A stretch of 64,000 nucleotides of DNA from Comamonas kerstersii (GTDB lineage: Bacteria > Pseudomonadota > Gammaproteobacteria > Burkholderiales > Burkholderiaceae_C). This document shows, one piece after another, positions 1-64,000 of the stretch. A program made the translations under genes and the position numbers. The DNA lies in assembly GCF_008801935.1 (NCBI RefSeq), contig NZ_VZOT01000002.1, positions 1-64,000 of the forward strand, in the 5' to 3' direction. Numbering within the stretch: the stretch's first letter is position 1; the number at the start of each line of letters is the position of its first letter. The notes under the pieces are model-generated. The model was not told the origin of the DNA. It did not search any database and saw only the letters and a list, made by a program, of their open reading frames with translations.

Positions 1-150
1 AGTCAATTCCGCCTGCAAGGCTTTCTCGACCACGGCTTTGGTCAGTTGCTTGAGCAGACCGTTCTCGCCAATGAGGTCTTCGGGCTTTTTGTAATCGGCC
101 AGCAGAGCGCTGAGCAACGCTTCAGGAATGTCGTGTTGTACAGATGTCAT
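1..150 (-). CDS. IS256-family transposase, N-terminal fragment cut by the window edge
   Basis: The first 50 codons of a Mutator/IS256-type DDE transposase are visible, starting at the ATG at 150. The translation has the typical leader of this family: a short helix followed by DLIGENGLLKQLTK, then KALQAEL. Such enzymes cut and rejoin the ends of their own element. The catalytic DDE residues lie outside the window, so activity cannot be judged. Recognition is by family resemblance of this N-terminus and by the adjacent terminal repeat. Confidence 0.75.
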   Translation of the reverse strand, partial: MTSVQHDIPEALLSALLADYKKPEDLIGENGLLKQLTKAVVEKALQAELT

Positions 151-219
151 TGCGTTTGCGGGTTTGCAGATCCAAGTCTGCGGGTTATGGGCCATTTACA
201 CAAAATTCTGTACACCCTC
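1..219 (-). mobile_element. IS256-family insertion sequence, 5' end (partial)
   Basis: This is the left end of an insertion sequence that continues beyond the window edge. It holds the transposase N-terminus and a terminal sequence that, read on the minus strand from about 219, begins GAGGGTGTACAGAATTTTG, which resembles IS256/Mutator-type terminal inverted repeats. The other end and the target duplication are not visible, so completeness cannot be judged. It lies downstream of the metallophore operon and does not appear to disrupt it. Confidence 0.7.
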
Positions 220-398
220 TTACATGGGCTGCTGCCGTGCTCGAAACAGGCAAATGAGGTGGCTACTCAGGTCTGTAGGGTTTCCCCAGACAGGCTGGCC
301 GTCTGGAATCTACTTTGCAGCGACAGCGTTCTGTGGACTGACGACAGGTTTGGCCGATCAGAGAGACAGCTGCTGACCCAGCAATTCATAAAAACAAA

Positions 399-602
399 TC
401 AGCGCTTCACTGATTTATCGGGATCAAGAATGTTTTCCCGATAGTCTTTGAGGATTGTCGAAAGCTGCTGATCGTTGCGGGTGAAACTCCGGCAGCGATG
501 ACAAATAAGCCGGTGCTGAGCAGCCCAGAAACGGTCGATAGCGCCTGCTTCCTCGGATTGCCCCGATGTGATGTGAAAGATGTATTGCTTGCAATTCATC
601 AT
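399..602 (-). CDS. Small Cys/His-containing protein after an ECF sigma factor, putative zinc-finger anti-sigma
   Basis: This is a soluble protein of about 67 residues. It begins ATGATG at 602, and its start overlaps the stop of the upstream sigma factor in ATGA style, so the two are translationally coupled. It has Cys near the N-terminus (MMNCKQYIF) and a later H..LICHRC pattern, a plausible zinc-binding arrangement, but no membrane segment. Short proteins of this kind placed directly after an ECF sigma gene often act as anti-sigma factors. That role here is inferred from position and the Cys/His pattern; I do not recognise a named family. The longer reading from 638 would run into the sigma gene and lacks support. 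Confidence 0.6.
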   Translation of the reverse strand: MMNCKQYIFHITSGQSEEAGAIDRFWAAQHRLICHRCRSFTRNDQQLSTILKDYRENILDPDKSVKR

Positions 603-1174
603 TGACTGGCACCTCCGAACCATTTCTGGCTCAAGCACAGCTGTATTTGTTTACGGGCCCGGCTCATGCATTGCCAGTAATCGGTTTTGCTCAAGCCCAG
701 AGTGGTGCAGATTTCATCGGCATCGCACTCCAGAAACACCTTCATGCTGAACACCTGGGCAGGTTTGGTCGGTAAGTTGTGCACGCACAAATCGACCACG
801 GCAAAAAACTGATCTGTTTGCAGCCGTTCGTCTGGCCTGTGCCAGCCTGCAGGAGCGACGCCTTCTATCCAATGGCTGCGCTCATTGAACAAATAAACAT
901 CCAGATCGTCCGAAAACGCTTCGCAGTAGCTGGCCTCCCCGCTATAGCGCTTGCGTAGCCGATCTGTGATTTTGTTCTTGAGAATTCCGAACAAGTAGCG
1001 CTTGGGGTCTACAGCTTGCAGCTTGTCGAAATCGATCTCCAACAATGCAATCAACGCATCTTGCACTGCGTCCTCAGCTTCCTCGCGTGGGCTTAGATGC
1101 AGGCAAGCAAATCGAAGCATGGGCCCACGCCATTGGCATATCCACTGCGCCCTGTCGTCGATCACGAGACTCAT
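599..1174 (-). CDS. ECF-type RNA polymerase sigma factor
   Basis: This 191-residue protein has the two-domain layout of group 4 (ECF) sigma factors. Region 2 lies at about residues 15-60, with an acidic stretch EEAEDAVQDALIALLE and then KNKITDRLRKR. Region 4 lies at about 130-180, with a helix-turn-helix DADEICTTLGLSKTDYWQCMSRARKQ. It probably directs polymerase to the metallophore operon in which it is encoded, responding to metal or envelope stress. It follows the doxX gene by 11 bases and overlaps the small putative anti-sigma gene. ECF sigma genes commonly accompany bufferin operons, which supports autoregulation, but no promoter could be assigned with certainty. Confidence 0.85.
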   Translation of the reverse strand: MSLVIDDRAQWICQWRGPMLRFACLHLSPREEAEDAVQDALIALLEIDFDKLQAVDPKRYLFGILKNKITDRLRKRYSGEASYCEAFSDDLDVYLFNERSHWIEGVAPAGWHRPDERLQTDQFFAVVDLCVHNLPTKPAQVFSMKVFLECDADEICTTLGLSKTDYWQCMSRARKQIQLCLSQKWFGGASQ

Positions 1175-1185
1175 ACGGTGTATTG

Positions 1186-1698
1186 CTAGGTAGAGGAAAC
1201 TCGCTTGGATGCGCCCTGATTGGACTTTGGCGACATGCTTGCTTGCGCTGCATCCAGAGAAAATCGCCCAGGTCCTTGGGTCAGCACGGCAAACAGCATC
1301 AGTCCCAGCATGAGAGGAACCTTAAACCCCAGGCCTTCATCGGTTTCAATCGCCCGCCAACCTGCCCAGCCCAGATCAAAGTGCACGGTATAGACAGCGA
1401 CGTAGGTGATATAAATCAGGCCCAATGCCGCGAATCGGCCCTTGTACCCCAGTAGCAGCAAAAAGCCCAGCACGACCTCGCCAATACCGGCTGCCAGCCA
1501 GTTCAGTTGTGCTCCCAGGAACTGATGGGGGAAAGGAAAGTCCAGACCTGCAAACCATGCAGGAGCAGAGCCGCCAGCGCTCAATTTGGTCCAGCCGGCG
1601 AACAAAAACTCTTGCGCTGCCCATATTCTGAGTCCCAGCAGTCCCAGGTCACGCATGTGTGTCTGTGCTTTCTCGCCCCAGATAAGCAATAAATTCAT
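1186..1698 (-). CDS. DoxX-family inner-membrane protein of the metallophore operon
   Basis: This is a membrane protein of about 170 residues with four predicted transmembrane helices. It carries the DoxX signature near the N-terminus (LRIWAAQEFLFAGWTKL), followed by a GxGEVVLGFLLLLG helix. DoxX-like proteins recur in bufferin/HvfA operons, where a role in export, maturation or redox support of the peptide has been suggested but is not settled. The ATG at 1698 is chosen because it gives a normal DoxX N-terminus; it overlaps bufC by 50 bases. A second ATG at 1656 would give a shorter protein with less overlap. The next gene, the ECF sigma factor, begins 11 bases after the stop. Confidence 0.8.
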   Translation of the reverse strand: MNLLLIWGEKAQTHMRDLGLLGLRIWAAQEFLFAGWTKLSAGGSAPAWFAGLDFPFPHQFLGAQLNWLAAGIGEVVLGFLLLLGYKGRFAALGLIYITYVAVYTVHFDLGWAGWRAIETDEGLGFKVPLMLGLMLFAVLTQGPGRFSLDAAQASMSPKSNQGASKRVSST

Positions 1699-1933
1699 GA
1701 CGCAAATCTCCGTAATACGGTGATGTCCAAGCGGATTGCCGCACGAACCCTTCAATCAGCAGGCGCCACGCCTGCTCTCCCAATTGCTCTCGCAGGAATG
1801 GGAAATTGGCCTCCACCATCTGGCTGGCGCCCAGATACACCAGATACCGGTATGCACGAAGTCCTGCCAGGGTGTACCCTGCCGGCACTGTCTCGCTGCG
1901 CCCCCTCACGTAGTCATAAAAGGCGTTAGACAT
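1649..1933 (-). CDS. bufC: BufC/HvfC-like partner protein (DUF2063 N-terminal domain only)
   Basis: This 94-residue protein matches the N-terminal domain of DUF2063 proteins: LAGLRAYRYLVYLGASQMVEANFPFLREQLGE, then a helix with FVRQSAWTSPYYGDLRHEFIAYL. Partner proteins of this family bind the precursor peptide and the MNIO enzyme. The usual protein is about 250 residues, with a second domain that is absent here. There is no sign of a frameshift, because the DoxX gene begins inside its end. The gene overlaps bufB by 28 bases, showing tight coupling. It is read as a compact partner protein; the function is known for the family and inferred here. Confidence 0.8.
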   Translation of the reverse strand: MSNAFYDYVRGRSETVPAGYTLAGLRAYRYLVYLGASQMVEANFPFLREQLGEQAWRLLIEGFVRQSAWTSPYYGDLRHEFIAYLGRESTDTHA

Positions 1934-2694
1934 ATGAGTTCCTGGTTGAGTGTGTCCATAGACGGCACATCGTTATCCCACTCCAGCAGCACTTGTAGGC
2001 CATGGGTGCGCTGAAGTTGGCGGGCCATGGTCATGGTTTGCTCTTCCACGGTCTCGCTGTGGGTGTCAATGAACAGGCCAAAACGAGCATCGAACTCATG
2101 GCCAGCCACATGGATGTAACTGACTCGCGTCAGATCCACACGCGCAACAAACTCCTGCAGACTGTGTTGCCCATGGTTCTTGTAATTGACCATGATGTTG
2201 TTGAGATCCAGCAGCACACCACAGTCGCCCCATTCGGCGACAGCGCCCAAGAAGTCGGGCTCAGGGATGTCACCAATATTGGTGTACCAAGTGCTGTTCT
2301 CGATCGCAATTTGCTGCCCCAGGATGTCCTGCACCTGGCGGATACGGTCTCCCACCCGCTTGACCTCTTGCTTGGTGAAGGGGATGGGGAACAGGTCATA
2401 CAGCTGATGGGCGTCTCCACTGGCCGCCAAGTGGTCTGAATACCTGATGGTCCCCAGCTCATCCATCAAGGCGCGGACATCCCGTAAAAAACAGTGATCA
2501 ATTGCACTGTCTCCGCCCAAGTTCAGAGACACACCGTGCAGGTGCACAGGCCGGCCGGATGCTCGCAGCCTGTGCAAAGGGCTGCGATCACGTCGTATCC
2601 AGTTCTCGGGGGCAACTTCAAAGAAGTCAGCCAGAACCAGCGACATGTCCCAGTCGGCCATTTCGCGGCGATAACCCAATCCAGCCATGGCCAT
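1906..2694 (-). CDS. bufB: MNIO-family (DUF692) RiPP maturase, BufB/HvfB type
   Basis: This 262-residue TIM-barrel enzyme belongs to the multinuclear non-haem iron oxidative family, which converts Cys residues of a precursor peptide to thiooxazole or oxazolone/thioamide groups that bind copper. Likely metal ligands are all present: EVAPENW near 26-32, HGVSLNLG with H53, SDHLA with D87 and H88, IENSTWY with E132, DLNNIMVN at 163-170 and H174, HVAGHE with H195 and H199, DTHS at 210-213, and LLEWDND near the C-terminus. It starts 6 bases after the precursor gene and overlaps bufC. No residue expected for catalysis appears to be missing. The specific chemistry on this precursor is inferred. Confidence 0.9.
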   Translation of the reverse strand: MAMAGLGYRREMADWDMSLVLADFFEVAPENWIRRDRSPLHRLRASGRPVHLHGVSLNLGGDSAIDHCFLRDVRALMDELGTIRYSDHLAASGDAHQLYDLFPIPFTKQEVKRVGDRIRQVQDILGQQIAIENSTWYTNIGDIPEPDFLGAVAEWGDCGVLLDLNNIMVNYKNHGQHSLQEFVARVDLTRVSYIHVAGHEFDARFGLFIDTHSETVEEQTMTMARQLQRTHGLQVLLEWDNDVPSMDTLNQELICLTPFMTT

Positions 2695-2700
2695 GCTCCT

Positions 2701-2934
2701 TCACTTCTTGGAACAAGCAGCGTCTTTTTTGGAGCAGGCCGCATCTTTCTTGCTGCACGCACTGTCTTTTTTGCTGCACGATGCATCGCACTGGGCACCA
2801 GGTTTGCAGGTCGTTTCCTTCTTGCCGCAGGTTCCCGCGCCGCACTTTTGCTCAGCAGCGCCTGCAGCCCAGGCCGAAGAAGCAATAAGAGCAGCAGCAA
2901 TCGTTGCAACAGATTTGATGTTCAGGGCGGACAT
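2701..2934 (-). CDS. bufA: Cys-rich RiPP metallophore precursor (bufferin/HvfA-like)
   Basis: This 77-residue secreted peptide is the probable substrate of the adjacent MNIO enzyme. Residues 1-27 form a Sec-type signal peptide (NIK, hydrophobic core, cleavage near AAGAA). The mature part has eight Cys: KCGAGTCG at 30-37, C43, C49, and then C53, C60, C67 and C74 spaced exactly seven residues apart in CSKKDAA repeats. The KCGxGxCG motif resembles the EGKCG units of HvfA/BufA2 peptides, which are modified and buffer copper. The repeated CSKKDAA tail is unlike the forms I know. A TAGGAG ribosome site lies about 7 bases before the ATG at 2934. It is first in a six-gene operon. Confidence 0.85.
   Translation of the reverse strand: MSALNIKSVATIAAALIASSAWAAGAAEQKCGAGTCGKKETTCKPGAQCDASCSKKDSACSKKDAACSKKDAACSKK
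2704..2778 (-). repeat. In-frame 21-bp repeats encoding the CSKKDAA heptads of the precursor
   Basis: Three and a half in-frame 21-bp units encode CSKKDSA, CSKKDAA, CSKKDAA and CSKK. The units differ at many synonymous positions (AGC or TCC for Ser, AAA or AAG for Lys, GAC or GAT for Asp, TGC or TGT for Cys) while the peptide is nearly constant. This points to older duplications kept under selection at the protein level rather than to a recent slippage tract. Confidence 0.85.
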
Positions 2935-3060
2935 GTTTGACTCCTAGAAAATGGCATGCACAAGACGTGCACGGTGATCTAGTCGTACCGAGATGCGGAT
3001 TCCTGACAGAGTTGAGAAAAAAATTCGAGCGCTTTGTCCACCGAGGAAGGTGCGGCGGAT
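2935..3060 (-). promoter_or_regulatory. Leader and probable promoter region of the bufferin operon
   Basis: This is the only sizeable gap before bufA and must hold its promoter. On the minus strand it reads TGTCAGGAATC (about 3008-2998), then CGACTA (2985-2980), which faintly resembles ECF-type promoter elements but with unusual spacing (TGTCAG-N17-CGACTA, or GGAATC-N12-CGACTA). A short palindrome TGCAC-AAGAC-GTGCA lies in the leader. No sigma-70 promoter stands out. The stretch between here and the guaA terminator, about 3061-3225, shows no convincing gene. Confidence 0.3.
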
Positions 3061-3230
3061 CAATGAGAAACATGCCAATCCTCACTGATCCTAAGCTTCG
3101 GCCAGCAATCGACGAACTCCTGTCGTACGAGTCCCATCAAGCAAAGTCTGCTGTGCAGCGGTTGCGGTTCTTGGAGTTTCCAAGTTCACCCTCCTCCCTG
3201 AGACTTCCAGCAAGTGCGATGCACAAAAGC

Positions 3231-3266
3231 AAAAAGCCCCGCAAATCATTGATTTGCAGGGCTTTT
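3231..3266 (-). terminator. Rho-independent terminator after guaA
   Basis: An inverted repeat with arms AAAGCCCCGCAAATCA and TGATTTGCAGGGCTTTT is flanked by an A-rich run on the low-coordinate side, which becomes a U tract for minus-strand transcripts from guaA. The outer T run also allows some termination in the other direction. Confidence 0.85.
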
Positions 3267-3300
3267 ATTGTTGAGCTGCTAGGCAGTTCTCAACGCGGGA

Positions 3301-4917
3301 TTACTCCCACTCAATGGTTGCTGGTGGTTTGGTGCTCACGTCGTAAGTCACGCGGTTGATGCCGCGCACTTCATTGATGATACGGCCAGACACCTTCTTG
3401 AGCAGGCCGTAAGGCAGCTCGGCCCAGTCGGCCGTCATGAAGTCGCTGGTCACCACAGCACGCAGAGCCACGACGTAGTCGTAGGTGCGGCCGTCGCCCA
3501 TCACGCCCACGCTCTTGACGGGCAGGAACACGGTGAAGGCCTGGCTGGTCAGGTCGTACCAGCTCTTGCCGGTCTTTTCATCGATCCAGTTGCGCAGCTC
3601 TTCGATGAAGATGGCGTCCGCGCGGCGCAGCAGGTCGGCGTATTCCTTCTTGACTTCACCCAGGATACGCACGCCCAGTCCGGGGCCTGGGAAGGGATGG
3701 CGATACACCATCTCGCGGGGCAGGCCCAGAGCTACGCCCAGCTCGCGCACTTCGTCCTTGAACAGGTCGCGCAGGGGTTCCAGCAGCTTCAGACCCAGCT
3801 GCTCAGGCAGACCGCCCACGTTGTGGTGGCTCTTGATGGTGACAGCCTTCTTGCTCTTGGCGCCGCCCGACTCGATCACGTCGGGGTAGATCGTACCTTG
3901 TGCCAGGAAAGTCGCGCCCTTGGAGCCTGCGGTGGCTGCCTTGAGCTTGGCGGCTTCGCTCTTGAACACATCCACAAACAGACGGCCAATGATCTTGCGC
4001 TTTTGCTCAGGTTCAGACACGCCAGCCAATTCGCCCAGGAACAGCTCGGAAGCGTCCACGCGAATCACCTTGGCGTGCAGCTTGCCTTCGAACATGTCCA
4101 TGACCATATCGCCTTCGTTCAGGCGCAGCAGACCGTGGTCCACAAACACGCAGGTCAGCTGGTCGCCAATGGCGCGGTGGATCAGCGCAGCAGCTACGGA
4201 CGAATCCACACCGCCAGACAGACCCAGAATGACTTCTTCGTCACCCACTTGTTCGCGAATCTTGGCAACTGCTTCTTCGATGTAGTCGCCCATGATCCAG
4301 TCTGCATTGGCACCGCAGATATCCAGCACAAAGCGGTTCAGCATGGCTGCGCCCTGCACGGTGTGCGTGACTTCGGGGTGGAACTGCACAGCGTAGAAGC
4401 GACGTGTTTCGTCAGCCATACCAGCGATGGGGCAGGAAGGTGTGGAGCACATCACCTTGAAGCCTTCGGGCAGCTGGGTGACCTTGTCACCGTGGCTCAT
4501 CCACACTTTGAGCATGCCGTGGCCTTCAGCGGTCACGAAGTCTTCAATGCCCTTGAGCAGTTCCGTGTGGCCGTGTGCGCGCACTTCGGCGTAGCCGAAT
4601 TCGCGGGTGTTGGAGCCTTCAACCTTGCCGCCCAGCTGGGTGGCCATGGTCTGCATGCCGTAGCAGATGCCCAGCACGGGAATGCCCAGCTCGAACACTG
4701 CGTCAGGCGCGCGGTCATCGACTTCGTAGACGGAAGCGTGGCTGCCAGAGAGGATGATGCCTTTGAGCTTGCCGTCAGCGGCAAACTCGCGCACCCATTC
4801 GCTGCTCACATCGCAGGGGTGGACTTCGCAGTACACGTGGGCTTCGCGCACGCGACGTGCGATCAGCTGTGTGACCTGCGAACCGAAGTCAAGAATCAGG
4901 ATCTTGTCATGTTGCAT
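3301..4917 (-). CDS. guaA: GMP synthase (glutamine-hydrolysing)
   Basis: This enzyme converts XMP to GMP with ATP and glutamine, the last step of guanine nucleotide synthesis in the cytosol. The 538-residue protein has a class I glutamine amidotransferase domain ([14 protein letters not shown] at the start, nucleophile in GICYGMQ near 80, His/Glu in QFHPEV), an ATP-pyrophosphatase domain with the P-loop [10 protein letters not shown] near 225, and a C-terminal dimerisation domain ending PPATIEWE. The ATG at 4917 is chosen over an in-frame TTG at 4935, since family members begin with this residue. It is separated from guaB by a toxin-antitoxin pair, which is unusual. Confidence 0.97.
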
Positions 4918-4953
4918 GGTGTTATCCAAGGGCAAGAAAAGGAGAAATCCATG

Positions 4954-5388
4954 TCAAAAATCGCCAGGTGCCAAAAGTGCAATTCCGCGCTTTCGGGCCG
5001 CAGCAATCTGGGCAGGATCAAAGGTCGCCAGCGGCACACGCAGTGATTGCGCGAGCCACAGATATGCAGCGTCGTACACGGGCAGGCCCGTATCCAGTGC
5101 CACATCCAGCACGGCTTTGTGCTGGGCAGGAGCCAGCTCGTGCAGTTCCACGCGATGGCGAATAGCTTCGAGCACACCCCACAACCCCTCGACCGAGGTC
5201 TGCGGAATACGCCCATGATTGACACCCGATGCAATCAGGTTGCAGCACTCCCACTGCCAGACATTGGGAGCTTGCGGTTCCACCTCATCACGCCGGATGC
5301 GTGCGTACAGACGCTGGGTATCAGCACTGGCATGCTCAGGCAGCAGCCAGGCGGAAGTCACGGAGACATCCAGCACAAATGCGCTCAT
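4954..5388 (-). CDS. PIN-domain toxin (VapC-like ribonuclease)
   Basis: This 144-residue PIN-domain protein is probably the toxin of a type II toxin-antitoxin pair that cleaves RNA. The acidic residues expected in the Mg2+ site are visible: D7 in VLDVSVTSAW, E47 in WQWECCN, D105 in VYDAAYLWLA, and a later D in LATFD. Its ATG overlaps the stop of the upstream antitoxin gene in ATGA form, giving coupled translation. Target RNA cannot be read from sequence. It sits between guaB and guaA, 36 bases before the latter. Confidence 0.85.
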   Translation of the reverse strand: MSAFVLDVSVTSAWLLPEHASADTQRLYARIRRDEVEPQAPNVWQWECCNLIASGVNHGRIPQTSVEGLWGVLEAIRHRVELHELAPAQHKAVLDVALDTGLPVYDAAYLWLAQSLRVPLATFDPAQIAAARKRGIALLAPGDF

Positions 5389-5645
5389 GTCTGACTCCGC
5401 CCTGTATGGCGCAGCGCCACTACAGAATCAGTAGCTTCCGGGGCACGCACAGTCTGCTGTAGCGCCTGAATTTGTTCTAACTCACGGGCAATCTGCTCGT
5501 CCGTAATCACCGGGCGACGGCGCACAGGCAGCATGCGCACCACTTCCTTGCCGTGACGGGTAATGCGCACCTCTTCTCCCTGCTCGACCAGTTCGATCAA
5601 GGCAGAAAAGCGGGTTTTGGCTTCGTAAATACCGACAGATTGCAT
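5385..5645 (-). CDS. Phd/YefM-family antitoxin
   Basis: This 86-residue antitoxin has an N-terminal Phd/YefM DNA-binding fold (MQSVGIYEAKTRFSALIELVEQGEEVRITRHGKEVVRMLP), and the C-terminal half (IARELEQIQALQQTVR) probably wraps the PIN toxin. Such proteins bind palindromes in their own promoter and repress the pair. Here a strong palindrome lies about ten bases before the start codon, together with further TCTGGTC motifs. The gene precedes the toxin, the usual order for this class. Confidence 0.87.
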   Translation of the reverse strand: MQSVGIYEAKTRFSALIELVEQGEEVRITRHGKEVVRMLPVRRRPVITDEQIARELEQIQALQQTVRAPEATDSVVALRHTGRSQT

Positions 5646-5655
5646 GGGTAGAAAT

Positions 5656-5735
5656 AAAAAAATCTGGTCTGAACCAGAAGTTCAGGCCAGATTTTAGCAT
5701 TCTGACCAGAATCCTGCGACTCTGGTCTATTTCCT
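5656..5735 (-). terminator. guaB terminator palindrome that may also be the antitoxin operator
   Basis: Arms AAATCTGGTCTGAAC and GTTCAGGCCAGATTT flank a 5-base loop. On the minus strand the stem is followed by seven T, giving a strong intrinsic terminator for guaB. The stem lies just before the antitoxin start. A second weaker repeat, GACCAGA-N10-TCTGGTC (about 5703-5728), repeats the same TCTGGTC core, so the sites could be bound by the Phd-like repressor. The terminator role is well supported by structure; the operator role is inferred. Confidence 0.7.
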
Positions 5736-5744
5736 CAAAGGGAA

Positions 5745-7214
5745 TTAGTCGGCACGGTAATTAGGTGCTTCCTTGGTGATCTGCACGTCGTGTACGTGCG
5801 ACTCACGGATACCGGCTGCGGTGATTTCCACAAACTCGGCCTTTTCGTTCATCTCAGCAATGGTCTTGCAACCGCAGTAGCCCATGGAAGCACGGATGCC
5901 ACCTGCCATCTGGTACACGATGGCAACCATGGAGCCCTTGTAAGGCACACGGCCTTCAATACCTTCGGGCACCAGCTTGTCAGCTGTGGGGTTGCCTGTA
6001 GAGGATTCCTGGAAGTAGCGGTCTGCAGAGCCTTGCTGCATGGCGCCGATGGAGCCCATGCCACGGTAGCTCTTGTAGGAGCGACCCTGGAACAGAATCA
6101 CTTCACCAGGTGCTTCTTCGGTACCAGCAAACATGCCGCCCATCATGATGGTGGATGCGCCAGCTGCCAGCGCCTTGGAGATATCACCGGAGAAGCGGAT
6201 ACCACCGTCACCAATCAGTGGCACACCTGTGCCCTTCAGGGCTTCGGCCACGTTGGAGATCGCCATGATCTGGGGTACACCCACACCGGCCACGATACGT
6301 GTGGTACAGATGGAGCCAGGGCCGATACCGACCTTCACAGCGTCAGCGCCCGCTTCCACCAGCGCCAGCGCAGCAGCGCCGGTAGCGATGTTGCCGCCAA
6401 TCACATCGATATGGGGGTAGTTTTGCTTGACCCAGCGCACGCGGTCGATCACGCCCTTGGAGTGACCGTGGGCTGTGTCCACCACAATAGCGTCCACACC
6501 AGCCTTGGCCAGCAGTTCCACACGCTCTTCCGTGCCAGCGCCCACACCCACAGCAGCGGCTACGCGCAGACGGCCAGCGGCGTCACGTGCAGCGTTGGGG
6601 AAATTGGTTTGCTTGTTGATGTCCTTGACAGTGATCAGACCCTTGAGTTCAAAGGCATCGTTGACCACCAGCAGGCGCTCGAGCTTGTGCTTGTTCAGCA
6701 GCGCCTTGGCTTCAGCAGGCGTTGTGCCTTCATGCACAGTGATCAGGCGCTCGCGGGGCGTCATGATCTCGCGCACTTTCACGTCGTAGCGTGTTTCAAA
6801 GCGGATGTCGCGGTTGGTCACAATACCCACCACCTTGCCGCCTTCCACCACAGGGAAGCCCGAGATACCACGCTCTTCAGACAGCTGCAGCACCTGCAAC
6901 ACAGTGAAGTCAGGGGTGATCACCACAGGATCAGACACCACGCCGGATTCATGGCGCTTGACCTTGAGCACTTCAGCCGCTTGTTGCTCGGCCGTCATGT
7001 TCTTGTGAATAACGCCAATGCCGCCTTCTTGGGCAATGGCGATCGCCAGACGCGCTTCAGTCACGGTGTCCATGGCCGCAGAGACCAGTGGCAGGTTCAA
7101 CGTGATGTTGCGAGTGAACTTGGTAGAAAGAGAAACGTCCTTGGGCAGGACTTCGGAGTAGGCGGGAACGAGCAGAACGTCGTCAAAGGTCAGTGCTTTT
7201 CCGAGAAGGCGCAT
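5745..7214 (-). CDS. guaB: Inosine-5'-monophosphate dehydrogenase
   Basis: This enzyme oxidises IMP to XMP with NAD+, the committed step to GMP. The 489-residue protein begins [20 protein letters not shown] and shows the catalytic barrel split by two CBS domains (about 90-205). The active-site loop [18 protein letters not shown] carries the nucleophilic Cys, and the mobile flap has the RYFQE element. The start at 7214 is fixed by the family N-terminus; the open frame upstream to 7325 is not coding. guaA lies downstream after the toxin-antitoxin pair, and a terminator separates guaB from that pair. Confidence 0.97.
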
Positions 7215-7311
7215 TGTGAAGGCTCCAAAAGAGGGATTGTAGCTTCGTCTGGCGGCTCCCGTGCCAATCACGCAACAAGAAACCTTGCAAGCCAGAGCTA
7301 CACTGCCAGTC

Positions 7312-7860
7312 ATGAAAACGCTCAAACTTCTTCTTGCAGCAACGCTAAGTGTTTGCAGTTGCAGTGTTTTTGCACAATGGCAGTGGATAGATGCTTCAGG
7401 GCAAAAAGTCTATAGCGATCGTCCTCCGCCCGCACACATCGCGCCACCACAGATCCTCAAGCGCCCGGGCAGCAGCGCGCCTGCCGCGCCCAGCGTGCGC
7501 TATCCCAGCGCTGAGGGCGCGACAGCTGCGCCCGTAGCAACGCCTGCTGTAGTGTCAGAACCTGCTTCTGAAACAAGCACTGTGCAGGCAGCACCCGAAA
7601 CATCAGCACCTGATCAGGACAAAGCCCGGGAAGCGGCTCAACGCAAGGCCGAAGAAGACGAACGTAAGAAGCACGAAGCCAGGCAGGCCGAGGTTCGCCG
7701 CAGCAACTGCCAGCGCGCCCGGGCAATGCAGGCTTCGCTGCAGTCCGGTGCACTGCATGCCTATGTGAATGAAAAAGGGGAACGCGGCTTGATGACGGAC
7801 GCGCAGCGCCAGGCAGAACTGCAGCGCGCCCAGGCTGCCATCAAGGACAATTGCAGATAA
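7312..7860 (+). CDS. DUF4124-containing secreted protein
   Basis: This exported protein has 182 residues. It has a signal peptide ([21 protein letters not shown]), then a DUF4124 segment ([19 protein letters not shown]), a Pro/Ala-rich linker, and a charged helical C-terminal half with a [22 protein letters not shown] coiled-coil-like stretch. DUF4124 is common in Gram-negative periplasmic proteins of unknown role. The ATG at 7312 is chosen because it begins the signal peptide. It is divergent from guaB, with about 100 bases between them, which must hold both promoters. Confidence 0.85.
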
Positions 7861-7866
7861 AAGAGC

Positions 7867-8181
7867 TCAGTAGCCCGACTTGCTGTTGGCCCGGCGCTTG
7901 GCAAACAGCCCTGCCCCACGCGCGCCCTGTTGAGCAAACCGCTCACGGCGCGCAACTTTGGGGTCAACCTTCAGTGGCTGATACAGCTCGACGCGGTCGC
8001 CCTCCTGCAGCGCATATTCCAGCGGCTTGACGCGGCCCCAGACACCACAACTTTGCTGGACTGACAGCTCAAGACCGCATGCGGTGATGGCATCCTGCAG
8101 GCACGCACCAGCAGGCAACTGCACCGAACGCTCCTGCACCTGACCCTGAGCATCCATCCAAACCACTTCAATGTTGAGCAT
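7867..8181 (-). CDS. rnfH: RnfH-family ubiquitin-like protein
   Basis: This 104-residue protein has a beta-grasp fold typical of RnfH (IEVVWMDAQGQVQERSVQLPAG, then GRVKPLEYALQEGDRVELYQPLKVDPK), with a basic C-terminal tail. Its molecular role is not well established; it is usually encoded next to ratA and smpB, as here. It starts 12 bases after ratA and is presumably co-transcribed with it. The convergent DUF4124 gene ends 6 bases away. Confidence 0.92.
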   Translation of the reverse strand: MLNIEVVWMDAQGQVQERSVQLPAGACLQDAITACGLELSVQQSCGVWGRVKPLEYALQEGDRVELYQPLKVDPKVARRERFAQQGARGAGLFAKRRANSKSGY

Positions 8182-8193
8182 TGTTGACCTGCC

Positions 8194-8634
8194 TCAACCG
8201 TAGACTTTTTCTGCGCGCTTGATAAAGGCATCCACCATGGAGTTGGCGATGCGATCAAAGATAGGGCCAATCAGCGTTGCCAGCGCCATGCTGTCAAAAC
8301 CATAGTCCAGCTGCAGCTGAACCTTGCAGGCCCGCTGGGTGCCATCACCCACAGGATGAAAAATCCAGTGCCCTTCCAGGCGCGAGAACGGCCCTTTGAT
8401 CAGGCGCATGCTGATCTTGTTTTTGCCCTCGTGCACATTGCGTGTCACAAACGACTTCTTCAGAGCACCCATGGCCATACCCACTTCAGCCGTCATGCCG
8501 TGCTCGTCCTGCTCCAGCACCTTGGTATGCGAGCACCAGGGCAGAAATTCGGGATAGCGCGCAACGTCTGCCACCAGGGCAAACATTTCTTCAGGGCTAT
8601 ACCAGATGAGGACGGACTTATTAACGTTTTTCAT
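8194..8634 (-). CDS. ratA: RatA-like START-domain protein (coenzyme Q-binding family)
   Basis: This 146-residue single-domain protein of the polyketide cyclase/COQ10 START fold has the family pattern of MKNVNKSVLIWYSPEEMFALVADV at the start, then YPEFLPWC, and a C-terminal helix ANSMVDAFIKRAEKVYG. In E. coli RatA was described as an inhibitor of 70S ribosome formation, while homologues such as Coq10 bind ubiquinone, so the role in this organism is open. The ATG at 8634 gives the family N-terminus; the longer frame to 8670 is not favoured. It is divergent from smpB. Confidence 0.92.
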   Translation of the reverse strand: MKNVNKSVLIWYSPEEMFALVADVARYPEFLPWCSHTKVLEQDEHGMTAEVGMAMGALKKSFVTRNVHEGKNKISMRLIKGPFSRLEGHWIFHPVGDGTQRACKVQLQLDYGFDSMALATLIGPIFDRIANSMVDAFIKRAEKVYG

Positions 8635-8788
8635 GAATAAACAAACCAGCGCCTTGAAACCTTGGGGCATTGTGAGGCCGCTTCGGTCAGTCTGGCGCTG
8701 GAGAAACTAAAATCAAAGCTGAGCGGGAGAAACGCCCATCATTGTAGGTAGAGCCCGGCATCTGTGGGCCCGCCACCCAGAAAGACCC

Positions 8789-9262
8789 ATGGCAAAAAAA
8801 CCAGAAACCAACTCTCGCATTGCAGAGAACAAAAAAGCTGCGTTCAATTATTTCTTTGAGGAACGCCATGAAGCCGGCATTGTGCTGCAAGGCTGGGAAG
8901 TCAAGGCACTGCGCAGCGGCAAGGCACAGATCAGCGAGGCCTATGTTGTCATCAAGGACGGCGAGCTGTTCCTGATCGGCTGTCAGATCCAACCCCTGAA
9001 AACCGCCTCCACCCACATCAGCACCGACGCTACGCGTCTGCGCAAGCTGCTGATGAAAAAAGACGAAATCCGCCGCCTGATCGGCAAGGTCGAGCAAAAG
9101 GGCTATACCCTGGTGCCCACCAACCTGCACTGGAAGAACGGTCTGGTCAAATGCGATGTTGCTCTGGCCAAGGGTAAGGCAGAGCACGACAAGCGTGACG
9201 TGATCAAAGACCGTGAAGGCAAGCGCGAGGTGGAACGCGCCATGAAAAGCCGCAACCGCTAA
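8789..9262 (+). CDS. smpB: SsrA (tmRNA)-binding protein SmpB
   Basis: SmpB binds tmRNA and brings it to stalled ribosomes for trans-translation. The 157-residue protein has the expected OB-fold core ([29 protein letters not shown], then [13 protein letters not shown]) and the basic C-terminal tail ([28 protein letters not shown]) that mimics the missing tRNA part. The length is normal. No tmRNA gene is seen nearby. The 207 bases that follow, up to 9469, hold no gene I can support. Confidence 0.97.
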
Positions 9263-9469
9263 GCAACACTGATACCAGCTTGGCGCATGCCCTTGCGGAG
9301 TCTGCAAGACTCAGAAACGCTTCATGCCCAAGACTGCTCGGATCAAGCAGCAAGACTGCAGTACAGGAATCTCACTGTCAGGACGCTTGTGGGCTTGCTG
9401 CGTCCGCAAGCTACTGCTGCGGTCAGGACGCCAATTTGGATGCCATCCTGCACGCCCCCTCAGACACCC

Positions 9470-10045
9470 TCAAGAGACAGCTGCAGGCTGTGGAGCCTCA
9501 ACACTCCACTGCATGTCCTGAATCAGCGACTGCAGCAAAGCAAAGCCCAGCGGCCATGGGCCATAGCCCGATTCCACATTGATGTGCCCCGCATTTTGCA
9601 GACGCACAAATTCGCTGCCCCAGGCGCGCGCGTAGGCACCTGCGAGGCGAATGGGGCAGTACGGATCATTACTGCTGGCCACCAGCACGCTGCGATATGG
9701 CAGGAGCTGATAAGGCACGGGCGCAAAGTCCGCCAGATGCGCCCTGCGCTCAGGGTCAGCAGGCGCCACCAGCAAGGCACTGCGAATGCGTGCGGCCGCC
9801 TCGGCGCCCAGATGCGTCGTGGTGATGCAGCCCAGGCTATGCGCCACCACGATCACTGGCTCCGGGCGCGACAGAATCAGCGCTTCCAGCGTGCGCACCC
9901 AGTCTTCGCGCTTGGGCGTCAGCCAGTCGTCTTGCTCCACACGCTCCACATTGGACAAAGTCCTGGCCCACAGGCTTTGCCAGTGCTCAGGGCTGGAATT
10001 GCGCCATCCCGGAACGATGATGATGCGTGGTGCTGTGCTTGACAT
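9470..10045 (-). CDS. RBBP9/YdeN-family alpha/beta hydrolase
   Basis: This is a 191-residue serine hydrolase of the RBBP9 family with the GWRNSSPEHWQ loop near the N-terminus, nucleophile elbow HSLGC with Ser near 76, an Asp in the SSNDPYCP motif, and the catalytic His in NAGHINVESGYG. The substrate is unknown. The ATG at 10045 is preceded by a good GGAGAG ribosome site, and the frame upstream to 10099 is discarded. It seems to be a single-gene unit facing smpB. Confidence 0.88.
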   Translation of the reverse strand: MSSTAPRIIIVPGWRNSSPEHWQSLWARTLSNVERVEQDDWLTPKREDWVRTLEALILSRPEPVIVVAHSLGCITTTHLGAEAAARIRSALLVAPADPERRAHLADFAPVPYQLLPYRSVLVASSNDPYCPIRLAGAYARAWGSEFVRLQNAGHINVESGYGPWPLGFALLQSLIQDMQWSVEAPQPAAVS

Positions 10046-10127
10046 GGCTTGCTCTCCTTCAGAGCCGCCGATTGTGAAAGTCAGAGGCGCAAAACCCAAC
10101 TATTGATTCGTTGTTTTCTTATGGGCA

Positions 10128-10154
10128 TAAGCTTTTAGCTGCATGCATCGGAAA
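10128..10154 (+). promoter_or_regulatory. Possible FliA (sigma-28) promoter for the chemoreceptor
   Basis: TAAGCTTT-N11-ATCGGAAA partly matches the sigma-28 pattern TAAAGTTT-N11-GCCGATAA and lies about 120 bases before the chemoreceptor start. Spacing is right, but the -10 match is only partial. Confidence 0.3.
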
Positions 10155-10273
10155 CCGCAGGTATCCGAGCTCGAGCATGGTTATGCGACCGGCAACACAC
10201 GCCCCACAAGTGAGCGGCATAGGATGCGAGTAACAAATAGCAACATAGCTTTTTCTGCTCCTCCGACCCCTTC

Positions 10274-11884
10274 ATGTTTCACCGGAAAATTAGTCACCGT
10301 CTTCTGGGCTGCTTTGCCCTCATTACGGCCTTGCTCATTGCACTGTCCACTTACAGTGTGTTCGTCACACAAGGCATCGACTCCAAGCTCACCGCCAACT
10401 CCAGCCAGAACGCCGTCATTCAGCGCGCTGCCATTGACTTTCGCGGCTCAGTGCACGACCGCGCCATTGCACTGCGCGATGCAGTGATTGCTCCCGACCC
10501 CACCGCTGTACAACATGAGTTGCAGCAAATCGAGCGCCTGGCACAGGCCTATGTACGGGCTAATCAACAGTTGCAGCAGGTGCTACAGGAGCAGTCAGGC
10601 ACTATTCCGCCTGAAGTGCTCAAGATGCTCGAAGACATACAGCATCAGGAAGCCAGCACACAGACAACCACTGACCGTATCCTGCAACTACTCCAGCAGC
10701 AAGACCGTGCCCGTGCCGAGTCACTGCTATGGGCGCAGGCCAAGCCCCAGTATGTGCAGTGGCTGGCCAGCATCAACCGCCTGATCGACTTTGAAGAAGC
10801 ACGCATCATCACCAACAACAGCGGAGCCAATGATGCTGCCAAGGAGTTTGGCACGGCCATGCTGCTCATCACCGTACTGGCCGTAGCTGTCAGCGTGGCC
10901 GCAGCCATGAAGCTGGCCCAGTACATCACCCATGAACTGGGCGCAGAGCCCTATGAAGTACGCAATGTGGTGCAGGCCATGCGCAATGGGGAACTGACCG
11001 TGCGCATTCCCGTGAGGGCTGGCGACAGCCGCAGCGTGATGGCGGCCGTAGCTGCCATGCAGCAACGCTTTCACGAACTGGTGGCAGCAGTACATACCAA
11101 TATCACGCACCTGCGCTCTACTGGGCACGAAATTGCTGAAGGCAATCTGCGCCTGGGCGAGCGAACCGACCACACCACAGACAACCTGCACCGCACCACC
11201 CTGGCCATGCAGGCACTGACCGACACCGTGCAAAGCAGCGCCAATGCCGCTCAGCAGGCCGAAACTCTGGCAGATAGCGCCCTGCATGCGGCAGGCAGCG
11301 GAGGCCGGGTCATGCAGCAGGTCGTTGGCACCATGCAGGACATTGCTGCCAGCAGCCATCAGGTGGAAGAGATCATTGGCCTGATTGATAGCATCGCCTT
11401 TCAGACCAATATCCTGGCGCTCAATGCTGCCGTCGAAGCTGCACGCGCTGGCGAACAAGGCCGTGGCTTTGCCGTCGTAGCAGGTGAAGTGCGAGCCCTG
11501 GCTGGTCGCAGTGCCGAAGCTGCACGACAGATTCAGCAGCTGATTGCCTGCAGCGTGGAACGTATCAATTTGGGCAACCAGCTGGTGGATGAAGCCGGAC
11601 ATGCCATGCAGGACATCGTGCAGCACGTACAGCGTGTGCACCAGATCATCAGCTCCATTGGGCAGACAGCACAGGTGCAAAGCCAGGATATTCTGCAGGT
11701 CAATGCCTCCGTCCATGATTTGGAACAGATGACACAACAAAACACGACCTTGGTACAGCAAAGCACGGCAGCCGCCAAAGATCTGCAAGATCAGGCAGAA
11801 AAGCTGACCCAGCTGGTATCAGCCTTTAGCGTGCAGCGCAGCAGCGACGAGATGCGCCTGGTACGGGCTGAATCTGCTGCTTGA
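10274..11884 (+). CDS. Methyl-accepting chemotaxis protein with periplasmic four-helix-type domain
   Basis: This is a 536-residue transmembrane chemoreceptor. It has TM1 at about residues 10-30, a helical periplasmic domain (about 35-190) of the 4HB type, TM2 at about 195-215, a HAMP region (about 215-270), and a cytoplasmic signalling domain. The tip is intact ([45 protein letters not shown] is the conserved stretch at about 370-415) and contacts CheA and CheW. There is no C-terminal CheR-binding pentapeptide. The ligand is unknown. It is monocistronic, ending at a terminator shared with the convergent fbpC gene. Confidence 0.93.
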
Positions 11885-11892
11885 AGCCGATA

Positions 11893-11927
11893 AAAAACGC
11901 TCCACCCAGGCGGGTTGGAGCGCTTTT
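11893..11927. terminator. Bidirectional terminator between the chemoreceptor gene and fbpC
   Basis: The hairpin AAACGCTCCACCC / GGGTTGGAGCGCTTT has A and T runs on opposite sides, so it can end transcription from the chemoreceptor and from the convergent iron-transport operon. Confidence 0.8.
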
Positions 11928-11960
11928 GGAACCGCTGTCAGCATCCATGCTGTATGTTTT

Positions 11961-12971
11961 TCAGAGTTCGCTCACCAGCCCTAGCTGCATGCGCTCACAG
12001 CTGCCATACAAGGCATTGAGCGAGACCTTGGCCATCACATGCTCGCCGTCGGGCAGCTCCAGCTCAAACACAAAATGACTGCCACGGAAGGTGCGCTCCA
12101 GCACTTTGGCGGAAACACCGCGCTCCACCACGCAGACATGCTCAGGGCGCAGCAGCACCTTGGCGCCTTCGGATGTTTCGTAATGCGGATGGCCCGCTGG
12201 CAGCAGGCCCAGTGCCGTCTGCCACTGACCACCTGCCGTGCGCTGTGCGGAGACCAGCGCCCCCTCACCCACAAACTGCGCCACAGCCTGCGTCGCAGGC
12301 GTGCAGTACACCTGCACGGCACTACCCCACTGCATGAGTTGGCCATGGGACATCACGCCAATGTTGTCCGCCATGGCAAAGGCTTCGTTCTGATCGTGCG
12401 TCACCATCAGCGCCGTGGCCTTGGCCTGCTTCAAGATGGCGCGCACTTCACGCGCAATGGCCTCACGCATGCTGGTGTCTAGGCTGGAAAAAGGCTCATC
12501 CATCAGCAACAGGCTGGGGTTCGGCGCCAGCGCACGGGCCAGCGCTACACGCTGCTGCTGGCCACCAGAAAGTTCATGGGGCCAGCGCTGGGCCATGCCC
12601 TGCAGGCCAACCAGCTCCAGCATTTCCTGCACCCGTGCAGGGCGCTGCGCCTTGGGCATGCTGTGCAGACCAAAGGCTACGTTGCCACCCACCGTCAGAT
12701 GAGGAAACAGCGCGTGATCCTGAAACACCATGCCAATGTCACGCAACTGCGGGGCCACATGCACCGTTGTGCTGGCCACCGTGCTCCCTTGCAGGACGAT
12801 GCTGCCAGCACGCACTGGCTCAAAGCCTGCAATGGCACGCAGCAGCGTGGTCTTGCCGCAGCCAGAAGGCCCCAGCAGACAGGCAATTTCACCCTGATCC
12901 ATGCGCAGGTTCACCCCTTGCACAACCGTGTTGGCACCATATCCCAATGAAATATTGTTGATTTCAAGCAT
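11961..12971 (-). CDS. fbpC: Ferric iron ABC transporter, ATP-binding protein
   Basis: This 336-residue ATPase powers iron import with the adjacent permease and binding protein. The Walker [10 protein letters not shown] is at about 34-42, the Q-loop in MVFQDHALFPHLTVGGNVAFGL, the signature LSGGQQQR near 139, Walker B LLLMDEPFSSLD, and the switch His in VTHDQNEAFAMAD. The C-terminal third is a TOBE-type regulatory domain. Start is the ATG at 12971, with a GTG one codon before it as an alternative. It is the last gene of fbpABC. Confidence 0.92.
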   Translation of the reverse strand: MLEINNISLGYGANTVVQGVNLRMDQGEIACLLGPSGCGKTTLLRAIAGFEPVRAGSIVLQGSTVASTTVHVAPQLRDIGMVFQDHALFPHLTVGGNVAFGLHSMPKAQRPARVQEMLELVGLQGMAQRWPHELSGGQQQRVALARALAPNPSLLLMDEPFSSLDTSMREAIAREVRAILKQAKATALMVTHDQNEAFAMADNIGVMSHGQLMQWGSAVQVYCTPATQAVAQFVGEGALVSAQRTAGGQWQTALGLLPAGHPHYETSEGAKVLLRPEHVCVVERGVSAKVLERTFRGSHFVFELELPDGEHVMAKVSLNALYGSCERMQLGLVSEL

Positions 12972-12990
12972 CACAAAAACCCGGCATTGA

Positions 12991-14631
12991 TCAACCGGCC
13001 GAGGACGGTTTCTTTTCCGTTTGCAGCACCAGCAGGATCACTGGCACCAGCCCCACCAGCACAATGGCCAGCGCTGGCAAAGCAGCCTCTTCCCACATGG
13101 ATTCCGATGTCAGCTGAAACACGCGCACGGCCAGGGTGTCCCAGCCGAACTGACGCATCATCAAGGTGATGGGCATTTCCTTCATCACATCCACCACCAC
13201 CATCAGAAAGGCAGACAGCAAGCCCGTGCGCAGCAGCGGCAGATGCAGGCGGCGCAGCGTCTGCCAGGGGCCCAGCCCCAGCGAAGCACAGGCCTCCTCC
13301 TGACTGCGCGTGATGCGTTGCATGGCAGCATCGGTCGAGTGATAGGCCACGGCCAGAAAGCGAGCGGCCAGCGCCAGCAGCATGCCTGCCAGAGAACCCT
13401 TGATGATGCCCAGCGCCTGAATCCCAAAGGGCTCCAGCAGCGCCATCAGCCAGGCATCCAGCCAGGCGATGGGAATGAACACACCCACGGCCAGTACCAC
13501 ACCGGGCATGGCATAGCCCAGCACCGCCAGGCGAATCACCCATGCGGTTTTTGCATCGCCATGGCGGCGGCGAATCCACGACAGCAGCAGCGCCAGCACG
13601 GTGGTGATGACAGCCGTCAGCAAGGCCAGATACAAGGTATTCCAGGCGTAGCCCCAATAGTCGCTATTGAGCTGTTCACGCCAAATCGACAGTACCCAGG
13701 CCACCATCTGCACCATGGGAATGGCAAACGACGCAGCAAACACCAGCAGGCAGAACCCAAATGCCAGCCAGCGCATGCCCCCCTGCAGCACAGCGCGGTG
13801 CTGCTGCGGATTGCTGACGTGAAAACGCTTGGCATTGCGCGAGCGCTGCTCAGCGGCCACCAGCAGCAAGACGACCAGCACCAAAATGGCTGCGAGCTGC
13901 GCGGCTGCGCCAATGTTGTGCAGGTCAAACCACGATTTGTAGACCGCGGTCGAGAAAGTGTCGAAGTTAAAAACGGCAATGGCGCCAAAGTCGGCCAGCA
14001 CTTCCATGAGCACCAGCGCCAGACCGGCACCAATCCAGGGTCGCGCCAGTGGCAAAGCCACTTTGAAGAAAGCTGCCACAGGGCTGTAGCCCAGTGCCTG
14101 TGCGGCCTCCATGCTGCGGTGCCCCTGTGTCAGAAAGGCACTGCGCGCCATCAGGTACACATAGGGGTAGAAGGCCATGACCAGCACCATGACCAGCCCC
14201 CACAGGCTGCCGCGAATGTCCGGAAACCAGCGGCTATTGCCCATCACATCACGCACAAAGCTCTGCACCGGACCGGCATATTCGAAGATGCCCATCTGCA
14301 CAAAGGCCAGCACATAGGCAGGGATGGCCAGCGGCAGCACCAGCGCCCAGGCAAAAAACCTGCGCCCCGGAAAATCACACATGGCCGTCAGCCACGCAAG
14401 CGGGACGGCAACGATCAGCACAGCCACACCCACCAGCAGCATGAGCAGCAAAGTGTTGCCCAGCACACGCGGCAGGACGTAGTTCCACAGGTGCAGCCAG
14501 ATATCTGGCTGGGGCGTGACAGCCATGCTCACCACCGCCAGCAAAGGCACGATGGTCAGCAAGGCTATGGGAAGCGCAAAAGCGAAACCGCGCCAGCGGT
14601 GTGCTGGCGCGGAATGGTCTATGACAGACAA
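12991..14631 (-). CDS. fbpB: Ferric iron ABC transporter, fused permease
   Basis: This 546-residue inner-membrane permease has two homologous halves, each with about six helices and an EAA-type cytoplasmic loop (EAAQALGYSPVAAFFKVALPLARPWIGAG near 200; EEACASLGLGPWQTLRRLHLPLLRTG near 440) that contacts the ATPase. The fused layout is typical of FbpB/SfuB. The only start consistent with a full first helix is a TTG at 14631, giving MSVIDHSAPAHRW; the next Met lies beyond the first membrane segment. It ends 19 bases before fbpC. Confidence 0.92.
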   Translation of the reverse strand: MSVIDHSAPAHRWRGFAFALPIALLTIVPLLAVVSMAVTPQPDIWLHLWNYVLPRVLGNTLLLMLLVGVAVLIVAVPLAWLTAMCDFPGRRFFAWALVLPLAIPAYVLAFVQMGIFEYAGPVQSFVRDVMGNSRWFPDIRGSLWGLVMVLVMAFYPYVYLMARSAFLTQGHRSMEAAQALGYSPVAAFFKVALPLARPWIGAGLALVLMEVLADFGAIAVFNFDTFSTAVYKSWFDLHNIGAAAQLAAILVLVVLLLVAAEQRSRNAKRFHVSNPQQHRAVLQGGMRWLAFGFCLLVFAASFAIPMVQMVAWVLSIWREQLNSDYWGYAWNTLYLALLTAVITTVLALLLSWIRRRHGDAKTAWVIRLAVLGYAMPGVVLAVGVFIPIAWLDAWLMALLEPFGIQALGIIKGSLAGMLLALAARFLAVAYHSTDAAMQRITRSQEEACASLGLGPWQTLRRLHLPLLRTGLLSAFLMVVVDVMKEMPITLMMRQFGWDTLAVRVFQLTSESMWEEAALPALAIVLVGLVPVILLVLQTEKKPSSAG

Positions 14632-14658
14632 GTAACTAACCTAACAGGAAATCACCAA

Positions 14659-15678
14659 TTAACGATAGCCTACACGATCGAGCAGCTTGATGGCTTCAGG
14701 CTGGCGCGAGCCGATGTCTGCAGCATTCAGAGGGCTGGGAACAAACGTACCCCATGCCTTCACGATGGGATCAGCCTCAGCCTGCTTGTTGATGGGGCTT
14801 TCATACGTGCCATGGGTGTAGGCAGTCTGCACCTTGTCAGAAGACAGCCACTCCAGCAGCTTGCGAGCGCCTTCGGGGTTCTTGGCATGGGCTGTCACAC
14901 CGCCGCCAGACAGGTTCACGTGGGTACCGCCCTCATCCTTGCCCTGGTTGGCCCAGAACAGCTTGACCTTCTGGTTGAAGTCAGGCTCCTTGGCCAGGAT
15001 ACGGCCGTAGTAGTAAGTATTGGCAATGCCCACATCGCACTGACCGGCAGCGATGGCCTTGAGCAAGCTGGCATCGTTGGTGAACACATCACCGGCCAGG
15101 TTGTTCACCCAGCCCTTGGTGATCTGCTCGGCCTTGTCCACACCGTGCTTGGCGATCATCATGGCCACCAGCGACTGTGTGTAAGTCTGCTTGGAAGTGC
15201 GCAGGCACAGCTTGCCCTTCCACTTGGGGTCAGCCAAGTCTTCGTAGGTGCTCAGCTGCTCAGGCTTGACACGGTCAGCAGCGTAGAAAATGGTACGTTC
15301 ACGCTGCGACAGGCCCCACCAGCGGTTGCCGGGGTCACGGAAGTTATCAGGCACGTTGGCGTTCAGTGTGGGGGAATCCACCTTCTGCAGCAGACCACGC
15401 TCTGCAGCGTTGTGCAGATTGCCCATATCGACGGTAATCAGCACGTCTGCGGGAGAGCTGGCACCTTCAGCAGCCAGACGCTCAGCCAGAGAGCCGCCAC
15501 GGTCTGTCAGCAGATTGATCTTGACGCCGGTCTGCTTGGTGTATTCGTCCAGTGTGGGCTTGAGCAAGGCCTCAATGCGCGAGGAGTACACGGTCACTGC
15601 CTGTGGCGCATCCGCAGCTTGTGCCAATGTTGCAGCACCAACCAAACCGGCGCACAGGGCTGTCTTCCAAATTTTCAT
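14659..15678 (-). CDS. fbpA: Ferric iron-binding periplasmic protein
   Basis: This 339-residue periplasmic protein binds Fe3+ for delivery to FbpBC. A signal peptide (MKIWKTALCAGLVGAATLAQAADA) is followed by the FbpA-type core: VTVYSSRIEALLKPTLDEY at the start of the mature protein, then RGGSLAERL, and an iron-site region with the twin tyrosine motif NTYYYGR near 225. The ATG at 15678 is fixed by the signal peptide. It is the first gene of the operon, below a leader hairpin and a Fur-like palindrome. Confidence 0.93.
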   Translation of the reverse strand: MKIWKTALCAGLVGAATLAQAADAPQAVTVYSSRIEALLKPTLDEYTKQTGVKINLLTDRGGSLAERLAAEGASSPADVLITVDMGNLHNAAERGLLQKVDSPTLNANVPDNFRDPGNRWWGLSQRERTIFYAADRVKPEQLSTYEDLADPKWKGKLCLRTSKQTYTQSLVAMMIAKHGVDKAEQITKGWVNNLAGDVFTNDASLLKAIAAGQCDVGIANTYYYGRILAKEPDFNQKVKLFWANQGKDEGGTHVNLSGGGVTAHAKNPEGARKLLEWLSSDKVQTAYTHGTYESPINKQAEADPIVKAWGTFVPSPLNAADIGSRQPEAIKLLDRVGYR

Positions 15679-15695
15679 GCTTACCTCAAAAGTGT

Positions 15696-15720
15696 GAAAA
15701 AGGCACTCCTGCGAGTGCCT
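15696..15720 (-). terminator. Hairpin with U tract in the fbpA leader
   Basis: On the minus strand AGGCACTC-GCAG-GAGTGCCT is followed directly by TTTTT, about 20 bases before the fbpA start and after the Fur-like palindrome. It has the form of an intrinsic terminator and could attenuate the operon, or mark the end of a short leader RNA. Confidence 0.55.
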
Positions 15721-15768
15721 GCACAGATGGCAGATCCATGAGCGCAAGTGGCCTGACGCTCATAATAA

Positions 15769-15790
15769 GAATAATTCCCATTAATTATTC
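15769..15790. promoter_or_regulatory. Fur-like palindrome upstream of fbpABC
   Basis: GAATAATT-N6-AATTATTC is a perfect 8-bp inverted repeat in an AT-rich stretch about 90 bases before fbpA, close to the Fur consensus in composition and symmetry. Together with the iron transporter downstream this suggests repression by Fur with iron. It was found by eye only. Confidence 0.6.
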
Positions 15791-15871
15791 TGCCACTTTT
15801 TGGCCAGCTGCAACACATTCCTGAGCGGGATTGCAAAAAAAATGCTGCACCGCTCAGTCCACCCTGCTTGC

Positions 15872-16783
15872 TCAGCGCCCCCAGGAACTGCTGCCCGGCA
15901 CGAATTCCCCCAGAAAATCCAGAAAACTGCGCACCGCAGGCGTGAGCCCCCGGCGTGAGCTGAACACCGCGTGCACGATGGCTGGCGGCACACTCCACTG
16001 CGGCAGCACATGCACCAGCTCACCACGCTCCAGCTCCTGACGACACATATAGTCAGGCAGATAACCAATGCCTGCCCCACCTTGCGCCGCCAGCTTGAGG
16101 GTCATCAGGTCATCGGCCATATAGCGCACAGGCGGCTGTACCTGCACTTCCGCCCCGGTGTCGCTGCGCATGCGCCAGTGGGCCACACCTTCGAAAGCCG
16201 ACATGGACAGCACCTGGTGCTCCAGCAATTGCTGCGGATGCTCAGGCGTGCCATGGTGGCGCAGATAGTCAGGGCTGGCCATGAGCACCTGGTGCGTGAC
16301 ATCCAGCTTTTTGACCACCAGTGTGGCGCTGTCTTCCAGCGTGGCGCGCACCCGCAGGGCGATGTCCACCCCCTCCTCCACCACATTGACCGGGCGGTTG
16401 ACCACCTGCATCTCCAGCCGTACCAGCGGGTACTGCGCCAAAAAACGGGGAATCAGCGGTGCCAGCACAGTCTGCGACAGTGTCACCGGACAAGTCACGC
16501 GCACCGTGCCACGGGGTTCGCTTTGCACCTGCTCGACGGTGTCCTGCGCGGCCTGCGCTGCGTCACGCATGGCCTGGCAGTGGCGCAGATAGGCTGCGCC
16601 TACCTCGGTGAGCGACAGCTTGCGGGTGGTGCGCTGCAACAGTCGCACACCCAGCTGCGACTCCAGCTCCGCAATCCGGCGCGACAAGCGCGACTTTGGA
16701 ATACCCAGCGCCCGCCCGGCAGCCGCAAAACCGCCACGCTCCACCACCTCCACAAAGTACAGCATGTCATTGAGGTCTTGCAT
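15872..16783 (-). CDS. LysR-family transcriptional regulator (AaeR/DsdC-like group), divergent from azoR
   Basis: This is a 303-residue regulator with an N-terminal winged helix-turn-helix ([62 protein letters not shown] over about residues 1-62), followed by a periplasmic-binding-like effector domain. It is divergent from an azoreductase gene, a common LysR arrangement for quinone or azo-compound response. The ATG at 16783 gives the standard N-terminus; the open frame to 16807 adds an atypical extension. The ligand is unknown. Confidence 0.92.
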
Positions 16784-16800
16784 GGGGCAGCTCCTTGTTT

Positions 16801-16816
16801 GTTCCAAAATTAGAAC
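16801..16816. promoter_or_regulatory. Palindromic operator candidate between LysR and azoR
   Basis: GTTCCAAAATTAGAAC is an imperfect palindrome with TTC/GAA arms about 18 bases before the LysR start and about 90 before azoR. It has the dyad symmetry and position of a LysR binding site in a divergent pair. Confidence 0.5.
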
Positions 16817-16902
16817 AATCTATCGCATTTATGCTGACTTATCAAAGTGGCGCGTGTAATCCATACTTGCGTCCATTGAACACACCAACACAGGAGCCTC
16901 TC

Positions 16903-17517
16903 TTGAAACTGCTGCACATTGACTCTTCGATCACTGGTAACAACTCCGCTTCGCGCAAGCTGACTCAGCAAATCGTGGAAGCCTGGGTCGCCAAGCACCC
17001 CGACACACAGGTGGAATATCTGGATCTGGTGGTAGATACCCCCAACCACTTCACCATGGCGGCCATGGCTCCCCGCACTGGCCAGACCGAAGGCCTGAGC
17101 GCCGAGCAAGTGGCAGAGAACGCTGTGTCTGAAAAGCTGGTGAGCCAGTTCCTGGCCGCAGACGTGGTCGTGATCGGCGCGCCCTTCTACAACTTCACCA
17201 TTCCTACCCAGCTCAAGGCATGGATTGACCGCATCGCCCAGCCTGGCCGCACCTTCCGCTACACCGCCAACGGCCCTGAAGGCCTGGCCAAGGGCAAGAC
17301 CGTGATCGTGGCCTCCAGCCGCGGCGGCGTCTACTCCACCAGCGAAGCCATGCAGGCGCTGGAGCACCAGGAAAGCTATCTGAAGGTGGTCATGGGCTTC
17401 TTTGGCATTACCGACGTGCGCTTTGTACGCGCCGAAGGTCTGGGCATGGGCCCTGAAGCCGTGGCTGCCGCCTTTGAAAAGGCCGCCAACGATGTAAAGG
17501 CTGTGACTGCTGCCTGA
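16903..17517 (+). CDS. azoR: FMN-dependent NADH:quinone/azo oxidoreductase
   Basis: This 204-residue flavodoxin-like enzyme reduces quinones or azo compounds with NADH. Family features are visible: [20 protein letters not shown] at the N-terminus (phosphate-binding loop SxxxxxSxSR), then the FMN region [29 protein letters not shown] near 97-125, and SSRGGVY. The start is a TTG at 16903, with AGGAG at 16892-16896 seven bases before it; no ATG fits the family N-terminus. It is divergent from a LysR gene that probably controls it, and ends at a good terminator. Confidence 0.93.
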
Positions 17518-17542
17518 AAACGATCGCGCTCCGCGAATCGCA

Positions 17543-17569
17543 CAACGCCTGCTGATGCAGGCGTTTTTT
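17543..17569 (+). terminator. Rho-independent terminator after azoR
   Basis: AACGCCTGC-TGAT-GCAGGCG followed by six T, 26 bases after the azoR stop. Confidence 0.9.
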
Positions 17570-17647
17570 ATGGCCTGATGGCTTTGCCGCAGGTGCAAAA
17601 TTGCAGCAAAAGCTCCTAAATAAAGAGCACTCAGCGCTTGAATATCA

Positions 17648-18425
17648 ATGACTATGAAGTCATTTCCACCTGAAACCATGGTGCTGTCCGGCAATACCGA
17701 CCGTGAAACGGCTAATGCCATGATGCGCCAAGTGCTGGATAGTAACCCCGGTATTGTCTCTACATGGACGATTTGGGAGCCCAACGGCTTTGATGGCCGT
17801 GATGCCGAATACGCCAACACCCACGCCCACGATGCCACCGGCCGCTTTGTGCCCTACTGGATTCAGGACGGCAAGGGTGGTCACTCCACAGCAGCCATTG
17901 TCGACTACGACAAGGAAAACTATTACCTCCTGCCCAAGCGTACGGGCAAGATCGCCATGCAGTAGCCCTATGTCTACAACTACGGCGGGCGTGAGATTTT
18001 GCAGACAGCGGTGACCGTACCCATCATCGTCAACGGCAAGTTTTTGGGCGTGGCAGGCGTGAGTGTGCCGCTGACCAGTCTGCAGAAGATGGTGGAAGAC
18101 ATTTCCATCTATGAAACCGGCTATGCCAGCCTGATCTCCAACCAGGGCATCTACGTGGGTGACGATGAAGCCAGCGTCCTTGGCAAGCGCCTGGACCAAA
18201 CCGGCCGCTTTGACGCAGCCCTGGGCCAGGAAGTGCTCCACGCAATTCAGAACGGCCAGCCGCGAACAAAGCGCTGGCGTGGTGCAGGTGGGCGAAGCCG
18301 TCACCGAAATGGACCAGGTCATCCAGCAGAATGCAGCACTGGGGGAGGAAATGGCCGCCTCCGCACGCAGCCTGCAGCAGCAGGCTCAGGCGCTGGTCGA
18401 TACTGTGGCCATCTTCAAGTACTGA
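17648..18425 (+). pseudogene. Decayed methyl-accepting chemotaxis protein
   Basis: This is a remnant of a Cache-domain chemoreceptor. Codons from about 17648 read a periplasmic Cache segment (STWTIWEPNGFDGRDAEYAN, later ATGRFVPYW and RKTGK-like PKRTGK). An in-frame TAG at 17963 replaces an expected Glu codon before PYVYNYGG. The frame continues through FLGVAGVSVPLTSLQKMVEDIS to about 18260, then jumps to another frame that holds only the last part of a signalling domain (QSAGVVQVGEAVTEMDQVIQQNAALGEE). The first membrane segment, the second membrane segment, HAMP and most of the signalling domain are missing. At least one nonsense change and one large internal deletion are needed, so it cannot be functional. 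Confidence 0.88.
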
Positions 18426-18451
18426 TCACAGACACTTCAGATAGCGCTTGC

Positions 18452-18488
18452 AAAAAAGCCTTGCAGTACATGCTGCAAGGCTTTTTTT
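18452..18488. terminator. Bidirectional terminator
   Basis: AAAAAAGCCTTGCAG-N6-CTGCAAGGCTTTTTT sits between the chemoreceptor remnant and the convergent YdcF-like gene. Confidence 0.85.
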
Positions 18489-18516
18489 GTGACCGCTTGC
18501 TGGTTGCGGGAGCTGC

Positions 18517-19290
18517 TCAACGCGTCAACGCATAGGCCAGCTGCCCCAGCCATTCGTGCAGCGCCACCTGCCAGCGCAGCAGGCTCTCGGCCATACGGTA
18601 TTCCGTCCATGGCGTGCTCTCGCCCGTGCGAAAGTCCACGGGGTATGGCGTGATCTGGCAGCCCACAGCTTCAAACTCGGGCACGGAGCGCGGCATGTGC
18701 CAGGCCGATGTCACCAGCAGCCAACGTTCGTTGTGGCAGCGCTCACCCAGCGTCTGGGCCACACGCTGCGCGTTTTCGCGGGTGGTGCGCGAGCCTTGCT
18801 CGATATGCACACGCGCCATGTCCAGGCCTTGCTCTCGGTAGAACTGCGTGGCCAACTGGCCTTCGGTCACACCCGTGGTGAGCAGGCGCCCTTCACCACC
18901 GCTGAAGACCAGCTGCAGCTCAGGGTGCGCATGCATCCAGCCGACCGGCACCGTCATACGCTCTACCGACTGGCCCAGCGGCACCTGTCCATGCGCCTGC
19001 CAGCTGGCGGGGTGCTCCAGCGCACCACCCAGCACAATCACGCCAGCATGCTCTGGCACACGTTCAGTCGCAGGTACGGCATAGCGGTTTTCCAGCGGCC
19101 GCAGCAAAGCATCTGGCCCGGCCTGAAAACCCAGCAGCCCCAGCACCACCAGCCCTGCCCACAGCATGCGCCGGGCCAGCCTGGGTTGGCGGCTGAGCAG
19201 CAGCAAGGCCAGCAGCCACCACAAAGCCAGCCAGAACACAGGCTGGGTGATGGCCGACAAGAGTTTGGAAACAACAAACACGGTGCACAC
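18517..19290 (-). CDS. YdcF/ElyC-like DUF218 protein
   Basis: This 257-residue membrane-anchored protein has two N-terminal transmembrane segments (about residues 10-30 and 40-58) and a DUF218 domain: AGVIVLGGALEHP near 82, the FSGGEGRL loop, then SRTTRENAQ, and LLVTSAWHMPRS. Relatives affect envelope carbon or peptidoglycan metabolism, for example ElyC in E. coli, but the reaction is not known. The start is a GTG at 19290 or another GTG three codons later; no ATG is available. Confidence 0.82.
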   Translation of the reverse strand: MCTVFVVSKLLSAITQPVFWLALWWLLALLLLSRQPRLARRMLWAGLVVLGLLGFQAGPDALLRPLENRYAVPATERVPEHAGVIVLGGALEHPASWQAHGQVPLGQSVERMTVPVGWMHAHPELQLVFSGGEGRLLTTGVTEGQLATQFYREQGLDMARVHIEQGSRTTRENAQRVAQTLGERCHNERWLLVTSAWHMPRSVPEFEAVGCQITPYPVDFRTGESTPWTEYRMAESLLRWQVALHEWLGQLAYALTR

Positions 19291-19304
19291 CCTCTATGAA
19301 TACA

Positions 19305-19384
19305 AGAGCAGCTAGCGCTTGATTTCAAAGGATTTCAGATAGTTTTCTATCTAAAAACCAGCAAAATCAAGCGCTAGCCGCTCT
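19305..19384. repeat. Long palindromic AGCGCTTG repeat
   Basis: Arms of about 20 bases, AGAGCAGCTAGCGCTTGATT and AATCAAGCGCTAGCCGCTCT, flank a smaller inner hairpin (TTTCAGATAG...CTATCTAAAAA). It resembles the elements at 44304-44387 and 59564-59643 and lies between pyrE and the YdcF-like gene, where it may also shape transcript ends. Confidence 0.8.
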
Positions 19385-19400
19385 GATTGTGAGAGTGCGA

Positions 19401-20054
19401 TTATTGACCAATGCCGCCGTGGGCCAGCGACCATTTGGCGGGGTTGTGCAAAAAGGCCTGCCACACTGCCAGCTGCTCTACGGAGAACCCGCCGCGCTGG
19501 AAGGCCATGGCCAGTACATCCTGCCAGTTGCACAGCGCATGCACGCACACACCGTGCTGCGCCAGTACGGCGTCTGAGCCAAAGCAGCCGTAGTCAAATA
19601 CGACGAACAGGTCTTCCACCCGCGCACCCTGGCTGCGCAGCGCTTCGATGAAGTTGAGCTTGTACTGCCCGGCCGAAACCATGTCGTCCACCAGCAGCAC
19701 CTTGCCACCTGAGTGCACCACGCCCTCAATCTGGCGGCTGCCCACAGGGCGCTTGCGCACGTACTGCAATGGCATGTCGAGCTTTTCGGCAAACCAGGCC
19801 GCAAAGGCAATACCGCTGGACTCCCCGCCTGCCACAGCAGACAGGCCTTGCAGAGCACCCGCATCGAGCAGGCGCTGCACGCCCTGCTTCATCAGCTCGC
19901 GGCGTATGGTGGGCAGCGAGATCAGACGCGTGGCATCCATGTATACGGGGCTGGCCCAGCCCGAAGGCAGGATAAAAGCAGCATCGGTGCGCACTTCCAC
20001 ACAGCCCGCATCGAGCAGCATGGCTGCTGCGTCATGTCGTAAAGATTGGGTCAT
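19401..20054 (-). CDS. pyrE: Orotate phosphoribosyltransferase-like enzyme
   Basis: This 217-residue type I phosphoribosyltransferase probably joins PRPP to orotate or a related pyrimidine base. The PRPP motif VLLVDDMVSAGQYK is near 120-133, and an OPRT-like loop YVRKRPVGSRQIEG precedes it. The N-terminus FILPSGWASPVYMDATRLIS matches OPRT. It lies directly downstream of an M20 amidohydrolase, 33 bases away, so a salvage or base-degradation role is possible beside, or instead of, de novo synthesis. The start is ATG 20054; a GTG precedes it by one codon. Confidence 0.82.
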   Translation of the reverse strand: MTQSLRHDAAAMLLDAGCVEVRTDAAFILPSGWASPVYMDATRLISLPTIRRELMKQGVQRLLDAGALQGLSAVAGGESSGIAFAAWFAEKLDMPLQYVRKRPVGSRQIEGVVHSGGKVLLVDDMVSAGQYKLNFIEALRSQGARVEDLFVVFDYGCFGSDAVLAQHGVCVHALCNWQDVLAMAFQRGGFSVEQLAVWQAFLHNPAKWSLAHGGIGQ

Positions 20055-20087
20055 CACTTGGTCTTTCTTTGCAGAGATTGCATGGCT

Positions 20088-21347
20088 TTACGCAGTAATT
20101 GCGAGCATGGTGTCCGCTAGCACCTGGGTGCCCAGCATGAAGTCGCTCAGTTCCATGGCTTCATAGGGGTTGTGCGAGCCGTTCTGGTTGCGCACAAACA
20201 CCATGCCAGAAGGCACACCGCCATTAGCAAACAGCGCGGCGTCATGCCCTGCGCCACTGGGGATGCGCTCGTGCGCAATGCCGCGCGTGCGGCAGGCCTT
20301 GGCCATCAGCTCACACAGCAGCGGGTCGGTCACTGCGGGGTCACTGGTCAGGCGGCGGTCCAGCGCAAACTTCACGCCGCGCTCGCGCTCGATCGAGGCC
20401 ATCTCGGCCTGCACCAGCTGGTAGAAAGCTTCCAGCGTGTCGCTGCTCTTGCTACGCACCTCAAAACTGAAATGGGCGTAACCGGGCACGCGCGAAATCG
20501 AGTGCTCTGCCGGGTTGGTCTGCACCACGCCGCAGGTCACCACCAGGTCTGTGCCGCGCTCCAGCAGCGCACGCCAGTGGTTGTCCAGGCGCACGATGAG
20601 GTCCGATACGGCAAACACCGCATCCTTGCGCAGCCAGCGCGGCACCACACCCGAGTGCTGGGCATCGCCAAAGCACTCAATCTTGTTGTGGCGCACATTG
20701 CCGCGAATGCCACTGACCACACCCACGGGAATCTCTCGTGCCACCATGACGGGGCCCTGCTCGATGTGCAGCTCCAGATAGGCACGGATATCGGCAGGGC
20801 TGAACAGCTTTTCCTGACGGCTGATGGCGTCCATGTCCGCACCGCATGCGGCCAGCGCATCACGCAGCGTCACTTCGTCACCACGGCGCTTGAGCGCCAG
20901 ATCTGCCGCCGTGAGCTTGCCCCACAGCGCACCCGAGCCCATATAGGCCTTGCCAAACCAGGCGCTTTCTTCCCCACGAAAGCCAATCACCTTCAGCGGT
21001 GCAGGCAGCGTGACGCCTTCACGCCGGGCCGCCAGCAGCACCAGCAGACCGGCAACCACACCAGCCAGGCCGTCGTAATTACCGCCCTGTGGCACCGAGT
21101 CCAGGTGCGAGCCGCACCAGATCGCAGGGGTGCTGCGTGTGTCAGCAGGGTCGAAATAGATGAAGTTGCCAGCGCGGTCCGTGGTCACATCCAGACCTTC
21201 GCTGCGCACAAATTTTTCCAGATAGGCAGCGCAGGCGTTCTCGCCCTCGCCGTAACTGGCGCGGGTGACACCCACACCATCAAAAGTCAGCGCACGAATG
21301 TCAGCAAACAATTGCTGGGCCAGTGGCTGTAGAGCATGCATTTCCAT
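20088..21347 (-). CDS. M20-family Zn amidohydrolase (N-carbamoyl amino acid hydrolase / allantoate amidohydrolase type)
   Basis: This 419-residue di-metal hydrolase removes carbamoyl or ureido groups from amides. Metal and catalytic motifs are present: GSHLDSVPQGGNYDG near 79-93, GFRGEESAWFG near 127, ELHIEQGP near 192, GAGHDAA near 363 and SHNPYE near 388. Family members act on N-carbamoyl amino acids, beta-ureidopropionate or allantoate, and sequence reading cannot choose between these. It is upstream of a phosphoribosyltransferase in a probable two-gene unit, which suggests pyrimidine or hydantoin nitrogen metabolism. Confidence 0.88.
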   Translation of the reverse strand: MEMHALQPLAQQLFADIRALTFDGVGVTRASYGEGENACAAYLEKFVRSEGLDVTTDRAGNFIYFDPADTRSTPAIWCGSHLDSVPQGGNYDGLAGVVAGLLVLLAARREGVTLPAPLKVIGFRGEESAWFGKAYMGSGALWGKLTAADLALKRRGDEVTLRDALAACGADMDAISRQEKLFSPADIRAYLELHIEQGPVMVAREIPVGVVSGIRGNVRHNKIECFGDAQHSGVVPRWLRKDAVFAVSDLIVRLDNHWRALLERGTDLVVTCGVVQTNPAEHSISRVPGYAHFSFEVRSKSSDTLEAFYQLVQAEMASIERERGVKFALDRRLTSDPAVTDPLLCELMAKACRTRGIAHERIPSGAGHDAALFANGGVPSGMVFVRNQNGSHNPYEAMELSDFMLGTQVLADTMLAITA

Positions 21348-21480
21348 ATCAACATACCTGCATCACATGCCGCGTGCAGGCTTACAGGTTGCTAAGAAAG
21401 CATGCTACTAGCAAAAAATATACGTGTTATCCGCAAATCTCTGCAAAAAATACGCATGAAATCTGGAGCAACAGGAATAC

Positions 21481-22194
21481 TCAAGCCTCCAGGTCAAACA
21501 GCAAAAACTCGGCGGGACTGCTTCCCGTAAATTGCAGCAGCGGCTCCTGGTCCACCAGCAGTGCATCCCCGGCCTGCAGCAGGTGACCTGATACCTCCAG
21601 CTTGCCGTGGATGAGCTGCACATAGGCTTTTCGCCCCGCTGGCAGGACATGGCTGAACTGTACGGCAGCCCCATCTTCTGGCCGCAGCACACTGGCATAG
21701 ATACGGGCATTGGCATGCAGCTGCACCGAGCCCTGCGCCCCGTCAGGCGACGCCACCAGCCGCAGCGTGTTGGTTTTTTCGGCTTCGCTGAAACGCTTTT
21801 GCTCATAGCCAGGCTGCAGCCCTTGGGCACTGGGCAGCAGCCAGATCTGCAGAAAATGCGTCTGCTGGCCCTGGGCATGGTTGTGCTCACTGTGCACCAC
21901 GCCCGTGCCCGCTGTCATGCGCTGCACTTCGCCGGGTGTGATGGTCTGCACATTGCCCATGCTGTCCTCATGCGAGAGTGCACCGTCAATGACGTAGCTG
22001 ACAATTTCCATGTCACGGTGCGGGTGCGCGCCAAAGCCTGCTCCGGGCGCGATGCGGTCTTCATTGATGACGCGCAGATTGCCCCAGCCCATATGACGGG
22101 GGTCGTAGTAGCCAGCAAACGAAAAGCTGTGAAACGAGGTCAGCCAGCCGTGATCGGCAAAACCTCGCTCATGCGATGGGCGGATACGAAACAT
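21481..22194 (-). CDS. Pirin-family bicupin (YhhW-like)
   Basis: This 237-residue protein has two cupin domains. The N-terminal one holds the metal ligands in AHPHRDMEIVSYVIDGALSHEDS and HSEHN. Relatives such as YhhW have quercetin 2,3-dioxygenase activity in vitro, but the natural substrate is unknown. The ATG at 22194 is preceded by GGAGG, settling the start. It is divergent from a LysR gene that probably regulates it. Confidence 0.9.
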   Translation of the reverse strand: MFRIRPSHERGFADHGWLTSFHSFSFAGYYDPRHMGWGNLRVINEDRIAPGAGFGAHPHRDMEIVSYVIDGALSHEDSMGNVQTITPGEVQRMTAGTGVVHSEHNHAQGQQTHFLQIWLLPSAQGLQPGYEQKRFSEAEKTNTLRLVASPDGAQGSVQLHANARIYASVLRPEDGAAVQFSHVLPAGRKAYVQLIHGKLEVSGHLLQAGDALLVDQEPLLQFTGSSPAEFLLFDLEA

Positions 22195-22319
22195 GAACAC
22201 ACCTCCTTGGCAGCAAACACCCCACTGTAAAAGCCCAGCTTTGCCTTCGACACAAAGCCGTTTGATGGCATCATTCAAACTCTTTGAATGGACTTGTCTT
22301 CTTCAGACACATTTCCTGC

Positions 22320-23273
22320 ATGCCCAGTCCTCGTGATGTTTTAACCCCAGACAGCCTTGCCATGCTGCAGGTCATTGCCGATACCGGCAGTTTCGCAGCT
22401 GCTGCACGCCAGCTGCAACTGGTGCCCAGCGCGCTCACCTACCGGGTGCGGCAAATGGAAGAAGCCCTGGATGTGCTGCTGTTTGACCGCAGCACCCGCC
22501 AGGCCCAGCCCACCGAGGCCGGACAGGCCCTGCTGGCCGAAGGTGCACGTCTGCTGCAGGACATTGATGCCGTTGCCAACCGCGTACGCCGTGTAGCCAC
22601 TGGCTGGGAGCCAGAGCTGACCATCGTGGCCGATGCCGTGCTCTCACACAGCACGCTGCTGGATCTGGTCGAAGCCTTTTACGCGCTCAACGCCCCTACG
22701 CGGCTGAAGCTGACCACAGGTACCCTGTCTGGCCCCATGGAATGTCTGATCCAGGGCCGCGCCGACCTGGCGCTGGGCATGACGCCCACCAACACCAGCG
22801 CCGCCGGTCTGCAGGTACAGGACCTGGGCGATGTGCAGTTTGCCTTTGCCGTGGCGCCCTTTCACCCGCTGGCCCAGCATGAAGGCCCGATCACGGATGA
22901 AGTCATGCGCGAACACCGCCTCGTCGTCATCAGCGACTCCGCACAGCGTGAACGCACCTCCATGGGACTGCTGGACGGGCAGGACATCTTCACCGTAGAC
23001 CACATCCAGGCCAAGATCGACGCCCAGGTGCGCGGCCTGGGCTGTGGCTTTCTTTCACAGGCCATGGTCCAGCCCTATGTGGATGCCGGCCTGCTTGTTA
23101 TCAAACCTATAGCGCGCGCGGCACGCAATGTCCGGGTGCGCTACGCCTGGAAAAAAAGCGGTGGCAACGCCCCGGGCAAGGCCCTGCAATGGTGGCTGGA
23201 GCAATTGCAAAGCCCTGTGACCCAGCAGGCCCTGCTGGAGCAGCACCGCTACAGCTGGTTGCCTCAGCGCTGA
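22320..23273 (+). CDS. LysR-family transcriptional regulator divergent from pirin
   Basis: This 317-residue regulator has a helix-turn-helix (DSLAMLQVIADTGSFAAAARQLQLVPSALTYRVRQMEEAL at about residues 12-52) and an effector domain (ELTIVADAVLSHSTLLDLVEAFYAL onward). LysR-pirin divergent pairs are frequent in proteobacteria. The start at ATG 22320 gives MPSPRDVLTPD. The stop codon lies inside an 8-bp microsatellite that separates it from gluQ. Confidence 0.92.
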   Translation: MPSPRDVLTPDSLAMLQVIADTGSFAAAARQLQLVPSALTYRVRQMEEALDVLLFDRSTRQAQPTEAGQALLAEGARLLQDIDAVANRVRRVATGWEPELTIVADAVLSHSTLLDLVEAFYALNAPTRLKLTTGTLSGPMECLIQGRADLALGMTPTNTSAAGLQVQDLGDVQFAFAVAPFHPLAQHEGPITDEVMREHRLVVISDSAQRERTSMGLLDGQDIFTVDHIQAKIDAQVRGLGCGFLSQAMVQPYVDAGLLVIKPIARAARNVRVRYAWKKSGGNAPGKALQWWLEQLQSPVTQQALLEQHRYSWLPQR

Positions 23274-23307
23274 TTCGCTGATTCGCTGATTCGCTGATTC
23301 GCTGATT
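23269..23307. repeat. 8-bp microsatellite, nearly five units
   Basis: GCTGATTC is repeated four times, plus a seventh-base partial unit, directly before gluQ. The first unit includes the stop codon of the LysR gene. Unit length is not a multiple of three, and the tract ends 13 bases before the gluQ ATG, in place of a clear ribosome site. Confidence 0.95.
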
Positions 23308-23320
23308 GTTTCTTCTTCCC

Positions 23321-24292
23321 ATGACAGTTTCATTGCCCTGTCCCTACCGTGGGCGCTTTGCACCTTCGCCCACAGGCCCCTTGCATGCAGGCTCGCTGGT
23401 CGCGGCCCTGGCCAGCTGGCTGGACGCACGTGCCCACCACGGCACCTGGCTGGTGCGCATCGAAGACATTGACCCGCCACGCTGCATGGCAGGGGCCGAC
23501 CAGGTCATCCTGCAGCAGCTCAGCCAGTGCGGCCTGACCCCGGACGAACCGCCAGTCTGGCAATCCCAGCGCCACGCACACTATGCCGACGCGCTGGAGC
23601 AGCTGCGCGCAGCCGGTCTGGCCTATGCCTGTGGCTGCACCCGCAAAGACCTGGAACAGGCCTGGCAGCAGCTAGGCCTGGTGCATGAACGCCATGTGGA
23701 GCGCCCCTACCCCGGCACCTGCCGCGATGGTCTGCACGGCAAACCTGCCCGCAGCTGGCGCTTCGCCCTGCAAAAATATATAGAAAATTGGCCTCTAGCG
23801 CTTGATACACAAGCGCTGACAGCTCCTTTTTTAATAGAACCCAGCCACATGCTGCACTGGCAGGACCGGCGACTGGGCGCCGAGCAGCAGGACCCGACAC
23901 AGGTCGCTGGCGACTTTGTGCTGCAGCGCGCTGATGGCCTGTACGCCTACCAACTGGCCGTGGTGGTGGACGATGGACTGCAAGGCATCACCCACGTGGT
24001 ACGCGGCGAAGACCTGACGGACAACACACCGCGCCAGCTGCTGCTGCAGCATGCGCTGGGTCTGCCACACCCGTGCTACCTGCACACACCGCTGGTGCGC
24101 ATGCCCGATGGCGAAAAGCTTTCCAAACAGCATGGTGCACCTGCCGTGGATGTGAGCGACCCGCTGGCTGCATTGAACACGGCGGCACAGAACTTGCAAC
24201 TGCAGCCCGTAAGCCCTGCAACCACGCTGGCAGACGCACTGCAGCAATGGGTGAACGAATGGCGAGCCACATACAATAGCCGGCGTGACTGA
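23321..24292 (+). CDS. gluQ: Glutamyl-queuosine tRNA(Asp) synthetase
   Basis: This 323-residue enzyme is a truncated glutamyl-tRNA synthetase that adds glutamate to queuosine in tRNA(Asp). The HIGH-type motif is [13 protein letters not shown] at about 13-25, Zn ligands lie in YACGCTRKD and YPGTCRD, and a KLSKQHG motif stands near 266-272. Residues about 151-172 ([20 protein letters not shown]) are encoded by a palindromic repeat and have no counterpart I recognise in the family; they sit just before the conserved DRRLG segment. The start at ATG 23321 gives the family N-terminus. It overlaps trmB by 8 bases if that gene begins at GTG. Confidence 0.92.
23771..23835 (+). repeat. AGCGCTTG palindromic repeat inside the gluQ reading frame
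   Basis: AGCGCTTG-ATACA-CAAGCGCT with A/T-rich flanks is nearly the same as the intergenic copy at 32303-32339 and is translated in frame as part of GluQ. No stop codon arises in the used frame. Confidence 0.8.
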
Positions 24293-25031
24293 GCATCAAA
24301 ACACCACCATGGCTGACACAGCCCCTAACACTGCCGCTGCAGGCCAGGCGCCTGCCGATGTGGCACATCCCCGCACCATTCGCAGTTTCGTGCGCCGCAC
24401 TGGCCGCGTGACCACCGGACAGGCCAAGGCCTTTGAAGAGCTGGGCCCCAAGTTCGTGCTGCCTTACACCGGCCAGCCGCTGGACCCGCAGGCCGCCTTT
24501 GGTCGCCCCGGCAAGCTGATTCTGGAAATCGGTTTTGGCATGGGTGAGGCTACGGCCCACATCGCACGCGTGCGCCCTGATGACAACTTCCTGTGCTGCG
24601 AAGTGCACGAGCCCGGCGTGGGCGCGCTGCTCAAGCGCATTGGCGAGCAGGACATCCACAACATCCGCATCCTGCAGCACGACGCGGTCGAAGTCATTGA
24701 CTTCATGCTGCCCGAGGGCATGCTGGACGGCGTGCACATTTTCTTCCCAGACCCCTGGCACAAGAAAAAGCACAACAAGCGCCGCCTGATCCAGTCGCCA
24801 CTGGTGGCCAAGCTGGCCAGCCGCCTCAAGAGCGGGGGTTACATCCACTGCGCAACCGACTGGGAACCCTACGCCGAACAAATGCTGGAAGTGCTGAGCG
24901 CCGAAGCCCTGCTGACGAACACCGCAGAAGGCTATGCACCCAAGCCGGATTACCGCCCTCTCACCAAGTTTGAGAATCGCGGCCTGAAGCTGGGACATGG
25001 CGTCTGGGATCTGGTGTTCGTCAAACGCTAA
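24285..25031 (+). CDS. trmB: tRNA (guanine-N7-)-methyltransferase
   Basis: This enzyme makes m7G46 in tRNA variable loops using S-adenosylmethionine. The 248-residue protein has the SAM-binding [15 protein letters not shown] near 77-91, [17 protein letters not shown] near 150-167, and the C-terminal [17 protein letters not shown]. The start is either GTG 24285, which overlaps the gluQ stop, or ATG 24309 (MADTAPN); the first residues are poorly conserved, so this is not settled. It is probably co-transcribed with gluQ. Confidence 0.94.
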
Positions 25032-25069
25032 GCACACCACCCGGGATCGTCCAACTGCCCCGAACATTC

Positions 25070-26059
25070 ATGCGTATTCTGCAAAATCTGGTCCAGATGA
25101 CCGAGCAACGGGATCATCTTCGCCTGGAGCTCTCCGTCCTTTCCACTTTTTTGCAGCTGCCACATATCCAGAATGTTCGGGCGCTGGAGTTGCTCAAGCT
25201 CGAAGACGATTACTGGGTGCGGCCTCGCACCTGGCTGCACAACGACCAGCTGGTCACTGCTGCGCAGGACTTCATGAATGACCCTGCACGCAAGCCGCTG
25301 CAGTCCGTCCCCCATCTGCACGCATGTATCACGCAGCGTGCCCAACAGGCCCAGCAGACGGGCGTTCATGGGCAATACATACTGTGGCTGCCAGTCTGGA
25401 TGCATGAGCCAGTGCATGCCTGCGTCGAAATCATTCGCGCCACCCCTCCCAGCAAGCATGAGCTGGATGTCATTCTGGCCATTTTTACGGTCTACAAGAA
25501 CTACCAGAGCCTGCTGGACTACAGCGAGCGCGATGCACTGACCGGCCTGCTCAACCGCAAGACTTTTGATGAACACCTGATGCGTTTTGCCGCCCAGGTG
25601 CATGACTCAGAGGAACAGCCCTGGCTGGCCGTGATCGACATTGACCACTTCAAGCAGGTCAATGACCGTTTTGGCCATCTGTTTGGTGATGAGGTCCTGA
25701 TTCTGGTGGCCAATCTGCTGCGCACTGCCTTTGGCACACAGCACCGTATCTTCCGCTTTGGTGGCGAAGAGTTTGTGGTACTCATGCCCTCCATGCGCCG
25801 TGAGGCTGCACAGGCAGCACTCGAGGCCTTTCGCGAGACCGTCGCCCGGCATGCATTTCCGCAGGTGGGCTCTGTCACGGTCAGCATTGGCTTTGCCTGC
25901 GCCAAGCTGTGTGCGCCTATTGAAATTCTGGGGCAGGCCGACCAGGCCCTGTACTTTGCCAAAGAGCATGGCCGCAACCGCGTCTGCCAGTACGAGCGGC
26001 TCCATGCCGATGGGCAGCTGCACCACGCACAGATACACGACGACATCGAACTGTTCTGA
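25070..26059 (+). CDS. Cytoplasmic diguanylate cyclase (GGDEF)
   Basis: This 329-residue protein makes cyclic di-GMP from two GTP. An N-terminal sensory region (about 1-150) of no clear family is followed by a GGDEF domain: DALTGLLNRKTFDE at about 159-172, IDIDHFKQVNDRFGH near 192-206, and the catalytic RFGGEEFVV near 230-238. No RxxD inhibitory site is seen at the expected place before GGEEF. No membrane segment is evident. It follows trmB by 38 bases and converges on another GGDEF gene. Confidence 0.92.
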   Translation: MRILQNLVQMTEQRDHLRLELSVLSTFLQLPHIQNVRALELLKLEDDYWVRPRTWLHNDQLVTAAQDFMNDPARKPLQSVPHLHACITQRAQQAQQTGVHGQYILWLPVWMHEPVHACVEIIRATPPSKHELDVILAIFTVYKNYQSLLDYSERDALTGLLNRKTFDEHLMRFAAQVHDSEEQPWLAVIDIDHFKQVNDRFGHLFGDEVLILVANLLRTAFGTQHRIFRFGGEEFVVLMPSMRREAAQAALEAFRETVARHAFPQVGSVTVSIGFACAKLCAPIEILGQADQALYFAKEHGRNRVCQYERLHADGQLHHAQIHDDIELF

Positions 26060-26068
26060 ATAGCCCGC

Positions 26069-27316
26069 TCAGGCCTCGGAACACACCCTGTCGCGCCCCT
26101 GATGCTTGGCCCGGTACAGCAGGCCATCCACACGCTGCAGCAGCGCCTCCATGGACTCACCATTGCGGCGCTGCGTCACCCCGAAGCTGCAGGTCAGCTG
26201 TAGCTGCAGGCCATCACCTTGCCAGGGCTCACTGCGCACCACCTGTGCCAGGCGCTGCGCCACTTCGCTGGCCTGATCCAGCGTAGTATCGGGCAGGCAG
26301 ATGACAAACTCCTCCCCGCCAAAACGGACCATCCAGTCCTGATCCGCCCGCAGAGCATGCTGCAGACGCTGGGCAATGGCACGCAGCACCGCATCACCCA
26401 CCGCGTGACCATGCCTGTCATTGATGCGCTTGAAGTGGTCGATGTCCGTAAAAATAATGCTGAAGGCCCTGCCTTCGCTCATGCACTGATCCAGCTCCAG
26501 CGGCAGGCGCTGTTCCATGGCTCGGCGGTTGTATGCACCAGTGAGCACATCCACCTGCGACAGTCGCTTGACCTCTTCCACCAGCTCGGAAAGCTCCTGC
26601 GTGCGCTCCTTGACCAGGCCGTCCAGCTGGCTGATATGGCGATCCAGCTCCTCCTGCAGACGGTGAAAGCCTTGCACGACCAGATCGATTTCATCGCAGC
26701 GCTCATGCCGCGCACGCTGAATCTGCAGAGGCTGGCTCACCGCCTCAGGGCGCAGATGGCGCACAAAGTCCGCAATCTGGCGCAGCGGCAGACCCAGGTC
26801 ACGCCGGATCACCCAGGCCACCATGATGCACATCAGTGCCGTAAAAATCAGATAGCCAGGAATCACATGCTTCTGCGATTCCCACAGCAGATTGCGGTAG
26901 AAGTCCGGATCAGCCCAGACCTCGATCGTGCCTAGCACCTGCTCCTTGTCATCTGGTGAGTGAATCACGGCTTCATACGAGGGCGCATCCAGCACGGCTT
27001 TGCTGCGCCCAGCCGTCAATATTTCACCGGTCAGCGCCACCTGAATATGCACCGCCCCTACTGCCTCAATTTCGGTGAGTCGTTGCAGATGGTTGTTCAG
27101 GCGCTCCCGGTCAATATCCCACAGCGCATGGCCAATCGCACGGCTGCTGGTCTCCACAATCAGCGCCATGGTGTTGAAGAACTGTTTTTCCTGAACGGAG
27201 CGCTCCACCCATACCTGCACACCACCAATTCCAATCAGGCACACCATGGCCAAAGCAACAATGCGTTGCAGCATGCGTGTAGAAATGGATCGGAATTCAA
27301 GATGGCGACTTGACAT
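26069..27316 (-). CDS. Membrane diguanylate cyclase with periplasmic sensor region and HAMP
   Basis: This 415-residue protein has TM1 at about residues 16-36, a periplasmic segment with IVETSSRAIGHALWDID (about 52-68), TM2 at about 150-170, a HAMP-like linker, a coiled coil (HISQLDGLVKERTQELSELVEEV), and a C-terminal GGDEF domain with an intact active site RFGGEEFVI. The region before it (RADQDWMV) lacks a clean RxxD product-inhibition site. It lies 18 bases after a periplasmic binding protein in the same operon, so the binding protein may present a ligand to the sensor region. Confidence 0.92.
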   Translation of the reverse strand: MSSRHLEFRSISTRMLQRIVALAMVCLIGIGGVQVWVERSVQEKQFFNTMALIVETSSRAIGHALWDIDRERLNNHLQRLTEIEAVGAVHIQVALTGEILTAGRSKAVLDAPSYEAVIHSPDDKEQVLGTIEVWADPDFYRNLLWESQKHVIPGYLIFTALMCIMVAWVIRRDLGLPLRQIADFVRHLRPEAVSQPLQIQRARHERCDEIDLVVQGFHRLQEELDRHISQLDGLVKERTQELSELVEEVKRLSQVDVLTGAYNRRAMEQRLPLELDQCMSEGRAFSIIFTDIDHFKRINDRHGHAVGDAVLRAIAQRLQHALRADQDWMVRFGGEEFVICLPDTTLDQASEVAQRLAQVVRSEPWQGDGLQLQLTCSFGVTQRRNGESMEALLQRVDGLLYRAKHQGRDRVCSEA

Positions 27317-27334
27317 GGCGGTCAGGATACCCAG

Positions 27335-28486
27335 TCAGTGCAGCAGCCTGTGAATGTCAAAATCATAGCGCTTCAGATGAGGGTTCAGGTATTTACTGAA
27401 CTGTCTGAAGTCCAAACGGACCTTGCTACCCGCTCCCATGCGCTGCTCAAAGCGTTTGCTGCTGCTGGCGTCAAAGAGCATGAACATGGGGCGCTTTTGC
27501 TCCAGACCTTCATCGGCAAAATCAATGCCGTGGTGGTAGTCGAACAGCATGACCATGGCCCATGCTCCAGCCAGAAAATGACCGCCTGCCATGGCGGTCA
27601 ACTCACCCTGGCGCAATTTTTCCAGTGCCTGCGCTGAGGTATTGATGCCGCTGAAAACAGCATCCTGACCTGGCTTACCACCCTGCTCTTGCCAGGCCTG
27701 CATGGCGCCCAGCGCCATCACATCATTACCACTCCACACAATGCGCGCCTGCGGATAGCGCTGAAAAAGCACAGCAGCCTGCTCACGTGCCTTGTCCTGG
27801 CGCCACTCACCGTAGACCTGCTGCATCAGCTTGACGGAATCACCCGCCTCACTCACGGCCCTGAGCATGCCCTGATTGCGGGTGATGGAAACAGGGGTCG
27901 AACGGTCGCCAGCAATGGCCAACATCTGCCACTGGCCTTGCTCATCACGCCACTGTGGATGCTTTTGGGCTGCTTCAATCAAGGCCTTGGCTGTGCGATA
28001 CCCCGCATCTTCGGCATTGGACTCCAGACTGCCAAGCCAGAATGGAAAGCGCCCTCTAGGGAATCCCACCTGCAGGCGTAGATCTTCATGAATTCCGCTG
28101 AACGCCATGAACGCCTGGATGCCGGCCCCCTCCAGCGCCTTGAGCACACTGGGCGCCACACTGTACTCGTTACCAAAGAGCACGTAGTCAGGGCGTTCCT
28201 GCGGCGGCAACTGCGCCAGGGACTGCGCTACCTCCATGGGCTTGAGGCGGTCGCGCTCCACAGTCACCACTTGCAGCTGCATACCCAGACTGTCAGCCGC
28301 CTTACGCATGGCATCACTGGCGGAAGTCCAGAAAATCTCATCGGACATGCCCGGGTTGATGAACACCACAGACTGCGCCTGTGCCATGCCTGCAGTCCAG
28401 AGACATACCGCCGCCGCCCATAGCCGCAGCCCAGCCTGCCAGCAGCGCTGACACACTGCACACCACAGCAACTTGCTTGTTTGCAT
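27335..28486 (-). CDS. Periplasmic sugar-binding-protein-like sensor partner (PBP1 family)
   Basis: This 383-residue exported protein resembles type 1 periplasmic binding proteins of sugar ABC transporters (VVFINPGMSDEIFW after the signal peptide, SDAMRKAADSLGMQLQVVTVERD, later WSGNDVMALGAMQAW). The signal peptide is long (TSKLLWCAVCQRCW...AAVCLWTAGMAQAQ). No ABC permease or ATPase is adjacent; instead a diguanylate cyclase follows. A role as ligand-binding co-sensor is therefore inferred. The ATG at 28486 or an ATGATG at 28504 may be the start; the open frame to 28690 overlaps the alaS terminator and is rejected. Confidence 0.82.
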   Translation of the reverse strand: MQTSKLLWCAVCQRCWQAGLRLWAAAVCLWTAGMAQAQSVVFINPGMSDEIFWTSASDAMRKAADSLGMQLQVVTVERDRLKPMEVAQSLAQLPPQERPDYVLFGNEYSVAPSVLKALEGAGIQAFMAFSGIHEDLRLQVGFPRGRFPFWLGSLESNAEDAGYRTAKALIEAAQKHPQWRDEQGQWQMLAIAGDRSTPVSITRNQGMLRAVSEAGDSVKLMQQVYGEWRQDKAREQAAVLFQRYPQARIVWSGNDVMALGAMQAWQEQGGKPGQDAVFSGINTSAQALEKLRQGELTAMAGGHFLAGAWAMVMLFDYHHGIDFADEGLEQKRPMFMLFDASSSKRFEQRMGAGSKVRLDFRQFSKYLNPHLKRYDFDIHRLLH

Positions 28487-28538
28487 ATGTCTCAATCTCA
28501 TCATCAGGCAGCCAGAAAGCGCCTGCGCTCTTCCCATA

Positions 28539-28574
28539 AAAAAACCAGAAGGCAGAACTGCCTTCTGGTTTTTA
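28539..28574. terminator. Terminator after alaS
   Basis: AAACCAGAAGGCAG and CTGCCTTCTGGTTT form a long hairpin. The A run on its low-coordinate side becomes a U tract for alaS transcripts. Confidence 0.88.
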
Positions 28575-28592
28575 GTGAGGTGAAGTACGCAA

Positions 28593-31217
28593 TCAGATGC
28601 GCTCAGCCACCCAGGCCTGAACCGATGCCAGCGCAGCAGGTACGCCCTCGGCATTGGAGCCACCGGCCATGGCCATATCTGGCTTGCCACCGCCCTTGCC
28701 GCCTACCTGCTGGGCCACAAAGTTCACCAGCTCACCCGCCTTGACCTTGGCAGTCTCAGCTTTGGTCACACCGGCAGCCAGCTGCACCTTGTCGCCGTCG
28801 ACAGCGGCCAGCACGATCACGGCCGCACCCAGTTTGTCCTTGAGCTTGTCCATGGTCTCACGCAGGGTCTTGGCATCCGCGCCATCGAGCTTGGCAGCCA
28901 GCACCTTCACGCCCTTGACATCCGCAGCTTGCGTAGCCAGTTCATCGCCCTGGCTGGAAGCCAGCTTGCCCTTGAGTGCGGAAATTTCCTTTTCCAGCAC
29001 CTTGATCTGATCCAGCGCCGAACCAATGCGGTGGTTCAGTTCTGCCACAGGCGCCTTCAGCGCTGCAGCAGCCTGGTCCACGGTGGACTCCAGCGATTGC
29101 AGATAGGCCAGTGCGTTCTCACCCGTCACCGCTTCCACACGGCGCACACCAGCGGCCACGCCCGACTCGGCCACGATCTTGAACAGACCGATATCGCCGG
29201 TGCGATGCACGTGGGTACCGCCACACAACTCACGGCTGGTACCAATGTCCAGCACACGCACGGTTTCGCCGTACTTCTCGCCGAACAGCATCATGGCGCC
29301 GCTGGCCTTGGCCGATTCGATGTCCATCACGCGTGCATCGGTGGCGGTGTTGGCCAGAATTTCCTGGTTCACACGGCGCTCGATTTCGCGGATTTGCTCT
29401 GCGGTCACGGGTGCGTTGTGCGTAAAGTCAAAGCGGGTGCGGTCAGCATTGACCAGCGAGCCCTTTTGCTGCACGTGCTCACCCAGCACTTCGCGCAATG
29501 CCTTGTGCATCAGGTGGGTAACCGAGTGGTTGCGCATGGTGGCGGCACGCAGCTGGGTGTTGACCTCCGCCTGCACAGCATCGCCCACCTTCAGGCTGCC
29601 GGACTCCAGCACGCCATGGTGACCAAACACATCGGCCTTGATCTTCTGGGTGTCTTCCACCGCAAACACACTGCCTGCGGCGCTGATAACGCCCTGATCG
29701 CCCACCTGGCCGCCGGACTCTGCATAAAAAGGAGTGGTATCCAGCACAACCACGCCGCTTTGACCAGCCTTCAGCTCAGAAACGGGCGTACCTTCTGCGT
29801 AAAGCGCTACGATCTTTGCAGATTCCACCAGCTTTTCGTAGCCGGTGAAGGTGTTGGCCGCGCCGGTGTATTCCAGCGCACGGTCCATCTTGAACTTACC
29901 AGCGGCGCGGGCCATGTTCTTCTGGGCTTCCATCGCGGCGTTAAAGCCTGCTTCGTCCACGGTCACACCGCGCTCGCGGCAGACGTCGTTGGTCAAGTCC
30001 AGGGGGAAGCCGTAGGTGTCGTGCAGCTTGAAGGCCACGTCACCAGCCAGTACCTTGGCGTCACCGGCCAGGGCGCTGTCCAGAATTTCCATGCCATGGG
30101 CCAGGGTCTCGAAGAAACGCTCTTCTTCCACGCGCAGCACTTCGGTGATGCGGGCCTCCTGCTCGCGGATCTTGGGATAGGCATCGCCCATCACGGCGAC
30201 CAGGTCCTTGACCAGCTTGTGGAAGAACGGCGTCTTCTGGCCCAGCTTGTAACCGTGGCGGATGGCTCGGCGCACGATGCGGCGCTGCACATAGCCACGG
30301 CCTTCGTTGGAAGGAATCACACCGTCCGCCACCAGGAAGGCAGTTGCACGGATGTGGTCGGCAATCACGCGCAGCGATGGATGCTCCAGATCGCTGGTGC
30401 CGGTTTCACGGGCAGCGGCCTTGATCAGGTTCTGGAACAGGTCGATCTCGTAGTTGCTGTGCACGTGCTGCAGAATGGCAGCCAGACGCTCCAGACCCAT
30501 GCCGGTGTCCACGCACGGTGCGGGCAGCGGCTTGACGTTGCCCTGCTCGTCCATGTCGAACTGCATGAACACGTTGTTCCAGATTTCGATGAAACGGTCG
30601 CCGTCTTCATCGGGCGAGCCAGGAGGGCCACCGGCAATGTGTTCGCCGTGGTCGTAGAAGATTTCCGAGCAAGGGCCGCAAGGGCCGGTGTCAGCCATCA
30701 TCCAGAAGTTGTCGGACTTGTAACGTCCGCCCTTGTTGTCGCCAATGCGAATCACGCGCTCTGGGGGCAGGCCAATTTCCTTGGTCCAGATGTCATAGGC
30801 CTCATCGTCTTCAGCATACACCGTCGCCAGCAGACGCTCCTTGGGCAGCTTGTAGACCTCGGTCAGCAGCTCCCACGCCCACTTCAGCGACTCACGCTTG
30901 AAGTAGTCGCCGAACGACCAGTTGCCCAGCATTTCAAAGAAAGTGTGGTGGCGCGCGGTGTAGCCCACGTTTTCCAGGTCGTTGTGCTTGCCACCGGCGC
31001 GCAGGCAGGCCTGCACCGAAGTTGCGCGGTTATAGGGGCGCTTGTCGGTACCCAGGAACACGTCCTTGAACTGGACCATGCCCGAGTTGGTGAACATCAA
31101 AGTGGGGTCGTTACCGGGCACCAGAGGGCTGGATTCCACAATGGTGTGGCCCTTGGATGCAAAAAAGTCCAGGAACGTCTTGCGGATGTCCGCAACGGAG
31201 AATTTGGGAGTGCTCAT
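28593..31217 (-). CDS. alaS: Alanyl-tRNA synthetase
   Basis: This cytosolic enzyme charges tRNA(Ala). The 874-residue protein has the class II catalytic core ([30 protein letters not shown] near 15-45), the editing domain with [12 protein letters not shown] (about 560-572) and the [13 protein letters not shown] zinc motif near 660, and a C-terminal C-Ala domain. The length is normal. It begins at ATG 31217 and appears to be transcribed alone. Confidence 0.97.
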
Positions 31218-31304
31218 GGATAAGTCGTTGTCTTGTGCGCAAACACTGCTGCACGAATTAACTTTTGATTATAGGTTTCATGGATGGCATGGCGCGCAAG
31301 CCAT

Positions 31305-32261
31305 TCAATCGTTCCGATAGTTCAACACGGGCTTGTGCGCCGCTTCATGCCGCGGCAGCGGGCCCAGCGTGCGCCGGGAACGAAACTGGTGCTGCAGCCC
31401 GGTCACGGGATCGCAAAATGCCAGGCTTTGCGCCAGCAACATCAGGGGGCGAGAAAAATCCCCTTCTGGCGCATCATCCACCACAGGGTACAGACCATCG
31501 CCCTTGAGCCCCAGCCCCAGCGCTGCCATGTGTACGCGCAGCTGGTGGCGCTTGCCACTGATGGGCAAAAGCCGGTAGCGCGCCCAGTGCTGGTTGTGCT
31601 CCAGCAGTTCCATCTGTGTAAAGCTGTTGGGCGTGCCTGCGACTTCCTGCATCCGGATGAAATTGTTGCTTTCCACCATGCGGCTTGCGTGCTCACGCGG
31701 AAAGGTGATGGCGGGGTTCCACGGCGCAATCGCTTCATAGGCCTTGTGCACCGTGCGCTCTCGAAACAGGGCCTGATAGGCACCACGGTCCTCTCGACGC
31801 ACGGCAAACAGCACCAGCCCCGCCGTATCACGGTCGATGCGGTGCACGGGCGACAGATCCGGCAGGTCCAGCTGGTTCTTCAGCCGCACCAGCAAGGTGT
31901 TCTGCAAGTACTTGCCGCCCGGTGTGACCGGCAGAAAGTGTGGCTTGTCTGCCACCACAATGTGGGCGTCCTGGTAGAGCACCTCGGCTTCGAATGGAAT
32001 GTGCGGCTCTGCCTCTACCTCACGGTAGTAATAAATACGCAGCCCTTTGAGCAGCGGCGTGTGCGGCTGCACGGGGCGAGCCAGCTCGTCCACCACTTCA
32101 CCGCGTGCCATGCGCTCCAGCCAGCTCTCACGCGATACAGCCGGCAGGCGCTGCACCAGAAAGTCCAGACAAGTCCCATCCCCCACATTGGGGAGCACCA
32201 CGCAGCTGGGCTTGACGCCATCGCGTATGGGCAGCACTTGTGGATCATGGGTGTTATACAT
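31305..32261 (-). CDS. RluA-family pseudouridine synthase
   Basis: This 318-residue enzyme converts uridine to pseudouridine in rRNA or tRNA. The catalytic Asp lies in SPVHRIDRDTAGLVLFA near 145-160. GKRHQLRVHMAALG near 240 is the conserved basic segment. The N-terminal part (CLDFLVQRLP) resembles an S4-like region. The closest known type is RluA/TruC-like, and the RNA target cannot be assigned. The ATG at 32261 follows a GGAAG ribosome site and is preferred to one at 32285. Confidence 0.87.
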   Translation of the reverse strand: MYNTHDPQVLPIRDGVKPSCVVLPNVGDGTCLDFLVQRLPAVSRESWLERMARGEVVDELARPVQPHTPLLKGLRIYYYREVEAEPHIPFEAEVLYQDAHIVVADKPHFLPVTPGGKYLQNTLLVRLKNQLDLPDLSPVHRIDRDTAGLVLFAVRREDRGAYQALFRERTVHKAYEAIAPWNPAITFPREHASRMVESNNFIRMQEVAGTPNSFTQMELLEHNQHWARYRLLPISGKRHQLRVHMAALGLGLKGDGLYPVVDDAPEGDFSRPLMLLAQSLAFCDPVTGLQHQFRSRRTLGPLPRHEAAHKPVLNYRND

Positions 32262-32302
32262 GGTGCTTCCAGCAAAGCAGACCATGCAATCATGGTCAAA
32301 TC

Positions 32303-32339
32303 AGGCTCCAGCGCTTGCTACACAAGCGCTGGCAGCTAT
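32303..32339. repeat. AGCGCTTG palindromic repeat
   Basis: CCAGCGCTTG-CTACA-CAAGCGCTGG followed by CAGCTATATTTTT lies between waaA and the pseudouridine synthase gene. It is almost the same as the copy inside gluQ. Confidence 0.85.
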
Positions 32340-32349
32340 ATTTTTCATA

Positions 32350-33642
32350 CTAACGGTACGGCAACAGCTGCTGTATGGCCTGCGCCGTCGCTCTGGCGGT
32401 ACCACGGTGTGAGGCCGCAAACTCCAGCGCGGCCTGCCGCGCAGCTGCCAGACTGCTGGCATCACGCACCAGCGCAGTTGCCAGCTGCACGCCCTGCTCC
32501 ATATCCAGCACACGAAATGCAGCCCCCACTTCGCAAGCCGTCTGCGATACCTGGGCAAAGTTGAACGTGTGTGGGCCGATCACCATGGGGCAGCCACAGG
32601 CCGCAGCTTCGATCAGATTCTGCCCCCCCAGCGGCTCAAAGCTGCCACCGAGCAAGCCGATGTCTGCCGCAGCGTAGTACAGCGGCATCTCCCCCAAGCT
32701 ATCGCCCAGCCAGACATCCACATCGGTCGGTGGCAGGCCATCGCCCCACTGGCTGCGGCGTGCCACACGCAGCCCGGCTTCCAGAAGCTGTGCATGGACT
32801 TCATCAAACCGTTGCGGGTGGCGCGGCACGATCAGCCACTGGCACTGCCCAGCCACCCCGTGGAATTTGCGACCAGCCCACTGGGCCATCCATTGCGCTT
32901 CTTCCCCTTCGCGCGAGCTGGCCAGCACCACCACGGGCCGCTGGCTCACCGCACGCCAGGCCTTGCCTTGCTCCAGCAAAGCCGCATCAGGCTGCACATC
33001 AAACTTGAGATTGCCCAGCACGGCCTGCACGGGAGCCCCTACGCTGCGCAGGCGCTCGGCATCTTCCTCGGTCTGCGCCCATACGGCACGCAAAGCGCCG
33101 TAGGTGGGTTCAAACAGCGATGACCAGCGCTGCGCACCAGCCTGCGACTTGGCATTGAGACGGGCATTGGCCAGCACCAGAGGCACGCCCATGCGCTGGC
33201 AGCCCTGCACCAGATTGGGCCAGATCTCGGTTTCCATCAGCACACCGATGGCTGGCTGAAACTGCTGCAGAAAGCGGCGCACGGCCTTGCGACTGTCCCA
33301 CGGCTGCCACACCTGTATATCGCCAGGCTGCAGCAGCTTGCGTCCTTCAGCACGGCCCGTAGCCGTTCCATGCGTGAGCAGCAGGCGCATGCCTGGCATG
33401 GCAGCACGCAGCTCATGGATCAGCAATGCCGCAGCACGCGTTTCGCCAAGGGACACAGCATGCACCCAAACCCACTGGCCTGCGGCCTCACGACCCAGAT
33501 CCCTGGGCGTGTAACAGCCAAAGCGCTCAGGTACGGCTTCCGCATACCCTGGCTCTGCCTTGGCTCGCCTGCGCAGCTTGCGCTTGAGCAAGGGTTGCGC
33601 CGCCCACGCCAGCAGGGAATAAGCCGCCAAGCTCAGGTTCAT
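32350..33642 (-). CDS. waaA: 3-deoxy-D-manno-octulosonic acid (Kdo) transferase
   Basis: This enzyme adds Kdo to lipid IVA in lipopolysaccharide synthesis. The 430-residue protein has an N-terminal membrane anchor (MNLSLAAYSLLAWAAQPLL), a GT-B donor fold with VWVHAVSLGETRAA near 58-72, VLMETEIWPNL near 133-143, the DVWLGDSLGEMPLYYAAADIGLLGGSF region, and GGQNLIEAAACGCP near 358. The start at ATG 33642 follows an AGGAG site. It is 22 bases after the phosphomannomutase gene and probably co-transcribed, tying both to surface sugar supply. Confidence 0.94.
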   Translation of the reverse strand: MNLSLAAYSLLAWAAQPLLKRKLRRRAKAEPGYAEAVPERFGCYTPRDLGREAAGQWVWVHAVSLGETRAAALLIHELRAAMPGMRLLLTHGTATGRAEGRKLLQPGDIQVWQPWDSRKAVRRFLQQFQPAIGVLMETEIWPNLVQGCQRMGVPLVLANARLNAKSQAGAQRWSSLFEPTYGALRAVWAQTEEDAERLRSVGAPVQAVLGNLKFDVQPDAALLEQGKAWRAVSQRPVVVLASSREGEEAQWMAQWAGRKFHGVAGQCQWLIVPRHPQRFDEVHAQLLEAGLRVARRSQWGDGLPPTDVDVWLGDSLGEMPLYYAAADIGLLGGSFEPLGGQNLIEAAACGCPMVIGPHTFNFAQVSQTACEVGAAFRVLDMEQGVQLATALVRDASSLAAARQAALEFAASHRGTARATAQAIQQLLPYR

Positions 33643-33664
33643 GCTGCTCCTCTGCGCTGCGCCA

Positions 33665-35053
33665 TCAATGCGCGGCACTGCCGATCTTGGCACCGGGCTT
33701 GACACGCTCGAGCAGCGCCAGCATCTGGGCCTCGATGCGGTTCAAAGCTTCCTGGGTATGGCCTTCAAAGCGCAGCACCAGTACCGGCGTGGTGTTGCTG
33801 GCGCGAATCAGACCAAAGCCGTCTTCCCAGTCCACACGCAGACCATCAATGGTGCTGATCTGGGCAGGCGCAGCAAACACTTCAGGCGCCAGTGCCTGCA
33901 ACTGTGCCGTCAGGGCATGGGGCTCACCTTCGGCGCAGGCTACGTTCAGCTCCGGGGTTGAGAAGCTGGTGGGCAACGCATTGAGCACAGCGCTGGGGTC
34001 CGCTTCCTTGCTCAGAATTTCCAGCAGGCGACAGCCTGCGTAGGTGCCGTCATCAAAGCCGTACCAGCGCTCCTTGAAGAAGATATGACCACTCATCTCG
34101 CCACCCAGGGGAGAGTCCAGCTCCTTCATGCGCGCCTTGACCAGCGAGTGGCCAGTCTTGTACATCTCGGGCACACCGCCTGCTTCGCGAATGGCAGGTG
34201 CCAGGCGTTGCGTGCACTTGACGTCAAACAAAATCGTGCCTCCGGGCACGCGTGAGAGCACATCCTTGGCAAACAGCATCATCTGGCGGTCGGGGTAGAT
34301 GGTCTGGCCGTCCTTGGTCACAATGCCCAGGCGGTCGCCGTCACCGTCAAATGCCAGTCCCAATTCCGCATCAGTTTCCTGCAGGGCCTTGACCACATCG
34401 CGCAGGTTCTCTGGCTTGCTGGGGTCTGGATGGTGGTTGGGGAAATGGCCATCCACCTCAGAGAACAGCTCCAGCACCTCGCAGCCCAGCGCGCGGAAAA
34501 TCGCCGGTGCCGTGGCACCCGCCACACCATTGCCGCAGTCCACCACAATCTTTACAGGGCGCGACAGCTTGACATCACCCACAATGCGTGCGGTGTAGTC
34601 AGCCAGCACACCGGCCTGGCGAATGCTGCCACCTGCCTGCAGCTGCCAGCTTTCCGCTTCCATGGTCTGGCGCAGGGCCTGAATCTCAGGGCCGTAAATG
34701 GCGCGACCTGCCAGTACCATCTTGAAGCCGTTGTAGTCCTTGGGGTTGTGGCTGCCCGTGACCATGATGCCGCTCTTGCACAGCGTGGCGGCCGCAAAGT
34801 ACAGCATGGGGGTGGTGCACATGCCGACATCAATCACTTCAATGCCTACATCCACCAGACCTGCCATCAAGGCCTGGCTCAGCGCTGGCCCGGACAGGCG
34901 CCCGTCACGCCCCACGGCCACGACTTTTTCACCTTCAGCCAGGGCAGCCATGCCAAATGCACGGCCTACGCCGCGGGCGACCTCTTCGGTCAGTGTGGCT
35001 GGAACCACACCACGAATGTCATAGGCCTTAAAGATAGAAGCAGCAATCTGCAC
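33665..35053 (-). CDS. manB: Phosphomannomutase/phosphoglucomutase
   Basis: This 462-residue alpha-D-phosphohexomutase interconverts 6- and 1-phosphates of mannose or glucose for polysaccharide and LPS precursors. The phosphoserine loop is VTGSHNPKDYNG near 97-108, the Mg loop is FDGDGDRLG near 234-242, and the sugar loop GGEMSGH is near 314. The N-terminus SIFKAYDIRG is typical. Start is a GTG at 35053 with GAGG seven bases before it. An AlgC-like dual specificity is likely but not proved. A hairpin with a T-rich tail lies in the leader. Confidence 0.93.
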   Translation of the reverse strand: MQIAASIFKAYDIRGVVPATLTEEVARGVGRAFGMAALAEGEKVVAVGRDGRLSGPALSQALMAGLVDVGIEVIDVGMCTTPMLYFAAATLCKSGIMVTGSHNPKDYNGFKMVLAGRAIYGPEIQALRQTMEAESWQLQAGGSIRQAGVLADYTARIVGDVKLSRPVKIVVDCGNGVAGATAPAIFRALGCEVLELFSEVDGHFPNHHPDPSKPENLRDVVKALQETDAELGLAFDGDGDRLGIVTKDGQTIYPDRQMMLFAKDVLSRVPGGTILFDVKCTQRLAPAIREAGGVPEMYKTGHSLVKARMKELDSPLGGEMSGHIFFKERWYGFDDGTYAGCRLLEILSKEADPSAVLNALPTSFSTPELNVACAEGEPHALTAQLQALAPEVFAAPAQISTIDGLRVDWEDGFGLIRASNTTPVLVLRFEGHTQEALNRIEAQMLALLERVKPGAKIGSAAH

Positions 35054-35079
35054 AGTGAAATCCTCAACGTGGCACAGGC

Positions 35080-35108
35080 CACAAAAACAAAGAGCACCGT
35101 ACGTGCTC
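35080..35108 (-). terminator. Hairpin with T-rich tail in the manB leader
   Basis: On the minus strand GAGCAC-GTACG-GTGCTC is followed by TTTGTTTTTG, about 40 bases before the manB start. It is terminator-like and could attenuate. The rest of the 35054-35351 gap shows no gene. Confidence 0.45.
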
Positions 35109-35351
35109 GGCCGTCATTCTAGAGACTTGGAGCAACCACCCCTACGGAAAGCTCGACTTTCTGCCTGCACTTCCTACACTTTGTTACGAGGTAATCCCTC
35201 ATAGCGCTCCAACCGGGAAGGCTGCACGATGAGGCCGCACTCACAGATCCCCCCCGCAAGACGTCCTGCTGGCCAGGGCCTGCGCACGACCAGGCGCCTT
35301 GCCTCTGCTGCGCTTTGTGTGCGTACATAACGTCCATGGATCAGACGGCCT

Positions 35352-38068
35352 ATGACCGCCTTTGCCTCACAGCTTTTCGCTCATGTATTGCGCCATTCCT
35401 TCAGCGCCTGGCTACTGGTCTCAGCGCTGGCTGTCATGCTGCCAGTCACATGGCAATGGCTGCAGCTACCTGCAGATCTATCTGGCTGGCTCGGCAGCTA
35501 TGGCCAGTGGCTCAGCCTGCCCTGGCTCACGGTACTGCTCCTGGTTGTGGTCGTCGTGACTGCACGGCAGCGCAACATGCCGCAGGACATGTCACACACG
35601 CTGTACAGCGCTGCCTACCGCGCCTCACCTGATGCAGTGGGCATTACTTCCATCAAGGACGGGCGATTCATCGACGTCAACCCAGCCCTGTGCAATATGC
35701 TGGGCCTGCCGCGCGAACAAATCATCGGGCGCACCAATGCCGAACTGCAGGTCTATGCCACACCCGAAGAGCGTGTGCGCCTGCTGGACGAGCTGGCAAG
35801 CAAGGGGCAGGTGCACCGTCTGCGCATTCTGTGCCTGTCCCATGGCGAGATCGTCCCTGGCACGATTTCCGCGGTGCTGGTCGAGTTTGACAGCGAGCCC
35901 TGCATGTTCTTCATCTTTCATGGCATGCGCGACTATGAAAAAGCGGTCGATCAGCTGCATTCCGCCAACCGGCTGCTGCAGCAAGCGGGCCACCTCGCCC
36001 AGCTGGGTGCCTGGGAAGACCGGCGCGGTCAAGGTCTGGTGTACTGGTCCGATGTCTGCTACGACATCCACGGCGTGCCGCGCAGCAGTCCGCTGCCCAG
36101 AGACTACCTCAGCACTTTTGTCGCCCCGGAACACAGAGAGCATATGCGCAGGCAGCTGCAGCAATGCCTGCGCGTGAACAAAGCATGGAATATTGACATG
36201 CAGATCATCCGCACCGATGGGCGCAAGCTCTGGGTCCGCTCCCACGGAGAAGCTGTACAGGACGACAACGGAAGAATCATTGCCATGCGCGGCGTGATGC
36301 AGGACATCGATGCCTACAAGCGCCAGGAGGAATCCATCCGTGAGCGCGAAGCCCTGCTCGCAGTCACGCTGGAGGCCGCCACCCTGGGGCGCTGGGACTG
36401 GGATCTGCTCCATGGGAGCATTACGGGCGACAGCTTCTGGCACAAGCTCAGCGACCTGGAAATCAAGCCTGCCTACCTCAGCCCTGCCGGTCAGAAACGC
36501 TGGCACTGGACAGAAATCATGGAGCCTCACGATGTAGCGCACTGCAACGCTGAGCTGCAGCGCCATATCGATCACCCGGAAGATGGCCCATTTGATATCA
36601 CTTGGCAACGTCCAGGGCCTGCGGGACAGCCTCGCTGGCTGCGCTCTATCGGAAAAATCGTGAGTTACGACCTGCATGGCCGTGCCATGCGCATGCTGGG
36701 TGTGTGCCTGGACGTCACCGAGCAGCAGGAGCAGAAAAACACGCTGCGGCAACTGGCCCATTTCGACACACTGACGGGTCTGGCCAACCGCGTAGAGCTG
36801 GCTACACGTCTGAACGATGCCCTGCAAAGCAGTCGCCAGAGCACGCAGCTGATGGGCATTGCCTACCTGGATCTGGACGGATTCAAACCCATCAACAACC
36901 GTCTGGGCCACGCAGCTGGCGACCGCCTGCTGGTACTGGTCGCCAAGCGCCTGCAACACGCCATGCGCTCCAATGACTGTGCAGCCCGCTTTGGGGGTGA
37001 CGAGTTCGTGCTGCTGCTCAACCCGCTCAACTCCCGTGCGGAGTGTGAAGCCATGCTGCAGCGGATCATGCACAGCATCTCCCGGCCCTATGCGCTCGAT
37101 GGCGAGCAAGTCTTGGTCACCGCCAGTATCGGCTACACCCTCTCCCCCGATGATTCCAGCGATGCGGACACACTGATACGCCATGCCGATCAGGCCATGT
37201 ACCAGGCCAAGCAGTCCGGGCGCAACCGCATTGAAGCTTTTGATGCCAACGAAGATCGCAGCCAGCGAGAAAACCACATCAAGGGCCAACGCATTCTGCA
37301 GGGGCTACACCACCATGAATTTGTGCTGCACGTCCAGCCCAAGGTAGACATGCAGTCTGGCCAGGTCATCGGCGTGGAAGCGCTGGCCCGGTGGCAGCAT
37401 CCACAGCAAGGTTTGCTGACACCCCAGCATTTTTTGCCGCATATCGAAGGCGGCGAGCTGGAGCTTGCCTTTGGGCAGTGGTCCATCACGCAGGCGCTGG
37501 ACATTCTGGAAGACTTCCAGCAGCAAGGCCTGTCACTGCCGGTAGCCGTCAACCTATCTCCCACACATCTGCAGCACAGCCATTTCACGCAGTGGATGGC
37601 ATCTCAGCTGCAAGCCCACCCTCGCATCCCACCCAGACTGCTGGATCTGGAAATCACGGAGAACGCAGCCTTGCACGACATGCAGAAAATGTCTCAGGTC
37701 CTCAAGGCGCTGCGCGCGCTCGGGTTGAACATTTCACTGGACGATTTTGTGGTACCGGCTACTCCTCCCTCACCTATCTGAGCAAGCTGCCGCTGGACAG
37801 TCTCAAAATCGATCGCAGCTTTGTCTGCGACATGCTGACAGACCGTGCGCACCGTGCCATCGTGCACGGAGTCATCACCATGGCCAGCTCGTTTGGCTGC
37901 AAAGTCATTGCGGAAGGTGTGGAAAGTCACGAACAGTGCGCCTGTCTTTCAGACATGGGCTGCCATTGGGCACAAGGTTTTTATTTCGCACGCCCCATGG
38001 CGGTAGAGGACTTTTACCGCTGGCTGCAGACCCGGGAGCAGACCAGCCAGCCACAGCTGGCCAGCTGA
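35352..38068 (+). pseudogene. PAS-GGDEF-EAL cyclic di-GMP protein with a 2-bp frameshift in the EAL domain
   Basis: The intact reading would be about 904 residues: two N-terminal membrane helices (about 15-37 and 53-70), PAS domains (about 88-200, 215-320 and 330-460), GGDEF (RFGGDEFVLLL near 550), and EAL (GVEALARWQHP near 674, with NLSPTHL and LEITENA). At about 37749 the sequence GATTTTGTGGTACC has two extra bases compared with GATTTTGGTACC, which breaks the DDFGTGYSS motif. The first frame stops at 37781 after 809 residues; the second frame, used from here, carries GTGYSSLTYLSKLPLDSLKIDRSFV to the end at 38068. The phosphodiesterase half should be inactive as read, while the GGDEF part may still be made. 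Confidence 0.85.
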
Positions 38069-38167
38069 GCATCGCCGCCATTCCATGCACAAGCACACAG
38101 AGCAAGCCGCCGCGCTGCGGCAAGCTTGCTCGGCATCACCTCGCATCAGTCATCGGACTTCAAGCAC

Positions 38168-40090
38168 TCACGCCTGCTCAGCCGGGGCTGAGCCTTGCAG
38201 TGCGTCCCTGATCTGTGCCAGCACCGCAGGATCTTCCACCGTGCTCAGATCGCCGGGGTCGCGGTTTTCGGCGACAGCCTGCAATGCACGGCGCAGCAGC
38301 TTGCCGCTGCGTGTCTTGGGCAATGCCGTTACCAGCAGCACGCGCGCAGGCCGCGCCACGGCACCCAGCCGATCATCCACCAGCTTCATGACCTCGGCCT
38401 CTATGGCACTGCGCTGCTCGGCACTTTGTACTGCGTTCACATCGCGCACCACGGCAAATGCCAGAGCCACCTGACCTTTCAGGCTGTCCGCCACACCAAC
38501 CACCGCGACTTCTGCCACACCGGGGTGAGACGAAATGGTCTCTTCAATCTCACGGGTGCCCAGGCGGTGTCCTGCCACGTTAATCACATCATCCGTGCGG
38601 CCCAGAATAAAGTAGTAACCCTCTGCATCGCGCACGCCCCAGTCAAACGTGCTGTAAATCATGCGCCCCGGGATGCTTTGCCAGTAAGTTTTGACAAAAC
38701 GTGCATCATCACCCCACACCGTCTGCATGCACCCCGGAGGCAATGGGCCCTCAATTGCCAGCACACCTTTCTGGCCCGCCCCCTGCAATTCCTCTCCGGT
38801 TTTATCGTCAATCAGTTTGACGTGATAACCATATACAGGCTTGCCCGGACTGCCAAACTTGCTGGGCTGACGCTCTACACCGTTACACAAAGTCATGATG
38901 GGCCAGCCGGTTTCTGTCTGCCAGTAGTTATCAACCACCGGCACATTCAGTGCTTCGCTGATCCATTGCGCCGTCGACTCATCCAATGGCTCTCCGGCCA
39001 ACCACAATGCCTGCAGACTCGACAGATCATATTTGCGCAGATATTGCGGGTCGTGCTTTTTCAAAACACGCACTGCTGTTGGCGCAGAGAACATGTGCGT
39101 GACACGGTATTTTTCCACCAGCTGCCACCAGATGCCCGGATCGGGCCGAACAGGCAGACCTTCATAAAGAATCGTCGCCATGCCCGCAATCAAAGGCGCA
39201 TACACGATATAGCTGTGCCCCACGACCCAGCCAATATCACTGGTGCAGAAAAAAGTCTGTCCGGGCTTGGCATTGAAAATATGAGGCATGCTGGCTGCCA
39301 GTGCCACGGTATAGCCGCCTGTGTCCCGCTGCACACCTTTGGGTTTGCCCGTCGTGCCGCTGGTGTACAGCACATAACTTGGGTCGGTAGATTTCACCCA
39401 TTCGCAAGGCACTTGCACATCCAGGTATCTGGCGCGTAACTCCTGCCACATATGATCACGCCCTGCCCGTAAATCCATGGCCGCCAGACCGCGATTTACC
39501 AAAAGTACCGCCTTCGGCTGATGTGCACTCAGTTTCAGCGCCTCATCCAGCAAGGGCTTGTACGCCACGACACGGCCACCGCGTGCACCTGCATCCGCAC
39601 TGATAATGACCTTGGGCTGTGCATCCTCAATACGCGAAGCCAGCGATGCCGAGGCAAATCCCCCAAACACCACACTGTGAATCGCCCCCAGACGGACGCA
39701 GGCCAGCATGGCAAATACTGCCTCGGCAATCATGGGCATATAAATCTGTACACGATCGCCTTTACCCACGCCAAATGACTGCAATACCGCAGCCATGCGC
39801 TGCACCTCGGCATGCAACTGCGCGTAGGTATAGCTTTGCTCGGTATTTGTTTCTGTGGAAATGGCAATCAATGCCACCTGATTCCCGCGTGCGGACAAAT
39901 GCCTGTCAATCGCGTTATGGCAAAAATTCAAACTCCCGTCAGCAAACCAGCGCGCAAAAGGTGGTTGCGAATAATCACAAATTTGCTGAGGCTTTTGGTG
40001 CCAGTCCACCAAAGCTGCCTGCTCCAGCCAAAACTGGTCGCGCTGCTGGGGATCGATAGAGTGTTGATAAAAGTCATGAAATTGCTGCAT
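38168..40090 (-). CDS. prpE: Propionate-CoA ligase (AMP-forming)
   Basis: This enzyme activates propionate, and less well acetate, to the CoA thioester with ATP in the cytosol, feeding the methylcitrate cycle. The 640-residue protein has the ACS-family motifs YTSGTTGKPKGVQRDTGGY near 243-261, the adenylate region DNYWQTETGWPI near 385, GRTDDVINVAGHRLGT near 494-509, and the acetylatable lysine in TRSGKLLRR near 603. The ATG at 40090 has GGAG nine bases ahead; a TTG two codons earlier lies too near it. No prp cycle genes are adjacent; it is divergent from an H-NS gene. Confidence 0.93.
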   Translation of the reverse strand: MQQFHDFYQHSIDPQQRDQFWLEQAALVDWHQKPQQICDYSQPPFARWFADGSLNFCHNAIDRHLSARGNQVALIAISTETNTEQSYTYAQLHAEVQRMAAVLQSFGVGKGDRVQIYMPMIAEAVFAMLACVRLGAIHSVVFGGFASASLASRIEDAQPKVIISADAGARGGRVVAYKPLLDEALKLSAHQPKAVLLVNRGLAAMDLRAGRDHMWQELRARYLDVQVPCEWVKSTDPSYVLYTSGTTGKPKGVQRDTGGYTVALAASMPHIFNAKPGQTFFCTSDIGWVVGHSYIVYAPLIAGMATILYEGLPVRPDPGIWWQLVEKYRVTHMFSAPTAVRVLKKHDPQYLRKYDLSSLQALWLAGEPLDESTAQWISEALNVPVVDNYWQTETGWPIMTLCNGVERQPSKFGSPGKPVYGYHVKLIDDKTGEELQGAGQKGVLAIEGPLPPGCMQTVWGDDARFVKTYWQSIPGRMIYSTFDWGVRDAEGYYFILGRTDDVINVAGHRLGTREIEETISSHPGVAEVAVVGVADSLKGQVALAFAVVRDVNAVQSAEQRSAIEAEVMKLVDDRLGAVARPARVLLVTALPKTRSGKLLRRALQAVAENRDPGDLSTVEDPAVLAQIRDALQGSAPAEQA

Positions 40091-40359
40091 GGCCAATGTC
40101 TCCTTTTCTTCTTTATATTTCGAGCATTATTCATGGCCCACTTGCGATAAGCTGACACAGCCTGAGACACAGACTCCCTGCATATGTTGCAAAAAACAAC
40201 AAGCAGCCCTGCAAACAGCAGCACCAGCAAGCACGTTTTTTGCAAATTTTGCCAGCTGCTCTTTTACTGCTTTTCAATTTCGATATAAAATCAGCGCATT
40301 CACCAGTACGTCACAACCTCGCGGCGTTTATTTTTTAGTTTCACCTTCCCCTTAATTCG
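40091..40359. promoter_or_regulatory. Divergent promoter region of prpE and the H-NS gene
   Basis: This 269-base AT-rich gap separates two genes transcribed away from each other, so both promoters must lie here. The stretch near 40235-40300 is especially A/T-rich. I could not assign -10 and -35 boxes with confidence and see no gene in it. Confidence 0.45.
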
Positions 40360-40665
40360 ATGAGCACATACAAAGAACTCCTGGCACAACGCGCAGAACT
40401 GGAAAAGCAAATTGAAGCTGCCCGCAAAGAAGCGCTGGCTTCTGCCATTGCCCAAGTGCGCGCCATCGTTGCTGAATACGAACTGACTGAAGAAGACGTT
40501 TTCTCCAAGAAGGCTCCTCGTGCAGCCGCTGCTGGCACCAAGACCGTGGCCCCCAAGTACCGCGACCCTGAAACCGGCGCTACCTGGACTGGCCGTGGCA
40601 AGCCACCACTGTGGATTGCTGGCAAGGACCGACTGAATTTCCTGATTCAAGACCAGACTGCCTAA
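40360..40665 (+). CDS. H-NS-family nucleoid protein
   Basis: This 101-residue DNA-binding protein of the short betaproteobacterial H-NS type has an N-terminal helical oligomerisation part (YKELLAQRAELEKQIEAARKEA, about 4-25) and a C-terminal DNA-binding part with KYRDPETGATWTGRGKPPLWI near 66-86, holding the core TWTGRGKPP loop that reads the minor groove of AT-rich DNA. Such proteins silence horizontally acquired genes. The ATG is at 40360, and a strong terminator follows the gene. Confidence 0.93.
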   Translation: MSTYKELLAQRAELEKQIEAARKEALASAIAQVRAIVAEYELTEEDVFSKKAPRAAAAGTKTVAPKYRDPETGATWTGRGKPPLWIAGKDRLNFLIQDQTA

Positions 40666-40693
40666 ATAAGCACTCTCTTATTTAAGTCAATCA

Positions 40694-40728
40694 AAAAAAG
40701 CCCAGTACTTTGGTTCTGGGCTTTTTAT
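40694..40728 (+). terminator. Terminator after the H-NS gene
   Basis: AAAAAGCCCAG, a 10-base loop, and CTGGGCTTTTT follow the H-NS stop by about 28 bases. Confidence 0.9.
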
Positions 40729-41037
40729 TGCTCTGCCACCCTGCACGCACAGATTGCGCACAGCATTACCTGGATGGCGCATCGGTTGCCTCAGCGCACA
40801 GGTGCCAGCCTGACGAGAAACCATACCTTGAATGCGCATTGGCGCTCAGCACCCTGCTGGCAACGTGCCAGTACATCCATCCCAGCTGCATGACCTGCCT
40901 CAGACCTCACTGCACACTGTCTGCACTCTGTTTTTAAGAGCTGCTTACGCAGGCAGAATCAGCAACTGCAAGCTAAAAATATTTCAAACACAGTACACAC
41001 AAGCGCAAGGCGCTATGAAAATTAAAGAAGCAACAAT
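40729..41037. other. Gene-free stretch between the H-NS gene and tRNA-Pro genes
   Basis: No open frame here has family resemblance, a good ribosome site or codon use like its neighbours. No RNA structure stands out before the terminator at 41038. Confidence 0.5.
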
Positions 41038-41071
41038 GAAAAAGCCACTTGATCTTGCGATCAAGTGGCTT
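41038..41071. terminator. Terminator for the tRNA-Pro pair
   Basis: AAAAAGCCACTTGATC-TTGC-GATCAAGTGGCTTT lies just beyond the CCA end of the downstream tRNA on the minus strand. The A run becomes a U tract for tRNA transcripts. Confidence 0.85.
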
Positions 41072-41077
41072 TCAAAC

Positions 41078-41154
41078 TGGTCGGAATGGCGGGATTCGAA
41101 CTCGCGACCCCTTGCACCCCATGCAAGTGCGCTACCAGGCTGCGCTACATTCCG
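41078..41154 (-). tRNA. tRNA-Pro (anticodon GGG), copy 2 in transcription order
   Basis: The minus strand reads CGGAATG and its complement CATTCCG as the acceptor stem, a D arm AGCGCAGCCTGGTAGCGC, and anticodon stem CTTGC/GCAAG around loop ATGGGGT with anticodon GGG. The T arm holds GTTCGAATCC, then come discriminator A and an encoded CCA. It decodes CCC and CCU. It is the same as the copy at 41257-41333. Confidence 0.95.
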
Positions 41155-41256
41155 AAGCCTCAGATTATACCCCGGATTTTTCATCCAGATTTCAAAGCTC
41201 TGAAGAAACTTTGCAATCCAAGCCCCAGACAAAGCCTGAAACCAGGGAAAGATTGA

Positions 41257-41333
41257 TGGTCGGAATGGCGGGATTCGAACTCGCGACCCCTTGCACCCCA
41301 TGCAAGTGCGCTACCAGGCTGCGCTACATTCCG
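41257..41333 (-). tRNA. tRNA-Pro (anticodon GGG), copy 1 in transcription order
   Basis: The whole 77-base gene, including the encoded CCA, matches the neighbouring copy, with acceptor stem CGGAATG/CATTCCG and anticodon loop ATGGGGT. About 100 bases separate the two, so they were probably duplicated in tandem and are co-transcribed. Confidence 0.95.
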
Positions 41334-41445
41334 ATCAATCGATAGGTTGAATTCTACACCTATTTTTGTAGCGCAATTTCAAAAAACTGCGCCACTTTGC
41401 GTGCTGTTGCCTAAGTTATTGAAAACTGGGCAACAGCACCTGCCC

Positions 41446-41769
41446 TCAGCCCTGGATCTGCTCCTTGAGCTTGCTGCTGGCGTGGAAAGTCACCACACGA
41501 CGGGCGTCGATCGGGATCAACTCCCCGGTACGAGGGTTGCGGCCAGGGCGTGGTGCCTTGGAGCGAATCTGGAAATTACCAAAGCCCGAGAGCTTGACCT
41601 CTTCCCCGCGCACCAGGCTGCCAGAGATCAGGTCAAAGTAGGCATCCACCATGTCCTTGGCCTCACGCTTGCTCACACCCAGTTGGTCAAACAGCAGATC
41701 GGCCAGCTGCGCCTTGGTCAGCGCACCCGAGGTTTCTGCATCCCCCAGCATGACGTCTTGTGTGTTCAT
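41446..41769 (-). CDS. ihfA: Integration host factor subunit alpha
   Basis: This 107-residue DNA-bending protein pairs with IHF-beta. It has the HU/IHF fold: [32 protein letters not shown] (about 17-48), the beta saddle [23 protein letters not shown] with the Pro that intercalates in DNA, and [19 protein letters not shown]. The ATG at 41769 has AAGGAAG before it; a GTG at 41784 would overlap pheT and lacks support. It is last in the thrS-infC-rpmI-rplT-pheST-ihfA operon, as in many proteobacteria. Confidence 0.95.
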
Positions 41770-41776
41770 AACTTCC

Positions 41777-44233
41777 TTATCCACGCAGTCGTGCGCCTAC
41801 TTGCGCCTGCAAAGCTGCAATCGCGCCTTGCATGGCAGCATCGATTTCCACATCCGTCAAAGCAGCGTCATCGCGGCCCAGCGTCAGACGCACGGCCAAG
41901 CTCTTCTCATCCTGCGCCAGGCTGCCGGGAGCCGCTTCTTCACCTGCCCTGAGCTTCTTGGGGCGGAACACGTCAAACAGCACGGCATTGCGCAGCACAC
42001 CGCCCTTAACGCCTTCTGCCACCGCAGCCATCACCTGGGCGTGGGTCACGCCTTCCTTGACCACCACGGCAATGTCACGCTCCACCGCCTGGAACTTCGA
42101 GACGGCCTGGAATTTGGGCACTTCACGTGCCAGCACGGCGTCAAGCTCCAGCTCGAACAGCACGGGCGCTGCAGGCAGATCCCAGCTTTGGCGCCACTTG
42201 GGGTGCAACTCACCCACATGACCGATCACCTTACCACCAAGCAGCACGCGTGCGCAGCGACCGGGGTGCATGGCGGGGTGTTCAGCCGCTTCAAACACAG
42301 GCTTCAGAGGCGCCAACAGCGCTTCCACATCACCCTTGACGTCGTAGAAGTCCACCTTGGCATCGTCCTGGCCCCATTGCAGCTGGTCAGCCAGCCCATA
42401 GGCCAGACCGGCAACGCGCATGGGCTGGTTAAAGCCCTTTACGCTGGAGTCAGACTCCTGCACGCTGTCGTCACGCAGGAACACGCGGCCCAGCTCAAAC
42501 ACACGCACGCGCGAGGCCTTGCGGTCCACGTTGAACTTGAGCACCTGCATCAGCGAGCCGATCAGGCTGGTGCGCATCACGCTCAGCTGGCTGGCAATGG
42601 GGTTGAGCAGCTTGATGGGATTGGTATTACCTGCCAGCTCTTCTTCCCACTTGGCTTCCACGAACGAGAAGTTGATGGTTTCCTGATAGCCCAGCGCGGC
42701 CAGTTCACGGCGCACCGCAAAGCTGCTGCGCTGGTTTTCCTTGCGCAGCTTGGGCGAGATGGGGGCCACAGGCTTGGTGGTGGGCAGATGGTCATAGCCA
42801 ATCATGCGCGCCACTTCTTCAATCAGGTCTTCTTCCAGATTGATGTCAAAGCGGAAGGTCGGCGCGGTCACACTGATGACGTTCTCACCTTCCGCCTTGG
42901 CAGGCAGACCCAGACCGTTCAGGGCGTCCAGACACTGCTGCTGGGTCACGGGCATACCGATCACCTTGGCGGCGCGGTCCACTCGCAGCTGCACCACCTT
43001 GGGCGCAGGCATGTTGACCTTGTTGTCATCCACGGGGCCCACCACGGTCTCGGGCGTGCCGCAGATCTCCAGCACCAGCTGGGTGATGCGCTCGATGTGC
43101 TCGACGGTGTATTCAGGATCAACACCACGCTCAAAGCGGTGGCCTGCATCGGTCGAGAAGTTGAAGTGGCGCGAGCGGCCAGCAACTGCCTTGGGGAACC
43201 AGAAAGCAGCTTCCACATAGATATTGCGGGTGTCATCAGACACGGCCGTGTGATCACCGCCCATGATGCCGGCCAGCGACTCGACAGCGTTGTCGTCCGC
43301 AATCACACCTACCTTGATGAAGTCATCGAACTTCACGGTGTTGCCGTTGAGCAGCTTGAGCGTTTCGCCCTCCTGGCCCCAGCGCACGTTCAGGCCACCA
43401 CTGATCTTGTCCAGATCAAAGATGTGGCTGGGACGGCCCAGCTCAAACATCACATAGTTGGAGATGTCCACCAGTGGCGAAACGGAGCGCTGACCGCAGC
43501 GTGCCAGACGATCCACCATCCACTGGGGTGTCTTCACCTTCGTGTTCACATTGCGCACGATGCGGCCCGAGAAACGACCGCACAGTTCAGGCGCTTCGAT
43601 CTTCACAGGCAGCTTGTCCTGAATACCGACAGCTGCTTGGGGGTATGCGATAGCTTTCAAAGGCGCACCCGTCAATGCCGACACTTCACGTGCAATGCCG
43701 TAGACGCTCAGGCAGTGCGCCAGATTGGGCGTCAACTTCAGCGTGAACAGGGTGTCATCCAGATTCAGATATTCGCGGATGTTCTGACCCAGAGGTGCAT
43801 CAGCAGGCAGCTCCAGCAGACCACCGTGGTCATCCGCAATGCCCAGCTCCTTGGCCGAGCACAGCATGCCAAAGCTTTGCACGCCGCGCAGCTTGCCCAC
43901 CTTGATCTTGAAGGGCTTGCCATCAGGGCCGGGAGGCAGCTCAGCCCCCACGGTGGCGCAAGGGATCTTGATGCCCACGCGCGCATTGGGCGCGCCGCAG
44001 ACGATGTTCAGCAGCTCGGGGCCGCCCACATCCACCTGGCACACGCGCAGGCGGTCAGCATCAGGGTGCTGCACGGCTTCCTTGATTTCACCCACCACAA
44101 TGCCGGTGAAAGCAGGCGCTACGGGCTCCAGCTCTTCCACTTCCAGACCCGCCATGGTCAGGGTGTCAGCCAGTTCTTGGGTGGTGAGCTGTGGGTTGCA
44201 ATATTCGCGCAACCAGGATTCAGGAAATTGCAT
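41777..44233 (-). CDS. pheT: Phenylalanyl-tRNA synthetase beta subunit
   Basis: This 818-residue subunit of the alpha2-beta2 enzyme charges tRNA(Phe). N-terminal tRNA-binding OB domain ([25 protein letters not shown] about 45-69), B3/B4 editing module, B5 DNA-binding-like domain, and a C-terminal FDX anticodon-binding domain ([13 protein letters not shown]) are in normal order. The ATG at 44233 gives [13 protein letters not shown]; the frame up to 44290 enters the intergenic region. It is 7 bases before ihfA. A palindromic repeat separates it from pheS. Confidence 0.96.
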
Positions 44234-44303
44234 ATTCAGACTCTTTGGCGTTGGTGTCAGCGCCCTGCTCACAGGGCTGCTGACGGGCATGCGTACTCTT
44301 AAA

Positions 44304-44387
44304 AGAAGAGCTTTCAGCGCTTGTATTCGCTTGTTTTCAGTATTAAAAGCATCTGAAAACCTTATACAGCAAGCGCTAGCCGCTCTC
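44304..44387. repeat. Palindromic AGCGCTTG repeat between pheS and pheT
   Basis: AGCTTTCAGCGCTTGTATTCG and CAGCAAGCGCTAGCCGCTCT enclose an inner GTTTTCAG/CTGAAAAC hairpin. It lies between two genes that are normally only a few bases apart, so it lengthens the pheS-pheT gap to about 160 bases. Confidence 0.75.
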
Positions 44388-44395
44388 TTTATTGC

Positions 44396-45448
44396 TTACT
44401 GAAATTGCGACAGGAAACGAATGTCACCGTCGAAGAACAGGCGCAAATCGTTCACGCCATAACGCAGCATGGTCAGGCGGTCCATGCCCATGCCAAAGGC
44501 AAAGCCAATGTACTTTTCAGGGTCCAGGCCCATATTGCGCACCACGTTGGGGTGCACCTGGCCTGAGCCTGCGACTTCCAGCCACTTGCCAGCCAGCGGG
44601 CCGCTCTGGAACTGGATGTCGATTTCAGCCGAAGGTTCGGTGAAGGGGAAGAAGCTGGGGCGGAAACGCAGCACCAGATCGTCCGATTCAAAAAAGGTCT
44701 TGCAGAAGTCGGTAAAGACCACCTTCAAGTCCTTGAAGCTCACGTTCTCGCCAATCCACAAGCCTTCGCACTGGTGGAACATGGGCGAGTGGGTAGCGTC
44801 CGAGTCCACACGGTAGGTGCGACCGGGCGCAATGACGCGAATCTCTGGCATGCCCTGGCCAGCATCGAGCGCATTGCGGTATTGCTTGACATGACGCACC
44901 GCATGGCGCACCTGCATGGGGCTGGTGTGCGTGCGCAGCAAATTGGGGGCGTGTGCACTACCACCTTCCACATAGAAGGTGTCGTGCATCGAGCGTGCGG
45001 GGTGGTCTTCCGGCGTGTTCAGCGCCGTGAAGTTAAACCAGTCGGATTCAATCTCCAGGCCTTCAGCCACATCAAAGCCCATGGAGCCAAAAATGGCTTC
45101 AATGCGCTCTTGCGTCAGCGACACGGGGTGCAGACCACCCTGACCACGGCGACGACCGGGCAATGTCACATCCAGCACTTCAGTCTTCAGGTGCGCTTGC
45201 AGCTCCGCATCGGCCAAGGCCTTACGACGCGCTGTCAAAGCCGCTTCAATGGCTTGCTTGGCCACATTGATGGCAGCACCACGCAACTTTTTCTCTTCGA
45301 CGGAAAGCTGCGCCATGCCCTTCATGAGCTCAGTCATCTTGCCCGACTTGCCCAAGAACTGCGCCTTGGCATTTTCCAGCTCAGCGGGGGTTTGTGCCTG
45401 CGCAAACAGTTGCTGCGCGCTCTCGACCAGAGAATCCAACTCGTTCAT
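44396..45448 (-). CDS. pheS: Phenylalanyl-tRNA synthetase alpha subunit
   Basis: This 350-residue catalytic subunit binds Phe and ATP. It has an N-terminal coiled coil (about 1-90), then class II motif 1, motif 2 ([25 protein letters not shown] near 265-289) and motif 3 ([22 protein letters not shown] near 315-336). Codons for the Phe pocket are in place by inspection. It begins at ATG 45448, downstream of rplT and a hairpin, and forms a complex with PheT. Confidence 0.96.
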
Positions 45449-45472
45449 ATCGACTCTTTATCGACTTGTAAA

Positions 45473-45511
45473 AATAAACAAGGGCTAGTGCCTTTTCAAG
45501 CCCTAGCCCTT
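45473..45511 (-). terminator. Hairpin between rplT and pheS
   Basis: AAGGGCTAG (45480-45488) and CTAGCCCTT (45503-45511) form a stem which on the minus strand is followed by GTTTATTTTTAC, a weak terminator shape. A partial terminator or attenuator in the rplT-pheS junction is likely. Confidence 0.5.
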
Positions 45512-45563
45512 GCTGATAGTGCGCCAGTAGCTACTACATCACTAGCGGCTACCGATCGTGTAA

Positions 45564-45923
45564 TCAAGCAGCCAGCTTGGCCTTCACTTGATCAACGATG
45601 CTGCTGAAAGCAGCCTTGTCGTGCACAGCGATATCGGCCAGCATCTTGCGGTCGATTTCGATGGAAGCCTTCTTCAGGCCGTTGGCAAACTGGCTGTATG
45701 TCAGACCCAGTTCACGGACAGCGGCGTTGATACGGGCAATCCACAGCTGGCGGAACACGCGCTTCTTGTTACGACGGTCACGGTATGCGTATTGACCGGC
45801 CTTCATCACCGCCTGCTTGGCGACGCGGAAGACGTTACCGCGACGACCGCGGAAACCCTTAGCAAGATTCAGAACTTTTTTGTGACGGGCGCGTGCCGTT
45901 ACACCACGTTTGACGCGAGGCAT
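45564..45923 (-). CDS. rplT: 50S ribosomal protein L20
   Basis: This 119-residue basic ribosomal protein binds 23S rRNA early in assembly. The N-terminal extension ([29 protein letters not shown]) and globular part ([34 protein letters not shown]) are typical. It lies 26 bases after rpmI. In E. coli L20 represses its own operon; whether a similar site exists here was not found by eye. Confidence 0.97.
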
Positions 45924-45949
45924 GTGTTTTCTCCTAGTTCGTCAGTGAA

Positions 45950-46153
45950 TTACAGGCCAGCGGAAGGCAACATCTTAGCGATGGAGCCCATATCGCCCGA
46001 GTGCACAGCAGTGATGCCACGCAGATGACGCTTGTTCTTCGTAGTCTTCTTGGTCAAGATGTGACGCTTGAAGGCTTGACCGCGCTTAACGGTACCACCT
46101 GGACGAACGCGGAAACGCTTCTTCGCGCTGCTCTTGGTTTTCATTTTGGGCAT
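45950..46153 (-). CDS. rpmI: 50S ribosomal protein L35
   Basis: This 67-residue protein ([20 protein letters not shown], then [14 protein letters not shown]) is a small basic component of the large subunit. The ATG at 46153 is fixed by the family N-terminus; the open frame to 46309 is not coding. Between infC and rpmI there are about 170 bases that may hold a leader for feedback control. Confidence 0.96.
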
Positions 46154-46322
46154 GTGAATGCTCCTGTTGTTTGTGCTCGTGAGGCGTCTGCACAACCGCG
46201 CAGATCTTGTTGGCCCCGAGACACTTCTTGGGTTTGCCAGTTGAAACCGGCAATGCTTGCCGCAAGCGGCAAAACAATTGCCTACCCCTTGCGGGGCAGG
46301 CAATTGCAAATTTTACCTCAGC

Positions 46323-46928
46323 TTAGGCTGCGTTGCTCGCTGGCGCTGCATCTCCAGCAGGTTTATTGCTGCCAGTACCAGGCTTTTTGCGCGCAGGCGC
46401 GATCATCATCACCATTTGACGACCTTCCAGCTTGGGGAACTGCTCCACCTGGATAGTGTCAGCCAAATCATCACGCAAGCGATTGAGCAAATCCAGACCC
46501 AGCTGCTGGTGCGTAATTTCACGGCCGCGGAAACGCAGCGTGACTTTTACCTTGTCACCATCGGCCAAGAAGCGGCGAATATTGCGCAGCTTGATGTTGT
46601 AGTCACCATCATCGGTACCAGGACGGAATTTTACTTCCTTGATATCGATCACGGTCTGCTTGGCCTTGGCTTCAGCAGCCTTCTTTTGCTCTTGGTACTT
46701 GAACTTGCCGTAGTCCATCAAACGGCATACCGGAGGATTTGCAGTGGCTGCAATTTCCACCAAGTCCACATCCAAATCACCGGCCATGCGCAGCGCTTCT
46801 TGCAGCGGCACAATACCCAAAGGTTCATTTTCAGGACCAGACAGGCGCACTTCAGGCGCAGTGATCTCACGATTCAGACGGTGCTTGCGTTCCTCGCGGT
46901 GGCGACGGTCACGAAATTCTGTAGCTAT
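46323..46928 (-). CDS. infC: Translation initiation factor IF-3, with AUA start codon
   Basis: IF3 binds the 30S subunit and checks start codons. The 201-residue protein begins with (M)[21 protein letters not shown], then [25 protein letters not shown], the linker lysines, and the C-domain [16 protein letters not shown]. The reading AUA at 46928 has AGGGTGAG at good spacing, whereas the GTG three codons earlier lies directly against AGG. Rare start codons (AUU, AUA, AUC) are known in infC genes and allow IF3 to repress its own synthesis; the start is therefore taken as AUA. Confidence 0.92.
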
Positions 46929-46943
46929 GGCTCTCACCCTAAA

Positions 46944-46968
46944 TTAAAAACGCTACGAAAAGCGTAGC
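46944..46968 (-). terminator. Hairpin with U tract between thrS and infC
   Basis: On the minus strand GCTACG-CTTTT-CGTAGC is followed by GTTTTTAATTT, about 20 bases before the infC AUA start. It is terminator-shaped and can set the ratio of thrS-only to full operon transcripts. A second GC-rich hairpin, GGCGCGAA/TTCGCGCC, lies at 46986-47008 right after thrS. Confidence 0.65.
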
Positions 46969-47016
46969 TGCTTGCATTGATGAAACTGGCGCGAATTGCT
47001 TCGCGCCAAACTTGCA

Positions 47017-48936
47017 TCAGATCTTGTTTGCAATATCGCTCTTCAGCAGTTCAATGAACGCTTCCACCGACATTACGCCCAAGTCTTTATTACCTCGGGC
47101 ACGCACAGCGACGGTGCCTGCCGCTTTTTCCTTATCGCCCGCGACAAGGATGTAAGGCAGCTTCTGCAATGCATGCTCACGTATTTTATACGTGATCTTT
47201 TCGTTGCGCAGGTCAGACACAAACTTAAGACTTTGATTGGGCAATGCTTTTTGCAGCTTTGCGACAACTTCCTGCACGTAGCCGGCCTGAGAATCGGTGA
47301 TATTGAGCACGGCAACCTGCTCTGGAGCCAGCCACACAGGCAGCGCTCCAGCAAATTGCTCGATCAAAATACCGATAAAGCGCTCCAGCGAACCCACGAT
47401 CGCACGGTGCAGCATCACAGGGCGGTGACGATTGCCATCTTCACCCACGTATTCCGCATCCAGACGCTCTGGCATGGAGAAGTCCACCTGAATGGTGCCG
47501 CACTGCCACTGACGGCCCAGCGCATCCTTGAGCGTGTATTCAATCTTGGGACCGTAGAAAGCACCATCACCGACAGCAATCTGGTATTCGCAGCCAGAAG
47601 CCTTGAGCGCATCAAACAGCGCCTTTTCGGCCTTGTCCCAGATTTCATCAGAGCCAATGCGCGCTTCAGGGCGGGTCGCCACCTTGTAGATGATGTCGGT
47701 AAAGCCAAAGTCGGCGTAGACCTTTTGCACCAGCTGGTTGAAGTTCAGCACTTCCTGCTGAATCTGGTCTTCAGTACAGAAGATGTGACCATCGTCCTGG
47801 GTAAAGCCGCGCACGCGCATGATGCCGTGCAGGCCTCCTGTGGGCTCATTGCGGTGGCACTGACCGAACTCGCCAAAACGCAGAGGCAAGTCGCGATAGC
47901 TCTTCACACCCTGCTTGAAGATCAGAATGTGGCCAGGGCAGTTCATGGGCTTCAAGGCATAGTCACGCTTTTCGGACTCGGTCACGAACATGTTGTCGCG
48001 GTACTTGTCCCAGTGACCCGTCTTCTCCCACAGGGTCTTGTCCAGAATCTGCGGCGCCTTGACCTCTTCATAGCCATTGTTGCGGTAGACGGCGCGCATG
48101 TACTGCTCCACCTCCTGCCACACACGCCAGCCCTTGGGGTGCCAGAAAACGGTACCAGGTGAGCATTCGTCGATGTGAAACAGATCCAGCTCGCGGCCCA
48201 GACGGCGGTGGTCGCGCTTTTCTGCTTCTTCAATGCGAGTGATGTAGGCCTGCAGGTCTTTCTTGTCTGCCCAGGCAGTGCCGTAGATACGCTGCAGCTG
48301 CTCGTTCTTGGCATCACCGCGCCAGTAGGCACCTGCCAGCTTGGTCAGCTTGAAGACCTTCAAGAAGCGGGTGTTGGGCACGTGAGGGCCACGGCACATG
48401 TCGATGTACTCCTGGTGGTAGTACAGACCCATGGCCTTTTCGTCAGGCATGTTTTCGACCAGACGCAGCTTGTAGTCTTCGCCGCGCTCGGAGAACACCT
48501 TGATGACTTCCTCTCGGGGCGTCATCTTCTTGATCACGTCATAGTCCTGCGCAATCAGCTCCTTCATACGCGCTTCGATGGCGGCCATGTCTTCCATGGT
48601 GAAGGGACGCTCGTACGAAATGTCGTAGTAAAAGCCCTCATCGATCACAGGACCAATCACCATCTTGGCAGTGGGGTACAGCTGCTTGACAGCGTGACCT
48701 ACCAGGTGGGCGCAGGAGTGGCGAATGATTTCCACACCTTCCTGGTCCTTGGGGGTGATGATTTGCAGCTGTGCGTCTTGCTCGATCAGATCGCAGGCGT
48801 CCACCAGACGGCCATTCACCTTGCCCGCCACGGTGTTCTTTGCCAGTCCGGGGCCGATGGACTGCGCCACCTGCATGACAGTAACTGGGCCTTCAAATTC
48901 GCGTTGCGAACCGTCGGGAAGCGTGATCTTTAACAT
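47017..48936 (-). CDS. thrS: Threonyl-tRNA synthetase
   Basis: This 639-residue enzyme charges tRNA(Thr). N-terminal TGS domain ([27 protein letters not shown]), editing domain with [14 protein letters not shown] near 73 and a distal CxxH-like C, class II catalytic core with [11 protein letters not shown] near 333 and [14 protein letters not shown] near 374, and an anticodon domain. The ATG at 48936 gives the family N-terminus. It is the first gene of the operon. A leader of about 200 bases precedes it. Confidence 0.97.
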
Positions 48937-49142
48937 GAAATTCCTTAAGTATCTTTGTATGAAACAGGGGCGCGCAGACTGCTTACAAAGCAAAAGCGCG
49001 GATCAGAGTCCGCGCTTGAAGATGACCAAGATTCCGGGCAGGCGCGAACGTGCAGCCTCAGCAGCTGCGTAGCATCTCCTGCATCGTCGTTCGCGGTGTC
49101 ATAACCAAAATGCCTTTCTCGCCCTTGTGAGTGAAATACTGA
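48937..49142 (-). promoter_or_regulatory. Long structured leader of thrS
   Basis: The stretch between the promoter and thrS includes hairpin AAGCGCGGA-TCAGAG-TCCGCGCTT (48994-49017), followed on the minus strand by TTTTGCTTT, so it may act as an attenuator. A more distant pair GCGAACG/CGTTCGC (about 49046-49110) frames a further domain. No family of thrS leader could be named. Confidence 0.4.
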
Positions 49143-49171
49143 AATATCGGGATATTTTAACCCTTTGCCAA
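49143..49171 (-). promoter_or_regulatory. Promoter candidate for the thrS operon
   Basis: TTGGCA (49171-49166), 17 bases, and GATATT (49148-49143) resemble sigma-70 elements. The -10 overlaps a perfect palindrome AAATATC-GG-GATATTT at 49142-49157 that could be a regulator site. Confidence 0.45.
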
Positions 49172-49209
49172 CCACGGCGCAGGGCATCAATCCCGTTGTT
49201 CAGAAAAGC

Positions 49210-49722
49210 TTATGCCCGACGGCGCAGCCCCATGACCAACAGCGCCAGCATCAGCACCGCAAAGCCTGTAAAGCACAGGAATGACCAGTTGGCGATGGTG
49301 CCGCCAAGGAAAGTCCAGTCCACTGCCGTGCAATCACCGGAGCCACGAAAGATCATGGGAATGGCGCGGCTGATGGGGTAGTTTTCGATCATGCCGTAAA
49401 AATCTCGGCCACAGCTCGCAAACTCTGGCGGATACCACTGCAGCCAGCTCTGGCGTGCTGCCACAAAGGCACCAAAGCCAGAGGCTGCAAGCGCCAACAC
49501 ACTCCACGACATCCACCAGCCTTTTTGCCCTCTAAAGCTTGCCAGTCCTGCGAAGACAGCTACCAAAATCAGCGCATAGCGCTGCACGATGCACATGGGG
49601 CAAGGCTCCAGCCCCACCACATGCTGCAAATACATGCCAAAGGCCAGCAAGGCCACACAGCACAAGGCAATCAGCGCCAGCACGCGGCGCGGGGCATCCG
49701 CCATCCAATTCAAAACCTGCAT
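49210..49722 (-). CDS. dsbB: Disulfide bond formation protein DsbB
   Basis: This 170-residue inner-membrane quinone reductase re-oxidises DsbA. Four helices are evident, with the first periplasmic loop CPMC (in GLEPCPMCIVQRYAL near 41-47) and the second loop bearing C near 103 (EFASCGRDF) and C near 130 (GSGDCTAVDW). The ATG at 49722 is chosen over 49746 as it gives the common MQ...NWM start. A single gene, convergent with nothing; cysA lies upstream on the same strand. Confidence 0.94.
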   Translation of the reverse strand: MQVLNWMADAPRRVLALIALCCVALLAFGMYLQHVVGLEPCPMCIVQRYALILVAVFAGLASFRGQKGWWMSWSVLALAASGFGAFVAARQSWLQWYPPEFASCGRDFYGMIENYPISRAIPMIFRGSGDCTAVDWTFLGGTIANWSFLCFTGFAVLMLALLVMGLRRRA

Positions 49723-49796
49723 ATTGCTCTCAAGTAAACCATGCAAAAAGGGCGACCCGAAAGCCGCCCTGCTGTATGAATTGCAAGAAATGGCGT

Positions 49797-50924
49797 TCAG
49801 ATACCCGCTGCCTCATCCAAGAATACCTTAGCACGACGCGGTGTAACCACCAGTGTCTCACCTTCACGCAGCCCCATTGCATGGAACTGCTGTGCTGGAA
49901 TTTGCGCCTCGATCACTTGCTCAGCTTCGGCATCGTGAGATGCTTGAGTCTCTTCGGCCAGAACAAGTTCCAGACGCGCAATCGGCCCGACCACAATTGC
50001 ACGACTGAGCTGCACCACCAGACCTGTGGTGCGCCCCGTACCATCGGTGTTCTGACCGGGCGAGTAGCGCTCCACTTCCAGATCATGGGGGCGCACATAG
50101 GCAAAGGCATTGCGGTCCACCACACCCTCAAGCTCGGAGCAGTCCAGCTGCATGCCGTCTTGCAGCTCCACGCGGCCATCCTTCGCTCGGCCCTTAAACA
50201 GGTTCACATCACCCAGGAAGCCATAGACAAAGGGGCTGGCAGGGCTGTCCCACACTTCCTGGGGCGTGCCCTCCTGCTCGATCTTGCCTTGATTGATCAC
50301 GACCACACGGTCTGCCACTTCCAGAGCTTCTTCCTGATCGTGCGTCACAAAGATAGATGTCACATGCAGCTCGTCATGCAGACGGCGCAGCCAGCGGCGC
50401 AGCTCCTTGCGTACCTTGGCATCCAGCGCCCCGAAAGGTTCATCGAGCAGCAGTACCTTGGGCTCCACCGCCAGCGCACGGGCCAGCGCAATACGCTGGC
50501 GCTGACCGCCCGAGAGCTGCGAGGGATAGCGATCGGCAATCCAGTCCAGCTGCACCAGCTTGAGCAGGCTCATCACCTTCTCCTTGATCTGGGCTTCGCT
50601 GGGACGCTCCTTGCGGGGCTTGACGCGCAGGCCAAAGGCCACGTTCTCAAACACCGTCATGTGACGGAACAGCGCGTAATGCTGGAACACAAAGCCCACA
50701 TTGCGGTCACGCACATGCACATCGGTCGTATCTTCACCACTGAAGTGGATGCTGCCCACATCGGGCGACTCCAGGCCCGCGATGATGCGCAGCAACGTGG
50801 TCTTGCCGCAACCCGAGGGCCCGAGCAAAGCGATCAGCTCGCCCGACTGGATGTTCAGACTCACATCGCGCAGCGCCTGGAAATCTCCGAACTGCTTGCT
50901 GACATTGCGAATTTCGATACTCAT
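49797..50924 (-). CDS. cysA: Sulfate/thiosulfate ABC transporter ATP-binding protein
   Basis: This 375-residue ATPase drives sulfate and thiosulfate import. Motifs: Walker [10 protein letters not shown] near 35-43, Q-loop [22 protein letters not shown], signature LSGGQRQR near 142, Walker [12 protein letters not shown], switch [14 protein letters not shown], and a C-terminal TOBE-like domain. The start [15 protein letters not shown] is standard for CysA. It is the last of sbp-cysT-cysW-cysA, 42 bases after cysW. Confidence 0.95.
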
Positions 50925-50966
50925 GGTAGGTCTTCTTCTGTTCTGACTTGGGCGCAGACCCAGGAA

Positions 50967-51938
50967 TTACGGTGTCACACGGGGCGATGGACGCTCAGGC
51001 GGCAGGTTTTCTGCAGCCTTGCGCTGGTTTTCCACCTGCCACTCAGCAATCGATTTAATGGCCAGCGTCACCAGTGCCAGCAGCGCCAGCAGCGAGGCAG
51101 CAGCAAAGGCAGCCACCGACTGGTATTCGTTGTAGAGAATTTCCACATGCAGCGGAATGGTGTTGGTCTGCCCGCGGATGTGGCCGGACACCACAGACAC
51201 CGCACCAAACTCACCCATGGCGCGGGCGTTACACAGAATCACGCCGTACAGCAGGCCCCACTTGATATTGGGCAGCGTCACCTTCCAGAAGGTTTGCCAG
51301 CCGCTGGCACCCAGCACAATGGCAGCCTGCTCTTCGTCATTGCCCTGCGCCTGCATCAGAGGAATCAGCTCACGGGCAATAAAGGGAAAGGTCACAAACA
51401 CGGTGGCCAGCACAATGCCGGGCACGGCAAAAATGATCTTGATATCGTGCTCTGCCAGCCATGGTCCAAACCAGCCATGAGAACCAAACACCAGCACGTA
51501 CATCAGACCCGCCACCACAGGAGAGATAGAGAAAGGCAGGTCAATCAGCGTGGTCAGGAAAGCCTTACCTCTGAAGTTGTACTTGGCAATACACCAGGCA
51601 GCAGCCACACCAAACACCAGATTCAGTGGCACGGCAATGAGTGCCGTCAGCAGCGTGAGCTTGATGGCCGACCAGGCATCGGGCTCTTTCAGACCTTCCA
51701 GATAGGCATCCAGCCCCTGGCGCAGCGCCTCCGTAAAGACCGCTGCCAGCGGCAGCACCAGAAACAGCAGGATGAAGGTCAGCGCCACACCGGTGATCAG
51801 CCAGCGCACAGCACGCGGCTCGGTGGTGGTGATGGGGGTGCGGTGCTGCGTGGCGCGCGGAGCGGTGATCTTGTAGGCAATCAATACCGCAGCCAGCACC
51901 AGTACAACGAGGAGCAGCAAAATGGTCCAGGATGTCAT
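50967..51938 (-). CDS. cysW: Sulfate ABC transporter permease CysW
   Basis: This 323-residue inner-membrane permease partners with CysT. It has an extra N-terminal helix, then six core helices and the EAA-type loop [31 protein letters not shown] near 205-235. The C-terminus is a charged tail. Its start ATG overlaps the cysT stop by 4 bases, showing coupled translation. Confidence 0.94.
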
Positions 51939-52822
51939 ATGCGTGCTCCCGAATGGCGACGCTGCCAGGCCTGCAGGCCATTGATAACGAGCAGCATGAT
52001 GAAGGCAAAGAACAGCATCACAACAGCCACGGCAGTAGCACCTGCATAGTCATACTGCTCCAGCTTGCCAATGATGATCAGTGGCGTGATTTCCGAGACC
52101 ATGGGCATATTGCCGGCAATAAAAATCACCGAGCCATATTCACCCAGTGCACGCGCAAACGCCATGGCAAAGCCCGTGAGCAATGCTGGCGTGATGGTGG
52201 GCAGCAGCACTTTGTAGAAAATCTGCCAGCGCGATGCCCCCAGACTGGTTGCTGCTTCTTCCAGCTCTTTTTCAGAGTCTTCCAGCACAGGCTGCACTGT
52301 GCGCACCACAAACGGCAGGCCGATAAAGATCAGCGCAATCACGATGCCATTGGGGTTAAAGGCCAGCTGAATGCCCAAAGGCTCCATGAACTGCCCGACC
52401 CAGCCATTGCCAGCGAGCAAGGCCGTGAGCGAGATACCTGCCACGGCAGTCGGCAGCGCAAACGGCAAGTCCACCAACGCGTCCACAATCTTTTTTCCGG
52501 GGAACTGATAGCGCACCAGCACCCAGGCAACCAGCAACCCAAACACCAGGTTCACGAAAGCCGCCAGCAAAGAGGCACCAAAGGTCAGCTTGTAAGACGC
52601 CACCACACGCGGCGCACTGACGGCCGTCCAGAACTGCTCCCAAGTCAGCTCGAACGTCTTGAAGAACAGCGCCACGATGGGGATCAGCACGATGACGCTC
52701 AGATAAAACAGTGTGTAGCCCAAGGTCAGCCCAAAACCGGGCAAAACACGCTGAGCGCCACGCCCACGGCGCACCGGGGTTGCGGCACTCGCACTTGGAC
52801 TGACGGGGGATGCAGCAGACAT
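51935..52822 (-). CDS. cysT: Sulfate ABC transporter permease CysT
   Basis: This 295-residue permease forms the membrane channel with CysW. Core helices, a [20 protein letters not shown] segment near 122-141, and the EAA loop [45 protein letters not shown] near 190-235 are typical. The N-terminal 25 residues are polar and Arg-rich. It starts at ATG 52822, 66 bases after the binding protein gene. Confidence 0.94.
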
Positions 52823-52888
52823 GAATTTCCCTGACAGCCTGATTGTTGTTATGGATTGCGAACAAGGTGCCCGAAGGCACCTTATGAA

Positions 52889-53890
52889 TTACTTACCGGG
52901 GGTATAGAGCTCGTCAAACTTGCCACCATCGTTGAAGTGCACTTTCTGCGCTTCGCTGAGCGAGCCAAAGTACTTGCCCACGGTGAACTGCTGGATGGGT
53001 TTGAACACATCAGCGTGCTTCTTCAGCACAGTCTCAGAACGTGGACGCAAGGCATGCTTGGCGGCAATTTCCTGTGCTTCGTCCGAGTACAGGTAGTCCA
53101 GATAAGCCTTGGCCAGATCACCCGAGCCCTTCTTCTCTACGGTGCGCTGCACCACGGCCACAGGGTTCTCCGCCACGATGGAGGTCGATGGGTATACGGC
53201 TTCTACCTTGCCCTTGCCAAATTCACGCTCCACCGAAACCACTTCGGATTCAAACGTGATCAGCACGTCGCCAATATTGCGCTGCAGGAAGATGGCGGTG
53301 GCATCACGGCCGCCCTTGCCCAGCACGGGGACGTTCTTGTACAGGTCTTTCACAAAAGCCTGCGCATCAGCTTCTGTACCACCGTTTTCCAGCACCGAGC
53401 CCCAGGCTGCCAGATAGGCGTAGCGACCATTCCCACCGGTCTTGGGATTGACCACCACCACCTTGACGTCAGGGCGTGTCAGGTCTTTCCAGTCTTTGAT
53501 GTTCTTGGGATTTCCGTCACGCACCAGGAACAGCATGGTCGACGTGGTGGGCGATGCATCGTGAGGGAACTGCTTGGCCCAGTCTTTGCTGACCACGCCG
53601 TTGTTGGCCAGGAATTCAATGTCGGTGGTGGTGTTGAAAGTCACCACATCAGCGGGCAAACCGTCATTGACTGCACGCGCCTGGGCGCTGGAGCCACCGT
53701 GCGACTGGTCAATCTTGACATCCTTGCCTGTGGTCTTCTTGTAGTGGTTCACAAAGGCCTGGTTGTAGTCCTTGTAGAACTCACGTGCCACGTCATACGA
53801 GACATTGAGCAACTGATCCTGCGCGCTGGCCATGCCACCCGCGGCCAGTGCAATCGTTGCCAACAGCGTCTTGAGCTTCAAAGATTTCAT
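52889..53890 (-). CDS. sbp: Periplasmic sulfate-binding protein
   Basis: This 333-residue protein binds sulfate in the periplasm and delivers it to CysTWA. The signal peptide (MKSLKLKTLLATIALAAGGMASA) is followed by the family start LLNVSYDVAREFYKDYN. SHGGSSAQARAV near 80 and KTGGNGRYAYLAAWG near 168 belong to the anion site. The ATG at 53890 is set by the signal peptide. It is the first gene of the operon; expression is likely induced by sulfur limitation through CysB, a known pattern for the family. Confidence 0.95.
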   Translation of the reverse strand: MKSLKLKTLLATIALAAGGMASAQDQLLNVSYDVAREFYKDYNQAFVNHYKKTTGKDVKIDQSHGGSSAQARAVNDGLPADVVTFNTTTDIEFLANNGVVSKDWAKQFPHDASPTTSTMLFLVRDGNPKNIKDWKDLTRPDVKVVVVNPKTGGNGRYAYLAAWGSVLENGGTEADAQAFVKDLYKNVPVLGKGGRDATAIFLQRNIGDVLITFESEVVSVEREFGKGKVEAVYPSTSIVAENPVAVVQRTVEKKGSGDLAKAYLDYLYSDEAQEIAAKHALRPRSETVLKKHADVFKPIQQFTVGKYFGSLSEAQKVHFNDGGKFDELYTPGK

Positions 53891-54180
53891 GGTGTTGTCG
53901 CCTTTGTTCACACGGTGCAATAAATGGATGCCGTGAATTGTGCGCAGTGCACTTTAAAACTCAAAAGAATATATTTTTCTAAATTTATCCATTTTTCGAA
54001 TATAGAAATCTTGTGCGGCTAAACACATGATCAGCACGCAAAAGATGGAATCTGTCTGCAAGTTGCCGTCAAGCTAGCGTGGCGTACCTTCTGTCTCAAC
54101 GGCAAAGAATCATGTTTGAAAAAATGGTCTTGCTCTGATCGAGGTCTGCCCAAGCCCTCCCTTGACACAAACACCGGCAC
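53891..54180 (-). promoter_or_regulatory. AT-rich promoter region of the sulfate operon
   Basis: The stretch at about 53950-54015 is much richer in A/T than its surroundings (for example TATTCGAAAAATGGATAAATTT on the minus strand is broken A/T sequence) and lies 60-120 bases before sbp, where CysB-type activator sites are found in related operons. No exact -10 or -35 can be named, and the rest of the gap contains no gene. Confidence 0.4.
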
Positions 54181-54203
54181 AAAAAAGCGCCCTTGCGGGC
54201 GCT
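54181..54203 (-). terminator. Terminator after the zinc-ribbon membrane protein gene
   Basis: AGCGCCC-GCAA-GGGCGCT followed on the minus strand by TTTTTT, 25 bases past the stop of the gene at 54228. Confidence 0.9.
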
Positions 54204-54227
54204 GACCAAGCATGCATGTAGGATGCA

Positions 54228-55427
54228 TCAAGCCTTCAGCTTGTGTCCGCATTCACAGCAAAATGCATCCTGAGGCAGCACCAGAGCCTGGCAGGCTGGG
54301 CAATGCAGCTGCGCAACGGCAGCAGTAGCAACAGGCGGCTCCGACTGCGGAGCAGCGGCAGCAGCGCTATGGGCAGCTCTCGCAGCAGCTGCACGCTCGG
54401 CGGCCACCTGCTGGGCACGAGCTGCAGCGGCGACGGCGCTTTCCTTGGCAGTTTCGGCGCGGTGCTTGATGTTGGCCATCATCTTCCCCAGATCTTGGGA
54501 AGCTTCTGAGAGGTCAATGCCATTGGCAGCCTGGAGGTACATCAGGTTAAAGCCCATGATCCACACCTGCGCAATCAGCGCACCGACCACCATCATCAGC
54601 ACCGCCATGCCAGCCATGGCACCAGCCAGTGCACCGCCGCCCAGATCAAAACGCCCCATCATGAAAGACATGCCGGTATTCATCAGCATGCCGAAAACAT
54701 TGAAGAAACTTGAGGGAGACAGAATGCCCGCGGCCATGGAACTCATCAGCGCCGTGGCTGGCACCAGCCCCAGCATCAACAGACCTGCCACCACCATCAC
54801 AACCAGGTACAGCACGATCAGCATCAGCACCACCTGCACCAGGCGTTTTCTGGCAATCGCAATCAGACTGGTCATGGCCTGACGAAAGCTCAGGCCAGAC
54901 CACACCGCAGGCGCAAACAAGGGAATCGCCACGAAGCTGACTGCAACCATCAAAAATGCAGTCAGCAGCACCAGTGCCGGATGCACAAAAAACGCCAGCA
55001 AAGCACCCAGAAAAGGTATTTTGCACAGCAGATACAGCAAAGTTGCAACCAGCCCTACAGCCAGCGTCAGCACCGCCAGCATCAGCACAAACAACAAGAA
55101 GCGGGGGATGCACAGCACGCCCAGCGTCATGGCATCCGTCAGTGAACGCGCAGGCAGATTGCGTGCCTTGTCCATGAGCATGATGCCCACGGCGGAAAAG
55201 CCACCAAACATGACGACCAAGGCCAGCAGCCCCAGCAAACCGGCCAGTACCACGCCAAAGAAATTGCCAAGAGCCGCCATGGCTGCGCCACTGATTCCCA
55301 TCAGCACACCACATAGCAGCAGACTGCCAAATCCCACCAGCATGGGACGCCATTGCGTCAAACCTTCTGTAGCGCGCGCCAATTCACCAAACTCAACGCC
55401 ATGGGATGCCTTGCTGTGATTACTCAT
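54228..55427 (-). CDS. Multi-pass membrane protein with C-terminal zinc ribbon, function unknown
   Basis: This 399-residue protein has about six to eight predicted membrane helices (residues about 28-310), then a soluble Ala-rich helical linker (AESAVAAAARAQQVAAERAAAARAA-like) and a C-terminal zinc ribbon CPACQALVLPQDAFCCECGHKL with four Cys. No enzyme motif is visible. It is the third gene of a same-strand set with a lipoprotein gene and another zinc-ribbon protein gene, so a joint envelope role is inferred. I do not recognise the family by name. Confidence 0.8.
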   Translation of the reverse strand: MSNHSKASHGVEFGELARATEGLTQWRPMLVGFGSLLLCGVLMGISGAAMAALGNFFGVVLAGLLGLLALVVMFGGFSAVGIMLMDKARNLPARSLTDAMTLGVLCIPRFLLFVLMLAVLTLAVGLVATLLYLLCKIPFLGALLAFFVHPALVLLTAFLMVAVSFVAIPLFAPAVWSGLSFRQAMTSLIAIARKRLVQVVLMLIVLYLVVMVVAGLLMLGLVPATALMSSMAAGILSPSSFFNVFGMLMNTGMSFMMGRFDLGGGALAGAMAGMAVLMMVVGALIAQVWIMGFNLMYLQAANGIDLSEASQDLGKMMANIKHRAETAKESAVAAAARAQQVAAERAAAARAAHSAAAAAPQSEPPVATAAVAQLHCPACQALVLPQDAFCCECGHKLKA

Positions 55428-55589
55428 TGCTCACTCTCTCTTTAGGTTGTGAAAAACGCTGCCCGCCTCTCGGCAGCACAGCGTTAGCTCATGAAGCGCC
55501 GCTCTGACAGCGCCGAGCGCTCTTCAACTTGCAGCCAGAGAATGCACCGCCTGCCAAGGACGGACCCTCCCCAAAAACACGGTGTGAAA

Positions 55590-56225
55590 TTACAGCTGGC
55601 CGCGGATTTCTCCGGCCTTGACCACGTAGCGCTCCATGCCAACAGGCGTATTGCTGTCTGCCTGCTTGCGCACATATACAGGCTTGCCGGAGAGGCTTTT
55701 GAGCACTGTTTCTGCAGGATTGGCGCGCCCTGCACTCACATCGGCGGGGTTCTGATAGACGATGACGCTGGAGCTGCCCCGGTTGTCTGCCACCAGGTTG
55801 GCAAAGTCCAAAATGGCATTGAACGTAGCCTGGTGTCCAGGCTGGCCTTTGCCTGCCAGCGGCAGATGGACGGCCACCGTATCCAGCGTGCGAATGGATT
55901 GCTGCTGTTGTGTCTGGCTGTCTGTAATCAGCACATTGATGGTGTTGACTGCACCTGCCGTAGCGCGCTGGCGCGGGGGCAGGCTGGCGCTGCTGGCAAC
56001 TGCTTTTTGCTGGGCAGCACGTGCTTGCTCAATTTCCTCATCAAACGCCAGCTGTACACGGTCCCAGCGGCTGGCGTCATTCGCAGCCGATGGCTGCGCA
56101 GTCGCCTCACAGGGCTGCCCCACCATGCGTCCAAGACTGCACTGCAGGGACTCTCCACCGGTGGTGGCACATCCGGCCAAGAGCGTGGCCATGACCGCAG
56201 CCGTTGCCATAGGGAATAAACGCAT
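55590..56225 (-). CDS. Putative outer-envelope lipoprotein, function unknown
   Basis: This 211-residue protein begins with a lipoprotein signal (MRLFPMATAAVMATLLAGC, lipobox LAGC with lipidated Cys at 19). The rest is polar, with a helical stretch QLAFDEEIEQARAAQQKAV, and a C-terminal half that looks like a mixed domain ending VVKAGEIRGQL. No named domain is recognised. Position between two zinc-ribbon membrane proteins suggests that all three work together at the envelope. Confidence 0.75.
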   Translation of the reverse strand: MRLFPMATAAVMATLLAGCATTGGESLQCSLGRMVGQPCEATAQPSAANDASRWDRVQLAFDEEIEQARAAQQKAVASSASLPPRQRATAGAVNTINVLITDSQTQQQQSIRTLDTVAVHLPLAGKGQPGHQATFNAILDFANLVADNRGSSSVIVYQNPADVSAGRANPAETVLKSLSGKPVYVRKQADSNTPVGMERYVVKAGEIRGQL

Positions 56226-56290
56226 GCTGTCTCCTTGTTGCTATGTAATGAGTGGGCTAATGAACCGGCCGAAGGCAGCTTCAGCGGCGC

Positions 56291-56776
56291 TTAATAAATC
56301 AGTGCGCGATCACCAGACAAATTCTTCTGGGGCGCGGGGTGCGCAGTAGGTGCTGGCTGTGTCTGCGGAGCTGCGGGCTGTGTTTTTTCCTGCACCACAG
56401 GTGCTGCCATTTCTGCAGCGTCAGGCACAGCCGTTTGCTGTGCGGGCACCACAGTGGAAGAAGCCATCTCTGTATGGGATTCCCCCCTTGAGCCATCCAG
56501 AGAAAACGGCGTCTCAGAAAGAGTTGGCTGGTGCGCTGGCGTTTTAAACACCTTCGAGGCTGAATCCCGCATCATCAGCCAGGTGCTCACAGCCAGTACG
56601 ACCAGCAGCGCTACAAAGGCCAGCAACAGCTTTTGCCACAAAACCAAGCCAGCCAGCCCGGTCCTGCGCGGCTGCGCTGGCTGCACATCGTTTTGCATGC
56701 TGGTCATGGCAAAGCCACAGTGCCTGCAAAATTTGTCGGTTACTGAAAGCGCTTGCGCACATTGAGGGCACATCAT
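56291..56776 (-). CDS. Zinc-ribbon single-pass membrane protein, function unknown
   Basis: This 161-residue protein has an N-terminal zinc ribbon (CPQCAQALSVTDKFCRHCGF, C3 and C6 with C18 and C21), a single membrane helix (about 46-68), then a Pro/Ala/Gln-rich tail with low complexity. The start is an ATGATG at 56776 after a GGAAAA-type site. It heads the three-gene set at 54228-56776. The ribbon faces the cytoplasm if the helix is oriented normally. Confidence 0.78.
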   Translation of the reverse strand: MMCPQCAQALSVTDKFCRHCGFAMTSMQNDVQPAQPRRTGLAGLVLWQKLLLAFVALLVVLAVSTWLMMRDSASKVFKTPAHQPTLSETPFSLDGSRGESHTEMASSTVVPAQQTAVPDAAEMAAPVVQEKTQPAAPQTQPAPTAHPAPQKNLSGDRALIY

Positions 56777-56921
56777 GTTTTCCTTCTACAGCGGCCAAGC
56801 ACCTGAGGGTGGCGTTGTGCCAATTTGAAAAATATACAAGAGCCGTCAAGCAATCACCAAGCATGCCAAGCCAGCGTGCAGACACTCTGTGGGTCAGCAG
56901 CGGGCTTGCCGAGCAGCGGCC

Positions 56922-57806
56922 TCAGGGCAGCGCAGGTGCGGCAATTCTGTGCTGCAGCGCCTGCAGCGGCGGGCCAAAACGCACATCGCCCTGCTCCCAC
57001 TGCGCGCGGTATGCACGTATGGAAGCCCAGTCCGCCCCCAGAAAATTCCACCACATGAGCACAGACTCACCCAGTGGCTCGCCACCAAGCACCAGCAGTC
57101 GGGTACCCGCTTGCAGCCGGACGTGCACCGCGCTCCCGCCGGGCGGCAGGTACAGGAGTTCATCTGCGGCCAGCGCCATGTTCTCCACGGCAAAGCCGCC
57201 TTCCAGCGCCACCAGTCCATATTCAAACGATGCATCCAGGGTCAGCTGCACTTCACAGGTCTCGCTGGCCAGCACTTCCATGCCCAGCAAAGGGCTGAAC
57301 AGCCGCGTAGGTGCTGTGTGGCCCGCGTAGTGCCCAGCCATGAGCACCCAGTCACAGCCCTGCTCACGCCACTGCGGCACCTGGGCGTAGTGCTCAAACG
57401 CGGGAGGCTGATCGGCCACAGCCTGCGGCAGTGCAATCCACAGCTGCACGGCGTGCAGTCGATCGCCATCGCGCACAGTGTCTTCGGTATGCGCAATGCC
57501 GTGCCCCGCCGTCATGAGATTGACCTGTCCTGCACGGATCACCTGCTCCGAACCCAGGCTATCGCGGTGCAGGATTTCACCTTCCATCATCCAGGTGAAG
57601 GTCTGCAAGTGTGTGTGCGGATGTGCCCCCACATGCATGCCCTGCCCTGCAGAAAAGGCCACGGGCCCGAGGTGATCCAGAAAACACCATGCGCCCACCA
57701 TGCGCCGCTCGCGCGTGGGCAGCAGCCGCGCGACTTCCACGCCTTCTGCCAGGCGCCCTTTGCGCGCTGCAATACGCTGCCACTGGGGGTGATCTGCTGC
57801 TGACAT
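56922..57806 (-). CDS. Pirin-family bicupin
   Basis: This 294-residue protein of the pirin family has the N-terminal metal-binding cupin, with HVGAHPHTHLQTFTWMMEGEILHRDS near 58-83 and HGIAHTE near 103-109, and a C-terminal cupin. It differs from the pirin at 21481. Its substrate is unknown. It is a single gene, divergent from the DUF192 gene. Confidence 0.9.
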   Translation of the reverse strand: MSAADHPQWQRIAARKGRLAEGVEVARLLPTRERRMVGAWCFLDHLGPVAFSAGQGMHVGAHPHTHLQTFTWMMEGEILHRDSLGSEQVIRAGQVNLMTAGHGIAHTEDTVRDGDRLHAVQLWIALPQAVADQPPAFEHYAQVPQWREQGCDWVLMAGHYAGHTAPTRLFSPLLGMEVLASETCEVQLTLDASFEYGLVALEGGFAVENMALAADELLYLPPGGSAVHVRLQAGTRLLVLGGEPLGESVLMWWNFLGADWASIRAYRAQWEQGDVRFGPPLQALQHRIAAPALP

Positions 57807-57908
57807 GTTCTGTTCCTTTCACCGGACGGAGCAGGCCGTAGCCCACATTGGGTGCTTTGCAAGCACAATACAGGTCATTACACCGCATTCCTTTTGCACG
57901 CTCACCGC

Positions 57909-58388
57909 ATGAATACTGCTTTTTTCCATCGTTGCTCTGTGCGTCTGGCGCTGTCTGCATGGCTGGCTGGCCTGGGGCTGGCCCATGCGCAGGCATCTGC
58001 TCCAGAGCCCCAGTTGAACCTGCCCCGCACAGAGCTGCGTGCAGGCATGTACCGCATTGATGCGCAAGTGGCCGCCCGTTTTCATGAACGCCAGATCGGG
58101 CTGATGCACCGCAAGTCCATGCCCCAGCACGAGGGCATGCTGTTTGTGTTTGAGCAGCCCGGTGTGCAGTGTTTCTGGATGAAGGACACACTGATTCCGC
58201 TGACTGCAGCCTTTCTTGCCGATGATGGCCGCATCGTGAACCTGGCCGACATGCAGCCGCTGGACGAGCGCTCGCACTGCTCGACTGAGCCCGTGCGCTA
58301 TGTGCTGGAAATGAACCAGGGCTGGTTCCAGTCCAAGCACATCCAGCCCGGCAGCAAGATCACTGGCGCGCCCTTTCAGCAGCCGTAA
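57909..58388 (+). CDS. DUF192 exported protein
   Basis: This 159-residue protein has a signal peptide (SVRLALSAWLAGLGLAHAQA) and a DUF192 domain: LRAGMYRIDAQVAARFHERQIGLMHRKSMPQHEGMLFVFEQPGVQCFWMKDTLIPL is the conserved span, with WMKDT and DEGRIV-like DDGRIV. The function of this family is not established. The ATG at 57909 begins the signal peptide. Confidence 0.88.
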   Translation: MNTAFFHRCSVRLALSAWLAGLGLAHAQASAPEPQLNLPRTELRAGMYRIDAQVAARFHERQIGLMHRKSMPQHEGMLFVFEQPGVQCFWMKDTLIPLTAAFLADDGRIVNLADMQPLDERSHCSTEPVRYVLEMNQGWFQSKHIQPGSKITGAPFQQP

Positions 58389-58399
58389 ATCCTGCCAAG

Positions 58400-58425
58400 A
58401 AAAAAGGCCTTGCAGTGCAAGGCCT
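58400..58425 (-). terminator. Terminator after the Bug-family gene
   Basis: GGCCTTGCA-C-TGCAAGGCC on the minus strand followed by six T, 30 bases past the stop at 58455. It also lies just beyond the DUF192 gene, but the U tract serves only the minus strand. Confidence 0.8.
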
Positions 58426-58454
58426 GGTTGTTGCATCACTTTTGATGCGCAGCC

Positions 58455-59435
58455 TCAGACGCTGGAGGCATTGAGCTGCTTGAGCGCCTCACGCTCCAGC
58501 GCTGTGGACTCGCTGGCAAAGGCCTTGTAGTCCGCGCTGTTCATATAGATAGGCAGCATTTCAAAGCGCTTGAGCATGGTCTGGTAGCTTTCCATTTCCA
58601 TGGCCTGCTTGAAGGCGTCATGCAGCTTGGCCTGCACGCTGGCAGACATGCCCTTGGGGCCGACCAGGCCAAACGGCGAATACTGGGTCGTAGGCAGGCC
58701 CAGCTCCATCAGCGTGGGGGTATTGGGCAAGGTGGGCAGGCGCTTTTCGGTCCAGACGTTCAGCGCCACCATGCGCCCTTCGTCCACATAGGGAATCACG
58801 GCGCTGGTATCGGCGGCAACCATCACTTCCCCCGCCATGGTCGCGCGCATCAGCTCGGCCGAACCCTTGTAAGGCACATGCACCACATCCAGCCCCAGCT
58901 GCTGGGCGATGATGGCGCTGGTCACATGGGGTGAGGTGTAGGTGCCGGTATTACCGATAGTGAGCTTGCCCGGATTGGCCTTGGCCCAGGCCACCACATC
59001 ATCCCAGGACTTCAAGCCCGACTGGGTGCTGGCCACCATGCAAAACGCGTAGCCGGTGACGTTGAGGATGTAGCTCAGGTCTTCCACCGGGTTCCACTTC
59101 AGCCCCGTGGTGAAAGGCAGGCGCATCACGCTCATGGGCAGCTGGGCAATGGTGTAGCCGTCTGCCGGGGTGGACTGCAACTGCGACGCGGGCAAAGAGC
59201 CCGAAGCGCCGGGGCGGTTTTCCACAATGATGGGCTGACCCAGAATTTTGGAAGCGTTTTCCGCCAGCTGGCGCATGGTGATGTCTGTGGGGCCACCTGC
59301 GGGAAATGCCACCACCAGCTTGATCGCACGGCGGGGAAAGCTGTCATCTGCCCATGCCAGTGCGGGCATGCCTGCCAGTGTTCCGGCCATGGCGGCAAGC
59401 CCTGCCTGCAGGCAGGTTCTGCGACGCATTGTCAT
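58455..59435 (-). CDS. Bug/TctC-family periplasmic solute-binding protein
   Basis: This 326-residue extracytoplasmic receptor belongs to a family greatly expanded in Comamonadaceae and Alcaligenaceae that binds carboxylates. An Arg-rich signal peptide (MRRRTCLQAGLAAMAG) and AWADD cleavage region are followed by IKLVVAFPAGGPTDITMRQLAE, ENRPGASGSLPASQL and VPYKGSAELMRATMAGEV, all typical. The ATG at 59435 has GGAG nine bases before it. No TctAB genes are adjacent, as is often true for this family, so the ligand is unknown. Confidence 0.92.
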   Translation of the reverse strand: MTMRRRTCLQAGLAAMAGTLAGMPALAWADDSFPRRAIKLVVAFPAGGPTDITMRQLAENASKILGQPIIVENRPGASGSLPASQLQSTPADGYTIAQLPMSVMRLPFTTGLKWNPVEDLSYILNVTGYAFCMVASTQSGLKSWDDVVAWAKANPGKLTIGNTGTYTSPHVTSAIIAQQLGLDVVHVPYKGSAELMRATMAGEVMVAADTSAVIPYVDEGRMVALNVWTEKRLPTLPNTPTLMELGLPTTQYSPFGLVGPKGMSASVQAKLHDAFKQAMEMESYQTMLKRFEMLPIYMNSADYKAFASESTALEREALKQLNASSV

Positions 59436-59563
59436 TATCTTTGTCTCCCATTTCGTCATTGAACGACATTCAGTCTAGGAGCAGACAGGCACAAAACCCT
59501 CCCCAAAAAACCCTTAAGGGAAAACCCACCACAGCACAGCCACCAAGGCAAAACACAAAAAAG

Positions 59564-59643
59564 AGAGCTGCTTGCGCTTGATTTACAAGGTTTTCAGATA
59601 CTTTTCGCTCTGAAAACCAGTAAATATCTGCGCAAGCAGCTCT
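59564..59643. repeat. Palindromic repeat between icd and the Bug gene
   Basis: AGAGCTGCTTGCGCTTGATTT and its near complement GCGCAAGCAGCTCT enclose an inner GGTTTTCAGA/TCTGAAAACC hairpin. It belongs to the set with 19305-19384 and 44304-44387, and lies 60 bases past the icd stop. Confidence 0.8.
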
Positions 59644-59705
59644 TGTTTTTCATGATCTGCAGCCGGGTCTGGCTACAGATCATGCAGCTTCAGGTGATCA
59701 AACGA

Positions 59706-61943
59706 TCAGGCCTTCAGCGACTCCACCACGCTGTTGAAGGTGGTGCTGGGGCGCATCACAGCGTCCAGCTTGGACAGCTCAGGCAGGTAGTAGCCACCGA
59801 TGTCGGCTGGCTTGCCCTGCACAGCCAGCAGCTCCTGCACGATCTTGGCTTCGTTCTCTGCCAGGTACTTGGCAATGGAGGTGAACTTGGCAGCCAGTTC
59901 CGCGTCTTCGGTCTGCTCGGCCAGCGCCTGTGCCCAGAACAGGGTCAGGTAGAACTGCGAGCCACGGTTGTCGATCTGACCCACCTTGCGCGAAGGCGAC
60001 TTGTTTTCGTCCAGCAGACGGCCGGTAGCCTGGTCCAAGGTTTTGGCCAGCAACTTGGCGCGGGCATTGTTTTCCTTGATGCCCAGGTCTTCCAGCGACA
60101 CGGCCAGCGCCAGGAATTCACCCAGCGAGTCCCAGCGCAGGAAGTTTTCTTCCACCAGCTGCTGCACGTGCTTGGGCGCAGAGCCGCCTGCACCGGTTTC
60201 GTACATGCCGCCGCCAGCCATCAGAGGCACGATGGACAGCATCTTGGCCGATGTACCCAGTTCCATGATGGGGAACAGGTCGGTCAGGTAGTCGCGCAGG
60301 ATGTTGCCGGTCACGGAGATGGTGTCCAGACCGCGCACCACGCGCTCCAGGGTGTAGCGCATGGCGCGCACCTGGCTCATGATCTGGATGTCCAGACCGG
60401 TGGTGTCGTGATCCTTCAGGTACTTTTCCACCTTCTTGATCAGCTCGGCTTCGTGGGGACGATAGGGATCCAGCCAGAACACAGCAGGCATGCCGGAGTT
60501 GCGGGCACGGGTCACGGCCAGCTTCACCCAGTCACGGATGGCTGCGTCCTTGACCTGGCACATGCGCCAGATGTCGCCAGCTTCCACGTTCTGGGACAGC
60601 AGCACCTCACCGGTTTCGATGTCCACGATGTTGGCCACGCCGTCTTCGGAGATTTCGAAAGTCTTGTCGTGCGAGCCGTATTCCTCAGCCTTTTGTGCCA
60701 TCAGGCCCACGTTAGGCACGGTGCCCATGGTCTTGGGGTCGAAATTGCCGTGCCACTTGCAGAAGTTGATCATCTCCTGATAAATACGGGCAAAGGTCGA
60801 CTCAGGCATCACGGCCTTGCAGTCGTACTGCTTGCCGTCAGCGCCCCACATCTTGCCGCCAGCGCGAATCATGGCAGGCATGGAAGCGTCCACAATCACG
60901 TCGTTGGGCGAGTGGAAGTTGGTGATGCCCTTGGCAGAGTCCACCATGGCCAGCGCAGGACGGTGTTCCTGGCAGGCGTGCAGGTCGCGGATGATTTCTT
61001 CGCGCTTGGAAGCAGGCAGGGTCTCGATCTTTTCGTAGAGCGTAGCCATGCCGTTGTTGACGTTGATGCCCAGCTCGTCAAACAGCTTGCCGTGCTTCTC
61101 GAAAGCTTCCTTGTAGTAGATCTTCACGCAGTGACCGAACACGATGGGGTGCGAAACCTTCATCATGGTGGCCTTCACGTGCAGTGAGAACAGGATGCCA
61201 GCTTCCTTGCAGTCTTCCAGTTCCTTTTCGTAGAAGTCGCACAGCGCCTTCTTGCTCATGAACATGGAGTCGATGATCTCGCCATCCAGCAGCGCCACCT
61301 TCTCCTTGAGCACGATGGTCTTGCCAGACTTGGTCTCCAGCACCATCTTCACGTTGCGCGCCTTGTCCAGCGTCAGCGACTTTTCGCCGTGATAGAAGTC
61401 CCCTTCGTGCATGTGGGACACGTGGGTCTGCGACCATGGCTTCCACTCGCCCATGGAGTGGGGATGCTTGCGGGCATAGTTCTTCACCGCGGCAGGCGCG
61501 CGGCGGTCAGAGTTACCTTCGCGCAGCACGGGGTTCACAGCCGAGCCCAGGCACTTGGAGTAGCGAGCCTTGATTTCCTTTTCCTGCTCGTTGGTGGGCT
61601 GGTCAGGATAGTCGGGCACGTTGTAGCCCTTGGCCTGCAACTCCTTGATGGCAGCAGTCAGCTGGGCCACGGACGCCGAGATGTTGGGCAGCTTGATGAT
61701 GTTGGCATCAGGCTCCAGCGTCTTCTTGCCCAGTTCGGACAGCGAGTTGGGCACGCGCTGCTCTTCCGTCAGATAGTCTGGGAATTCACCCAGAATGCGC
61801 GCAGCGACCGAGATGTCGCTGGTTTCGACATTCACGCCAGCGGTGGAAGCAAAAGCTTGCACAACGGGCAAGAATGCACTGGTGGCCAGACGGGGAGCTT
61901 CATCCGTCAGGGTGTAGATGATGGTGGATTGCTGAGTTGTCAT
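59706..61943 (-). CDS. icd: Isocitrate dehydrogenase (NADP+), monomeric type
   Basis: This TCA-cycle enzyme oxidises isocitrate to 2-oxoglutarate with NADP+. At 745 residues it is the monomeric type II form, not related in length to the usual 420-residue dimer. Typical segments are [17 protein letters not shown] near 40, [21 protein letters not shown] near 140, [20 protein letters not shown] near 245-264 and [23 protein letters not shown] near 395-417. The ATG at 61943 gives [17 protein letters not shown]. It is transcribed alone below an unusual nested inverted repeat. Confidence 0.96.
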
Positions 61944-62125
61944 CTTCTTGCTTTTGGCTCGATGGATTGCAGGGATGTGGATAGGCACCAAGGCCTGCTC
62001 CCGACAGGGTCACCCGCTGTGGTGCTTGGCTCCTGATTGGCATGAAATGCAAGGTCAGAAATTTCGCATGCTTGAAGCGGACTCCCACTATGCAAAATTC
62101 TAACCCTTGATCCACACTTTTTATC

Positions 62126-62168
62126 AAGTCTTGTACAAGAGTTGATCAAAAACTCTTCTATAAGACTT
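62126..62168. promoter_or_regulatory. Nested inverted repeat in the icd upstream region
   Basis: AAGTCTT-N4-AAGAGTT-N7-AACTCTT-N4-AAGACTT forms two concentric 7-base arms. It lies about 185 bases before the icd start. On the minus strand a TTGATC-N17-TGATAA pair and, further down, TAGAAT could be promoter boxes within or next to it. It may be a protein-binding site that overlaps the promoter. Confidence 0.5.
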
Positions 62169-62227
62169 AGATTGACGCCAGCATGTTTTCATGCTTGCCA
62201 GACCCAATCTACCAGTGACGCAAAAGA

Positions 62228-62257
62228 AAAGCCCACGGGCTTTCACCAGTGGGCTTG
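62228..62257 (-). terminator. Terminator after sodB
   Basis: AAGCCCAC and GTGGGCTT form a stem which on the minus strand is followed by TTCTTTTG. It lies about 50 bases past the sodB stop. Confidence 0.8.
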
Positions 62258-62303
62258 GGCCGACCTCATGATCGGCGTTGACAGCGATCTGTCAGGCAGA
62301 TGC

Positions 62304-62888
62304 TCAGGCTGCGAAGTTTTCTTCCGCGAACTTCCAGTTCACCAGGTTGTTCAGGAAGGCTTCCAGGAACTTGGGACGGGCATTGCGGTAGTCAATGTAG
62401 TAAGCGTGTTCCCACACGTCCACAGTGATCAGAGGCTTCTTGCCGTCAACCAGCGGGTTGCCCGCAGCGCCGGTGTTCACGATTTCCACGGAACCGTCGG
62501 CGTTCTTGACCAGCCATGTCCAGCCGGAGCCGAAGTTGCCAGCAGCAGACTTGGCAAACTCAGCCTTGAAGTTATCGAAGCTGCCGAACTTGGCATTGAT
62601 GGCGTCAGCCAGCGCGCCAGCAGGAGCGCCGCCGCCGTTGGGAGTCAGGCACTTCCAGAAGAAGCTGTGGTTCCAGTGCTGGGCAGCGTTGTTGTAGATA
62701 CCGCCGGAGGACTTCAGAACGATTTCTTCCAGAGACAGGTTTTCAAACTCTGTACCCTTGATCAGGTTGTTCAGGTTCACCACATAGGTGTTGTGGTGCT
62801 TACCATGGTGGTATTCAAAAGTTTCTTTGCTGTAGTGGGGCTCCAGAGCGTCGATGGCGTAAGGCAGCTGTGGCAGGGTATGTTCCAT
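62304..62888 (-). CDS. sodB: Superoxide dismutase (Fe)
   Basis: This 194-residue cytoplasmic enzyme converts superoxide to hydrogen peroxide and oxygen. Metal ligands are H27 ([12 protein letters not shown]), a His in [11 protein letters not shown] near 73-75, and Asp/His in [13 protein letters not shown] near 158-162. The Gln in AAQHWNH is the iron-type marker. The ATG at 62888 is preceded by GAGGATT. It is flanked by icd and xseA and appears to be transcribed alone. Confidence 0.96.
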
Positions 62889-63077
62889 TTTTGAATCCTC
62901 GTGGTGGTTGAAATTCTTGAAAAGTGACCGCCATACATGGGCGCTTTCGGCAAACAGGCTCAACACGTGTTTTGACCTGGCGCAATGCATGGCTCATATT
63001 CCATTGTAGGAACAAGCCAAGCGCATTGCAGCCTAAAAGGCGTACTTTCTCCAAGCGCTTTGCACGCACGGCAAGGC

Positions 63078-64000
63078 TTACAGCAGCTTGGGCTGGGTCA
63101 CGGTCACGTCCAGACTACCATCCGCCACCATGGCTTTCAATGGCGTGCCCACAGGGGCCTGGTCTACGCTGGCCACCACTTTCCCTTCCTGCGTCGTGAG
63201 CACGCTGTAGCCACGCTCGAGCACACGCTGCGGATTGAGCAGCTCCATGCGCACGCTCAGCTGCTGCAGCCATTCACGGCTGCGCTCCAGGCGGCGCATG
63301 GTTTTTTGCTTCAAATCTCCCTCCAGCGCTTGGTATGTCTGCCCCTGCTGCTGCACTTTCATGAGTAAGCCATGGCGTGTACGCTGCCCCAGCTGTGACA
63401 GCTGCAGGCGCTGCTGCGCCAGTTTCTGGCTGGGCCTGCCCAGGCGCTGCGCAGCCACATCGAGGCGCTGTGCGTGCCGGTCCAGCTGACGCAGCAAGGC
63501 AGACTGCATGCGCTCTTGCAGCAGATCCAGCCCATCGAGCCATGCCTGGCGTGGCTGCGCCACCAGCTCTGCCGCCGCCGTCGGCGTAGGCGCGCGCAAG
63601 TCAGCGCAAAAATCGGCAATGGTGAAGTCGGTCTCGTGCCCCACCCCGCTGATCAGCGGCACCGGGCTTTGCACAATGGTGCGCGCCACCTGTTCATCGT
63701 TAAAGGCCCACAGGTCTTCCATGGAGCCACCACCGCGCACCAGCAAGATCACATCGATGTCAGGCACACCGGGCTCGCCCTTGCGCTGTGCCAGTGCATA
63801 CAGCTGCTGCAGCGCCTGCACGATGGAAGCGGGAGCCTCTGCGCCCTGCACCAGCGAGGGCACAATCAGCACCGGAATATGCGGCACGCGTCGGCGCAAG
63901 GCGGTTGCCACGTCATGCAGGGCTGCTGCGCCCAGCGAAGTCACCACACCAATGCCTTTGGGCATGACGGGCAGGGCACGCTTGCGCTGCGCATCAAACA
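63078..64000 (-). CDS. xseA: Exodeoxyribonuclease VII large subunit, C-terminal part (cut by the window edge)
   Basis: About 307 codons of the catalytic and C-terminal regions are visible: FDAQRKRALPVMPKGIGVVTSLGAAALHDV, then VRGGGSMEDLWAFNDEQVARTI and [28 protein letters not shown] are family hallmarks. A coiled region and the short conserved end (NPQRVLERGYSVL) follow. The N-terminal OB-fold and start lie outside the window. The enzyme degrades single-stranded DNA with XseB, which is not seen here. Confidence 0.93.
   Translation of the reverse strand, partial: FDAQRKRALPVMPKGIGVVTSLGAAALHDVATALRRRVPHIPVLIVPSLVQGAEAPASIVQALQQLYALAQRKGEPGVPDIDVILLVRGGGSMEDLWAFNDEQVARTIVQSPVPLISGVGHETDFTIADFCADLRAPTPTAAAELVAQPRQAWLDGLDLLQERMQSALLRQLDRHAQRLDVAAQRLGRPSQKLAQQRLQLSQLGQRTRHGLLMKVQQQGQTYQALEGDLKQKTMRRLERSREWLQQLSVRMELLNPQRVLERGYSVLTTQEGKVVASVDQAPVGTPLKAMVADGSLDVTVTQPKLL

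What the first reader, a model, noticed from the sequence alone, without database searches (positions are those of the whole stretch)
399..2934. Six-gene copper-metallophore (bufferin/HvfA-type) operon with its own ECF sigma and small anti-sigma candidate
A Cys-rich secreted precursor, an MNIO maturase with its expected metal ligands in place, a DUF2063 partner, a DoxX protein, an ECF sigma factor and a small Cys/His protein are read in one direction with overlaps or gaps under 12 bases. Known families make thiooxazole or thioamide peptides that sequester copper. The exact composition, with both regulator genes at the 3' end, is a compact self-regulating cassette.
Basis: partly seen in the sequence, partly recalled or inferred. 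Interest (0 to 1): 0.9.

Follow-up and report, generated by a model that had tools for sequence, protein, structure and literature searches.

The report
Copper-peptide operon with cut-down partner
This is a probably self-regulated six-gene operon that likely makes a secreted copper-binding peptide by modifying its cysteines; operons of this composition are already known, but this one belongs to a small family whose helper protein lacks the half thought to recognise the peptide, which gives a natural test of what that half is for.

Summary
Observation confirmed. Six minus-strand ORFs (2934 to 399), gaps of at most 11 nt or overlaps: Cys-rich precursor, MNIO, DUF2063 protein, DoxX, ECF sigma, small zinc-type anti-sigma. 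The headline is not new: Neisseria has the same six gene kinds in a sigmaE-autoregulated operon with MseR; its peptide carries 5-thiooxazoles and binds Cu.

The DUF2063 partner is 94 aa; 84 untruncated comparison partners have 204-255 aa from domain start. Profiles of their C-terminal (RRE) half recover 42 of 42 held-out partners but nothing in 35 clade loci. It is no local decay: 35 of 35 distinct loci of one MNIO clade have the short partner, 33 of 33 with enough upstream a C-[SGA]-K-K-repeat precursor; one change on the tree; omega about 0.14 in Comamonas. A promoter GTCAGG-N14-18-CGAC precedes 22 of 22 sigma-bearing operons with enough upstream.

Verdict: new variant of the captophorin (bufferin/oxazolin) kind, apparently RRE-less, separating two roles ascribed to the partner: substrate recognition and iron-cofactor activation. 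Chemistry, copper binding and regulation are inferred, not shown.

The parts
2701..2934 (-). Precursor peptide, 77 aa: Sec-type signal sequence, box KCGAGTCGKK, then CSKK repeats; 8 Cys, 5 of them in C-[SG]-K-K
   Evidence: no Pfam or NCBIfam match at E up to 1
1906..2694 (-). MNIO maturase, 262 aa (most relatives start at the second Met, 2688); motif LLEWDND
   Evidence: PF05114 1.6e-69; HvfB model 233.5 bits against cut-off 360; profile of seven genus MNIOs matches PDB 3bww at 2.7e-52; H53 H88 E132 D163 H195 D210 H212 E238 D240 invariant in 24 clade and 85 comparison MNIOs
1649..1933 (-). DUF2063-only partner protein, 94 aa, no RRE domain
   Evidence: PF09836 1.4e-12; HvfC model positions 3-90 of 237; clade profile matches PDB 3dee residues 15-93 of 249; no C-terminal-half match in the locus
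1186..1698 (-). DoxX/HvfX-type membrane protein, 170 aa; start lies inside the partner gene
   Evidence: PF07681 4.1e-14; HvfX model 77.6 bits against cut-off 80; same kind of overlap, 38-65 nt by first ATG, in the 21 relatives measured
599..1174 (-). ECF sigma factor, 191 aa
   Evidence: Sigma70 regions 2 and 4; TIGR02943 153.3 bits against cut-off 162.2; 56/173 identical to the gonococcal sigma
399..602 (-). MseR-like anti-sigma, 67 aa; C4, H30-x3-C34-x2-C37
   Evidence: NF052368 antisigmaE 1.4e-5, 24.8 bits against cut-off 50; positions counted equal those of NMB2145
2981..3008 (-). ECF-type promoter TGTCAGGAAT-N13-CGACT, 47 nt before the precursor ATG
   Evidence: GTCAGG-N14-18-CGAC conserved in the clade
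2955..2973 (-). Short hairpin in the presumed 5' leader, function unknown
   Evidence: a hairpin in 21 of 25 leaders against 46% of shuffles

Best explanation
A copper-responsive RiPP operon of the captophorin kind in a variant form. In the resting cell the MseR-like zinc protein holds the ECF sigma. A metal or thiol stress releases it (inferred), and the sigma transcribes its own operon from TGTCAGGAAT-N13-CGAC. The precursor is made with its signal sequence; the MNIO, bound to the 94-aa DUF2063 protein, converts Cys of the C-[SGA]-K-K repeats to 5-thiooxazoles (about -4 Da each) before Sec export, and the peptide buffers Cu in the periplasm. Because no RRE is encoded in the locus, substrate recognition must lie in the MNIO-DUF2063 pair itself, probably reading the conserved signal sequence and/or the C-G-A-G-x-C-[GS]-K-K box, while the DUF2063 domain keeps the partner's other reported role, making the iron cofactor competent. 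Shown by sequence: gene content, lack of an RRE in the locus, promoter pattern, coupled change of precursor, MNIO and partner. Inferred: chemistry, metal, inducing signal, actual regulation, recognition.
For: Families; nine ligand-type residues invariant in 24 clade and 85 comparison MNIOs. Partner 86-97 aa from domain start in 35 of 35 distinct clade loci against 204-255 aa in 84 untruncated comparison loci. Profiles of the C-terminal half of comparison partners recover 27 of 27 and 15 of 15 held-out partners and find nothing at E up to 1 in 4011 frames of 35 clade loci. Twelve clade loci (11 distinct) were fetched after the pattern was noted: 12 of 12 short with C-[SGA]-K-K precursors. Tree: one change, clade SH-aLRT 99. 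Partner omega 0.137 (mean of 15 Comamonas pairs, codons 11-76), MNIO 0.130. doxX starts 38-65 nt before the partner stop in the 21 relatives measured. 172 of 210 Cys of 32 precursors in C-[SGA]-K-K, no [EDGAS]GKCG. Promoter in 22 of 22 sigma-bearing loci and 3 of 10 loci without a sigma in the held stretch (hypergeometric 3.6e-5; 1.1e-4 without L146); 34 of 42000 resampled upstream regions match. HvfC is needed for product and for the mixed-valent iron state; characterised MNIO-PME1 systems install 5-thiooxazoles.
Against: No experiment on a clade member was found. HvfA without its signal is hardly modified and the partner's RRE is thought to bind the leader, which argues that an RRE should matter. 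FonBC did not process substrates with a charged residue after Cys; here Cys is mostly followed by Ser/Gly/Ala, so transfer of chemistry is plausible but untested. Asn after the catalytic Asp is not unique to the clade (19 of 85 comparison MNIOs), nor is Trp before it (7 of 85). Three loci carry the promoter but show no sigma within the held stretch. Meningococcal sigmaE expression did not change with the oxidants tried, and the inducer here is unknown.
Confidence: 0.65

Rival explanations
1. An ordinary captophorin operon: the short partner is of no consequence, and recognition works as in Neisseria or Haemophilus, with the RRE function supplied in trans by an unlinked host protein.
For: RRE domains diverge strongly in sequence, so one encoded elsewhere could escape profile searches (inference). 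FonA residues before the core could each be changed to Ala without loss, so RRE contacts seem loose.
Against: PF05114 and PF09836 each match once in the own genome, and the HvfC model finds nothing there beyond the short partner except a match at E 0.23. None of 35 clade loci shows a C-terminal-half match in the stretch held.
Confidence: 0.15
2. The 94-aa protein is only a structural subunit; the MNIO of this clade recognises substrate and works without a true partner.
For: The MNIO carries about 20 clade-diagnostic residues, e.g. D36 where 84 of 85 others have Gly and S213 where 77 of 85 have Gly; MovX appears to work without a separate partner, though it carries a winged-helix domain of its own.
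Against: In Comamonas the partner is under purifying selection like the MNIO's, and it is present in 35 of 35 loci; HvfB without HvfC makes no product.
Confidence: 0.15
3. The modified peptide serves another stress (gold, thiol or oxidative) rather than copper, or the modification is not 5-thiooxazole.
For: The related gig genes are named for gold; the meningococcal sigmaE also controls msrA/msrB.
Against: Characterised MNIO-PME1 products carry 5-thiooxazoles and generally bind Cu; gig-lacZ is induced by copper.
Confidence: 0.2
4. The operon is a decaying or recently truncated copy with a non-functional partner.
For: It lies near the first bases of its contig, and only 7 of 53 genomes of the genus carry the clade type.
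Against: Same short length in Burkholderiales, Methylophilaceae, a Neisseriaceae bacterium and an Oceanospirillaceae MAG; low omega in Comamonas relatives; all six frames intact here.
Confidence: 0.03

Closest known systems
N. meningitidis NMB2140-NMB2145 / N. gonorrhoeae ngo operon (gonophorin, rpoE, MseR)
   Same: Same six gene kinds, one operon, ECF sigma and ZAS anti-sigma last, autoregulated; promoter GTMAGBWTT-N12/13-CGTCTAAH resembles TGTCAGGAAT-N13-CGAC
   Different: DoxX comes first there; precursor has EGKCG repeats; partner has DUF2063 and RRE (PDB 3dee, 249 aa); MNIO motif ERDFNF; MNIO identity 106/269
Captophorins (fontiphorin, oxazolin) and the Buf_EGKCG family
   Same: Secreted Cys-rich precursor, MNIO, DUF2063 protein; DoxX in many
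   Different: No EGKCG; C-[SGA]-K-K repeats; no RRE; the site equivalent by motif to FonB Phe250 is Asn, preceded by Trp
Bufferin 1 (DUF2282) and gigPABT of Cupriavidus metallidurans with rpoQ/rsqA
   Same: MNIO, DUF2063, DoxX and precursor core; ECF sigma and putative anti-sigma nearby
   Different: DUF2282 precursor; divergent sigma; predicted membrane anti-sigma; DUF2063 protein with a 258-aa frame
PME-type 2 partners (DUF2063-like, often short)
   Same: Many are too short for a full RRE
   Different: They miss the Pfam DUF2063 signature and go with precursors without signal peptide; ours has the signature over its cut-off (48.1 against 27.2 bits) and a Sec-type precursor

Membership tests
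Captophorin / MNIO-PME1 copper RiPP | MNIO enzyme with conserved metal ligand-type residues | tested here: met
   PF05114 1.6e-69; H53 H88 E132 D163 H195 D210 H212 E238 D240 in 100% of 24 clade and 85 other MNIOs. Which of these bind Fe is recalled, not tested
Captophorin / MNIO-PME1 copper RiPP | PME1 partner = DUF2063 domain fused to RRE | tested here: not met
   DUF2063 present; C-terminal half absent
Captophorin / MNIO-PME1 copper RiPP | Cys-rich precursor with Sec signal peptide | tested here: inconclusive
   Cys-rich, with a typical N-terminal pattern in the 21 precursors first aligned; no signal-peptide predictor was available
Captophorin / MNIO-PME1 copper RiPP | 5-thiooxazole on Cys and Cu binding | not testable with these tools
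   needs mass spectrometry, UV, NMR and metal assays
Buf_EGKCG / oxazolin precursors | EGKCG repeats | tested here: not met
   no [EDGAS]GKCG in 32 precursors; 172 of 210 Cys in C-[SGA]-K-K
Bufferin 1 (DUF2282) | DUF2282 match | tested here: not met
   no Pfam family at E up to 1
NCBIfam HvfB, BufB, HvfC, HvfX equivalogs | score over curated cut-off | tested here: not met
   233.5/360, 199.4/310, 60.1/142, 77.6/80 bits
Neisserial sigmaE/MseR autoregulated operon | same six gene kinds in one direction | tested here: met
   the place of DoxX differs
Neisserial sigmaE/MseR autoregulated operon | anti-sigma with Cys4 and His30-x3-Cys34-x2-Cys37 | tested here: met
   same numbering in window protein as in NMB2145
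Neisserial sigmaE/MseR autoregulated operon | own sigma transcribes the operon | tested here: inconclusive
   conserved promoter and its link to the sigma gene; no transcription data
PME-type 2 partner | lacks the Pfam DUF2063 signature | tested here: not met
   PF09836 48.1 bits, cut-off 27.2

The most novel reading that the evidence does not exclude
A clade of copper-RiPP systems has dispensed with the RRE: the MNIO with a bare DUF2063 domain recognises a signal sequence and/or a C-G-A-G-x-C-[GS]-K-K box directly and modifies C-[SGA]-K-K cysteines, so that the two roles ascribed to the partner protein (reading the substrate, priming the iron cluster) are separated by nature.
Probability: 0.5. 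Interest if true: 0.75.

Novelty: new variant of a known kind. Interest (0 to 1): 0.6.

Why it matters
Recent papers describe the usual partner of MNIO enzymes as DUF2063 plus a full or partial RRE, tie Sec-type precursors to DUF2063-signature partners of narrow, full length, and credit the partner with both substrate binding and setting the active mixed-valent iron state. A 94-aa, RRE-free partner that is under selection in relatives and serves a Sec-type precursor departs from that picture and allows a direct test of which domain does what. It also gives a compact maturation set (precursor, 262-aa enzyme, 94-aa partner) that would suit cell-free work. The C-[SGA]-K-K repeat is neither EGKCG nor DUF2282; whether it falls in the 'Cys-Lys' group of PMC13097082 could not be judged without its supplement.

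Tried and rejected
Rejected: (a) that the six-gene composition is itself new: Neisseria has it. (b) A frameshift that hides an RRE: doxX starts inside the partner gene in the 21 relatives measured (L070 and L092 not measurable), and profiles of the C-terminal half find nothing in any of 4011 frames of 35 clade loci. (c) That LLEWDND marks the clade alone: EWDNDVP also occurs in one long-type locus, L036, and Asn after the Asp in 19 of 85 comparison MNIOs. (d) Plasmid or phage carriage: 332 plasmid records hold MNIO relatives, all under 60% identity (best row 39%), and no relative was confirmed in viral contigs. (e) A wide sigma regulon: GTCAGGA-N14-16-CGAC has 4 matches in the own genome against 9 for the reversed pattern, and only the operon copy has the AAT extension; an earlier pattern had a wrong spacing and missed the promoter. 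(f) A conserved 5' hairpin: 21 of 25 leaders against 46% of shuffles, mean z -1.35; the alignment was too shaky for a covariation count, so it stays an aside. (g) Signal-sequence conservation (mean identity 0.57 among 24 distinct 16-residue cores) is suggestive only; no control set was run. (h) One listed DUF2063 frame outside the clade is short, 144 aa in G156: its MNIO frame is broken as well, in a fragmented genome (L148), so it was not counted either way. The comparison partners are the best-scoring loci of their searches, not a random sample.

Literature: papers were seen as search listings, outlines with abstract, passages or named sections, none in full.
Full report
What is there. Six ORFs lie on the minus strand from 2934 to 399 with gaps of 6 and 11 nt and overlaps of 28, 50 and 4 nt. 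Pfam and NCBIfam identify the MNIO, DUF2063 protein, DoxX protein and ECF sigma, and give a weak anti-sigmaE match for the last gene; the precursor matches no model at E up to 1. The last protein is best read as 67 aa from 602. Its Cys4, His30, Cys34 and Cys37, counted, fall on the positions that were mutated in the meningococcal anti-sigma NMB2145.

What is already known. NMB2140-NMB2145 of N. meningitidis is a six-gene, sigmaE-autoregulated operon with the anti-sigma downstream of rpoE (passages). In a N. gonorrhoeae record I found DoxX, an EGKCG precursor, MNIO, a long DUF2063 protein, sigma and an MseR match in one direction; window proteins are 106/269 (MNIO), 56/173 (sigma) and 14/50 (anti-sigma) identical in local alignments. 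Its product carries 5-thiooxazoles and binds copper (passages).

What is unusual. The DUF2063 protein is 94 aa. It matches HvfC model positions 3-90 of 237, and the clade profile matches PDB 3dee at residues 15-93 of 249. In the crystal paper the N-terminal domain of that protein runs to residue 116, a loop follows (117-137) and the rest begins at 138, so the short form ends some 20 residues before the end of that N-terminal domain. In a scan of 369 genomes of the class with the short protein as query, 72 genomes, the own included, matched at E 1e-5; the own open frame is 107 aa and the other 72 places listed have 254 aa or more. No second HvfC-like sequence was found in the own genome apart from a match at E 0.23. 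As a control I built profiles from the part after the DUF2063 domain in 86 comparison partners: trained on half, they recover 27 of 27 and 15 of 15 of the other half; trained on all, they find nothing at E up to 1 in 4011 frames of 35 clade loci.

It is a clade, not an accident. In the genus, 8 of 53 genomes have an MNIO relative; 7, the own genome included, have the short-partner operon and one (L009) the long type. A scan of species genomes with the genus MNIOs gave 20 loci in Comamonas, Aquabacterium, Rhodoferax, Oxalicibacterium, Methylophilus, Methylobacillus, a Neisseriaceae bacterium, several less precisely named Burkholderiales or proteobacterial MAGs and an Oceanospirillaceae MAG. Twelve more came from a family scan made after the pattern was noted, and all 12 have a short partner and a C-[SGA]-K-K precursor; one of them, L137, repeats L076. 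Of 41 rows, 35 are distinct: 35 of 35 have a partner of 86-97 aa from domain start, 34 of 35 the [IVL]LEWDN pattern (L146 does not show it), and 33 of 33 with at least 700 nt upstream an ORF with two or more C-[SGA]-K-K before the MNIO. Comparison loci (L009-L039, L041-L069, L093-L119, the best-scoring of their searches): 84 long partners of 204-255 aa from domain start and one cut by a contig end; L049 and L051 were dropped for lack of an MNIO match. The MNIO tree of 108 rows (the cut row left out) needs one change between short and long, SH-aLRT 99; it is a quick tree and warns that long branches meet. Outside the clade identity falls to about 45%.

Selection. Among six Comamonas loci the partner has mean omega 0.137 over codons 11-76 and the MNIO 0.130 (15 pairs each). 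doxX starts 38-65 nt before the partner stop, by its first ATG, in the 21 relatives measured. DoxX itself is not universal: L070, L092, L139 and L147 show none in the stretch held.

Coupled changes. In the 27 nearest long-type loci (L093-L119) a precursor candidate was printed for 24; 23 have KCG-type motifs such as EGKCG or DGKCG, the L110 candidate is not a convincing precursor, and L097, L103 and L108 gave none. In 32 clade precursors (L144 was left out as near-identical to L143) there is no [EDGAS]GKCG, and 172 of 210 Cys lie in C-[SGA]-K-K. FonB Phe250, next to the proposed base Asp249, is one of the residues that govern selectivity around the modified Cys. By motif the clade has Asn there in 24 of 24; FonB itself was not aligned, so this equivalence is inferred. 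Asn also occurs in 19 of 85 comparison MNIOs. The C-terminal tail after that Asp is 22 residues (median) against 33.

Regulation. GTCAGG-N14-18-CGAC, mostly TGTCAGGAAT-N12/13-CGAC, sits 46-70 nt before the precursor ATG in 18 of the 21 upstream regions first examined; 34 of 42000 Markov-resampled regions match. In the distinct set, searched up to 1200 nt before the MNIO, it occurs in 22 of 22 loci with the sigma and enough upstream sequence, and in 3 of 10 with no sigma in the stretch held (P = 3.6e-5; 1.1e-4 if L146, whose gene order differs, is left out; relatedness is ignored). In 26 of the 26 promoter-bearing rows given to a precursor start follows within 46-72 nt. Some later loci have GTCAGGTT instead of GTCAGGAA. 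L080-L082 lack this promoter and have a distant ECF sigma on the other strand, just upstream by my conversion of the coordinates. In the own genome only the operon copy has the AAT extension among 4 matches. With the neisserial precedent this makes autoregulation likely, but no transcript was measured.

Mechanism. HvfB needs HvfC to make product and to reach the mixed-valent iron state, and HvfA without its signal sequence is hardly modified. FonA residues before the core could each be replaced, so RRE contacts seem loose, and DUF2063-linked RREs showed no specific recognition motif in their precursors. An RRE-less partner that keeps the DUF2063 domain is compatible with a model in which that domain primes the metal site and the enzyme pair reads the signal sequence or the C-G-A-G-x-C-[GS]-K-K box directly; this is inference.

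Distribution. The clade is rare and patchy: 12 of 399 family genomes at E 1e-80, 3 of 399 order genomes below E 1e-100, the own genome alone of 398 in the phylum draw at E 1e-70; each count includes the own genome and the draws overlap. The window MNIO is nearest to Aquabacterium (74%), whereas the other Comamonas copies (65-66% to the window) group with a Neisseriaceae sequence, which suggests separate acquisition.

Verdict. Searches behind 'undescribed': and the passages and sections listed under Tried and rejected; supplements were not seen.

Noticed in passing
window 4954-5388 and 5385-5645, minus strand: A Phd/YefM antitoxin (3.6e-12) and a PIN-like ORF (0.0014, below cut-off) overlap by 4 nt and sit between a guaA-like ORF (3301-4935) and a guaB-like ORF (5745-7325); the gua names are recalled from the translations, not searched.
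   Followed up: partly
window 1-195, minus strand: The contig starts inside an ORF whose translated start resembles an IS256-type transposase (recalled); Pfam and a plasmid search gave nothing.
   Followed up: partly
L003-L008, between precursor and MNIO: Comamonas relatives carry an extra small secreted-looking gene between precursor and MNIO; the L004 copy matches DUF4148 at 1.1e-12. The window operon has no room for it.
   Followed up: partly
L080, L081, L082: Methylophilus, Oxalicibacterium and Methylobacillus loci show no linked sigma/MseR pair and no GTCAGG promoter, but have a distant ECF sigma on the opposite strand just upstream, recalling the gig/rpoQ arrangement.
   Followed up: partly
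window 2955-2973 and leaders of relatives: A short hairpin (GTGCAC...GTGCAC or a changed but still paired version) follows the -10 element in 21 of 25 leaders; 46% of shuffles also have one.
   Followed up: partly
L136 and L147 (same genome G188): One genome carries two operon copies of the clade, with different precursors.
   Followed up: no
L093-L096, L098, L100, L102, L104 against L101, L105, L106, L110, L111, L113, L114, L116, L118, L119: Long-type relatives show two other layouts of the same parts: DoxX first and sigma last, or sigma-MseR upstream of the MNIO.
   Followed up: no
L148 (G156, C5): A DUF2063 frame of only 144 aa beside a broken MNIO frame in a fragmented genome; outside the clade.
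   Followed up: partly
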